Source of the DNA: a virus
Strand: one strand, 5' to 3'
DNA length: 35,503 nucleotides
Virus record (IMG/VR): IMGVR_UViG_3300028794_000016
Location: 1 to 35,503 of that record
The notes beneath the pieces were generated by a model. It did not search any database and was not told the origin of the DNA. It saw nothing but the letters and a program-made list of their open reading frames with translations. Positions 1 to 35,503 of this stretch are shown one piece after another. The translations under genes and the position numbers were made by a program. Numbering within the stretch: position 1 is the stretch's first letter; each line of letters starts with the position of its first letter.

Positions 1-7
1 ACCCAAA

Positions 8-39
8 GAGGGGCACTCACGCTCAAGCGAGTGCCCCTC
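8..39 (-). terminator. Terminator of the leftward early operon
   Basis: Perfect 11-bp inverted repeat (GAGGGGCACTC at 8-18, GAGTGCCCCTC at 29-39) with a 10-nt loop, lying 4 nt beyond the stop of the last leftward gene. Read leftward it is followed by CTTTGGGT, a short T-rich tail. It most likely ends the leftward transcript that carries the polymerase and the small genes downstream of it. Confidence 0.75.
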
Positions 40-43
40 AATG

Positions 44-409
44 TCACCGATATTCCCAGACGACCTTCTCCACGGGTTCTACGCGCCGAAAAACACCATC
101 CCATTCGTCTCCACCGTACGACGATGCTGTCCCCGTCTTCTTGTAATGCAGGACTTCACCATCGATGTCCGATGTGACCTTGAACACGATGCTCAGCTCG
201 TCGCTGTCCATGTTGCCGTACGAATCGTACTCCTTGTCCTGCACCGCCACAACCTCAACGTTCAGGACGCCAAGGATGACTTCGTGCGACACGCCCTGCG
301 CATCGTAAGCCCACCAAGCCCAAGCCTTGTTGTACCCCTTCTGCCGATCAGCGTACGTCAGGAGGATGGCCTGAAGCATCTCCGGTAGCAGTTCTGCGGT
401 GATCTTCAT
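44..409 (-). CDS. Hypothetical protein, SYG-motif family (121 aa)
   Basis: Unknown function, acidic, no membrane segment or signal peptide. Its C-terminal third carries SSYGGDEWDGVFRRVEP followed by a hydrophobic VVWEYR end. The next gene upstream ends the same way (YASYGDGSVYEGTLREAFP, then TVYVGA), so the two look like diverged tandem duplicates. Start and the upstream stop share one base (TGATG), which indicates translational coupling in one operon. It is the last gene before the terminator at 8-39. Proteins with this SYGG/W-G-x-(F/L)-R ending recur in actinophage early regions, but I know no assigned role. Confidence 0.8.
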   Translation of the reverse strand: MKITAELLPEMLQAILLTYADRQKGYNKAWAWWAYDAQGVSHEVILGVLNVEVVAVQDKEYDSYGNMDSDELSIVFKVTSDIDGEVLHYKKTGTASSYGGDEWDGVFRRVEPVEKVVWEYR

Positions 410-831
410 CAGGCCCCCACGTACACAGTGATGGTGCGCTGCTCAGGGAATGCCTCACGCAGGGTGCCTTCGTACACACTCCCATCACCGTACGACGCGT
501 AGTACCCATCGATACGGAAGAACTGTCCCGTTGCCAGGGTCTTCACGACGACATAGATTTCCTCGCCGTGACCCTCGCTGCCCGGATCGGACTGTACGAC
601 CTCGACGCCCCCAAGGACATCGTAAACCCTGCCAACCTCGTCCTCCGCGACACTCCACTCGAAATCGATTTCGTAGGTGCCCTCAGATTCCACGACGAAG
701 GTACCATCGGGGTTCTTCACACGCTGATACAGCCCGTCGATCCTGTCGTACTTGTAGTGAACGTACGACTCCTCCCACTGGAGATTTTCGAGCGCACTCT
801 GAACCTCGTGCGCCGTGAACTTCTCTGTCAT
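409..831 (-). CDS. Hypothetical protein, SYG-motif family (140 aa)
   Basis: Unknown function and acidic. The start at 831 is chosen because AAGGG lies 6 nt upstream and the ATG overlaps the preceding stop (TGATG); a GTG one codon earlier is less likely. The C-terminal half has FRIDGYYASYGDGSVYEG and matches the neighbouring downstream gene in layout: an alternating beta-like region, then SYG, then a basic/proline segment, then a hydrophobic end. This suggests a tandem duplication. The family is common in phage early operons and has no known activity. Confidence 0.8.
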   Translation of the reverse strand: MTEKFTAHEVQSALENLQWEESYVHYKYDRIDGLYQRVKNPDGTFVVESEGTYEIDFEWSVAEDEVGRVYDVLGGVEVVQSDPGSEGHGEEIYVVVKTLATGQFFRIDGYYASYGDGSVYEGTLREAFPEQRTITVYVGA

Positions 832-1643
832 CACTGTCCCTTCCTTCTGTGTGCAACCAACTTGTGTGCGTTGTCCTTGTGCCTCTGCACGTAGTCTACG
901 TCAGCGCGAATGTAGGTGTCAAGGTTTTCCACGATAAACCTTGCGCTGCGCCCCTTCGTCAAAGACACGATGGTCTTGCGCAGGGCCTTCAGGTACGCGG
1001 CCCCAGGAGAGCACGTGTAATCCGAAGGCACAACCCAGCGCTCCAAGGCAGTGGCGTAGATTTCTTCGCGGAACAACTTGATCTGAGTGTCCAGGGGCGC
1101 AGCCCACACCTTGCGCATGTCGATCGCCACCTCTTCGCCGTCCTTGTTGAAGGACTCGTACAGAGGGTGATCACCATATGACACGGAGTAGTGGATGCTG
1201 TCGTGATCCCACTTACGTGGCACCGCATCGTCAAAGAAATCCGCCTTATCCATGTTCAAATCCACACGCTTCTTGCCGTGCTTCTGTTCCCACACCTTGT
1301 ACAACACAGAGTGCAGGTCAGGGATCAACTGCGCACCGTGACGCTTCAGTGACAGGATGTCATGAACGTGCTTGGACCATGTGTTGTTCGGCAAATCCCA
1401 ATACGTGTGCGAGACCTTGATGGTGTACAGCTCGTCCAAAGTAGCGACACGCCACGTGCCTCGCGCCCAATACTCCGTCAACCTGTCATCCCAAAAAGCG
1501 TCAACCTTCACAGTACCACCAAGTGGGGTCTCCGGAGACACATACACGTCGACGTCCTTGGGCCTGCGCCACTCGTCGCCAAGGTGATAGTGCGCTGCGG
1601 TGCTACCGATCACAAGGTACACTATGATACACAACCTTCCCAT
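831..1643 (-). CDS. Putative nucleotidyltransferase-fold protein (270 aa)
   Basis: The N-terminus reads VYLVIGSTAAHYH, then RRPKDVDVYV. This resembles the G-S-x(n)-D-x-D signature of pol-beta-type nucleotidyltransferases (GS near residues 13-14, KDVDV near 29-33). The rest is alpha-helical, with a conserved-looking HDILSLKRHGAQL segment near 92-104 and a basic C-terminus. No substrate can be assigned; similar phage proteins are annotated only as NTase-like. The start is uncertain. ATG at 1643 overlaps the upstream gene by 41 nt, while GTG at 1622 has GGAAGG 12 nt upstream and would begin right at the first beta strand (263 aa). The gene end overlaps the next start (TGATG). Confidence 0.75.
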   Translation of the reverse strand: MGRLCIIVYLVIGSTAAHYHLGDEWRRPKDVDVYVSPETPLGGTVKVDAFWDDRLTEYWARGTWRVATLDELYTIKVSHTYWDLPNNTWSKHVHDILSLKRHGAQLIPDLHSVLYKVWEQKHGKKRVDLNMDKADFFDDAVPRKWDHDSIHYSVSYGDHPLYESFNKDGEEVAIDMRKVWAAPLDTQIKLFREEIYATALERWVVPSDYTCSPGAAYLKALRKTIVSLTKGRSARFIVENLDTYIRADVDYVQRHKDNAHKLVAHRRKGQ

Positions 1644-1785
1644 CTAGTTTGTAGCGACGTGCGCCCTTGTACATTTTGCACGTCTCCTGTGCTTTGACGT
1701 ACGCCACTCTAGTCGAGAAGAGGTAGTGTGTCAACACCCATTCGAGGTCTTCGTCGCCCTGTATGTTCAGCACCCACTGTGGCAT
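1603..1785 (-). CDS. Hypothetical protein (60 aa)
   Basis: Small basic protein of unknown function, starting MPQWVLNIQGDEDLEWVL and ending VVYHSVPCDR. The reading frame stays open much further upstream, but that part overlaps the well-supported zinc-ribbon gene at 1820-2122 in another frame, so the start is placed just after that gene stops. ATG at 1785 has no obvious Shine-Dalgarno; GTG at 1794 is an alternative. Its 3' end overlaps the NTase-like gene by up to 41 nt, which is unusual for this otherwise tightly coupled operon. Confidence 0.6.
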   Translation of the reverse strand: MPQWVLNIQGDEDLEWVLTHYLFSTRVAYVKAQETCKMYKGARRYKLDGKVVYHSVPCDR

Positions 1786-1819
1786 GTCGAACACGTAGCG
1801 TCTGCGGATGATTGCGGCG

Positions 1820-2122
1820 CTAAGAATCCTCGCCCCATGAATCCCAGACATGTTGCACGCGCACACGGCGTCTATCTCCTCTTGCGAAACGATGCCATCG
1901 CTGAGCGCAATCTGCAAATGGGCACTGCCAATAGCAGACCCCGTCATACACATCGGACAACTGCACTCCAATGAGCCGAGAGTAGTATCGCGGGCCATCA
2001 GCCACTGACCACGGGCCATAACTTCCGGCTTCGAGATATTCGCGTGGGATCTCAGAGGCACGCCAGTCGCCGCCACACTTAGGGCACTCAAGTTCGTCCC
2101 CTCCAATCATGTCATCCGACAT
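1820..2122 (-). CDS. Zinc-ribbon-like protein (100 aa)
   Basis: The N-terminal half has ELECPKCGGDWRA and the C-terminal half has CYWQCPFADCAQRW. This gives two CxxC/CxxxxC knuckles about 55 residues apart, typical of a zinc-binding ribbon. The start at 2122 is supported by GGAGG six bases upstream; its first codons overlap the 3' end of the preceding 71-aa gene. A role in nucleic-acid binding is inferred from the fold only. Located directly downstream of DNA polymerase in the leftward early operon. Confidence 0.75.
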   Translation of the reverse strand: MSDDMIGGDELECPKCGGDWRASEIPREYLEAGSYGPWSVADGPRYYSRLIGVQLSDVYDGVCYWQCPFADCAQRWHRFARGDRRRVRVQHVWDSWGEDS

Positions 2123-2327
2123 ACGATGCCTCCACCTCACGCCACGACGCAGCCTCGCCCTGTGCCGCGAAGTTCATAGCGTAGATCGCCCCATCCTTAG
2201 GGTACTCGAAGGCCCACGAAGGCTCCCACTGCGCGTCCTCCTCATTCCACCAATACATGATCAAAGCTTCGTCATCAAAGCGATAGTAGGCGATGCCGTA
2301 CGCATCCACCAACTCGAAAAACCTCAT
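2112..2327 (-). CDS. Hypothetical protein (71 aa)
   Basis: Acidic, aromatic-rich small protein (MRFFELVDAYGIAYYRFDDE at the start; many W and Y). Its ATG overlaps the DNA polymerase stop as ATGA, so it is almost certainly translated by coupling to the polymerase gene. It ends inside the start of the zinc-ribbon gene. The compact beta-rich pattern resembles single-domain phage modifiers, but I do not recognise a family. Confidence 0.75.
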   Translation of the reverse strand: MRFFELVDAYGIAYYRFDDEALIMYWWNEEDAQWEPSWAFEYPKDGAIYAMNFAAQGEAASWREVEASYVG

Positions 2328-4225
2328 GCCGCAACCTCCTGCCAGTCGTCGATGATGTTCTTAGTGCCCTTGGAGCGCACCGTCCCACTTGAGTCTCTGA
2401 AGACGTAGCCCTCAGCCCAAGTCTTGCCGTACACTTCTCCCGTCGCCGAGATTGGTACGTCAATGAACGTCCCGCTCATGATCTTACCTACAGTATGGGC
2501 TACATCCTGGGCGATGTCAACAGGGGCTTGGAACAATACCTCATCGTGCACGGGCAACAACAGATAGTCATCAAGTCCGCCCTTGCTCAGGTCGATGAGG
2601 GCCTGCGCCAAGAGATCACGCGCGATGCTCTGCACGCTGTAGTTCACGGCGGCGTACTCGCGTCCCGAATCCAAAGGTAGGAATCGGCCATGGTGATTCA
2701 AGATGTAACCACCGTTCATGCGTTGCTGACGCTGCAAGTCCTTCGCGAACGCGGGAAGCTCGAAATATGCATCTTCATAAGCGCGGATGGCGTCCTTAAC
2801 TTGATCAATCGGTGCCCCCGTCTGGCGAGATAGCGTTGCGGCGCCACCACCGAAGACCTTACCAAACCCAATGCCCTTACCCATGCTTCTTTGGGCCTTC
2901 GTGAAGTCATCACCATACACCAACTGTGCGGTGTAGTCGTGCAAGTCAATACCGTTTGCAATCGCATACTTCATCTTCGAAATGTCCGCCAACCCAGCCA
3001 ACACGCGGAACTCCACTTGATCGTAGTCCGCACTGCCGATGACATAGCCTTCGTCGGCGATGACTTGGCGACGAATGATCCACGCATCGTCACCACGCGA
3101 GGGGAGTTGCTGAAGCGGAGGGTTAGAGATGGACATGCGGGCTGTGCGCGCCTGCAATGAGTTGATGTCAGGGTGTACGTGATCCCTGAAATCCCTCGCG
3201 CTCAGCATCGCCTGCGCGTATGCCTTCTTCCACTTCCTGGCGCGCTTGCTTTCTACGATGCTCGATAGCAAGGTCTTCACGTCGATGGGCGTGTTGACAT
3301 CCTCAAGCAAAGCCTCCATGACGGCCTTGTCCGTCTTGGGGTTGCCTGACTTCGTAAACTCCGAAGGACGCCATCCCTTAGCAATCAACAGATCCCCAAC
3401 TTGCTTCGGGGAATTCATGTTGTCAAGCCCAAGGCCCTGTGTTGTCACAACCCCGGCTTGGAAGCGACGCTCAAGCTCACGCACCAAATATTCGGAGAAC
3501 TTGACATCCACGCGGAAGCCTCGGCGCTTCATGCGTGTGGTGACACGTTGCACTTCATGCTCAAAGCGCGCCAAGCGCCCAAAGCCTTCCTTGTTCACCA
3601 TACCGCGCAACTTCTTATGCATCCTCGATCCATAAATGCAGTCCAAGCCAGCGTACAGGAGATACGTGCGATTCCACACGTCAATCTTCTTCCACCCTGT
3701 CTTGATGGTGCACCCAATCGCGTGGAACTCAGCCTTCAGTTCGTCTTGGGCATCCTTAGCCTGCGGATCGACGTGCGCCTTCGACAATTCCTTCAGCGCA
3801 TGCCCCACGCCCCCATCCATCTTGCTGCGAGGGTCTAGGAGATGCGAGAGGATGCGCGTGCAGTGATAGTTTTCTTCGGTGAGGTGCAGGGGCATGAGGC
3901 CCGTGACGTCAAGGGCGAGCACATCGAAGGGCGCGTTGTGAATGCTGACACCCTTCTCGAAGGCAATGTCCAACAATAGCTTGGCGCGCTTATCACGTAC
4001 GGAGCGCAGGGGGAGGACGTACGCCGTGCGCTCATCCCCAAGCTGAACCGTGCGCACCCTGAAGTCTGAAGCGAAGTGATTTAGGTCTGTGGTCTCTGTG
4101 TCGAGTGATAGGTCGTAGGGGTTCGCGTTGCGCACAAACTGCACGGCCTCAGGCAAGTCGTCGTCATGTTCGATTACGTTGATCATGACTTCTTCCCCGG
4201 CAACGCGGTACGGTAGTCGTAGCAT
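2324..4225 (-). CDS. Family A DNA polymerase with 3'-5' exonuclease (633 aa)
   Basis: Replicative phage polymerase of the PolA class. The N-terminal DnaQ-like exonuclease carries exo I LSLDTETTDL (Asp/Glu near residues 42-44) and further acidic motifs (YAGLDCIYGSR near 190-200). Palm/fingers motifs are A SADYDQVEFR (Asp near 400), B RSMGKGIGFG (Arg 446, Lys 450) and C LLPVHDEV (His-Asp-Glu 560-562). All catalytic residues are present. There is no 5'-nuclease domain, as usual for phage PolA of this size. The start at 4225 is chosen because AAGGA lies 6 nt upstream; the frame is open for 65 more codons but that stretch is low-complexity promoter DNA. A repeat-rich non-coding block follows upstream, then the primase-helicase. 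Confidence 0.97.
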   Translation of the reverse strand: MLRLPYRVAGEEVMINVIEHDDDLPEAVQFVRNANPYDLSLDTETTDLNHFASDFRVRTVQLGDERTAYVLPLRSVRDKRAKLLLDIAFEKGVSIHNAPFDVLALDVTGLMPLHLTEENYHCTRILSHLLDPRSKMDGGVGHALKELSKAHVDPQAKDAQDELKAEFHAIGCTIKTGWKKIDVWNRTYLLYAGLDCIYGSRMHKKLRGMVNKEGFGRLARFEHEVQRVTTRMKRRGFRVDVKFSEYLVRELERRFQAGVVTTQGLGLDNMNSPKQVGDLLIAKGWRPSEFTKSGNPKTDKAVMEALLEDVNTPIDVKTLLSSIVESKRARKWKKAYAQAMLSARDFRDHVHPDINSLQARTARMSISNPPLQQLPSRGDDAWIIRRQVIADEGYVIGSADYDQVEFRVLAGLADISKMKYAIANGIDLHDYTAQLVYGDDFTKAQRSMGKGIGFGKVFGGGAATLSRQTGAPIDQVKDAIRAYEDAYFELPAFAKDLQRQQRMNGGYILNHHGRFLPLDSGREYAAVNYSVQSIARDLLAQALIDLSKGGLDDYLLLPVHDEVLFQAPVDIAQDVAHTVGKIMSGTFIDVPISATGEVYGKTWAEGYVFRDSSGTVRSKGTKNIIDDWQEVAA

Positions 4226-4280
4226 GTTCGTCCTTAGCTTTCGTGTCCTGCTCTTTAGGCAAGGTTCGCACGTGCGTGTG

Positions 4281-4309
4281 AGTGTATCACGCTTCGGCCT
4301 AGCGCGCAA
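4281..4309 (-). promoter_or_regulatory. Promoter for DNA polymerase operon (leftward)
   Basis: On the minus strand: TTGCGC (4304-4309), 17-nt spacer, TACACT (4281-4286). It lies about 55 nt upstream of the polymerase start and inside the non-coding block. The match to the -10 is good and to the -35 moderate. The same TTGCGC -35 hexamer occurs at 10722-10727. Confidence 0.55.
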
Positions 4310-4315
4310 CATGAT

Positions 4316-4489
4316 GGGAGCATGTAGGTATGTAGGTTTAGAGCCTCGAAAAATATTGCTCCCCTGTGCGCATGCGCGCATGTGTTTATAGATAAATATT
4401 TTACCATACATACCCTTCATACCCTACATAAACCCTATGTGACCTGCGATGTTATCTAAACGTAACATACATAAACCCTACATGCTCCC
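4316..4489 (-). repeat. Direct and inverted repeats in non-coding block (candidate origin)
   Basis: The 4226-4510 region has no credible gene. It holds an exact 13-bp direct repeat TACATAAACCCTA (4425-4437 and 4468-4480). It also holds an exact 12-bp inverted pair, GGGAGCATGTAG (4316-4327) with CTACATGCTCCC (4478-4489), about 150 bp apart, plus several shorter CCCTACATA-like units. The stretch between the arms is AT-rich (around 4340-4420), unlike the surrounding genes. Position between polymerase and primase, iteron-like units and an AT-rich core fit a replication origin or a multi-site operator; neither is proven. Confidence 0.5.
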
Positions 4490-4510
4490 TACATATGTAC
4501 GGACATGAAG

Positions 4511-4543
4511 AAGGGAGCCACCACACACAGTGATGACTCCCTT
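4511..4543 (-). terminator. Terminator after primase-helicase
   Basis: AAGGGAG (4511-4517) pairs with CTCCCTT (4537-4543), just 4 nt past the helicase stop on the leftward strand. The loop is long (19 nt) and there is only a weak T tract beyond, so termination may be partial. Confidence 0.5.
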
Positions 4544-4547
4544 ACTC

Positions 4548-6911
4548 TCAGAACATCTCCTTCACTTCAGCCAACTGATGACCATCTGCTGAGTCAGGCT
4601 TTAGCGACCCTTCGGAAGCATGCGAGCGCACGGCAGGGATGGCGTTGTTCGCCGCCAACCCAATAAAGACGATGCCGTGCATGGTCCTCTTCGTGTTGAA
4701 CCCGCGCTCCTCAAGGGCTGCCTTGAACGCCTTCTGCGAGAGCATGTCGCGCTCGCTGTAGCCCTGTGTCAACGCCCACTTCTTGTAGAGAGTGAACGTC
4801 CATGCGGATGGCACCTTCTTGTTGTCCTCAGGCGCCAACCACCCACCGTGCTCCGAAGCATCAATAAACCCGCCTAGGATGTCCGCTGCCTCACGATACT
4901 CCTGTGTGGCTGTGCGCACCCTCGAAGGCTCCTGCAACCCACTGGCATACCATTCCACGGCACCGCGCACGGCCCATGCAAGAATGCCTGCGGCTTCAGC
5001 CATGAGCGTAGCGGCGAGGCCATGATCACGCTCGTGAGGCTCGAAGAATCGCGTCCATGGCACGAGCTTCACACGACGCCAGATGCCTTCGTCGGCCCCA
5101 CGAATGTCGGGCTTAGCATTTGTTGCCATCTGAAGCAAGAAGTTCGGGTAGAACTCAATGTCATTCTGATGCAACGCGCGCGCCGTGATCAGGTCCCCAC
5201 TTGCCATCCTCTTGATTTGGGCTTCGTCAATAGATGCACGAGCGTCTGCCTCGTTGACTGTGACAAGACGGGCACCGCGCAGCCGCACCAAATCGGGTCG
5301 TGCTCCACCAGCTCCATTCGACTTACGTTCGAAAGAGGACCAGTCTGAAACTGTGCTAATGCTTTTGAACAATGATCGCAGAGTATCAAGAAAGATGGAC
5401 TTTCCATTGCTACCCCTTCCATAGTGAATGGCCATGGCGTGCTCACTGATCTCGCCAGTGATGCCATAACCCACGAGCCTCTGTAGGAACGGAGGCATGT
5501 CATCCATATCAGGCATTACCTCACCAAGGAACTGCTCCCAGCGGGGTGCCCTAGCCTCAGGATCGTACTCCACGTCCACGAGTTGAGTCATGTGCAACTC
5601 GGGGCGATGGTCGTACAGCATTCCTGTCCTGAGGTCCACAACTCCATTCCTCACGGCCAACAAATGCTTGTTAGCATCCAAGTCATCGGCCGTTAGGCGA
5701 ATTGTGTACGTGGCCTGCATCAATGCCATGGCGTTGCGCAAGCCTGAGTGCGAAAGCGAATACTGAATGTGCCGTGCGGCAGCCTTCGTGCTCGCTCCCA
5801 CCTTCAACAACTCAGCAAGGTCTTCGTACAAATATTCCTGTGCTTCCTTCACCATCTGCAATACGCTTGCCGAATTCTCATTCTCCGGCATCCAAACCAT
5901 GCCATTCCACACCAACCATCCAAGGCCCTCGCAATAACGAATTCGACCCTTGAAAATGTCGACGAGGCGATTGGCATTGCCAGCGTCCGTGAGACGTTCG
6001 TCGTCAAGAACATCCGAAGATGCTTCGTAGTTCGTCACCTTCAACCATCCAGGAGTAGTCTTGCCCTCAGCATCAGTTGCGCGCGGAGGGATTGATACGC
6101 TAGGATGGGGTCGAGGTGTAACCTCGGCGAACTGCCAGGCGCGCTCTACCTTGCCCGACAATCCCTTCAGCGTGTACGGGAGCCTTCGTGTGTAATCCTT
6201 GACAACCTCGTCCTGTGTGAGCACGCTGTCAGGCACCGTCAGGCATAGCTGAAACGAGCGCACCATCATGCGATACGCCACGTCGTCACGGGTGCCCTCA
6301 GGAGCATCAGCGGCTTCGCGCACGTTCATGCGATGCCACCTGATCACATCGGGCCACTGATCTTCAGGATACTGATAGTGCGTCTCGGGGACGTCACGAT
6401 CAATGGGCAGGATCTTGTTCAGGATTCCTGCGGGGAGGTCTTCCAATAGTCGAGGGTCAACGATATCGTACGACCCATCGTCAATTCGGGACGTAGGTCC
6501 CACAATGTACGCAGCATCCGCTCGCACATCAATTCCAGGTCCGAGCCTTCCAACGGAATTTCCGATGTGATCGACGCCGTCAGGGTATCGGAAGAGAAGG
6601 TGCATTCCACCTGAACGTGTCCTGTGGGTTCGAGTTCGTACCTCTCGGCCCGCGAGAGCATCAACGGCCTCCTTAGTGCCTCCATGCTTCGGGTCAATGT
6701 CGATTGCTACAATGCCTGACGCCTTCCCCGTGACGATGCCGATGTTGTTGGCCTCGTCTTCAAGCTCAGGCATGAAGTCTTCAGAATCAAGTTGCGTCCA
6801 CGACAAATGACCTGTACGGCCTTCGTGTGGACGCTTCGAGTTGTTCGCCAAGGGGAAGAGGACGAACCCCTCCCCCATCAGCTGTGTAATTGTCTGCTTG
6901 CGCAGGGTCAC
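4548..6911 (-). CDS. Prim-pol primase / P4-D5 family helicase (787 aa)
   Basis: Two-part replication protein. The N-terminal archaeo-eukaryotic prim-pol domain has IVAIDIDPKHGG (metal-binding Asp 71 and 73), SGGMHLLFRY (His 104) and GIDVRADAAYIVGP. The C-terminal superfamily 3 helicase has Walker A HYGRGSNGKS (about 498-505), an acidic VTVNEADA Walker-B-like segment and the sensor-1-like QMATNAKPD. It is expected to unwind DNA and lay primers at the phage fork. Start: the frame extends 9 codons further, but GTG at 6911 is preceded by AAAGGAGGAGCAA, an ideal ribosome site. Followed by a hairpin terminator. Confidence 0.95.
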   Translation of the reverse strand: MTLRKQTITQLMGEGFVLFPLANNSKRPHEGRTGHLSWTQLDSEDFMPELEDEANNIGIVTGKASGIVAIDIDPKHGGTKEAVDALAGREVRTRTHRTRSGGMHLLFRYPDGVDHIGNSVGRLGPGIDVRADAAYIVGPTSRIDDGSYDIVDPRLLEDLPAGILNKILPIDRDVPETHYQYPEDQWPDVIRWHRMNVREAADAPEGTRDDVAYRMMVRSFQLCLTVPDSVLTQDEVVKDYTRRLPYTLKGLSGKVERAWQFAEVTPRPHPSVSIPPRATDAEGKTTPGWLKVTNYEASSDVLDDERLTDAGNANRLVDIFKGRIRYCEGLGWLVWNGMVWMPENENSASVLQMVKEAQEYLYEDLAELLKVGASTKAAARHIQYSLSHSGLRNAMALMQATYTIRLTADDLDANKHLLAVRNGVVDLRTGMLYDHRPELHMTQLVDVEYDPEARAPRWEQFLGEVMPDMDDMPPFLQRLVGYGITGEISEHAMAIHYGRGSNGKSIFLDTLRSLFKSISTVSDWSSFERKSNGAGGARPDLVRLRGARLVTVNEADARASIDEAQIKRMASGDLITARALHQNDIEFYPNFLLQMATNAKPDIRGADEGIWRRVKLVPWTRFFEPHERDHGLAATLMAEAAGILAWAVRGAVEWYASGLQEPSRVRTATQEYREAADILGGFIDASEHGGWLAPEDNKKVPSAWTFTLYKKWALTQGYSERDMLSQKAFKAALEERGFNTKRTMHGIVFIGLAANNAIPAVRSHASEGSLKPDSADGHQLAEVKEMF

Positions 6912-6997
6912 TTGCTCCTCCTTTTGCCACAAGGGCAATGTGCGACGCGCTCAGGCGTGAGGACGTATGGGCATTCTACATGCGGCCTCGCGGTGTG

Positions 6998-7105
6998 TCA
7001 AACCTGACGCTGACACTTAGAACACCAATATCCTCCCTTCGTGGTCTTCCACAAAAACGTGCCGCACACAGGGCACCGCTTGCGTGACTTGCCCCTCAAA
7101 TTCAT
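6998..7105 (-). CDS. Zinc-ribbon microprotein (35 aa)
   Basis: A very short basic protein with KRCPVCG near residues 9-15 and YWCSKCQ near 26-32. The two CxxC pairs, 13 residues apart, make a minimal zinc ribbon. Its ATG overlaps the stop of the neighbouring 39-aa gene (ATGA), so the two are coupled, with AAGGG about 10 nt upstream. Stop is 86 nt before the primase start, in the same leftward unit. Function unknown; the family style suggests nucleic-acid or polymerase binding. Confidence 0.65.
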   Translation of the reverse strand: MNLRGKSRKRCPVCGTFLWKTTKGGYWCSKCQRQV

Positions 7106-7221
7106 CTCCACTTATCCCTTCTCCTACGCTTACCCCTGCGGTGACAGTCCAAGCATACACCATCCTTCCAACCGTACGCCCTGTCAACTATCTTCGTGCA
7201 CAAAGGACATCGCTTTGACAT
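7102..7221 (-). CDS. Zinc-ribbon microprotein (39 aa)
   Basis: Starts MSKRCPLCTK, has VCLDCHRRGKRRRR near the end: CxxC, 15 residues, CxxC, then a strongly basic tail. GAGG lies 6 nt before the ATG. It overlaps the following 35-aa zinc-ribbon gene by ATGA and shares its overall plan, so the pair may be a duplication. Its start codon region coincides with the -35 box of the divergent rightward promoter, so the two transcripts could interfere. Role unknown. Confidence 0.65.
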   Translation of the reverse strand: MSKRCPLCTKIVDRAYGWKDGVCLDCHRRGKRRRRDKWR

Positions 7222-7243
7222 AAAGATCCTCTCGTGATATGAT
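7215..7243 (+). promoter_or_regulatory. Near-consensus rightward early promoter
   Basis: TTGACA (7215-7220), 17-nt spacer, TATGAT (7238-7243), with a TGA just before the -10 (extended -10). It drives the rightward early genes from 7264. The -35 overlaps the start codon region of the divergent leftward microprotein gene. Confidence 0.85.
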
Positions 7244-7263
7244 GACGTCGAATGGAGGCGAAA

Positions 7264-7452
7264 ATGAAACTTTACCTAACAGAACTAATCCATATCACCA
7301 CACCTGGTGAGAATATCATAGCACTTGATGCCTTGAGGGTCAAGTACGGAGAGCCAGAACGCGATGACCGAGGATCATACTTCAACGTCGATGACGAAGT
7401 GGTGTCGTTGCTGCCAAAGGGTACTACCTTTAGGCTTGATGAGCAAGGATAA
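7264..7452 (+). CDS. Hypothetical protein (62 aa)
   Basis: First gene after the 7215-7243 promoter. ATG at 7264 has GGAGG 5 nt upstream; an ATG four codons earlier would use no such site. Begins MKLYLTELIHITTPGENI; later VDDEVVSLLPKG. Its last ~90 nt overlap the HNH gene in another frame, which suggests one of the two was added later or that the HNH starts later than called. Function unknown. Confidence 0.65.
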   Translation: MKLYLTELIHITTPGENIIALDALRVKYGEPERDDRGSYFNVDDEVVSLLPKGTTFRLDEQG

Positions 7453-7909
7453 GGGTAAGAAGGACGGATACAAATATTTGTGCAGGGTATGCAGTAGGCA
7501 CAAGTATAAGGAATACAGGGCTAACAACTTGATCAAAGAGCGAGCTAGAGTAGCTAAGCGTGACCGAGACTATCCCGAAATGAATGCTGCAAGGGCTCGC
7601 AAGCGCCGAGCCGTCAAGCGCGGACTGCCCTATGTAGCTTACACGGCACAAGAGATCCTAACACGAGACAACGCGGTGTGCTGTCTGTGTGGGTTCGGCG
7701 TTGATACTTCGAACTTCCATATCGAACACATCGTGCCACTGCAAGTTGACCCACAGTTACTCCTCTCATACGGCATCCATGAACACCCTGGTGATGTGCC
7801 ATGGAACGTATCCATAGCTCATCCATCCTGCAATAGTAGCAAGGCGCACCGTATGACGCAAGAGGACCATGCTCGTTACTTGCTGTGGTCATACCTATAC
7901 AAGGAGTAG
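7364..7909 (+). CDS. HNH endonuclease with N-terminal zinc knuckle (181 aa)
   Basis: The N-terminal part has KWCRCCQRVLP followed by YLCRVCSRHK, the CxxC...CxxC knuckle common in phage HNH proteins. The HNH core is VCCLCGFGVD, FHIEHIVPL (tandem His), then PWNVSIAHPSCNSSKAHR with the Asn, His and zinc-binding Cys. It should nick or cut DNA using one divalent metal. Start is uncertain: ATG 7364 has GGAGA 11 nt upstream, ATG 7391 sits just before the knuckle, and ATG 7439 would lose the first CxxC. Such free-standing HNH genes are often mobile; here it overlaps the gene before it by 89 nt. Confidence 0.85.
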   Translation: MTEDHTSTSMTKWCRCCQRVLPLGLMSKDKGKKDGYKYLCRVCSRHKYKEYRANNLIKERARVAKRDRDYPEMNAARARKRRAVKRGLPYVAYTAQEILTRDNAVCCLCGFGVDTSNFHIEHIVPLQVDPQLLLSYGIHEHPGDVPWNVSIAHPSCNSSKAHRMTQEDHARYLLWSYLYKE

Positions 7910-7910
7910 C

Positions 7911-8717
7911 ATGTCTCTGAAGCGAGATTACGATGCAGACTGGAGCCGATGGTATGTGGACGAGGACACGGGGGAGCGTTTTGCAGGTGTCACCAGTATC
8001 CTGAATGTTCTCAATAAGGAAGGTGTCAACAAAGCCAAGCTCAAGAAGCAGGCCACCTACCTTGCGGATAATAGGAAGGAGATGGCAGGGCTTACGAAGG
8101 CTGAGTACATGGCACGCGTCAAGAATGATGATGTGTACTTGGATGAGTGGCGCGTTGCACGTGATGTGGGTACTCAGGCGCACAGTGTGCTTGAGGATTT
8201 GCTCGAAGGCATTGCGCCCGGGAATGGGTACCCTGAGGTTGAGGGGTGGGAAGGTCAGCACCCGCAGTTGTGGATGACACGAGCGTGGGAAGAGCTGAAC
8301 GAGCAATTTGACGTGAAGCCTTTGCACAATGAGACCATGGTCTTCAGCCCGAAGTTTGGGTACGCGGGAACGTACGACAATGCGTGGCTCATCGACGGTG
8401 AGCTGTGTATGGTTGATGCCAAGACCAATAAGAACGGGCCGCGCGCCTCCGTAGGGCTTCAGAACATGGCCTACGCCATGGCGGAGAAGATGTACTTGCC
8501 TAACGGCGATGTGCAGGACAACGAGAAGTTCGAGCGCTCGCGTGTGTTCTGGGTGCGGCCCGAAGGATGGAACCTTTACGAACTACGCTTCGACAATGAT
8601 CTGTGGGTCGACTTTCGCGCCATGCTACGCAGCTATCAGCATGTGAAGCTGCGCGAGGCGAGGGTTATCGAAGAGGCGTTGGTGGAGGATGGACTCACGT
8701 TTAGGAGGTGGTTCTAA
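7911..8717 (+). CDS. Cas4/RecB-like PD-(D/E)XK exonuclease (268 aa)
   Basis: Core signatures in order: VTSIL near 27-31; VGTQAHSVLEDLL (His 91); Glu 141 in HNETMVF; FGYAGTYDNAWLIDG (Asp 156); CMVDAKTNK (Asp 169, Lys 171); and LQNMAYAMA (Gln 184, Tyr 188) of motif QxxxY. All expected catalytic residues are present. No four-Cys Fe-S cluster is visible, unlike classical Cas4. Likely role: DNA end processing in phage replication or recombination. Start at 7911 has AAGGAG 5 nt upstream and follows the HNH stop by one base. Confidence 0.88.
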   Translation: MSLKRDYDADWSRWYVDEDTGERFAGVTSILNVLNKEGVNKAKLKKQATYLADNRKEMAGLTKAEYMARVKNDDVYLDEWRVARDVGTQAHSVLEDLLEGIAPGNGYPEVEGWEGQHPQLWMTRAWEELNEQFDVKPLHNETMVFSPKFGYAGTYDNAWLIDGELCMVDAKTNKNGPRASVGLQNMAYAMAEKMYLPNGDVQDNEKFERSRVFWVRPEGWNLYELRFDNDLWVDFRAMLRSYQHVKLREARVIEEALVEDGLTFRRWF

Positions 8718-8876
8718 GTGGGAATGGGAAAGGATGAAAACCTCTTGATTGGGTGGGTTGCCAAGGCGCTCGACCTATTGTCTGAGGTTGATGAGTTCGT
8801 CATGGGTGAGGAGTGGCGGAAGGATGTTGACGCTTTGAAGGTGCGCTTTCACAATCGCGTTAACGCCGACAAGTAG
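8718..8876 (+). CDS. Hypothetical small protein (52 aa)
   Basis: GTG start directly abutting the nuclease stop, with GGAGG 9 nt upstream. Predicted all-helical and acidic: IGWVAKALDLLSEVDEFV followed by EEWRKDVDALKVRF. No cysteines or membrane segments. Probably translated with the exonuclease; unknown function. Confidence 0.6.
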   Translation: MGMGKDENLLIGWVAKALDLLSEVDEFVMGEEWRKDVDALKVRFHNRVNADK

Positions 8877-8879
8877 GAA

Positions 8880-8908
8880 TTGACAATGTAGTCTCCGTGT
8901 GATAGAAT
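8880..8908 (+). promoter_or_regulatory. Consensus promoter with inverted repeat around the -10
   Basis: TTGACA (8880-8885), 17-nt spacer, TAGAAT (8903-8908), extended -10 TGA. The -10 is enclosed by a perfect 7-bp inverted repeat, TCTCCGT (8892-8898) and ACGGAGA (8909-8915). It drives the gene at 8945, giving a leader of about 30 nt. The palindrome could be an operator. Confidence 0.85.
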
Positions 8909-8944
8909 ACGGAGAGTTCAGAAAACGAAGTGAAGGAGATGCAC

Positions 8945-9307
8945 ATGGGTGCATGGGATGCGTTCGAGAGCACTGCCCAGGACAATCAGTTCATCCAGCT
9001 CAAGGAGGATGGTGATGAGTTCCAGGGCGTTGTTGAGTCCATCGAGCCGCACACCATCCCTGCGGGCACATTCGATCACCAGAAGGACGACCTCATCGTT
9101 CCTCGCGTGACGTTTGTGGGTGGCAAGATTTATGACGCTACGACCACTGTGGTTCGCAATGCGTTCATCGAGTTGGCTCCTGAGCCTGGTACGGAGATCC
9201 GTATCAAGCGCGTGGGCAAGCCGAAGGGCAAGACCTACATCGTGTACACGGTGAAGGAAATCAAGGATGGCGCTGAGCGTGGCGCCGAGACATCTGAGGA
9301 CTTCTAA
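8945..9307 (+). CDS. Small OB-like protein, possible ssDNA-binding (120 aa)
   Basis: Starts MGAWDAFESTAQDNQFIQL. AAGGAG lies 6 nt before ATG 8945; an in-frame start five codons earlier would place the ribosome site inside the gene. It is beta-rich with alternating charge (GDEFQGVVESIEPHTIP; TEIRIKRVGKPKGKTYIVYT) and an acidic tail ending TSEDF. A basic beta core plus a short acidic C-terminus is how small phage ssDNA-binding proteins look, and it sits between nuclease and tRNA genes, but no family motif proves this. It has its own strong promoter, suggesting high expression. Confidence 0.7.
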   Translation: MGAWDAFESTAQDNQFIQLKEDGDEFQGVVESIEPHTIPAGTFDHQKDDLIVPRVTFVGGKIYDATTTVVRNAFIELAPEPGTEIRIKRVGKPKGKTYIVYTVKEIKDGAERGAETSEDF

Positions 9308-9316
9308 ACCTCAGAC

Positions 9317-9350
9317 TTGACACCGCGCCCCAAGGGTGTATACTTGGGGC
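9317..9350 (+). promoter_or_regulatory. Promoter of tRNA cluster 1, with palindrome over the -10
   Basis: TTGACA (9317-9322), 16-nt spacer, TATACT (9339-9344). A perfect 8-bp inverted repeat, GCCCCAAG (9327-9334) and CTTGGGGC (9343-9350), spans the -10, four bases before the first tRNA. Same geometry as the promoter at 8880 but with different arm sequence. The hairpin could also serve as a weak terminator for the gene before it. Confidence 0.75.
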
Positions 9351-9354
9351 ACAA

Positions 9355-9427
9355 GGGCCTCTATCCCAACGGCAGAGGAAACAGGCTTAGACCCTGTACA
9401 GTGCGAGTTCGAATCTCGCGGGGCTCA
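9355..9427 (+). tRNA. tRNA-Leu (anticodon TAG), class-I shape
   Basis: Acceptor GGGCCTC/GGGGCTC pairs fully with two G-U wobbles; anticodon stem ACAGG/CCTGT with loop CTTAGAC; T arm GCGAG-TTCGAAT-CTCGC; A73. The variable region is only 5 nt, whereas leucine tRNAs normally have a long variable arm. First tRNA of cluster 1; no CCA encoded. Confidence 0.75.
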
Positions 9428-9428
9428 C

Positions 9429-9474
9429 AAGGACACAGCGCTGTCACAACGCAATAGTGCACAGCTAAGTCCTT
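9429..9474 (+). repeat. Spacer-closing stem between tRNA-Leu genes
   Basis: AAGGAC (9429-9434) pairs with GTCCTT (9469-9474), spanning almost exactly the spacer between the two tRNAs; inside it GCTGT/ACAGC can also pair. One of a series of unique-sequence spacer stems. Confidence 0.5.
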
Positions 9475-9476
9475 AA

Positions 9477-9561
9477 GCACGAGTGGCTGGAATTGGCAGA
9501 CGCGCCGCACTCAAAATGCGGTGTCCGAAAGGGCGTATGGGTTCGAGTCCCATCTTGTGTA
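9477..9561 (+). tRNA. tRNA-Leu (anticodon CAA)
   Basis: Class II tRNA with a long variable arm. Acceptor GCACGAG/CTTGTGT, anticodon stem CCGCA/TGCGG with loop CTCAAAA, T arm ATGGG-TTCGAGT-CCCAT, A73. No encoded CCA (TAC follows). Confidence 0.92.
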
Positions 9562-9611
9562 CGCACATCTACGGATGTAGCATGTTGATGTTCCTTTCTG
9601 TGTGTTGTACA

Positions 9612-9638
9612 GCACACTCCTTGTGGTGGGGAGTGTGC
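9612..9638 (+). repeat. Hairpin between tRNA-Leu and tRNA-Phe
   Basis: Perfect 9-bp inverted repeat GCACACTCC/GGAGTGTGC with a 9-nt loop, ending 2 nt before tRNA-Phe. No T tract follows, so a processing or insulating role is more likely than termination. The spacer holds no convincing gene. Confidence 0.65.
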
Positions 9639-9640
9639 AT

Positions 9641-9712
9641 CTTCGAATAGCTCAGATGGTAGAGCGCTCGGTTGAAGCCCGAGGCGCGGCGGTTCGATTC
9701 CGTCTTCGAAGG
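9641..9712 (+). tRNA. tRNA-Phe (anticodon GAA)
   Basis: Acceptor CTTCGAA/TTCGAAG is fully paired; D arm GCTC/GAGC; anticodon stem CTCGG/CCGAG with loop TTGAAGC; T arm GGCGG-TTCGATT-CCGTC. C1-G72 is unusual for tRNA-Phe. No CCA encoded. Confidence 0.92.
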
Positions 9713-9716
9713 CCGT

Positions 9717-9789
9717 CCCAAGCGTCCTGGCAGGCAGGCCGTGGCTGTAAACCACTCGCCGCGAGGTTCGATTCCTCGGCGTGGGACCA
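9717..9789 (+). tRNA. tRNA-Tyr (anticodon GTA), short variable arm
   Basis: Anticodon loop CTGTAAA on a GTGG/CCAC stem, T arm CGAGG-TTCGATT-CCTCG, acceptor CCCAAGC/GCGTGGG (one mismatch, C1-G72), A73 and encoded CCA. Variable region 5 nt, very short D loop. Bacterial tRNA-Tyr normally has a long variable arm and G1-C72, so this one is atypical. The acceptor ends could also be drawn one or two bases outward (GTCCCA/TGGGAC). Confidence 0.75.
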
Positions 9790-9790
9790 A

Positions 9791-9862
9791 GGGGTATAGA
9801 TGTTGATGGCGGCATATCTGACTTCCAATCAGAGTGGGCGAGTTCGAGACTCGCATACCTCA
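9791..9862 (+). tRNA. tRNA-Gly (anticodon TCC)
   Basis: Acceptor GGGGTAT/ATACCTC is fully paired with one wobble; anticodon stem TCTGA/TCAGA with loop CTTCCAA; T arm GCGAG-TTCGAGA-CTCGC; A73. Only one base separates it from the CCA of tRNA-Tyr. Confidence 0.9.
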
Positions 9863-9866
9863 CGTC

Positions 9867-9901
9867 GATGCACTATCGGGCTCTTAAACCATGGGTGCAT
9901 C
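9867..9901 (+). repeat. Spacer hairpin before tRNA-Arg
   Basis: GATGCAC (9867-9873) and GTGCATC (9895-9901) form a perfect 7-bp stem that spans the spacer between tRNA-Gly and tRNA-Arg. Confidence 0.55.
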
Positions 9902-9906
9902 TTCAT

Positions 9907-9982
9907 ACCTTTGTAGCTCAGTGGACAGAGCGCCTCTCCCCTAAAGAGGGCGTCGTAGGTTCGAATCCTACCAAGGGTACCA
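9907..9982 (+). tRNA. tRNA-Arg (anticodon CCT) with C33
   Basis: Acceptor ACCTTTG/CAAGGGT, D arm GCTC/GAGC, anticodon stem CCTCT/AGAGG with loop CCCCTAA, T arm GTAGG-TTCGAAT-CCTAC, A73 and encoded CCA. Strict numbering gives anticodon CCT and a C at position 33, where U is nearly universal. Confidence 0.88.
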
Positions 9983-9986
9983 GGTT

Positions 9987-10023
9987 TGTGCGCCTACCTG
10001 ACCGCAATGCAAAAGTGCGCACA
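9987..10023 (+). repeat. Spacer hairpin between tRNA-Arg genes
   Basis: TGTGCGC (9987-9993) and GCGCACA (10017-10023) form a perfect 7-bp stem bridging the spacer, ending 3 nt before the next tRNA. Confidence 0.55.
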
Positions 10024-10026
10024 CAT

Positions 10027-10101
10027 ATCTCTATAGCTCAGCCTGGATAGAGCGCTTGGCTACGAACCAAGAGGTCGGGGGTTCGAATCCCTCTAGGGAT
10101 A
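10027..10101 (+). tRNA. tRNA-Arg (anticodon ACG)
   Basis: Acceptor ATCTCTA/TAGGGAT, D arm GCTC/GAGC, anticodon stem CTTGG/CCAAG with loop CTACGAA, T arm GGGGG-TTCGAAT-CCCTC, A73. Reading CGC/CGA would need A34-to-inosine editing by the host. Confidence 0.92.
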
Positions 10102-10103
10102 CT

Positions 10104-10165
10104 GTGCGGTTAGTCGACCACCGCGCCCAGGATCTGAAGGTGTGCAAGCCTAGGGAACACCGCAC
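10104..10165 (+). ncRNA. Candidate structured RNA in the tRNA cluster
   Basis: The 93-nt spacer between tRNA-Arg and tRNA-Gln has no tRNA T-loop but can fold into nested helices. The outer stem is GTGCGGT (10104-10110) with ACCGCAC (10159-10165). The inner stem is CCCAGG (10126-10131) with CCTAGGG (10149-10155, one bulged A). It is the largest of the spacer structures. It could be a degenerate tRNA-like relic, a small RNA or a processing signal. No coding potential seen. Confidence 0.35.
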
Positions 10166-10194
10166 CGGACACCTTGGAAATCAAGTCGACGTAT

Positions 10195-10265
10195 TCCTGG
10201 ATCGTCTAATGGCAGGATGCCTGACTCTGAATCAGGTGGTCGTGGTTCGAGTCCATGTCCGGGAG
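10195..10265 (+). tRNA. tRNA-Gln (anticodon CTG)
   Basis: Acceptor TCCTGGA/TCCGGGA (T1-A72, as usual for tRNA-Gln), anticodon stem CCTGA/TCAGG with loop CTCTGAA, T arm CGTGG-TTCGAGT-CCATG, G73. Confidence 0.92.
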
Positions 10266-10268
10266 CGC

Positions 10269-10331
10269 GGCTGTCATGCGTGACTACAGCCATTGAGGAT
10301 AGCCAAACCCTCTGAGATTAAACGTTCACGC
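10269..10331 (+). repeat. Spacer hairpins before tRNA-Ser(TGA)
   Basis: Two alternative perfect stems: GGCTGT (10269-10274) with ACAGCC (10286-10291), and GCGTGA (10278-10283) with TCACGC (10326-10331). They overlap, so only one can form at a time. Confidence 0.45.
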
Positions 10332-10334
10332 TAT

Positions 10335-10417
10335 GGAGTCACGCATTTGGCGTGCTTATCGGTCTTGAAAACCGTGATGTCCTTCGGGATGTGGGGGTTC
10401 GAATCCCTCTGGCTCCG
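10335..10417 (+). tRNA. tRNA-Ser (anticodon TGA)
   Basis: Class II tRNA. Acceptor GGAGTCA/TGGCTCC, anticodon stem TCGGT/ACCGT with loop CTTGAAA, long variable arm with GTCC/GGAT-type pairing, T arm GGGGG-TTCGAAT-CCCTC, G73. Its 3' end is two bases before the ATG of the next gene. Confidence 0.93.
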
Positions 10418-10418
10418 C

Positions 10419-10628
10419 ATGTTGAAGACATTTGTACTACAGAGGAACGTGGACATCTCCGGAGTGTCAGGCACTGGCATTGTAGCTGATGGTGTGCTCT
10501 GGCAGGACGGGACGTGCACAATCAGGTGGCGTGGCGAGCATCCTAGCATCGCGCATTGGCAGGATATTGAGCACGCGAAGCAGATTCACGGGCATGGAGG
10601 GCATACACTGTTCGTGTTCGATGAGTAA
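10419..10628 (+). CDS. Conserved actinophage small protein (69 aa)
   Basis: Starts MLKTFVLQRNVDISGVSGTG; central GVLWQDGTCTIRWRG; C-terminal IHGHGGHTLFVFDE. The SGTG-x-VADGV, IRWRG and HGHGGHT pattern recurs in many actinophage early regions, but its role is unknown. The ATG begins two bases after the tRNA-Ser discriminator base and no Shine-Dalgarno exists, because the upstream sequence is the tRNA itself. tRNA 3' processing would therefore leave a near-leaderless mRNA. The frame stays open upstream through the tRNA, but that part is not coding. Confidence 0.8.
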   Translation: MLKTFVLQRNVDISGVSGTGIVADGVLWQDGTCTIRWRGEHPSIAHWQDIEHAKQIHGHGGHTLFVFDE

Positions 10629-10634
10629 CACAAT

Positions 10635-10719
10635 GGATTGTTGACAGAGTGGCAATGTGCTGGCTTGCTAAGCCAAGGCTTACCTTAGGGTAACTGGGGT
10701 TCGACTCCCTGACTTTCCG
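10635..10719 (+). tRNA. tRNA-Ser (anticodon GCT)
   Basis: Class II tRNA with a long variable arm. Anticodon stem TGGC/GCCA with loop TTGCTAA, D stem ACA/TGT, T arm TGGGG-TTCGACT-CCCTG, G73. The acceptor GGATTGT/ACTTTCC has two adjacent T-T mismatches in its middle (4-69, 5-68), which is unusual. Confidence 0.85.
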
Positions 10720-10721
10720 CG

Positions 10722-10750
10722 TTGCGCTCCATCAAATCGTGTGCTATGCT
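10722..10750 (+). promoter_or_regulatory. Promoter for a leaderless gene
   Basis: TTGCGC (10722-10727), 17-nt spacer, TATGCT (10745-10750). The -10 is followed by six bases and then ATG at 10757, so transcription would start on or near the ATG. The block GTGTGCTAnnCTT...GCATG recurs at 11942-11962. Confidence 0.65.
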
Positions 10751-10756
10751 TCATGC

Positions 10757-10906
10757 ATGGGACACAAGATGGAGTACAAGAAGCCCGAATGTCCGCACCT
10801 ACGAACGAAGCGCCGTAAGGGCAAGGATGCCCAAGGCAATCTCATCTGGAAAGTGTACTGCAAAGACTGTGGTGACCTCATTGCTTTGGAGGATCGCTCC
10901 GAATAA
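10757..10906 (+). CDS. Small Cys/His protein, probably leaderless (49 aa)
   Basis: Basic protein MGHKMEYKKPECPHLRTKRR... with CPH near residues 12-14 and VYCKDCGDL near 33-41. This is a possible C-x2-H...C-x2-C zinc ribbon. There is no Shine-Dalgarno, but a promoter -10 lies exactly 6 nt upstream of the ATG, the arrangement of a leaderless actinobacterial gene. ATG at 10769 is an alternative start. The TAA ends on the base just before tRNA-Cys begins, so it is tightly packed into the tRNA cluster. Function unknown. Confidence 0.7.
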   Translation: MGHKMEYKKPECPHLRTKRRKGKDAQGNLIWKVYCKDCGDLIALEDRSE

Positions 10907-10981
10907 CGCTTGCTGACCGAGTGGCGAGGTGCTACCCTGCAAAGGTAGATGAGCGGGGTTCGATTCCCCGGCGAGTGTCCA
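10907..10981 (+). tRNA. tRNA-Cys (anticodon GCA)
   Basis: Acceptor CGCTTGC/GCGAGTG, anticodon stem CTACC/GGTAG with loop CTGCAAA, T arm CGGGG-TTCGATT-CCCCG, T73 (the known cysteine identity base) and encoded CCA. C1-G72 is unusual for tRNA-Cys. Confidence 0.92.
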
Positions 10982-11010
10982 ACTTAAAATGTGATGATGT
11001 GAAGGGAAAC

Positions 11011-11265
11011 ATGGACATCACGGCGTGGGTACCGTGGTTGTTGGCCGCAGGGAATGTGTCATCAGCGTTCTGCACAGGCAAAGGTCTGAACGCAGGATGG
11101 GTGTTGTTGGTGTTGACACAGCTAGCTTTCATCCTGTATGCTGTGCTTACAGGTCAGCCGGGATTCTTGCTGCAAAACGTTGCAATGATCGCCATCGGAG
11201 TTTATAACTTCGTGAAGTGGCGCAAGCGAAGGAAGGGGAATGAAGATGGAAGATTGGAACGATAG
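11011..11265 (+). CDS. Small membrane protein, PnuC-like helices (84 aa)
   Basis: Begins MDITAWVPWLLAAGNVSSAF. Three hydrophobic segments are visible: residues about 6-22, WVLLVLTQLAFILYAVLTG about 29-47, and FLLQNVAMIAIGVYNFVKW about 52-70, with a charged tail RKRRKGNEDG. The middle and last segments resemble those of phage PnuC-type or small inner-membrane proteins, but it is far shorter than a true nicotinamide riboside transporter. GAAGGG lies about 5 nt before the ATG. The tail overlaps the next gene by about 20 nt. Confidence 0.7.
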   Translation: MDITAWVPWLLAAGNVSSAFCTGKGLNAGWVLLVLTQLAFILYAVLTGQPGFLLQNVAMIAIGVYNFVKWRKRRKGNEDGRLER

Positions 11266-11488
11266 GTTCTTGCAGTTCCTAGGGGATTATTTGCGTGGCA
11301 CACGCCCTGAGCTTGACGTTGTCACGGTGACGTCAGTATTTCAGGATGCTGGTGACGCGTTCTCAGGTTGCGAGACCTGTGGATGGGGCTCGGATGATCC
11401 GCAGGTTGACATCTCGTATGTTGACGGCGCAGGTGATTCATGTAGTGTCAGCATTGACGGTAACTTGGCGAACATCTTTGGTTACTGA
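11246..11488 (+). CDS. Hypothetical acidic protein (80 aa)
   Basis: Begins MEDWNDRFLQFLGDYLRG; middle DAFSGCETCGWGSDDP; then a beta-rich stretch VDISYVDGAGDSCSV. The GCETCG pair is characteristic of a small actinophage protein family without known function. GGAAGG is 9 nt before ATG 11246; an ATG two codons earlier is possible. It overlaps the membrane-protein gene by 20 nt. A weak CCC-ttc-GGG hairpin plus TTTT (about 11500-11513) follows just before tRNA-Lys. Confidence 0.75.
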   Translation: MEDWNDRFLQFLGDYLRGTRPELDVVTVTSVFQDAGDAFSGCETCGWGSDDPQVDISYVDGAGDSCSVSIDGNLANIFGY

Positions 11489-11513
11489 CAACTAAATAGC
11501 CCTTCGGGGTTTT

Positions 11514-11584
11514 GCCTCCGTAGCTGAGGGGATTAGCACCTGACTCTTAATCAGGGGACGTAGGTTCGATTCCTACCGGGGGTA
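11514..11584 (+). tRNA. tRNA-Lys (anticodon CTT)
   Basis: Acceptor GCCTCCG/CGGGGGT (G1-T72 wobble), anticodon stem CCTGA/TCAGG with loop CTCTTAA, T arm GTAGG-TTCGATT-CCTAC, A73. Confidence 0.93.
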
Positions 11585-11585
11585 C

Positions 11586-11681
11586 GTGGAAATCATAGTT
11601 GCCGGTAAAATCCTGAGCATGAACCGGACGGCGATGGAGTTCGCGGCTGACGACTTGCCTAAAGTCGTAATGCCTCTGTAG
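11586..11681 (+). CDS. Candidate micro-ORF between tRNA-Lys and tRNA-Thr (31 aa)
   Basis: GTG start one base after the tRNA-Lys discriminator; reads VEIIVAGKILSMNRTAMEFA and ends LPKVVMPL, stopping inside tRNA-Thr. It has no Shine-Dalgarno. Spacing from the tRNA end (one base, a C) is the same as for the supported gene at 10419. Its last third also forms the hairpin at 11650-11668. It could be chance. Confidence 0.3.
   Translation: MEIIVAGKILSMNRTAMEFAADDLPKVVMPL
11650..11668 (+). repeat. Spacer hairpin before tRNA-Thr
   Basis: ACGACTT (11650-11656) and AAGTCGT (11662-11668) form a perfect 7-bp stem with a 5-nt loop, ending 3 nt before tRNA-Thr. Confidence 0.6.
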
Positions 11682-11745
11682 CTCAATTTGGTAGAGCGCC
11701 TCTCTTGTAAAGAGGATGTTGCGGGTTCGATTCCTGTCATTGGCT
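11672..11745 (+). tRNA. tRNA-Thr (anticodon TGT)
   Basis: D arm GCTC/GAGC, anticodon stem CCTCT/AGAGG with loop CTTGTAA, T arm GCGGG-TTCGATT-CCTGT. The acceptor GCCTCTG/CATTGGC has mismatches at positions 4-69 and 5-68, the same positions as in tRNA-Ser(GCT). T73. Last tRNA of cluster 1. Confidence 0.88.
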
Positions 11746-11749
11746 CAAG

Positions 11750-11780
11750 ATACCCCGTGTCACGTCGTGATGCGGGGTAT
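11750..11780 (+). terminator. Hairpin/terminator after tRNA cluster 1
   Basis: ATACCCCG (11750-11757) pairs with CGGGGTAT (11773-11780), and the loop contains a second TCAC/GTGA stem. It is followed by TGTCATTT, a weak T tract. Probably ends most transcription from the tRNA cluster. Confidence 0.65.
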
Positions 11781-11801
11781 TGTCATTTGCAAAGGAGCGC
11801 A

Positions 11802-11942
11802 ATGAAGCGTCACACATGGAAGCACGTAAGTGATCCTACGTGCGGCAAGCACATCAGCAAGCACTGTAGGTATTGTGGCGCGTGCCCTGGCAAGCCCCAC
11901 GAAAACTTTTGCCGAATCGTGGGTAGACACCGCAAGGCATAG
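11802..11942 (+). CDS. Cys/His-rich small protein (46 aa)
   Basis: Basic: MKRHTWKHVSDPTCGKH, then HCRYCGACPGKPHENFC, then RHRKA. Four to five cysteines and several histidines suggest a zinc-bound microdomain. AAAGGAG lies 5 nt before the ATG. It belongs to the group of short zinc-ribbon-type proteins dotted through the early region (6998, 7102, 10757, 12149). Function unknown. Confidence 0.72.
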   Translation: MKRHTWKHVSDPTCGKHISKHCRYCGACPGKPHENFCRIVGRHRKA

Positions 11943-11953
11943 TGTGCTACACT
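11924..11953 (+). promoter_or_regulatory. Promoter for a leaderless gene
   Basis: TAGACA (11924-11929), 18-nt spacer, TACACT (11948-11953), then exactly six bases to ATG at 11960. The core GTGTGCTACACTTTCAGCATG resembles the block in front of the gene at 10757. The promoter lies within the 3' end of the preceding gene. Confidence 0.65.
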
Positions 11954-11959
11954 TTCAGC

Positions 11960-12145
11960 ATGGCAAAGAACGAGAAGCACACAGTGCAGTGGGTGAACTG
12001 GAACGGCAAGGGTGGCAAGAAGACCTTCTCAAGCGGTGTGGGACGTGCTAAGGTTGAGGCGTTCCGGCGAAAGAAGGCTGCTGAAGCTTCCGTTGCCGAT
12101 TGTTGGATTGCATGGGCTTCGGCCCCAAAGCGAAAGGGCGTGTAA
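11960..12145 (+). CDS. Hypothetical basic protein, probably leaderless (61 aa)
   Basis: Starts MAKNEKHTVQWVNWNGKGGK, then basic RAKVEAFRRKKAAEAS, ending PKRKGV. No Shine-Dalgarno; the upstream -10 box is 6 nt from the ATG. A later GKGGKK-rich segment and arginine/lysine clusters suggest nucleic-acid contact, but no known family is recognised. The next gene starts 3 nt after the stop. Confidence 0.7.
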   Translation: MAKNEKHTVQWVNWNGKGGKKTFSSGVGRAKVEAFRRKKAAEASVADCWIAWASAPKRKGV

Positions 12146-12148
12146 AGT

Positions 12149-12400
12149 ATGGGTCTGAAGGATGCTTTCGGCGGAGACAGCAAATGGAAGCTTGGTCTTG
12201 GTACGAGCACTCACGGAGGCAATGCGTTCGAAGGTCGTGGCAAGGATCCTGCCGACGCTAACGCCAAGAGTGAAGCACGTAAGCTAAAGCGTGAAGTCAA
12301 CGCCGCCAAGGGTAAGATCCGTGGATGCAAAAAGTGCACCAAGCAGGGGGTTTGCCGCAAGCACATCAAGGACTCCAAGTTCATCGCAGCGAACGAATAA
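12149..12400 (+). CDS. Hypothetical basic protein with Cys cluster (83 aa)
   Basis: Starts MGLKDAFGGDSKWKLGLG and is rich in Lys, Ala and Gly, with a charged helix (ANAKSEARKLKREVNAAKGK) and a C-terminal GCKKCTKQGVCRKH knuckle. ATG is 3 nt after the previous stop, with AAAGGG about 13 nt and AAAG directly upstream, so it is probably coupled. Unknown function. Confidence 0.72.
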   Translation: MGLKDAFGGDSKWKLGLGTSTHGGNAFEGRGKDPADANAKSEARKLKREVNAAKGKIRGCKKCTKQGVCRKHIKDSKFIAANE

Positions 12401-12412
12401 CGAAGGAACACA

Positions 12413-12976
12413 ATGTCAAAGCTTGTAGGAATCACCGGCTTCGCGGGCGCAGGGAAAGATGAGTTTGCAAAATCCCTGCGCCTTCGGGCTGGGTTTGTCA
12501 CGTTCGCAATGAGCGATTCGTTGCACGAAATGGCTTTGGTGCTCAACCCCTTGCTTCCATATGAAGATGGGCAACTCTACGAGTATGCTCAGGTCACTGC
12601 GGCGCTAGGGTACACTGAGGCAAAGAAAATCCCATCGTATCGGAAGTATCTTCAGGTCTTGGGCACGGATGCCGTGCGCGAGATCATCAGTGTTGATGCG
12701 TGGGTGTGGGCCGCCGAGCGAAAGTTCATGTCATTGCTCGCGGAGGGGAAGAATGTCGCCATCACGGGCATTCGTTACCCGAATGAGAGCAACATGATCA
12801 AGCGATGCGCTGGGATTAACGTGCGTGTTGTGCGTGAAGGTGTAGGCCCTGTGAATCAGCACACATCCGATGTCAGTGTCGCTGAGTTACCTGTAGATTA
12901 CGTAGTGTTCAACAATGGTACGTTGCAGGACTTGGCCAATCAGACACAGGAGTTCATCAACAACTATAGTTTGTGA
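12413..12976 (+). CDS. Deoxynucleoside monophosphate kinase (187 aa)
   Basis: P-loop NMP kinase of the phage dNMP kinase type: Walker A GFAGAGKDEFA at residues 9-19, then FAMSDSLHEMA (substrate/lid region), LGTDAVREIISVDAWVWAA, and AITGIRYPNESNMI with the second conserved acidic/arginine pocket. It would phosphorylate dNMPs to dNDPs, recycling nucleotides from degraded host DNA. Length and motif order match the T4 gp1-like family. AAGGA is 6 nt before the ATG. Sits in the rightward early operon after the tRNA cluster. Confidence 0.9.
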   Translation: MSKLVGITGFAGAGKDEFAKSLRLRAGFVTFAMSDSLHEMALVLNPLLPYEDGQLYEYAQVTAALGYTEAKKIPSYRKYLQVLGTDAVREIISVDAWVWAAERKFMSLLAEGKNVAITGIRYPNESNMIKRCAGINVRVVREGVGPVNQHTSDVSVAELPVDYVVFNNGTLQDLANQTQEFINNYSL

Positions 12977-12986
12977 CAGGAGACAC

Positions 12987-13082
12987 ATGTTTGAAGACGA
13001 CGAAGTTGACCCGTACGCCCTCATCGATGGTATACTCTCGACAGAGGACCACACCATCGACGAACGGATGTGGGTTAAGTAG
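12987..13082 (+). CDS. Acidic micro-protein (31 aa)
   Basis: MFEDDEVDPYALIDGILSTE then DHTIDERMWVK. CAGGAG lies 6 nt before the ATG, 10 nt after the kinase stop. It is strongly acidic with no domain. The codons include a TATACT box and a CGATGGT/ACCATCG inverted repeat (about 13024-13064), so a promoter function of this DNA cannot be excluded. Confidence 0.55.
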   Translation: MFEDDEVDPYALIDGILSTEDHTIDERMWVK

Positions 13083-13099
13083 CGAAGGGAGGTGAGGAC

Positions 13100-13279
13100 A
13101 TGCACGGATGTTTGACTGCGCTCGTGATGCTAGCATCGGCGCTGATTTCACTCGTCATGCTCGGATTTTCCTTCGTGTACTTTGTGGTGTTGGCGATTGT
13201 ATGGATTGTGCTGAAGGCATACAGTAAGTTGATTGGGAAGGATGAGGATGGCGAAGATCGACAAGAAGAATCTGTATGA
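13100..13279 (+). CDS. Small membrane protein (59 aa)
   Basis: Begins MHGCLTALVMLASALISLVM; one long or two adjacent hydrophobic helices cover residues about 4-40 (MLGFSFVYFVVLAIVWIVL), followed by a charged cytosolic-type tail KDEDGEDRQEESV. GGGAGGTGAGG stands 1-8 nt before the ATG. Unknown role; membrane remodelling or superinfection exclusion are possibilities by analogy only. The tail overlaps the next gene by 32 nt. Confidence 0.68.
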   Translation: MHGCLTALVMLASALISLVMLGFSFVYFVVLAIVWIVLKAYSKLIGKDEDGEDRQEESV

Positions 13280-13430
13280 GAATGATGTGGAGCGCCTGTA
13301 TGAGCGCGTGGAATTGGTGGTAGGTTCGTTCCACGGGGCTTCAGGGGTTGATCAGGAACGTTTGCGCGATGCGGCTGACTATTTCCTGATCGCTTACGTG
13401 AAGTTGCGGCGCGCGGCAGGACTTGAATAG
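13248..13430 (+). CDS. Hypothetical helical protein (60 aa)
   Basis: Starts MAKIDKKNLYENDVERLYER; predicted mostly helical, ending KLRRAAGLE. GGAAGG is 7 nt before ATG 13248; ATG 13242 and TTG 13233 are alternatives. It is the last rightward gene before the bidirectional terminator and overlaps the membrane-protein gene. No family recognised. Confidence 0.68.
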   Translation: MAKIDKKNLYENDVERLYERVELVVGSFHGASGVDQERLRDAADYFLIAYVKLRRAAGLE

Positions 13431-13467
13431 CAAATGGCCCACACTCAAATTGAGTGTGGGCCATTTG
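13431..13467. terminator. Bidirectional terminator between early and late operons
   Basis: Perfect 18-bp inverted repeat (13431-13448 and 13450-13467), with CAAAT at the outside on the left and ATTTG on the right, so each strand ends in a short T run. Located exactly between the convergent rightward and leftward operons. Confidence 0.9.
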
Positions 13468-13475
13468 TGTTGTCG

Positions 13476-13688
13476 TTACTCGCCTGAGTTGTCCTCAGGG
13501 AGCTTCACGGGCACTACGATAGCGCTGAGATACGTCGCCAGGATGCTACCACCAACGATGGCGGCTGTGCCACCAACGTCAAGGTGCGCAATCCCGGTTC
13601 CGTCCGCGCCAATTGCTACAAGAAGGACCTGAGCCGCCGTACGAATAGCGCGGATCGTTGCATCCTTCCAGAAGGCTGCTGTGAACAT
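13476..13688 (-). CDS. Holin, r1t type (70 aa)
   Basis: Starts [20 protein letters not shown], the FW-x-D-x-x-x-R-A-x-x-T-x-A-Q signature of r1t-like holins, then two short hydrophobic helices (VLLVAIG; AAIVGGSILATYLSAIV) and a charged tail. It should form the membrane lesions that time lysis and release the endolysin. Overlaps the endolysin stop by one base and is the last gene of the late operon. Confidence 0.85.
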   Translation of the reverse strand: MFTAAFWKDATIRAIRTAAQVLLVAIGADGTGIAHLDVGGTAAIVGGSILATYLSAIVVPVKLPEDNSGE

Positions 13689-14602
13689 TACACCGCCACA
13701 ATCTGCACCTGAGGTGCTGCATTCGTTGAGTATGGAAGTACCACGCGCGTAGTACCAGCCGGAATATCAAACTGTCCAGGCTGATTCACCGTCACGCGCC
13801 ACCCACCGGGAACAGTGGGTAGATTTGTGGTTGGGTTTCCGCCACCCGTGCCTCCGGCCGGACCCCAATTCAATAGACGACCAATGAAGATGTCCTCATT
13901 GTTCGAAATGATGTTGAGCACGGCCTTGCGGCCATCCCAAATGAAGGACTTGAACACCTGAGTAGGCGCCTTTTCCAAAGTTACAGGCTGCATTTCGTCT
14001 TCCTCATCTCGTACTACTGGAGTTGGTGTAGGTGTTGTGCCTCCACCTGCACCCCCGCCTCCACCACCTGTCATGTAGGTGGCAGCGAGAGTTCGCAAGG
14101 CGCCCATATCTCCGGGCAATCCGAATGGGTCGATCTTACGGCCCGCAGGCTTGCAGATTTCCTTGTGCCCTACGATGCGCGATACGGGGAGACCGTACGC
14201 ACGGCACAATGCGGCGCACAGCTTAGCGTATGCACGAACCTGAACGTCAGGCCACGGCTGACCCGTGCCCGTGTTCTCAGCCTCAATGCCGATGGCGTGC
14301 GAATTGCCGTACAGCGAATCATTGATCGTTGCGCCCGCATGCCACGCCACACCATTCGAAATGATGTACACCGTGCCATCACGGCCCAAGCCAAGCTGAG
14401 CGAGAGGCCCAGCCAAATCCGATCGCCCGTTCGTCACAACGCCAAGCGAAGGGTAATTGCCTGTGGCAGCGCCTGCGGTGTGATGGCACACGATGCTCTG
14501 CACATTTGCCAAGGAACCATGATTACGTCCCTGCCATCCTGCTACCTCGATAACAGGAAGACCCGCAGACTTCGCAATGTTCGCTAGGTCATTCAGATAC
14601 AT
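13688..14602 (-). CDS. Endolysin, N-acetylmuramoyl-L-alanine amidase (304 aa)
   Basis: Amidase_2 (PGRP-like) domain, residues about 15-165: [11 protein letters not shown] (zinc His 40/41), [12 protein letters not shown] (Glu 107), [19 protein letters not shown] (His 146, Asp 158). It cuts the bond between muramic acid and the stem peptide. A Gly/Thr/Pro-rich linker (about 177-200) leads to a C-terminal beta-rich domain ending PQVQIVAV, probably cell-wall binding. GGGAGG precedes the ATG. No signal peptide, so export depends on the holin. Confidence 0.93.
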
Positions 14603-15186
14603 AGCTGTCCTCCCACTGGGATGTTGAACACTTGACCATCAGTCATATGGACTACGAAGGTGCAAGCCAACGCATCGCCCTCAAACTTCATGCTCTCAAT
14701 TTGAGGTGCGGGCTGACCATCAGCACCACGATCGCCTTGTGCGCCCGTGTCACCCTTATCTCCCTTATCACCCTTAGGCCCTGCTGCCCCTGAGGTGCCC
14801 TGTGCGCCCTGAACACCCGTTGCCGGGGCTCCATCCGCACCGTTGACTCCTGCGGCGCCTGTGTCGCCCTTCAGGCCCTGTGCTCCTGGAACTCCAGGGA
14901 TGCCCGTTGGGCCTACGTCACCTTGCTCTCCCTTGTCACCCTTTACACCCTGCAATGGGGCAGGCTCTTGCTTGATGTCCTGCGCCTGCGCGCAATTCAA
15001 GCCCTGAGATTCAGCGAGCGCTCGATTATCGGTGCACGCCTGCGTCACTTGATCAGCGAGGACGTGAGCGTTGTTGTCACTCATCACCTGATTCCACGCA
15101 GCAAATGTCGACATTGCGAAGGCTACCCAAAACAAGACTACATAGATTGCCCTCTTCGTACGTGATGGTGCTGGGTTGTTGGTCAT
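14593..15186 (-). CDS. Membrane-anchored collagen-like protein (197 aa)
   Basis: N-terminal basic stretch and one transmembrane helix (about residues 12-31, [19 protein letters not shown]). Then a short linker with Cys pairs, an uninterrupted-style Gly-X-Y region at about 80-157 ([35 protein letters not shown]), and a small beta-rich C-terminal domain ending VGGQLCI. Collagen-like phage proteins are usually tail or fibre parts; a membrane anchor in a lysis cassette is unusual. Overlaps the endolysin by 10 nt and the coiled-coil gene by ATGA. Confidence 0.8.
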
Positions 15187-15548
15187 AGCAGATCATGTCC
15201 CGACTGAATTCGAATTCGGTGTGCTTCCTCCTGAGCGACCATACGCGCATTGCGCTCTTCGTTCAACTGCACACGAAGCTCACTCATCTCACGCCTCAAC
15301 TCACTGATATCGGCGCGAAGTTCCTTGATCTCATCATCGTGAGTCTTGTTAATGCGATTCAGCTCTACCTCGTGCGCCAAATTGATGCGTTCCAGTTCGC
15401 TCTTGTGAGCGTCCCGCAACCTCTCCAATTCTGCCTGGTAGCGCTTGTCGCTACTCATCCATTGCCTACCTACGTAAGCAAGGATGAGTAGCACAAGTCC
15501 GATGGGGCCGAGAGTGGGAAGCGCGCCGAGGATTGCGGTGAAATCCAT
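15183..15548 (-). CDS. Membrane protein with coiled coil, spanin/holin-like (121 aa)
   Basis: One N-terminal transmembrane helix ([18 protein letters not shown], about 10-27) followed by a long charged coiled coil with an internal repeat ([12 protein letters not shown] / [12 protein letters not shown] / [12 protein letters not shown]) and [17 protein letters not shown]. Topology resembles inner-membrane spanin (Rz) or small secondary holins in actinophage lysis cassettes. AGGAG stands 7 nt before the ATG. Overlaps the collagen-like gene by 4 nt; exact lysis role is inferred. Confidence 0.75.
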
Positions 15549-15569
15549 CGTATCTCCTCGACGTTTATT

Positions 15570-16103
15570 TTAGGCTACACGCCACACGCGGAACTCTGCT
15601 CCAATTAGTGTGCGCGAAGTACCTTCGTTGTTATACCCGTAGCACGAAATCGTGGCACCAGCGGCGAGATACTTCAAGCCCGATGTGAAGGCGTTAGTCT
15701 GTCCCACGGCGAACAATGGCGATGCGTAGTTCTGATATGGCGTTGCAGCGTACGACGTACCATCGTTAATGGCCAAGGCCCATGACGCTGTCGACACGAA
15801 CGACATGTTGGCACCAGCATACATGGCATAAACACCCGCGCTTAGCGTGGTGAACATGTTCGTACCGTTCCACGTAATGCCAGCCGCCGCGTTCACGACT
15901 GTAGCTACAGTGAGCTTGTTAGCTCCTGTTGCCATCACCTGACCTGTACCTCGATATTCACCACCAATGCTACCACTACCACTCGCAAGCTCAAGAAACT
16001 GAACGCGAGAGTCAAGGTCACGGACATTCGCCGTCACCTTATTGTATTCGGCCGCCAAAGCCACTGTACCCGCAATGGCGTCCGTCATTGTCACGATAGC
16101 CAT
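15570..16103 (-). CDS. Minor tail/appendage protein with C1q-like head (177 aa)
   Basis: N-terminal short coiled-coil region (YNKVTANVRDLDSRVQFLEL), a Gly/Ser hinge, then a beta-rich C-terminal domain typical of trimeric C1q/TNF-like phage appendages (TLSAGVYAMYAGANMSF, TISCYGYNNEGTSRT). GAGG is 6 nt before ATG 16103; the frame is open a little further but overlaps the upstream gene. Likely a receptor-binding or fibre tip part, placed between tail baseplate and lysis genes. Confidence 0.75.
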   Translation of the reverse strand: MAIVTMTDAIAGTVALAAEYNKVTANVRDLDSRVQFLELASGSGSIGGEYRGTGQVMATGANKLTVATVVNAAAGITWNGTNMFTTLSAGVYAMYAGANMSFVSTASWALAINDGTSYAATPYQNYASPLFAVGQTNAFTSGLKYLAAGATISCYGYNNEGTSRTLIGAEFRVWRVA

Positions 16104-16110
16104 GTTATCC

Positions 16111-18585
16111 TCAGTTCCATACCAAGCTCTGATCCCAGCGGCCATACTGAGATGAGTCCCAAATACCCTGGCCCGGCGGGCGCAGAAGTTCTACGGAGAG
16201 TGTGTCCGTAAGTCCACCGTCACGCGCAAGCTTACGGTTGATGCCGAAGATCTGCATGCGCAAATTATCCCCAAGGCCGTCAGGATCTAGGACGCCCAAA
16301 GTATCTGCCAACTGAAGACGCGGGTCTCCAGGAATCTCCACATTCTGTGTCGTAGGAATTGGCTTCGCGGTGCGAGGGATAAGCACAGACATCAGACCTT
16401 CGTCTGCGTAACTCTGCTGGTACCAATCGCCCTTAGCCTCGAAGTTACGGGGACCGTAGGTTCCAACCGAACCGGAGTCGATAGAACGGAAGGTGACATC
16501 CTGGCCCTTGTTGATCTTGGTTCCATCGATGCGCAGCGCAGGCTTGTTGTCCGTCTGAACATTCTGTCCGGGACCGTTACCTACAGCGAAGCGTGATGTC
16601 TCCGTCCAGTTGTTCTGGACACGAAGGATCAACTGTCCCTGATCGTTGAAGAACGTGTACACATTCAACGTCACGTTCGTGAAGTTGGGCTCGCGCCATC
16701 CATCACCGTACAAGAACTGAATGTTGTACGCGTGCTCAGTCCACTGATCACTCCACTGTGCGAATGTATCGCCCGCAGGCTGACCTGTAGGCACTACGGT
16801 GCGGCGTGGTAGGCGGAATGGCTGAGAGAACTGCGCATCATCGATGAAGAGGATGAAGTCCTTCGTCGTTCCACCAGGGACCATGAACTGATCTACAGAG
16901 GTCGCCTCGAAGATTCGCTTAGGGGCACCCTGCGCAGTGTGCGAAGTTGCCTGCACACTGTAGATGTTTCGCACACTATCCAAGGAATTTGAAATTTCAA
17001 GCCCGGATACATCCTTCAACCCGATTGATCGAGTTGTGATATCCTGCTTCGCCTTTACGGTGCTGTAGTTCCAGAACCTAAAGACTCCATTCTCATCCCA
17101 GAACACGCTACCAAATTCGGCCGCCGCAAGGTCAGTGATTACTTCCCATGCATCCTGACCATTCACACCAGGGTTGAATGACAGAGTGTTCAACCCTGTG
17201 TCAAGGACGGCAGCGTACGACGCTTGCCTCCACAAATTGTTCTCAGGAGCCAACGATGTCTGCCCGAAGTTACGGAATGAGTAGCAAATGTCAAACATCG
17301 CTACTCGGTGAGTGACCTCTAGCAAACCCTGAAGCGACTGGAATGGGTATGTGCCGCTGAGAGTGAAGCCCAAGCTACCAAATGTTGAGGAGTTGCTGCC
17401 AACACGAATGTAAGCAGTCGATCCGAATGTGTAGGATGGGCACACCGTAGCGTAAACCTCTACGCTCTCCTGCCCGCTAGGGATGTTCACCTTGGCTGTG
17501 GAGTACACAGTCGCTGTGTTACCGTTCGTGATGGTCAACCACATCTGGTTGTTCTGCACACGAATCTTGGTACTCCAGTTACCACCCATCTGATACTCAA
17601 GCAATACCGTATCGGGGGCTGTGACGTGCCATGAAGAGTTAGGGAATCCGGCCGCAGTGGAGAATACAAACCCGAAGAAGTGCGAGCCTTCGAGCTTCGT
17701 CAAGTCACGGTTTGCAACCCAATACCTGAGGTAATTACCATCAGTGTTCGAGCCCATGGCCGCGAAGGCATTAGCCTTGTTCGTCTGGTCCGGAGAGTTA
17801 GGGTGCGGCTGAGCGCTCCTCTGATACATCGGGTTGGCGTTTGTAGGATATGTTACAGCCTGAGCGTTATCGACCCAACCAATGGTTGGCATGATCCCGT
17901 TGTTTCCGGACACGAAGACACCCACGCCATCGACAGTTCCTGAGTCCGGAAGACCCATCTCGAAGCGTGTGCTTGGTCGATACTTCGTTGACGACACGTT
18001 GCACTGCTGAAGGCACGCGTCAATGAAGACAGTTGTGTCAGCGCGCTGTGCAACCGTGCGCCCCAAGTTGTTCCAATAATCGGAGACTGCCCATGGAGCG
18101 AGGGTTACAGGCTTACGTAGCTTCTCTACACGATCCAACGCCGTGAAATGTACTTCGCCATCCGTGCGGTTTGGTGTGATGGTACTTAGGTTGCCGACGA
18201 ACTGAGGGTAGAATACTGTGCCAAGCACAGTGTCTACACCAATGTCATACAGAACCTCAGCACCAATCTGCTGCTTCAAGTACAGCGGTGATAGGCCGTT
18301 GTAGGGAGAGAAGACTGCGGGGAACACCAATCCCGATGTAACATCCGTACCAGCGAGAGTGAACTTTAGCTGGGCGGCTGATGAACCTTCAATGAGCATC
18401 ACATTTTCCGGCGCACTGCCCTTCAGCGCACGGTCAACCTCAGCGTCCTGTACAAACTTCGACAACTCGCTGAGGGCATGCGCGTACAGCCCATCACCAT
18501 TCCAGTCGATGCGTAGACGGTGACGGAAGCGGCGTGTGCTCGCCAAGATTGCATCGTCAGCGGCAACCCCACCCTGAGTCTGCAT
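16111..18585 (-). CDS. Large minor tail protein (824 aa)
   Basis: Siphophage tail-tip protein: N-terminal RLRIDWNGDGLYAHALSELS (tail-hub-like opening seen in actinophage minor tail proteins), a jelly-roll/concanavalin-like insert around 270-420 (LLEYQMGGNWSTKIRVQNNQ), and a C-terminal hub-like part (ADTLGVLDPDGL, WDSSQYGRWDQ). Acts in adsorption or as baseplate hub. GGAGG is 8 nt before the ATG. It lies immediately downstream of the distal tail protein, the usual order. Confidence 0.85.
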   Translation of the reverse strand: MQTQGGVAADDAILASTRRFRHRLRIDWNGDGLYAHALSELSKFVQDAEVDRALKGSAPENVMLIEGSSAAQLKFTLAGTDVTSGLVFPAVFSPYNGLSPLYLKQQIGAEVLYDIGVDTVLGTVFYPQFVGNLSTITPNRTDGEVHFTALDRVEKLRKPVTLAPWAVSDYWNNLGRTVAQRADTTVFIDACLQQCNVSSTKYRPSTRFEMGLPDSGTVDGVGVFVSGNNGIMPTIGWVDNAQAVTYPTNANPMYQRSAQPHPNSPDQTNKANAFAAMGSNTDGNYLRYWVANRDLTKLEGSHFFGFVFSTAAGFPNSSWHVTAPDTVLLEYQMGGNWSTKIRVQNNQMWLTITNGNTATVYSTAKVNIPSGQESVEVYATVCPSYTFGSTAYIRVGSNSSTFGSLGFTLSGTYPFQSLQGLLEVTHRVAMFDICYSFRNFGQTSLAPENNLWRQASYAAVLDTGLNTLSFNPGVNGQDAWEVITDLAAAEFGSVFWDENGVFRFWNYSTVKAKQDITTRSIGLKDVSGLEISNSLDSVRNIYSVQATSHTAQGAPKRIFEATSVDQFMVPGGTTKDFILFIDDAQFSQPFRLPRRTVVPTGQPAGDTFAQWSDQWTEHAYNIQFLYGDGWREPNFTNVTLNVYTFFNDQGQLILRVQNNWTETSRFAVGNGPGQNVQTDNKPALRIDGTKINKGQDVTFRSIDSGSVGTYGPRNFEAKGDWYQQSYADEGLMSVLIPRTAKPIPTTQNVEIPGDPRLQLADTLGVLDPDGLGDNLRMQIFGINRKLARDGGLTDTLSVELLRPPGQGIWDSSQYGRWDQSLVWN

Positions 18586-18588
18586 GTC

Positions 18589-19455
18589 TTAAGCCTCCAA
18601 CATACTTAGTGATGCGTTGAACAATGGATAGCGCGGTGATGTGGTTGAGAGGTCATCGATGATGATCTTCGACGAACCCCCACCCATGCGCCACGCTGAT
18701 GCTGAAGCCGCAACCTCAACCTGCGGGCATGAAATGTATACGTTCTGAGCACCTGATGTGGGGAAGAACAATGTAGGACGGAATCCTGCATGCGATCCAG
18801 ACTGTGTCACAGAGATACTAAATCGCGTCCACGAAGTCGTGATGCTCTTAGTGAAAGCTCCAGCACCACCCGTGTCAACACCATACTTGTTGCACGTATC
18901 CGCACGCATGTCAATGTTGATGTTAGAGTCTGCCTTCATGTACACAGACCACGTCAGCGTGTCACCAGTGCCCCACGGGATGAACTTCGTGGCACCATCG
19001 AAACGAATGAAGGTGTTGGTGGCTGACGAAGTTGTGGCCTTGATGCATCGCGATCCCGTCATGATTGTGGGCTGCGGCGGGAAGTCAAGAGCGAACTCTC
19101 GGTTTAGCAAAGGATGGAAGTAGAGACCGAGGTCATCAATTCCATGTGAGTATACGTTGCTCGCCTGAAGTGAGAGTAGGTTCTTCTGCAACGGGTTGAT
19201 CATGTAGTGCGGGCCAGGGATTAGCTGTGTATACAACGCGCGCAACCACGTGATGTCGTCGGACGTTAGATACTTGAGATCCATCTCATAGCGAGAGCGG
19301 GATCCCAAGATATCCATCGTGCGAGCACCATTCAAGCCCTGGTGCACCGCGCCCGTCAATTCCTCCGTAACAGTGAGGTCAGTCTCTGGTGTGTAGACTA
19401 GAGGGCGCATTTCGCCGAGCCAACCCACATACCACGTTCCAGCTGTGTATGCCAT
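18589..19455 (-). CDS. Distal-tail-like minor tail protein with carbohydrate-binding insert (288 aa)
   Basis: Starts MAYTAGTWYVGWLGEMRPL; tail-tip fold residues (LGSRSRYEMDLKYL, WLRALYTQLIPGPHY) in the first 110 positions, then a CBM-like jelly-roll around 130-255 (TFIRFDGATKFIPWGTGDT, SWTRFSISVTQSG, AQNVYISCPQVE), and a short return segment. It is the first gene after the tape measure, so a Dit-like role is inferred. Start overlaps the tape-measure stop by one base (TAATG). Confidence 0.82.
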   Translation of the reverse strand: MAYTAGTWYVGWLGEMRPLVYTPETDLTVTEELTGAVHQGLNGARTMDILGSRSRYEMDLKYLTSDDITWLRALYTQLIPGPHYMINPLQKNLLSLQASNVYSHGIDDLGLYFHPLLNREFALDFPPQPTIMTGSRCIKATTSSATNTFIRFDGATKFIPWGTGDTLTWSVYMKADSNINIDMRADTCNKYGVDTGGAGAFTKSITTSWTRFSISVTQSGSHAGFRPTLFFPTSGAQNVYISCPQVEVAASASAWRMGGGSSKIIIDDLSTTSPRYPLFNASLSMLEA

Positions 19456-21785
19456 TATCCTCGCCTTGCCCTTACGTTGTTAGCCTTGTTCACCAAGCGC
19501 GCGATGCCATTAGCGTCAAGCTCGACAGTCCATCCCGCCAAAGCTGCGGCGATAGAACTCTGCATGTTCGTGTCTACAGTTCCAGCCACGGCAACCTGCG
19601 CCAAGCCCGTAGCGGCGATGTCAGCGCCGTTTACGGACATCGCAGCACTCAACGGTACACCGAAGGAATCCGAGATTGTGCCTGTCATGTCACCAAGCAA
19701 GCTTTCCACGGGTGCGAAGCCAGACTTCAAACCTCCCGCTAGTCCCTGCATGATCAACTGACCAGGGCCAAAGAGCAACTTCTTGTCGACGCCCGCAGGT
19801 CCCTTCCATGAAGGAATCAAACCTGTCAGATCGCCAAGCAAGTCCTTGATCCTGCCGAACGCCGACTTGATACCAGACCATAGACCATCCAAGATGTTCT
19901 TACCGGCCTGCACAAGCCAAGATCCAGCACCAGCGAAGAACCCAATGATAGTCTTCGGGATACTTCCAAGGAATGCAACCACATTGTTGAACGCAGTTAC
20001 GGCTCCATTACGAAGACCATTCAGAATATCCTGGCCCTTGCCAACCAACCAACCAATAGCCCCCGCAAAGAAATTTACAACCTTATCCTTGATACCTGCA
20101 AGCCAAGTGGTGAACTCCACCCACTTGGTGAATGCTCCCTGCTGCAATCCTGAAAGGATTTCCCCGCCCTTAGTCAGCAACCACTCAGGCGCTGTGGCGA
20201 AGAAAGTAAGAACACCTTCCTTAATGCCGTCAAGCCAAGCTAGGAACTCCAACCACTTCTCGAAGGCTCCCTGCTGCAAACCATCAATAATCTCGCCGCC
20301 CTTCTTAAAGAGCTCGCCAAACCAATCCGGAATGCCAGCAATGAAGTCACCAAGGTGGGCCAAGCCCTCAAGCAAGAAGTCGATGACGTGGATTACACCA
20401 GTGACGATGTCAATGAACGCCGAGAAGGCTGCAACCAAAACATCAAAGCTCTTACCACTGAACACATCGCCGATGGCCTTAGCCAACTCTGAGAATGAGT
20501 CCGTGATATCCTGAATTGTCTGCGGTGGGATTTGGTCGATAGCTTCGGCAACCTGCGTTAGGGCATCGCCAAACGCCTTGCCAAGCTTATCCCAATCGAT
20601 CTTGCGGAAGAATGAATCGATGGCGTTGAAGAACTTGCTTACGCCAGGCTCTGCGGCGTTGAAGAACTTCAACGAATTTGTAAGCAAACCTGAAAGTAGA
20701 TCACCAACATCGTTGATGAGGGTGCGGAAATTCTTAACACCCTTAACCAAGCTCCCATCCTGAATGGCCAAGTTGAAGAACTTGTCAATCTGGAATAGGA
20801 GATCCGATACAGCTCCACCGATGTTCTTGAAGATGTCGCTAGCCTGTGACGACTTCAGGAGCGTAGTGAGGAAGTCCTTAACGCCAGGAGCCAAAGCATC
20901 CAGGAAGAACTTCACATTACCTAGCGCTGTCTCCAATAGCTTCATGTTGTCCTTGGCCGTAACGACCTTGACAAGCTCACCAATGAACCCTGACGTTGCT
21001 ACGGCAACACCATTAAGCCCACGCTCCAACACAGGGAAAATCGACTTGAGTTCCTTGAATACAGGAGTCAAGCTCTTCTCGAATGTATTGCTGAGAGTAG
21101 ACTTTAGATGATCAAGTTCTGGTGATAGCTGCTTTGCGGCAGCCTTGACGCCATCAAATCCCAATACCAATGCGGCGATTGGGGCGCCAATACCTACGAT
21201 CAAAGCAGGGAGAGCCCCAAGCCCGGCGGCGATAGCACCCACCAAGAACGTGATTCCTGCGGCAGCGGCAGCTAACAATGGGATCCAAATGACCAACTGT
21301 ACGATCATCTGCGTCAACGAACTACCAAATGAGCGCGCGGAATCAGCCAGCTGTCCACCCAATTGTCCAGCCAGCTGACCAGCCTGCCCTGCGGCCCTTT
21401 GTACGAAGTTTCCAAAGCTCTCAACGACGTTGCTAAGCTTGGACATGCGGCGCGTAGTGTCATCGCCATCACCAAGGGCATTCTTCAGCCCCTTGCCAAG
21501 CTTTGCAGCCTCTGAGGCGGCGCCCTTAAGGCTCTCCTCAACCTTAGCCACGCCCCCATCCCTATCAATCTTGACGTTTACAGTTTCGTCAGAGATCGAC
21601 TTTAGGAGGGCCTTCACCTCTTCAATCTGCGCCTTGAGCTTCTCCAAGTCCAGGGTAACCTGAACCTGGGCCTCCATGTTCTCGACTTCTTCGAGTTCCT
21701 TCTTTACCTTGCTGCGGAAGTCGTCAAGATTGGGGACAACGCGTACGGAGACGCGTCCTACCTCAGCACCACCGGCACTAGCCAT
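19455..21785 (-). CDS. Tape measure protein (776 aa)
   Basis: Long helical protein with an N-terminal coiled coil (VKKELEEVENMEAQVQ), a hydrophobic transmembrane-like patch about 160-210 (IWIPLLAAAAAGITFLVG), and a C-terminal tandem repeat of 44 residues: GGEIIDGLQQGAF... (496-539), GGEILSGLQQGAF... (540-583), GQDILNGLRNGAV... (584-627), and a partial fourth. It sets tail length and is ejected with DNA. It is relatively short, implying a tail near 110-120 nm by the usual 0.15 nm per residue rule. Immediately downstream of the G/GT chaperone genes, as expected. Confidence 0.95.
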   Translation of the reverse strand: MASAGGAEVGRVSVRVVPNLDDFRSKVKKELEEVENMEAQVQVTLDLEKLKAQIEEVKALLKSISDETVNVKIDRDGGVAKVEESLKGAASEAAKLGKGLKNALGDGDDTTRRMSKLSNVVESFGNFVQRAAGQAGQLAGQLGGQLADSARSFGSSLTQMIVQLVIWIPLLAAAAAGITFLVGAIAAGLGALPALIVGIGAPIAALVLGFDGVKAAAKQLSPELDHLKSTLSNTFEKSLTPVFKELKSIFPVLERGLNGVAVATSGFIGELVKVVTAKDNMKLLETALGNVKFFLDALAPGVKDFLTTLLKSSQASDIFKNIGGAVSDLLFQIDKFFNLAIQDGSLVKGVKNFRTLINDVGDLLSGLLTNSLKFFNAAEPGVSKFFNAIDSFFRKIDWDKLGKAFGDALTQVAEAIDQIPPQTIQDITDSFSELAKAIGDVFSGKSFDVLVAAFSAFIDIVTGVIHVIDFLLEGLAHLGDFIAGIPDWFGELFKKGGEIIDGLQQGAFEKWLEFLAWLDGIKEGVLTFFATAPEWLLTKGGEILSGLQQGAFTKWVEFTTWLAGIKDKVVNFFAGAIGWLVGKGQDILNGLRNGAVTAFNNVVAFLGSIPKTIIGFFAGAGSWLVQAGKNILDGLWSGIKSAFGRIKDLLGDLTGLIPSWKGPAGVDKKLLFGPGQLIMQGLAGGLKSGFAPVESLLGDMTGTISDSFGVPLSAAMSVNGADIAATGLAQVAVAGTVDTNMQSSIAAALAGWTVELDANGIARLVNKANNVRARRG

Positions 21786-21786
21786 T

Positions 21787-22577
21787 TCACGCCTCCTCTG
21801 CGTTTCCTTCTAGGTTCTTCATTTGCATCTTCACCATCTGTGCGAACGGGTTGTTGTCGTTTTCACGCTTTACACGCTCCGCATCGCCCGGACGCTGAAC
21901 TGGCTTTGGTGGCTTTACCTTCTTCTTTGTGTGCGCCTGCACGAATGCGAATGTGTCAACTTGGATGGCGTCCAGCAAAGATGCGAAGAGATGGCGGTCT
22001 AGGGTCCAGCCCCAATATTCCTTGCCACCCTGTAGCATAGCCATTGTTCGTGATGTGTGAGGTAGCTCTAGCGCGAGGATGGCAGCCTCCCACACGGGCA
22101 AGCTGCCATCCCACTCTAGAACATCACTGAGTCGTAGGTTGTAGTATTCTCGGAAGTCCGCGAACATTTCCTCAGGATGTTCGTGGATTAGCCTTCCGAG
22201 CGTGAGGCTTCCCCCATGCCCACAGCCTCGAAGTAATCCGTGAAGATGGCGAACAATACCTCCATGTCGCCGTCGATGCCTTCAATCAGGCGATCAACGT
22301 TCTCATCACCAACCAACGTGATGATCTCGATTGCAGTCTCAGTGTATCGCTGCAAATCTTCGAAGCTCATGCTCTTCTTTTCGCCATCTTCGCTTTCGTC
22401 CTTGGAACTCAAGGCATCCGCAAGCTCAAATAGGCGCGTACGCTTCTCGAAATCGATGCGCAATGGGTTCTTCAGAACGACTACGGTGTCCTCATCGATA
22501 CGGATGGGGTACTCTGCGGCCGTAATCTTGCTCTTCTTCTTGTAGGTGTCGAGACTGAACACCTTTGCCTTCGCCAT
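21787..22577 (-). CDS. Tail assembly chaperone GT fusion by -1 frameshift (263 aa)
   Basis: The second frame (ORF from ATG 22167 to stop 21787; it reads on from about 22212) begins after the slip as SLTLGRLIHEHPEEMFADF and looks like a classical T extension. The site GGGGGAA at 22209-22215 on the minus strand sits near the end of gene G (codons ATG GGG GAA). Slipping back one base joins G to T, giving about 123 + 140 residues. This matches the conserved G/GT arrangement before the tape measure. The T part ends MVKMQMKNLEGNAEEA. Reads as one polypeptide only if the frameshift occurs. Confidence 0.85.
22188..22577 (-). CDS. Tail assembly chaperone G (129 aa)
   Basis: Starts MAKAKVFSLDTYKKKSK, with GGAAG 4 nt before the ATG; the frame is open slightly further but lies in the terminator. 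The core is helical (FEKRTRLFELADAL; FEDLQRYTETAIEII; DGDMEVLFAIFTDYF) and it stops at 22188 as GEASRSEG. Lambda gpG-like: it coats the tape measure protein before tail tube polymerisation. Carries the frameshift site near its end. Confidence 0.9.
   Translation of the reverse strand: MAKAKVFSLDTYKKKSKITAAEYPIRIDEDTVVVLKNPLRIDFEKRTRLFELADALSSKDESEDGEKKSMSFEDLQRYTETAIEIITLVGDENVDRLIEGIDGDMEVLFAIFTDYFEAVGMGEASRSEG
22209..22215 (-). other. Programmed -1 frameshift site GGGGGAA
   Basis: Slippery heptamer on the minus strand in the last codons of G, with the -1 frame open from here to 21787. The frame relation was checked: G starts at positions congruent to 2 mod 3 and T to 0 mod 3, i.e. one base back. 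Confidence 0.8.
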
Positions 22578-22597
22578 ACGCTTCCTTCCAAATGAAA

Positions 22598-22635
22598 TAT
22601 GCCCTTGAAACTCCGTGAGGAGCCTCAAGGGCATA
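22598..22635 (-). terminator. Terminator after major tail protein
   Basis: Perfect 11-bp stem TATGCCCTTGA/TCAAGGGCATA with an inner CTCC/GGAG stem, followed on the leftward strand by TTTCATTT. Sits 16 nt beyond the major tail protein stop, 20 nt before the chaperone start. Probably lowers chaperone and downstream tail expression relative to the tail tube. Confidence 0.8.
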
Positions 22636-22651
22636 CTACATAAAGCCTAGA

Positions 22652-23233
22652 TTAGCTGGCTACGGCAGAGCTTACACCGTTCCAAGAGTAAATTGGGTTA
22701 CCGGCAAGCTTCAGGAACGTAGCGCGAAGAGGGAAAGCAGCGAAGGCGTCCGTAGACATCTGGATGCTGTCCTCACGGCGCAACGAAGTCGAAGCGGCGT
22801 GGAAAGCTACGCGGCGCGGTCCATCTACGATGATCACCAAAAGTGCACGATTGATCGTAGTCGTAGGGGCGTCCGTAACGTCGATAACGCCATCACCAGG
22901 AGTAGCGTCGGTGACACCGTAGTAGTAGCTCAATACCTGCTCATCGAACTGCAAGGCATTGAAGGTCACGAAGTCGGCAGGAGCCGCCGTCACAACCTCA
23001 CGCAGAGAAGCGTTAGACCACGTACCCAGAACTGAGGAGTCTCCTCCATCAAATCCGAATACCGGAAGGTCATCACGCGACGTGTGGCCCATGCTATTGT
23101 AGCCAGGGAAGTGAGCGTCATCCATCGGGGTATACGATGCGATCAACGCACTTGAAGGTCGTGCGGTACCTGGCGCGGCAGTGAAGATGAATCCAGTGCC
23201 CGGAGTAAGTACCGCTGCATCAATGTGTGGCAT
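22652..23233 (-). CDS. Major tail protein (193 aa)
   Basis: Starts MPHIDAAVLTPGTGFIFTAA; beta-rich with a pattern common to siphophage tube proteins (SLREVVTAAPADFVTFNALQ; ALLVIIVDGPRRVAFHAAS; LRREDSIQMSTDAFAAFPL). Polymerises into the tail tube. AAGGA lies 6 nt before the ATG. Directly followed by a strong terminator and the G/GT genes, which fixes its identity by synteny. Confidence 0.9.
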   Translation of the reverse strand: MPHIDAAVLTPGTGFIFTAAPGTARPSSALIASYTPMDDAHFPGYNSMGHTSRDDLPVFGFDGGDSSVLGTWSNASLREVVTAAPADFVTFNALQFDEQVLSYYYGVTDATPGDGVIDVTDAPTTTINRALLVIIVDGPRRVAFHAASTSLRREDSIQMSTDAFAAFPLRATFLKLAGNPIYSWNGVSSAVAS

Positions 23234-23247
23234 GTCTGTCCTTTACG

Positions 23248-23655
23248 TTATGCTAGGGGCCTTAGTCCTAGCTGAATCAGGCTCTGGATGCGGAACGTCT
23301 CGTCATACGGCGAGTCGAACTGCGTAGGTCCCATGGTCTGCCTGTACGAATGGAGGTATCCAACGTCAGGGATTACAGTCTGGAACTTCACTGCGTCCCA
23401 CAGAACTCGCTGAGCCCTCAACAACTGCCTATCAGTTTCCTCAATTCCGAGGGACTGAAGTCCGTAACACGTTAGCTCGATCACCGCGAGATCAAGCAAT
23501 TCCGGGTCTACGGGAAGTCCGCCGAGGCGGCGAACGTTTAGGATCGGGAAAATACGATCCTTCTTCTCAGGGACCCACGACACTACCTGAGCGAGCGGGA
23601 ACGCTGTCTTTAGGATAGGAATCACGACTTCCTGTACGCGAGGCATCTCCTCCAT
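23248..23655 (-). CDS. Tail terminator protein (135 aa)
   Basis: Starts MEEMPRVQEVVIPILKTAF; GGAG lies 7 nt before ATG 23655, which overlaps the upstream stop (TAATG). Pattern ERDQLQ-like: FPILNVRRLGGLPVDPELLD, DLAVIELTCYGLQSLG, then a C-terminal beta segment. Siphophage tail terminator (gpU-like) proteins of about 130 aa occupy this place just before the major tail protein. Function by synteny and fold style. Confidence 0.75.
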   Translation of the reverse strand: MEEMPRVQEVVIPILKTAFPLAQVVSWVPEKKDRIFPILNVRRLGGLPVDPELLDLAVIELTCYGLQSLGIEETDRQLLRAQRVLWDAVKFQTVIPDVGYLHSYRQTMGPTQFDSPYDETFRIQSLIQLGLRPLA

Positions 23656-23969
23656 TACACAACTCCGTCGTGATACCAATCGATGAAGAGATGCAATCCA
23701 CGGATGAATTGCCTCTTCGTTCCCAGCTCTTCGCGGCCAAGGTAATGGCCAAACTCAATGCTGAGAGCGGCGGGGTCAACGAGGGATGCAAACGCATCAA
23801 CTGTGCCTCGTGACACTTCGATCTTCGCATTTCCAGTCTTACGGTGCGGGGCAAGTCGACCTTCAGCGATGCGGCCAATTTCCTTCGCCGTATCATAGAC
23901 TTCCTTGCGCACACCAGGGAGATGCGAAATCTTACGATTGAGTTCCTTCTCAGGCATCAAGTCAATCAT
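23655..23969 (-). CDS. HK97 gp10-like neck/tail-completion protein (104 aa)
   Basis: Helical N-terminus GVRKEVYDTAKEIGRIAEG, then RTGNAKIEVSRGTVDAF-like beta segment, SIEFGHYLGREELG, FIRGLHLFIDWYHDGVV. This layout (long helix, basic beta hairpin, E-F-G-H/Y) is the HK97 gp10 / actinophage minor-tail connector family. It links the neck to the tail tube. Stop overlaps the next start (TAATG). Confidence 0.78.
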   Translation of the reverse strand: MIDLMPEKELNRKISHLPGVRKEVYDTAKEIGRIAEGRLAPHRKTGNAKIEVSRGTVDAFASLVDPAALSIEFGHYLGREELGTKRQFIRGLHLFIDWYHDGVV

Positions 23970-23972
23970 GGC

Positions 23973-24332
23973 TTATACCCTTCGAAGTGAGTAGTCGACA
24001 TGGCCCGTACGAAAGGAATGCCTGAACAACTTAGGCCAACCGTTCACGGCCCACCTCAACCCATTCCACTGAACCTGTGAGGCGAAGTTGATTTCGCGAG
24101 TGTAGGACCGTGGTAGGCGCATTCGGTAGATGCGCTCAGTGTCGTAGCCCTCTTCGTCCTGCTCCGAGCGCCTGGCCGACGTACCACTCTGAGCTTCAAC
24201 CTGAATCACAACGTTCGATACGGTTTCGACGTCTGTGGTTGAGGGGCGCCACATCTTATTCCCATCGGCGGAAGTCCATGACTCCCCATGATAGATTGTG
24301 ACAGTCTCATGCCCAACATCAAGTAGCGACAT
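23973..24332 (-). CDS. Head-tail stopper (119 aa)
   Basis: Starts MSLLDVGHETVTIYHGESW; beta-rich with SNVVIQVEAQSG, RRSEQDEEGYDTERIYRMRL, then QVQWNGLRWAVNGWPK. This is the common SPP1 gp16-like stopper layout, in which the domain is a small beta barrel gating the portal-neck channel. Its ATG overlaps the previous stop (TAATG). Identified by order: connector, stopper, tail completion, terminator, major tail. Confidence 0.78.
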   Translation of the reverse strand: MSLLDVGHETVTIYHGESWTSADGNKMWRPSTTDVETVSNVVIQVEAQSGTSARRSEQDEEGYDTERIYRMRLPRSYTREINFASQVQWNGLRWAVNGWPKLFRHSFRTGHVDYSLRRV

Positions 24333-24781
24333 TATGGCACCCTAACTGTGAATCCCCAAGACGGCGGGCACCAATAGTGAGCGTCGGGCTGACGTGCTCC
24401 GCCCTCAATCCTGTCACCGTAAGGATCTGTAGGGATAATTTGGAACATATCTGAGCCTGAACCCAACCATTCCCATTCTACGGGGAGAAGTTCGAGCATT
24501 CCATTCGAGCCCTGAGATGCACGCTGATACGAGTAGTTGCCGTCAGTCTCGGATACATAGGCATCTGGATTTCGCAATACGCGGACCACGGCGTTTGTCT
24601 CCACCATGACGACGATCCGCTCGTAGTTAGCGCTCGCAGCAACCCTATCGTCTAGATCAGGGATGCGAGCCCTGATCAATGCCTCAACGTCGTCGAGAAG
24701 AACCGTAACCTGATTCTCTTCCTCAGTGCTCAGGTCACGGCCAAGGCGAGACTCTACGTCTACTACCGTTGCATAGGCCAT
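24332..24781 (-). CDS. Head-tail connector (adaptor) (149 aa)
   Basis: N-terminal MAYATVVDVESRLGRDLSTE and TVLLDDVEALIRARIPDL helices, then VVRVLRNPDAYVSETDGNYS: the Gp6/Gp15-like adaptor pattern with the R-N-P-x-G/A-Y-x-x-E segment typical of actinophage head-tail connectors. Binds the portal ring and receives the stopper. Overlaps the glycosyltransferase stop by 19 nt. Confidence 0.88.
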   Translation of the reverse strand: MAYATVVDVESRLGRDLSTEEENQVTVLLDDVEALIRARIPDLDDRVAASANYERIVVMVETNAVVRVLRNPDAYVSETDGNYSYQRASQGSNGMLELLPVEWEWLGSGSDMFQIIPTDPYGDRIEGGARQPDAHYWCPPSWGFTVRVP

Positions 24782-25746
24782 TCGCTGACCACCCTTTCAA
24801 GCTGTGTGATGCATGCTAGTGATTCTGCATGCGGGTCAAGTTCTGCAATGCGCTTCCTCGCGAGGAAACTTTGCTGAGCATAACTCTGATCGTTAGTCAA
24901 CATGTCTTCAATTACATGCTGCCAGTGATCAATGTTGTCGCGATCAATGAAGATCCCGGCATCGCCCAATGATTCCTTTAATCCGGGGGTTGGGGTTGCC
25001 AACACTGGGATCCCAGAAGCAAGAGCCTCAACTCCCACCATGCCATAGGATTCGTAGATACTAGGCATTAGGAGGAGGCGTGTCTTGCGCCACACGTCGT
25101 CACGCATGTTTGTCGTCTGTAGTTGAAGCTCGACATTATCCCAACGTTCGTATAGTTGAGGCCCATGCCCACCTTCTACTCCTAAGAATTCTACATTCGG
25201 CAAGCGCCTGGCCAACTCATAGAAAATCTCAGCACCCTTATGCGCATTCAAGTTTACGAGTGTAACCTTTGATCCCGAGATCGTTTCGTGATCTTCAGGG
25301 AAGACGGGAGGGTGAACGACACATGAATCGTGAGTGTAGGAATTGCTATACCATTCCTGCACCCATTCGGTGTTGTAGATTACGAAGTCTGCGCCCACGT
25401 CTAGGAGTGGGTGTGTTCGGCCCTGATGCTGATTGTTGTTGTGAATCAACTGCACCATCGGGATGTTGAGATACTGAGCGTATGAACGCGCTGCGAAAGT
25501 TTCGTGGTGATGCGTGATAATGATGTCAGGGTTTAGATGCTGAAGGCGATTGAACCCCGTGAATTCGGAAGTCTCACCATAACACTGCACCCCATCGTAA
25601 ACCCACTCGCTATGAGCTTCGTATGTGGCGATGATGCTGACGTCATGCCCTGCGCGTTGCGCGTTCTTCATGAGGTTCAAGATCATCACCTCACTGCCAG
25701 CGTAATGATGCGGCATCATGAAGTGAACGTATGCTACGATTTTCAT
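24763..25746 (-). CDS. GT4-type glycosyltransferase inside the head module (327 aa)
   Basis: GT-B fold retaining glycosyltransferase. N-terminal MKIVAYVHFMMPHHYAGSEV with a G-S-E acceptor-side loop and YAQYLNIPMVQLIHNNN; donor-side TLVNLNAHKGAE (Asn 165, Lys 170), then SIYESYGMVGVEALASGIPV with the E-x7-E pair at 232 and 240. It uses an NDP-sugar donor. Lying between capsid and connector, just after a terminator, it may glycosylate virion proteins; this is inferred from place, since capsid-module GTs in other actinophages do so. GGAAGG is about 6 nt before the ATG. Confidence 0.9.
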   Translation of the reverse strand: MKIVAYVHFMMPHHYAGSEVMILNLMKNAQRAGHDVSIIATYEAHSEWVYDGVQCYGETSEFTGFNRLQHLNPDIIITHHHETFAARSYAQYLNIPMVQLIHNNNQHQGRTHPLLDVGADFVIYNTEWVQEWYSNSYTHDSCVVHPPVFPEDHETISGSKVTLVNLNAHKGAEIFYELARRLPNVEFLGVEGGHGPQLYERWDNVELQLQTTNMRDDVWRKTRLLLMPSIYESYGMVGVEALASGIPVLATPTPGLKESLGDAGIFIDRDNIDHWQHVIEDMLTNDQSYAQQSFLARKRIAELDPHAESLACITQLERVVSEWPMQR

Positions 25747-25765
25747 TGCGCGCCTTCCAACGCAA

Positions 25766-25808
25766 AAGAGCGGGGAACTCGGGAATGTTCCCAGAATTCC
25801 CCGCTCTT
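25766..25808 (-). terminator. Terminator after major capsid
   Basis: Perfect 12-bp stem AAGAGCGGGGAA/TTCCCCGCTCTT with an inner GGGAA/TTCCC stem, then TTTTGCG on the leftward strand. It lies between major capsid and the glycosyltransferase, so capsid mRNA should be much more abundant than that of the genes after it. Confidence 0.85.
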
Positions 25809-25818
25809 AAGGGAGAGA

Positions 25819-26880
25819 TTACGAAGTGCCGTTTGCTGCGCCCGGTACGTCGTCAGAGATCAGCTCACCCTGCGGAGTGGTTACCGTGAAGGCAGGAGCA
25901 GTGCTGTCGGTGTACTTGACGAAGGCAGTAGGATCTACGAGCCATCCGAAGGTAGTCTCGATCAGGATCGCAACCTGGTTCGTCTGCCATAGGTTGACCT
26001 GGTCGCCATTAGCCGAGCTAATAACACCAGTGTCGGTAACCTTGACACGAACCTGGTCCGCGTAACCGTATACCAAGCGGCTCCAGTCGCCCAAGATGGC
26101 GCGAGTCTTAGAGTCGGTACCACGGCCCACAGTTCCGGAAACTGCACGTCCCTGCTCAACAGGAAGACCCGCAAGAGTACCCAAGCTCTGCTGTGAGAGG
26201 TTCAGGCCACCCTGGAAGATCAGGTTGTTGTTCTGGTCGCGCGCAGTCAATACCGGAGGCACGAAGCGCTGATCGATGGCGAAAGCGTTCGGGTTGAAGC
26301 CAGCGTTAACCAGCAACGCCCAACCATTCGCCAAGTCGACGTCTAGAGTTGCGGCAGTAGTGGTGTAGTCGACAACGTTAGTCGTCGCGTTCACCCACGA
26401 GTTACCTGAAACACCAAGCAACGGGTCGCCGGTGTCGGGACGCTTGCCGTGGAACACAGCGAGGTCAATACCACGTCCAACCGCACGGGCAAGCTGAGCG
26501 GTGATGTCGCTCCACATTCCGTTGATGTTTGCTCGCGCAAACTCCTCGGATGCGGTTACGATAGTCGCCAACTTGATCGGTGCGAATGACTGGCTGTCCC
26601 ACGCCACACCACTAACAGGCTTACGGTAACCCTCACGGTCCTGTGGTCGAGTACCGACACCAACCTGACCAACCTCAGGCTCAACACTCTGAACCGGGAT
26701 GACAGTTTCGCCGTAACCTACAGGCACCTGACGGCCGAGACGCAATACAAGCGAAGCCTCCTGCGCCTTAGTCCATAGAAGACCTGTGGTCTCCTTAGGC
26801 ATAAGGTCATCAGTCAGATACGCAAGGCGCCCCTGGTGACGATCGGCCCTATTCGGGCTGACCTCATTCTGGTATGCCAT
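25819..26880 (-). CDS. Major capsid protein, HK97 fold (353 aa)
   Basis: N-terminal arm MAYQNEVSPNRADRHQGRLA, then SFAPIKLATIVTASEEFARA (P-domain strand/spine), ITAQLARAVGRGIDLAVFHG (spine helix start), VLLNAGFNPNAFA-type A-domain segment and C-terminal LVDPTAFVKYTDSTAPAF. Forms the icosahedral shell. AAGGATAG is 5 nt before the ATG. Follows the scaffold gene and precedes a strong terminator. Confidence 0.92.
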   Translation of the reverse strand: MAYQNEVSPNRADRHQGRLAYLTDDLMPKETTGLLWTKAQEASLVLRLGRQVPVGYGETVIPVQSVEPEVGQVGVGTRPQDREGYRKPVSGVAWDSQSFAPIKLATIVTASEEFARANINGMWSDITAQLARAVGRGIDLAVFHGKRPDTGDPLLGVSGNSWVNATTNVVDYTTTAATLDVDLANGWALLVNAGFNPNAFAIDQRFVPPVLTARDQNNNLIFQGGLNLSQQSLGTLAGLPVEQGRAVSGTVGRGTDSKTRAILGDWSRLVYGYADQVRVKVTDTGVISSANGDQVNLWQTNQVAILIETTFGWLVDPTAFVKYTDSTAPAFTVTTPQGELISDDVPGAANGTS

Positions 26881-26890
26881 TTGCTATCCT

Positions 26891-27412
26891 TTACTTATTC
26901 CATCCCAAGCGATTGTTGACGAAGTCGCCAAGCGCATCTTCTGGGCTAGATGTCTGGGTATTTCCGAGTCCGGCACTGCGGTCAATAGCGCGCCCAGCGG
27001 GTGCACCTACTCCGAATGCCTTCACAACTGCCTCTGCGTCGGCCTTGATCTCGTCGATCGTGTTTCCACGCAGGCGATCAGCGAATGTCTTCAGAGATTC
27101 ACCGGGAACTCCTGCGTCAATCGCAACGTCAATCTTCAAGCCGAATAGCTTGGAATCCGTCAACTCGTTCTGAAGCGTCGTGTTCTTGTTCGTCGCCTCA
27201 GTCAACTTGCCGTCGTATTCCTTGCGAACCTCTGTCTCAACCTCAGACTTAGCGTCCTTCAGGCGAGCGCGGTAAGAAGCCGCATCACTACGTGCACGGG
27301 ACAGTTCATCCTGTGCCCACTGCGGAAGTTCCGAAACCTTAGTTGCGGCAGCTCCAGCCCCATCCGTGCCTGCACCATTATTCTCAGTGCCAGCATCAGC
27401 GTTTTCGGGCAT
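26891..27412 (-). CDS. Capsid scaffolding protein (173 aa)
   Basis: Low-complexity Gly/Ala/Asn-rich N-terminus, then a long charged coiled coil (DELSRARSDAASYRARLKDA, EVETEVRKEYDGKLTEAT) and an Ala/Gly-rich C-terminus ending DALGDFVNNRLGWNK, the usual major-capsid-binding end. Typical of siphophage scaffold. Start at 27412: GGAGG 6 nt upstream; two codons further the frame opens with TTG, less likely. Occurs just before the major capsid gene, as expected. Confidence 0.88.
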   Translation of the reverse strand: MPENADAGTENNGAGTDGAGAAATKVSELPQWAQDELSRARSDAASYRARLKDAKSEVETEVRKEYDGKLTEATNKNTTLQNELTDSKLFGLKIDVAIDAGVPGESLKTFADRLRGNTIDEIKADAEAVVKAFGVGAPAGRAIDRSAGLGNTQTSSPEDALGDFVNNRLGWNK

Positions 27413-27462
27413 TTTCAACCTCCTGGGTTAAATAGCAAGTTCCAGACTCGCTTCGTCACTCA

Positions 27463-28308
27463 TTACGCTACATTACGTGTCAGGGTTGTCTCATCCTGCT
27501 GAGCGTTCTTGCTGTAAATTAGTTGACGCATTTCGTTCAGGATCATGCGCGTATTGCGCTTGCTCTCATTTCGACGCAAATCCTTCGCGACATTCTTACG
27601 TGCCTTGTCATAGATCTTGAAGGCTGCGTTCTCTTGTTCCTGCGTAGGATAATTGTCGTACTTATAGATTGGGACGGCGACACATGTGCATCCTGGATGC
27701 CACTTGTTCATCATTTCGTTGATCTTGTCGGTGTCCTGATCCAAGATCAACTTCTCAAGCTTATCCGTGCCGTGCTCCCACCCTGCCGTCTTCGCGGAAG
27801 TGTGGTACACTGGGCCACGAGAGATCATCATGGTGCAGAACGCGCAGGTCGGAGGCTTAGGATCGAAGCGCGCGATGCCACGAATTGGGAGGTTATCATC
27901 GCGAACACCCTGAATGATGGTGCGTCGAGCGCCATCCTCCACAGTCTGCTCTACCCTGTGGACGGCTTCCTCGATCAGCGCATCACTGCTGAAGCCCTTT
28001 TGCGCGTGCTCGAAAAGTGGGAGCATCTGCTGCCTGAACCACTTCTCGGGGTAGTGATCATCCTTGAAGATGTCCTGAGGGGCTACCGAAGGGACCTGCG
28101 CAGCGCGGTTATCATCATAGAAAATGCGCGCCAAATCTGTCGCTTCATCTCGGTATGGCTTCACGACACGGTAGGTTACATGGATGAACGCGTCCCAATC
28201 ACGAACGCTCATCGCGCCTGTGAGGAACTGCTGAAAGATATGTACGAGCGCGGCAATCATCCTCGTTAGGATGTTGCCCTTGCGCCTCGCGTATTCATTC
28301 AGGTCCAT
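27463..28308 (-). CDS. MuF-like capsid maturation/minor head protein (281 aa)
   Basis: Helical N-terminal half, then PPTCAFCTMMISRGPVYHTS and WHPGCTCVAVPIYKYDNY: the paired Cys-x2-Cys and H-x-G-C-x-C motifs of actinophage MuF-type proteins, which sit at the portal and enter the procapsid. The family is associated with structural capsid maturation. Located between LamG genes and the scaffold. Start is ATG 28308 with a weak AGGAT site some 13 nt upstream. Confidence 0.85.
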   Translation of the reverse strand: MDLNEYARRKGNILTRMIAALVHIFQQFLTGAMSVRDWDAFIHVTYRVVKPYRDEATDLARIFYDDNRAAQVPSVAPQDIFKDDHYPEKWFRQQMLPLFEHAQKGFSSDALIEEAVHRVEQTVEDGARRTIIQGVRDDNLPIRGIARFDPKPPTCAFCTMMISRGPVYHTSAKTAGWEHGTDKLEKLILDQDTDKINEMMNKWHPGCTCVAVPIYKYDNYPTQEQENAAFKIYDKARKNVAKDLRRNESKRNTRMILNEMRQLIYSKNAQQDETTLTRNVA

Positions 28309-28324
28309 GCGTGTAAACTACATC

Positions 28325-29014
28325 CTACGAAGCTGACCACGCACTACCATTCCAGTAGCGCATGCTTGATGAAACCCACGCGCTCCCAGTCCAAGCTAGT
28401 GCCTCAGGCACCGCAGATACGCCGACAGGCGTGTTCATGAGCGTGCTAATGGTGGCTTGATCTAGGGCTTCGTCGTAGATACGCAAATCATCGATAATCG
28501 TGCTGACTGAATACCCCATGATTTGCAGCACACCATCAGTCTTCAGTGTGCCGGACAATGCGGCCGTGGTGACCAACGCACCGTCAAGATACGCACGAAT
28601 GTTCGAGCCATCGAATGTGCCCGCGATGTGGTGATACACGGTGTTGATGTCCGCAGGGATTGTAATGTCGGCAGGAACCACAGTTTCAGCTGTGTTGCGC
28701 CCACGCACACGTAGAAGCCCACTCTGAACCAAAAGCCCCCACTGCCCAGTATCACCAGCCACGTTGTAGAACTCCAATACCCAATCCAAGGATGGGAGTG
28801 GACCCTTCAACCAAAACATGAATGTTCGATTGTTGGTTTGCCCAACATTCGGTGGCTTGGCTTCGTTGTTTCCGCCGTCCTGAAGACCCTTATCTGTATG
28901 TCCTCCGGCTACGCGCGTGCACGTACTCCCCGCTAGACTCCAATCGCCCGCACTTCCGTAGTTCAGGACATTGCCTGACGCCTCGTCGAAGTTACTCGCA
29001 ATAAGCATTGTCAT
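28325..29014 (-). CDS. LamG/concanavalin-like virion protein (229 aa)
   Basis: LamG-like jelly roll: FDEASGNVLNYGSAGDWSLA, RTFMFWLKGPLPSLDWVLEF, HHIAGTFDGSNIRAYLDGAL, STIIDDLRIYDEALDQATIS, then a C-terminal WNGSAWSAS tail. Such domains bind sugars and decorate heads or tails. It is unusual here because it sits next to the head genes rather than the tail tip. ATG overlaps the upstream stop (TAATG); M3 is an alternative start. Confidence 0.85.
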   Translation of the reverse strand: MTMLIASNFDEASGNVLNYGSAGDWSLAGSTCTRVAGGHTDKGLQDGGNNEAKPPNVGQTNNRTFMFWLKGPLPSLDWVLEFYNVAGDTGQWGLLVQSGLLRVRGRNTAETVVPADITIPADINTVYHHIAGTFDGSNIRAYLDGALVTTAALSGTLKTDGVLQIMGYSVSTIIDDLRIYDEALDQATISTLMNTPVGVSAVPEALAWTGSAWVSSSMRYWNGSAWSAS

Positions 29015-29874
29015 TACGCGCTCGCAGGAATCCAGACATCTCCTACAGTGAGATTGATGTCAGTCGGGGCGTTCGTGGCCAATGATCCGCCGATGAAGAA
29101 TGTGGCACGTCCTGAAGCTCCGCGCGCAGGCCAAACTCCGGCGGCGAACTTGACATATCGCGGTGTGTCGTTTAGACTCGAAGTGTCAAGCTTCCCAGCG
29201 AGAGAGGTGTCTGACTGTGACTTCGTGTAGTAACGAACATCCCCACGAGTGTCGTTATGATACTGCGTATGAGGATCGGCGGCAGCTACGTGACTCGCGA
29301 TTGCAGAGGATGCAGTGCCTGTTGCCTCCTTTGACGCAAGTGCCGCGTCTAGGCCCGTTACCTCAGAAGTCGGATGAACATGCGCCGATGGAGTGAAGGT
29401 TGTGGGCTTGCTGAGCACGTTAGCCCACTCGACACTACCAACACTAGTGCTCACCGTCACATTACCGCTAGCGTCCGGAAGAATGCCGTTGACGCTGAGA
29501 ACCTGACGGTACAATGCGGGGGCGGGAGCCATCGCAGTGAGCTCTGACAGTACAAGATCAGGCCCTGCGGGTGTCATGATGACGTATGGCTTGCGATTTG
29601 GTCGGTTGGCGAAGCGCTCCACAACCAAATAACCCCAACCCGGAGGAGTCACATCGGGATCGTCCGTGGCGGGCAATGTGACATCCAACAAGCCATTCTG
29701 AAGCGTGGCCTCCACTGGGGAAGACATCTTCAGGATTGTCACCCCTGATGCTGCGCGTACGCGCTCAACTGTGGGGTAAAATGCAATAACACCGTCCGCG
29801 ACGCCGAACCCATCATCAAATTCGATGAATGAATCAACGACACGAACGGTGCTTACGTCGTTCGGTAGTGCCAT
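29014..29874 (-). CDS. Tail-fibre-like protein in the head region (286 aa)
   Basis: Starts MALPNDVSTVRVVDSFIEFD; contains VLSVNGILPDASGNVTVS (a motif of phage tail fibres), AHVHPTSEVTGLDAALASK, ADPHTQYHNDTRGDVRYYTK (fibre repeat D-P-H-x-Q-Y) and a C-terminal jelly-roll-like domain ending GDVWIPASA. Start is chosen at 29874: TAGGAG 8 nt upstream; ATG 29880 is the alternative. Its ribosome site lies right behind the tRNA-Pro 3' end. A receptor-binding role is inferred; its location between tRNAs and MuF is atypical. Confidence 0.82.
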   Translation of the reverse strand: MALPNDVSTVRVVDSFIEFDDGFGVADGVIAFYPTVERVRAASGVTILKMSSPVEATLQNGLLDVTLPATDDPDVTPPGWGYLVVERFANRPNRKPYVIMTPAGPDLVLSELTAMAPAPALYRQVLSVNGILPDASGNVTVSTSVGSVEWANVLSKPTTFTPSAHVHPTSEVTGLDAALASKEATGTASSAIASHVAAADPHTQYHNDTRGDVRYYTKSQSDTSLAGKLDTSSLNDTPRYVKFAAGVWPARGASGRATFFIGGSLATNAPTDINLTVGDVWIPASA

Positions 29875-29891
29875 GTTCATGACTCCTAAAG

Positions 29892-29964
29892 TCAGGCTAC
29901 GAGGATTTGAACCTCGATCCCGCGCGTCCAAGGCGCTCACTCTGCCAAGTTGAGCTATAGCCTG
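29892..29964 (-). tRNA. tRNA-Pro (anticodon TGG)
   Basis: Acceptor CAGGCTA/TAGCCTG fully paired with C1-G72 and A73 (usual proline identity), anticodon stem GCGC/GCGC with loop CTTGGAC, T arm CGAGG-TTCAAAT-CCTCG. Last tRNA of cluster 2. Confidence 0.9.
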
Positions 29965-29969
29965 CTATT

Positions 29970-30001
29970 GTTCACCGTGCGGTATGTACCGAACGGTGAA
30001 C
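29970..30001 (-). repeat. Spacer hairpin between tRNA-Pro and tRNA-Ala
   Basis: Perfect 9-bp stem GTTCACCGT (29970-29978) and ACGGTGAAC (29993-30001), spanning almost the whole spacer. Confidence 0.65.
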
Positions 30002-30004
30002 ACG

Positions 30005-30079
30005 TGGAGAGTTCGGGGCTCGAACCCGACACCTTCAGTTTGCAAAACTGATGCTCTACCTACGATGAGCTAAATCCCC
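30005..30079 (-). tRNA. tRNA-Ala (anticodon TGC)
   Basis: Acceptor GGGGATT/ACTCTCC (one mismatch, position 6-67), anticodon stem TCAGT/ACTGA with loop TTTGCAA, T arm TCGGG-TTCGAGC-CCCGA, A73. Confidence 0.88.
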
Positions 30080-30103
30080 ATAATACCAAATGATACATTG
30101 GAC

Positions 30104-30125
30104 TGCCAGATCCGTACCACTGGCA
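30104..30125 (-). repeat. Spacer hairpin between tRNA-Ala and tRNA-Val
   Basis: TGCCAG (30104-30109) and CTGGCA (30120-30125). The long spacer also holds CCAA/TTGG (from 30086) and CCGT/ACGG pairs. No gene seen in this 111-nt stretch. Confidence 0.4.
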
Positions 30126-30190
30126 TCACCCGTCCTGGCAAACGGTCTGCCTACACATTTCGCCCTGACTGGACGAAAGCTTCAGCATTG

Positions 30191-30262
30191 TACTCCGTGA
30201 GGGATTTGAACCCCCGGCCTTCTCCGTGTAAAGGAGTTGCTCTTCCACTGAGCTAACAGAGC
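30191..30262 (-). tRNA. tRNA-Val (anticodon TAC)
   Basis: Acceptor GCTCTGT/ACGGAGT with wobble G1-T72, anticodon stem ACTCC/GGAGA with loop TTTACAC, T arm GGGGG-TTCAAAT-CCCTC, A73. Confidence 0.9.
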
Positions 30263-30299
30263 TTGAAGCATAGGGCACAGCGCGTCGCCTGTTATTTAA

Positions 30300-30329
30300 A
30301 TTTCCCTAAGCTGGCCATGGCTGGGAAAT
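30300..30329 (-). repeat. Spacer hairpin between tRNA-Val and tRNA-Ile
   Basis: ATTTCCC (30300-30306) and GGGAAAT (30323-30329), with an inner AGC/GCT and TGGCCA palindrome. T/A-rich flank on the leftward side, so partial termination is possible. Confidence 0.55.
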
Positions 30330-30338
30330 CCCTAAGCG

Positions 30339-30412
30339 TCCTGTGTCGAGGAATCGAACCTCGCCAATCCACGTTATCAGCGTGGCCTATTCAACCAGCT
30401 TAGTCACACAGG
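30339..30412 (-). tRNA. tRNA-Ile (anticodon GAT)
   Basis: Acceptor CCTGTGT/ACACAGG fully paired, D stem CTA/TAG, anticodon stem CCACG/CGTGG with loop CTGATAA, T arm CGAGG-TTCGATT-CCTCG, A73. Confidence 0.92.
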
Positions 30413-30416
30413 TTGG

Positions 30417-30488
30417 TCGCGACGAAGGGAATTGAACCCTTACTTTCTGAGTCACAGTCAGATGTGTTAACCGTTACACTACGTCGGC
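30417..30488 (-). tRNA. tRNA-His (anticodon GTG)
   Basis: Anticodon stem TCTGA/TCAGA with loop CTGTGAC, T arm AAGGG-TTCAATT-CCCTT. The acceptor GCCGACG/CGTCGCG pairs at five positions and then needs a bulge to continue, and the base before position 1 is C (tRNA-His normally has G-1). Acceptor end therefore uncertain by one base. Confidence 0.82.
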
Positions 30489-30501
30489 GATAAATCGAGC
30501 G

Positions 30502-30573
30502 CTGGTCCCACAGGATTCGAACCTGTATCTCCGGAGTTAACAGCTCCGCGCTTTGCCGTTAAGCTAGCGACCA
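30502..30573 (-). tRNA. tRNA-Asn (anticodon GTT)
   Basis: Acceptor TGGTCGC/GGGACCA (one mismatch, T1-A72), anticodon stem CGGAG/CTCCG with loop CTGTTAA, T arm ACAGG-TTCGAAT-CCTGT, G73. Confidence 0.9.
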
Positions 30574-30580
30574 TCATGTA

Positions 30581-30835
30581 TTACACTTCAAGAGCGAACT
30601 GCGCGCCTTCAGGAAGATCCTGATACTGCTCGATCTTGTCAGCGTTCGACAAGATCCAAGGACCCCCGTAAACGCCTACCCAATCAGTAACACTAACAGG
30701 TGCACCGCTGGCTGTCAAGTCCGTCCCATCAAGGATGAACTCCAAGCCTGGCCACTCACTCTCAAGCTCAGCGAGATTACTGCCCGTCCACTGCACCAAC
30801 TTGATTCCGGACGGCTTGGCCATAACATACGACAT
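30581..30835 (-). CDS. Hypothetical protein inside tRNA cluster 2 (84 aa)
   Basis: Starts MSYVMAKPSGIKLVQWTG; GAGGA about 8 nt before ATG 30835; another ATG four codons in is possible. Later GLEFILDGTDLTASGAP, VSVTDWVGVYGGPWILSN, ending PEGAQFALEV. Short, acidic, likely beta-rich; unknown function. It lies between tRNA-Met and tRNA-Asn with 8 nt to the next tRNA, echoing the gene-in-tRNA-cluster layout of cluster 1. Confidence 0.72.
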   Translation of the reverse strand: MSYVMAKPSGIKLVQWTGSNLAELESEWPGLEFILDGTDLTASGAPVSVTDWVGVYGGPWILSNADKIEQYQDLPEGAQFALEV

Positions 30836-30887
30836 ACTGTGTATCCTCGTGTTTTGTTTTCCTAGACACGTACGCATCCAAGTTTGG

Positions 30888-30959
30888 TAGCGCAGCTCGG
30901 AATTGAACCGAGAGCTTCAGGCTTATGAGACCTGCATGTTACCTTTACACCACCGCGCT
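30888..30959 (-). tRNA. tRNA-Met (anticodon CAT), elongator type
   Basis: Acceptor AGCGCGG/CTGCGCT, anticodon stem CAGGT/GCCTG with loop CTCATAA, T arm CTCGG-TTCAATT-CCGAG, A73. A1-T72 pairs and no GGG/CCC anticodon stem, so it is not an initiator. Could in principle be an Ile tRNA if the C34 were lysidinylated. Confidence 0.88.
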
Positions 30960-30967
30960 ATGTGCAG

Positions 30968-30990
30968 AGAGGTTTTACACAGTCACCTCT
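30968..30990 (-). repeat. Spacer hairpin between tRNA-Met and tRNA-Asp
   Basis: AGAGGT (30968-30973) and ACCTCT (30985-30990), extendable by TGC/GCA with a bulge; CATCG/CGATG pairs next to it (31012-31015 region). Confidence 0.5.
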
Positions 30991-31018
30991 GCAAGACTGT
31001 CCATCGGTAGCGATGAAG

Positions 31019-31091
31019 CGCTCCTGACGGGACTCGAACCCGCGCTCACTACCGTGACAAGGTAGTGCTTTTGCCGCTAAGCTACAAGAGC
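31019..31091 (-). tRNA. tRNA-Asp (anticodon GTC)
   Basis: Acceptor GCTCTTG/CAGGAGC, anticodon stem CTACC/GGTAG with loop TTGTCAC, T arm GCGGG-TTCGAGT-CCCGT, G73 (usual for Asp). Confidence 0.93.
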
Positions 31092-31106
31092 AAATCTAAA
31101 AGACCA

Positions 31107-31182
31107 TGCGGTTCCTTAGGGGAGGAAGTGTACCGCAAACCACCCAAGACCCACGCCGTTCCTACACATAGAGTATACGGCG
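31107..31182 (-). repeat. Spacer hairpins between tRNA-Asp and tRNA-Glu
   Basis: Two stems: TGCGGT (31107-31112) with ACCGCA (31132-31137), and CGCCGT (31154-31159) with ACGGCG (31177-31182). A TATACT box on the minus strand lies next to the second stem, but no -35 box is visible. Confidence 0.5.
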
Positions 31183-31192
31183 AACTTAAGCG

Positions 31193-31265
31193 TAGTCCCA
31201 CGGGGACTCGAACCCCGATCAACAGATTGAGAATCTGCTATCCTCACCGCTTGGACGATGGGACC
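31193..31265 (-). tRNA. tRNA-Glu (anticodon CTC)
   Basis: Acceptor GGTCCCA/TGGGACT, anticodon stem GCAGA/TCTGT with loop TTCTCAA, T arm CGGGG-TTCGAGT-CCCCG, A73. Confidence 0.92.
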
Positions 31266-31269
31266 ACCA

Positions 31270-31294
31270 ACACACTTTAACCGTCTAAGTGTGT
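31270..31294 (-). repeat. Spacer hairpin between tRNA-Glu and tRNA-Trp
   Basis: Perfect 8-bp stem ACACACTT (31270-31277) and AAGTGTGT (31287-31294). Confidence 0.65.
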
Positions 31295-31305
31295 AAGGAC
31301 TTAGG

Positions 31306-31376
31306 CACGAGATGAAGGAATTGAACCCTCGACTGCGGGGTTGGAAGCCGTTGTGTTGCCTCTACACCAATCTCGC
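31306..31376 (-). tRNA. tRNA-Trp (anticodon CCA), weak anticodon stem
   Basis: Acceptor GCGAGAT/ATCTCGT, D stem GTGT/ACAC, T arm GAGGG-TTCAATT-CCTTC, G73 (usual for Trp). With strict numbering the anticodon loop is TTCCAAC, giving CCA; the stem has only three pairs plus C31-C39 and A27-C43 mismatches. Reading the loop as CTTCCAA would give a Gly(TCC) tRNA, but then only two pairs remain. First tRNA of cluster 2. Confidence 0.72.
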
Positions 31377-31382
31377 AATCGT

Positions 31383-31411
31383 ATTCTACATCATGTGCCT
31401 CGTGTTGTCAA
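31383..31411 (-). promoter_or_regulatory. Promoter of tRNA cluster 2
   Basis: Minus strand TTGACA (31406-31411), 17-nt spacer, TAGAAT (31383-31388), which is a near-perfect housekeeping promoter. It starts transcription just upstream of tRNA-Trp and overlaps the last codons of the 44-aa gene. Confidence 0.85.
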
Positions 31412-31414
31412 CCC

Positions 31415-31549
31415 CTACTGGCAAGCCTCGCACTCAGTGTCTGTGAGGTCACATGCAACCCCTAGATCCCACTCTTCTTCGGGCATGTTCTGCGCCGTAT
31501 ACGGAGCATCATCCGCGTAGATTTCGTAGGGATCAAGCTGAGCGGTCAT
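31415..31549 (-). CDS. Small acidic protein after portal (44 aa)
   Basis: MTAQLDPYEIYADDAPYTAQ, then MPEEEWDLG and VACDLTDTECEACQ. Its ATG overlaps the portal stop (TAATG) and has GGAGG 9 nt upstream inside the portal gene. Acidic with three cysteines near the end. Unknown function; a portal or capsid-linked role is only inferred from coupling. Confidence 0.72.
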   Translation of the reverse strand: MTAQLDPYEIYADDAPYTAQNMPEEEWDLGVACDLTDTECEACQ

Positions 31550-33027
31550 TAGTTAGCGCCTCCTGCGTTGTTGGTGTTGTTCTGCTGTCCACCCGGAGAC
31601 TGTACCACCTGAGCGGCACTCGGGTCAACCGCCTTCGTTGCCGAAGTTGTCTGCATTGGGAACAACGGCGTAGGCTCGGTACCCATCAAGGCGCCTAGGT
31701 ACTCTACACGCTCCTCAGCGTCCCAAAGCTCCATCTGCTCACGCTGCTCAGGAGTGTACTCCATGTCAATGCGTGCCTGCTTCACAGGGATGATGGCCTT
31801 GCCACCCGTAAGCTTGATGGCCGCATCAGCCTTCGCGGCGTACGTCGGCGTGCTCGGGTCTGCCAGGATGGCCTCAACGCGTGTCAATTCCTCAGGCACC
31901 GCACCGTCCATCACAAGGGCTGCGAGCTTCATCACACGCACCCAAGTTGTGGCGAACATCGCGCCCTTCAACTCGCACGTCTTCACCAACCTGGACTCCG
32001 CTGAGCGGATGGCTTCGGCGGAGGCAGGAGTCTGAGATGAGAACGACAAGTACTGAGGCGGTAGCCCTGTGTAACTAGCCACCATCTTCGACAATTCCTG
32101 AAGGACGTTGGTGTAGTTCGAAAGCTCTGCGGCCGAGAACTGAGATGCCTTCGCATCCGAATCACCAAACGCCAAGATGCCCGCCATGTATGCCTTGTAT
32201 TGGGCGGCAGGATCCTGATTCTGGATGATGGCATCCTTCTCAACGCCGAACAATAGGCGCTGCGGTGTCGCCATCAAGTCTGACGCCACGCGCATGTTGA
32301 GTACCACTCGGGTTGCGATATCCTGCGCCGAACGTAGTTCAGGAATAATTTCCGAACGCCCAAACCTATCGCTGACGCGCTCACGATTCAAAGATGGGAC
32401 AATTGGGACGATGCCCAAATTGTGAATATCCTCAAGCGTGATCCTATACTTGCCGTTGCGGGCATCCTCAGCATACGTAGTACGATCCGGAAGGTAGATG
32501 GTGTACTGCTGATCTACATCCTGATTCTCGATGGTGTTCGGGTCGAAGTAAAAGCGAACGGCCCAATTGACGCGCTTCGTGCGGCGATCAATGTCCACCC
32601 ACATGTGCTGCGGAGACTCCACACGAATGATCGGTGCATCGGCGGGATGCCCCGCTAGGATGTCCTCATTCGTAGGAGCAGAGACGGAAACGAAGGAACG
32701 CCCGTGAATGAAGGTCTCCAGGAACGAAATGTTCGACTCCTGTGCCAAATCATTCACCTTCCACCAATCCTGAAGGCGAGCGTCGAAAACATCCGTCCCA
32801 TCGGGCGTGCGAAAACCAAGGATTTCAATGCGCGCCACTAGAGAATCCAAATACAACCTAGACCAGCCTACGGCAGCCTTGATGTCACGGAACTCTACAG
32901 GAACGCTGTGACCCTTGCGGTCCAACATAACCTCAGCCTCGTAGTAATTACTGTCCTCTACGAGCTTGTTCTTCTCGCGGCCCAAGTTCTCACGGGCCTC
33001 ATCAATGATGTCCTTGATTGTGGCCAT
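31549..33027 (-). CDS. Portal protein (492 aa)
   Basis: SPP1 gp6/HK97-like portal: MATIKDIIDEARENLGREKN, YYEAEVMLDRKGHSVPVEF (clip/wing), RAILIPELRSAQDIATRVVLNMR-style spine segment (SEIIPELRSAQDIATRVV), ASYTGLPPQYLSFSSQTPAS (the conserved G-L-P-P-x-Y motif before the crown). Forms the dodecameric DNA gate. C-terminal Gln/Asn/Gly-rich tail. Start overlaps the terminase stop (TGATG), with GGAG 8 nt upstream. Confidence 0.93.
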   Translation of the reverse strand: MATIKDIIDEARENLGREKNKLVEDSNYYEAEVMLDRKGHSVPVEFRDIKAAVGWSRLYLDSLVARIEILGFRTPDGTDVFDARLQDWWKVNDLAQESNISFLETFIHGRSFVSVSAPTNEDILAGHPADAPIIRVESPQHMWVDIDRRTKRVNWAVRFYFDPNTIENQDVDQQYTIYLPDRTTYAEDARNGKYRITLEDIHNLGIVPIVPSLNRERVSDRFGRSEIIPELRSAQDIATRVVLNMRVASDLMATPQRLLFGVEKDAIIQNQDPAAQYKAYMAGILAFGDSDAKASQFSAAELSNYTNVLQELSKMVASYTGLPPQYLSFSSQTPASAEAIRSAESRLVKTCELKGAMFATTWVRVMKLAALVMDGAVPEELTRVEAILADPSTPTYAAKADAAIKLTGGKAIIPVKQARIDMEYTPEQREQMELWDAEERVEYLGALMGTEPTPLFPMQTTSATKAVDPSAAQVVQSPGGQQNNTNNAGGAN

Positions 33028-34649
33028 CAGATAATCTCCAGGCTCTTCTTACGGTTGTGCTTGGTCATTAGGTATTCCTGCCTCGCGCCGAATGCGAGCA
33101 CGGCGGTTACGGCAGCATCGATCTTGTGCTGCGAATCCTTCGATTCCTTGCCAATTCCAATGAGATCATAAGTGTCTGAAGGTCGCTGTCGAGCATTCAG
33201 CACGTGCTGTCGAAGCACGCGATTGCCATCATGCCTAATTCCGCCATCGATAACGGCGTTCTTGAACCTCTCGCACTCAATCAAGAAATCGCGCTTACCC
33301 TTCGATCGCATATCGTACGCAATCAAGTTTCCAGGGCTCGCCTTGACGACAAGATCCTTGCGGAAGTCGGCACTCCACTGATCGATATAGCTTTCGAATT
33401 CCTTCACGTCAGCTCGGAATGAGACTACATCGTAACGAGCGAAAGTTTCCCTGACCGCGCGGTCTACCGCAGTCGTCGGGATCTTCTCATTCGGGTAGGA
33501 CTTGGGATTCCAAATGTTCAATGCAAAGATCGACCCATCTTCTACGCGGCACGCCACCAAAGCTGTGTGGTCTCGTCCACGCGAACCATCGAAGCCCAGG
33601 GTGATCATGTCACCATCACGGAGAGTAAGCTGAGGAACACTGATTGCATCCCACTCCCACGGCGTTAGCCATGCGTCTTCGGCGGCGACAATCTGATTCA
33701 GATACTTTCGACGAGCTTCACTGACGACCGTTCGCGGATCAGCAATTTCCTCGACCAAACGTGGAACGTCAAGCCAAATGCTGTCCCCTCGCGCCACTGT
33801 AAGACCGTGGGAAAGAGAATTGTATTCGTTGATATCTGTGTCAGCGGGCGCTTCGAGAGCGTCATAGAAGAACTTCGAGAAGTTACTTTCACCCGCCATG
33901 ATCTTCTCGAACGCCTCGTAGTCCTGCTCAGCGATAGAATCCTGACCTGGACGGTGTGCGTTGCAAATCGAGAGGCGACGGAAACTTCCACCACGTCCCT
34001 TGGCGACGTTACCCTGAATGGCACCCGCCATCTCATGCCCATTGTTGTTCTCCAACCAAAACTGAGTTTCGTTCATGATAACGAAGTGCGAACGGCCGCC
34101 CTCAAGTGACTTGGGGCTGGACGTTACGGCCTCAATTCGACCACCAGACTTCTTGTGGATGATCTCCTTGTGCAACTCAAGCCCGTAGTCTGTGATAAGC
34201 TGCGGGGAGCACATCGTCGGGAACAACGTGAAAGTGTTTCGGGTCTGATCACGAGAAACAGCCGCAACCTGAACCCAAGGGGCTGGTTGCGGCTTGCCAA
34301 TTGCCTCGCCCTGTGTGTCAAAGTGAGAGAACGCAGTTGGGGCGCATAGTTCAATTAGGCACATGGCGGCGGCGAGGGGGTCCTTACCCCAACCCTTCAT
34401 CCTACGCACAACGCCAGAGTTGAATAGGAACCTTCCATTCTCGTCGATGGCGTACCACCACAAGATCAAACGCATTTGCTCGTCTGTGAATAGAAATGCC
34501 TCACCGGCATCAGGGCCGTCAGGCTGATGGAGATACTTGAAGGCCCACGCCAACACGTACCATCCGAGTGTATGCTTAGGTAGACCCTTCGGCAGGGTCG
34601 TCTGCTCTAGCGCTTCGCTCAATGGGCTTAGACGCAAGGAGTCCGTCAT
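33027..34649 (-). CDS. Terminase large subunit (540 aa)
   Basis: ATPase: LFNSGVVRRMKGWGKDPLAA (atypical Walker A around 86-90), SHFVIMNETQFWLE (Walker B around 191-198). Nuclease: TLGFDGSRGRDHTALVAC (Asp 354), FRADVKEFESYID (Asp 414) and QHKIDAAVTA (Asp 511). Packages DNA and cuts it. The start at 34649 overlaps the HNH gene by 74 nt; AGGAGAGG lies upstream. Large, adjacent portal confirms identity. Confidence 0.95.
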   Translation of the reverse strand: MTDSLRLSPLSEALEQTTLPKGLPKHTLGWYVLAWAFKYLHQPDGPDAGEAFLFTDEQMRLILWWYAIDENGRFLFNSGVVRRMKGWGKDPLAAAMCLIELCAPTAFSHFDTQGEAIGKPQPAPWVQVAAVSRDQTRNTFTLFPTMCSPQLITDYGLELHKEIIHKKSGGRIEAVTSSPKSLEGGRSHFVIMNETQFWLENNNGHEMAGAIQGNVAKGRGGSFRRLSICNAHRPGQDSIAEQDYEAFEKIMAGESNFSKFFYDALEAPADTDINEYNSLSHGLTVARGDSIWLDVPRLVEEIADPRTVVSEARRKYLNQIVAAEDAWLTPWEWDAISVPQLTLRDGDMITLGFDGSRGRDHTALVACRVEDGSIFALNIWNPKSYPNEKIPTTAVDRAVRETFARYDVVSFRADVKEFESYIDQWSADFRKDLVVKASPGNLIAYDMRSKGKRDFLIECERFKNAVIDGGIRHDGNRVLRQHVLNARQRPSDTYDLIGIGKESKDSQHKIDAAVTAVLAFGARQEYLMTKHNRKKSLEII

Positions 34650-34932
34650 GGGGGTGCCTCTCCTGGGGGCGTAGTCGACGCTGACGCCTGGTCAGCTGAG
34701 CATTGCGCCCCTCCTTCGCCGACTTATGGCGATGGCATGGGGCGCAAACACCCTGCAAATTGCCAAACGAATGATCGTCTCCAGGACGAATGTGGTCCGC
34801 TTGTGTTGACTTGAGGGTGCATCCGGGGTATCGTAGTTTGCAGAGAGGATCACGGGTCAGGATGTGTGGCCTGATCACCGTGAACCAATCCTTGGGCAAC
34901 CTGGAACGGCGATTACTCGTATCCCAGGACAT
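34576..34932 (-). CDS. HNH endonuclease between terminase subunits (118 aa)
   Basis: HNH of the terminase-linked type: CKLRYPGCTLKSTQADHI (Cys pair, His), HSFGNLQGVCAPCHRHKSA (Asn, Cys pair, His). Arg/Lys-rich C-terminus. Such HNH partners of terminase stimulate DNA cutting during packaging in several phages. ATG overlaps the small terminase stop (TAATG). The 3' end overlaps the large-terminase start by 74 nt, more than usual. Confidence 0.85.
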   Translation of the reverse strand: MSWDTSNRRSRLPKDWFTVIRPHILTRDPLCKLRYPGCTLKSTQADHIRPGDDHSFGNLQGVCAPCHRHKSAKEGRNAQLTRRQRRLRPQERHPHDGLLASKPIERSARADDPAEGST

Positions 34933-35378
34933 TACGCGCTCTGACGTGCAGCTTCAGCCTTCATCATGCGATCCTTGAAGTTGAGAATGAGGACTTCACT
35001 CTCATCGACAACATCCTTCTTCTCCTTGCGTACGATCTCAAGGCGGAGACGGCGGCGATCACCTTCCGTAACCATCAAGTTACTCATCGCAGTCTGTAGC
35101 GCCTTGAACATTTCGCTGGACGGGCGATTCGAAGTGACGATAGTTTGCATGATGAAGCACACCAAGCGCGCGTATTCCCAATCGCTTGGCTCGTAAAACT
35201 TTGCCTGTCCGCTAATTACGAGTGAATCGTAAAAGTCCACCACCATTGGGTGAGGGTCGAACGGCATGTTCAAAGGTGGGACGATTACTTCGCCCAAAAC
35301 TTCGAATTGATCAGAGTCGTAGTCGGGTGACTGACGACGTACGCGATCTTCATCGCGCTTAGGCACCGGGCCTGGCAT
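34932..35378 (-). CDS. Terminase small subunit (148 aa)
   Basis: Starts MPGPVPKRDEDRVRRQSPDY; central DPHPMVVDFYDSLVISGQAK, YARLVCFIMQTI, and C-terminal VTEGDRRRLRLEIVRKEKKD, which is the MTEGDRRR-type motif of actinophage small terminases. Binds the packaging start site. GGAGG is 6 nt before the ATG. First gene of the leftward late operon. Confidence 0.85.
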   Translation of the reverse strand: MPGPVPKRDEDRVRRQSPDYDSDQFEVLGEVIVPPLNMPFDPHPMVVDFYDSLVISGQAKFYEPSDWEYARLVCFIMQTIVTSNRPSSEMFKALQTAMSNLMVTEGDRRRLRLEIVRKEKKDVVDESEVLILNFKDRMMKAEAARQSA

Positions 35379-35415
35379 TTTTGCCTCCTGTATTGAGAGC
35401 CTGTCTCACGTGTGA

Positions 35416-35446
35416 ATTCTACATTGCGCCCCGCGATCCTGCGCAA
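35416..35446 (-). promoter_or_regulatory. Possible late-operon promoter
   Basis: Minus strand TAGAAT (35416-35421), with TTGCGC (35441-35446) 19 nt upstream. The -10 is good and shares ATG-TAGAAT with the cluster 2 promoter; the spacing is long. A CGGAG/CTCCG hairpin (35448-35462) lies just behind. The remaining bases to 35503 hold no gene I can support. Confidence 0.4.
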
Positions 35447-35503
35447 ACGGAGGGTGTCTCCGCTTAATTGACCTTCTATCCCGTACAAAACCCCGATTCC
35501 GCT

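Follow-up and report, generated by a model that had tools for sequence, protein, structure and literature searches.

Two small genes within and after a viral tRNA array carry promoter blocks predicted to direct leaderless expression

The window, that is, the whole stretch of DNA analysed here, was a virus record of 35.5 kb whose host is probably an actinobacterium. Its large terminase was up to 56% identical to the terminases of cluster-A-type and other actinobacteriophages, and a search for broad DNA relatives of the window returned matches in the tRNA genes only. The plus strand carried twelve tRNA genes (9355-11746), and a further ten, encoded by the minus strand, lay around 30-31 kb. Two small genes, designated gene 1 and gene 2, were found inside and after the plus-strand array, respectively (Table 1). 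Family searches with both proteins gave no match, no protein relatives of either were detected among typed phages, and those detected in IMG/VR came from a near relative only. The product of the small gene upstream of gene 2 gave a sub-threshold match to the Pfam double zinc ribbon.

Table 1. Features on the plus strand in and around the tRNA array; "relative" denotes the one close relative described in the text.
Feature	Position	Strand	Remarks
Promoter with leader, TTGACA-17-TAGAAT, TG extension	8880..8908	+	Precedes the gene at 8945, which has an AAGGAG ribosome site; conserved in the relative
Probable tRNA array promoter, TTGACA-16-TATACT	9317..9344	+	Ends 10 bases before the first tRNA gene (tRNA-Leu, 9355); unchanged in the relative
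-35-like box of promoter 1, TTGCGC	10722..10727	+	Weak; starts 2 bases after the tRNA-Ser end; unchanged in the relative while adjoining bases changed
Extended -10 of promoter 1, GTGTGC-TATGCT	10739..10750	+	GTGTGC-TAGACT in the relative
Gene 1, 49 aa, predicted leaderless	10757..10906	+	Between tRNA-Ser and tRNA-Cys; CPH...CKDC zinc-ribbon-like pattern (by eye)
Small gene upstream of gene 2	11802..11942	+	Ordinary AAAGGAG ribosome site; contains the -35-like box of promoter 2 near its end; TAG stop overlapping GTG 11942
-35-like box of promoter 2, TAGACA	11924..11929	+	Lies within the 3' end of the upstream small gene
Extended -10 of promoter 2, GTGTGC-TACACT	11942..11953	+	GTGTGC-TATGCT in the relative
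Gene 2, 61 aa, basic, predicted leaderless	11960..12145	+	Conservation boundary at the ATG against the relative

Each of the two genes was preceded by the same kind of block. The sequence GTGTGCTANNCTTNNNGCATG occurred at 10739-10759 and 11942-11962, its only two exact matches in the window, and the two 21-mers were identical at 16 of 21 positions. As the original prediction had stated, a -10 box ended exactly six bases before each ATG. This box was of the TGN-extended TANNNT type in both blocks: TATGCT (10745-10750) was followed by TCATGC and ATG 10757, and TACACT (11948-11953) by TTCAGC and ATG 11960, with the first T of TANNNT lying 12 bases before the ATG in both cases. The -35-like boxes announced in that prediction were recovered at distances of 17 and 18 bases from the -10; TAGACA is a good match to TTGACA (5/6), TTGCGC agrees with it at only three of the six positions, and the pair scores 9/12. 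The absence of a Shine-Dalgarno sequence was likewise verified, since none of the AGG/GAG type was found within 20 bases before either ATG; such a sequence, of 4-8 bases, preceded the majority of the other genes called in the window.

The full block GTGTGCTANNCTTNNNGCATG was not matched in any of 100 dinucleotide shuffles of the window, a test that is post hoc because the pattern was derived from the two sites themselves. The simpler pattern TGNTANNNT-N6-ATG was present three times against 0.89 expected, and three occurrences were reached in 5 of 100 shuffles. The third of these sites (7841, minus strand), antisense to a coding gene, was discarded. A TAGTTT located six bases before the ATG of the gene at 27463-28308, which carries no TGN extension, was also set aside. 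Plain TANNNT, without the TG, was too common for any spacing peak to emerge, both in the window and in the Rhodococcus phage Grayson (see below).

The search for the block in relatives, proposed in the original prediction, detected both copies in the one close relative that was found (IMGVR_UViG_3300046616_000126, about 91% identical over the region). This relative kept TG-N-TA-NNN-T, the six-base spacing and the ATG in both blocks, with 4 of 18 upstream block bases changed in block 1 and 5 of 17 in block 2. Within the blocks, every change fell either at a degenerate position of the -10 motif (Table 1) or in the six-base spacer that precedes the ATG; by our estimate from the change counts, which concern one relative, the five key -10 bases would be kept in both blocks together with a chance of about 3%. 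After its ATG, gene 1 showed seven base changes and no amino acid change, and in the relative an in-frame TAG stood between the GTG of the block and the ATG, so that only the ATG can start gene 1 there. In gene 2, 12 of 17 bases were identical just before the ATG and 183 of 186 from the ATG on (Fisher p ~1e-4), while the amino acid differences were 3/6 before it and 1/62 from it on (p = 0.0015). This jump in base and amino acid conservation makes ATG 11960, and not GTG 11942, the well-supported start of gene 2. Among distant relatives by terminase (the closest typed phages, cluster A and others), TGNTANNNT-N6-ATG was almost absent; hence, the layout is not a habit of this wider group.

The same 16 fixed bases were searched in 2.9 million viral contigs, and the sequence families were grouped by eye. 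With the six-base spacing, 27 loci in about 18 families were obtained, compared with 5 loci (2 families) for a spacing of eight bases and 1 locus (1 family) for four. A control in which ATG was replaced by ATC gave 17 loci; this high raw count was a concern that shrank when the loci were reduced to 6 families, most loci lying inside long coding frames. The ATG opened an ORF of at least 60 amino acids at 22 of the 30 viral sites of the six-base set, in unrelated proteins, and such ORFs were opened at 47 of 65 sites in bacterial species genomes. The bacterial sites spanned Rokubacteria, Actinomycetota (including antitoxin relatives), Chloroflexi, Spirochaetes, Saccharibacteria and others. No excess of the layout over a reversed-pattern control was observed in G002 (L104).

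Furthermore, a peak at six bases was found for the distance between TGNTANNNT and ATG in Rhodococcus phage Grayson (MH153812); 10 long ORFs were counted there, compared with about 1.7 for each of the other distances. In the portions at 22-38 kb and 94-112 kb, eight sites lay exactly six bases before annotated starts (gp59, 66, lysin A, major tail protein, 73, 76, 179 and 225), and a ninth was one codon away from the start of gp203. The Grayson genes with TGNTANNNT six bases upstream are likely leaderless genes of an isolated phage. Grayson and the window virus share the placement of this motif before gene starts, and one Grayson site lies just after a tRNA gene; unlike the window virus, Grayson is a different, larger phage in which the layout is also present at structural and lysis genes. 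The fact that gene starts of unrelated viruses (Grayson included) and of bacteria are enriched in the layout at this one spacing points to the block as a general signature of predicted leaderless starts.

Additionally, in four actinobacterial genomes (L058, L070, L071 and L072) the exact block preceded a Phd/antitoxin-like gene (MSEIASRELRNNTRGLLRRVAGGED; family assigned by eye), which would be in line with leaderless toxin-antitoxin genes. In a viral contig (IMGVR_UViG_3300010389_000007, 10001-22000), seven genes within about 8 kb each began with a near-identical TGNTATGCTTACAGCATG, and sequence further upstream was common to several of the seven. The same stretch held six tRNA genes, and short matches to T4-like Synechococcus phages gave the contig a cyanophage-like character. 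Its promoter-ATG cassettes look like a multiplied unit.

Leaderless expression of genes 1 and 2 was considered the best reading of these data, with a probability of roughly 80%. Its support comes from the conserved -10 box, spacing and ATG, the conservation boundary at the ATG, the in-frame stop in the relative and the spacing-specific enrichment in other genomes. The motif and its spacing, the lack of a Shine-Dalgarno sequence, their conservation and the real genes opening at both ATGs can be read directly at the locus. As for function, we infer promoter activity, with each block acting as an ordinary promoter for the main RNA polymerase holoenzyme of the host, formed by the TGN-extended TANNNT -10 and a -35 located 17-18 bases upstream. 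The transcription start would coincide with the first base of the ATG or lie one or two bases from it, and the mRNA would then have no leader, the ribosome starting on the 5'-terminal AUG without Shine-Dalgarno pairing. Two small phage proteins, one encoded inside and one after a tRNA array that is probably driven from upstream promoters, would thereby be expressed from a start of their own, and transcripts of those upstream promoters may also run through both genes.

The original prediction had gone further, proposing a dedicated leaderless module. The leaderless part of that proposal gained support from the evidence just listed; the dedicated module was not supported. The TG-extended promoter at 8880-8908, whose extended -10 (GTGTGATAGAAT at 8897) is similar to the two blocks, serves a leadered gene with an AAGGAG ribosome site, so the promoter form is not reserved for leaderless genes, and the block itself appears to be a general signature.

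The existence of those upstream promoters suggests another possibility: the blocks could be promoters while the genes are translated mainly from longer, tRNA-processed array transcripts through leaders without a Shine-Dalgarno sequence, which for gene 1 would be the 36 bases after tRNA-Ser. The strong same-strand promoters at 8880 and 9317 would suit such transcripts, as would the stretch from there to 13430, in which no strong terminator-like site was detected. Nevertheless, the leader would offer no ribosome site, the spacing from -10 to ATG is conserved, and promoter 1 takes up the whole 36-base gap from tRNA-Ser to gene 1 and leaves room for nothing else, all of which makes this explanation improbable. 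A start of gene 2, and by analogy of gene 1, at the in-frame GTG of the block (GTGTG), coupled to the preceding gene (TAGTG) through a weak AAGG and with an incidental likeness to a -10 box, was judged somewhat less probable still. GTG 11942 overlaps the preceding TAG stop, the AAGG lies 4 bases before it, and a simple gene caller chose this GTG for gene 2 (gene 1 was missed). However, the in-frame TAG in gene 1 of the relative and the concentration of amino acid changes before the ATG of gene 2 argue against it, at 10739 there is neither a ribosome site nor a preceding gene, and the GTG is part of the promoter string, being found also in unrelated genomes where a stop comes after it.

Chance would come closest to explaining the short pattern, with its 0.89 expected occurrences in the window and the shuffles that reached three. 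It fares poorly with the full block, absent from all the shuffles, and with the facts that both copies precede conserved genes and are kept in the relative and that the enrichment in other genomes is specific to one spacing. A resemblance devoid of promoter function was, hence, regarded as the least probable of these alternatives, and a very improbable one.

Leaderless expression, the preferred reading, would place genes 1 and 2 in a known class. Leaderless bacterial genes are marked by a TANNNT motif upstream of the start codon, at a distance of about 10-12 bases or, counted from its first T, about 12 (PMC3160421), and the same -10-adjacent arrangement has been tested in Deinococcus (PMC12340547). 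The position of TANNNT, the absence of a Shine-Dalgarno sequence and the true ATG start assign both genes to this -10-adjacent class, with a transcription start that is predicted. As in the TANNNT class of Actinobacteria and Deinococcus-Thermus (PMC3160421, PMC12340547), the first T lies 12 bases before an ATG without a Shine-Dalgarno sequence; unlike that class, the genes belong to a phage, their -10 carries a TGN extension and leads into CTT...GC ahead of the ATG, and a -35-like box is present.

The statement in the original prediction that leaderless mRNAs are common in actinobacteria agrees with the literature (PMC3160421, PMC3898074, PMC4633059). In Mycobacterium tuberculosis, leaderless genes make up 26% of those with a primary start site, and the TGN-extended promoters (TGNTANNNT) show the highest activity (PMC3898074); in mycobacteria, RTG (ATG or GTG) at +1 is necessary and sufficient for leaderless initiation (PMC4633059). 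The window resembles the mycobacterial leaderless transcriptome (PMC3898074, PMC4633059) in its TANNNT -10, the RTG at the expected +1 and the prominence of small proteins. It differs in that only 7% of the mycobacterial TANNNT promoters are TGN-extended, and the transcript ends measured there are predicted from sequence here.

Among phages, a leaderless gene of lambda is cI, expressed from promoter PRM. Genes 1 and 2 would be similar to it as phage genes whose promoter puts +1 at the AUG, a position predicted in our case; they differ from that coliphage repressor gene in being a pair of small unnamed genes that belong to a tRNA array. Leaderless initiation in lambda phage has been described (PMC3160421).

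Gene callers that look for Shine-Dalgarno sequences misplace or miss leaderless starts, as occurred here with GTG 11942 and gene 1, and the six-base rule yields exact predicted 5' ends and N-termini. To leaderless expression, mapped so far chiefly in chromosomes of bacteria, genes 1 and 2 would contribute a well-conserved example from a phage. A broader and rather doubtful idea, offered tentatively, is that the promoter-plus-ATG cassette is a recurrent phage device that turns a small gene into a self-sufficient unit of expression. Needing no leader, ribosome site or outside transcript, such a cassette could be inserted at various places, tRNA arrays among them, and the window (two cassettes), the cyanophage-like contig (seven) and Grayson would be separately arisen cases.

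Several other elements were observed in and around the array. An 18-pair stem-loop (AAATGGCCCACACTCAAATTGAGTGTGGGCCATTT, 13430-13468) between converging gene sets is probably a bidirectional terminator. Inverted repeats spanned the -10 boxes of both leadered promoters, at 8891-8916 (TCTCCGT..ACGGAGA) and 9326-9351 (GCCCCAAG..CTTGGGGC). In the relative, the counterpart of the first had changed arms that were apparently still complementary (CCCGTAT..ATACGGG), and for this reason the repeats may be operators. The tRNA gene at 9907-9982, identical in the relative, was called by ARAGORN as tRNA-Pyl (cta); a cloverleaf drawn by eye had the loop CCCCTAA with anticodon CCT (Arg), and given this anticodon the gene should not be read as an amber suppressor without a check. 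Finally, a stretch (10419-10633) that follows tRNA-Ser(TGA) directly and contains a small ORF is missing in the relative, in which only 3 bases separate the two tRNA-Ser genes.
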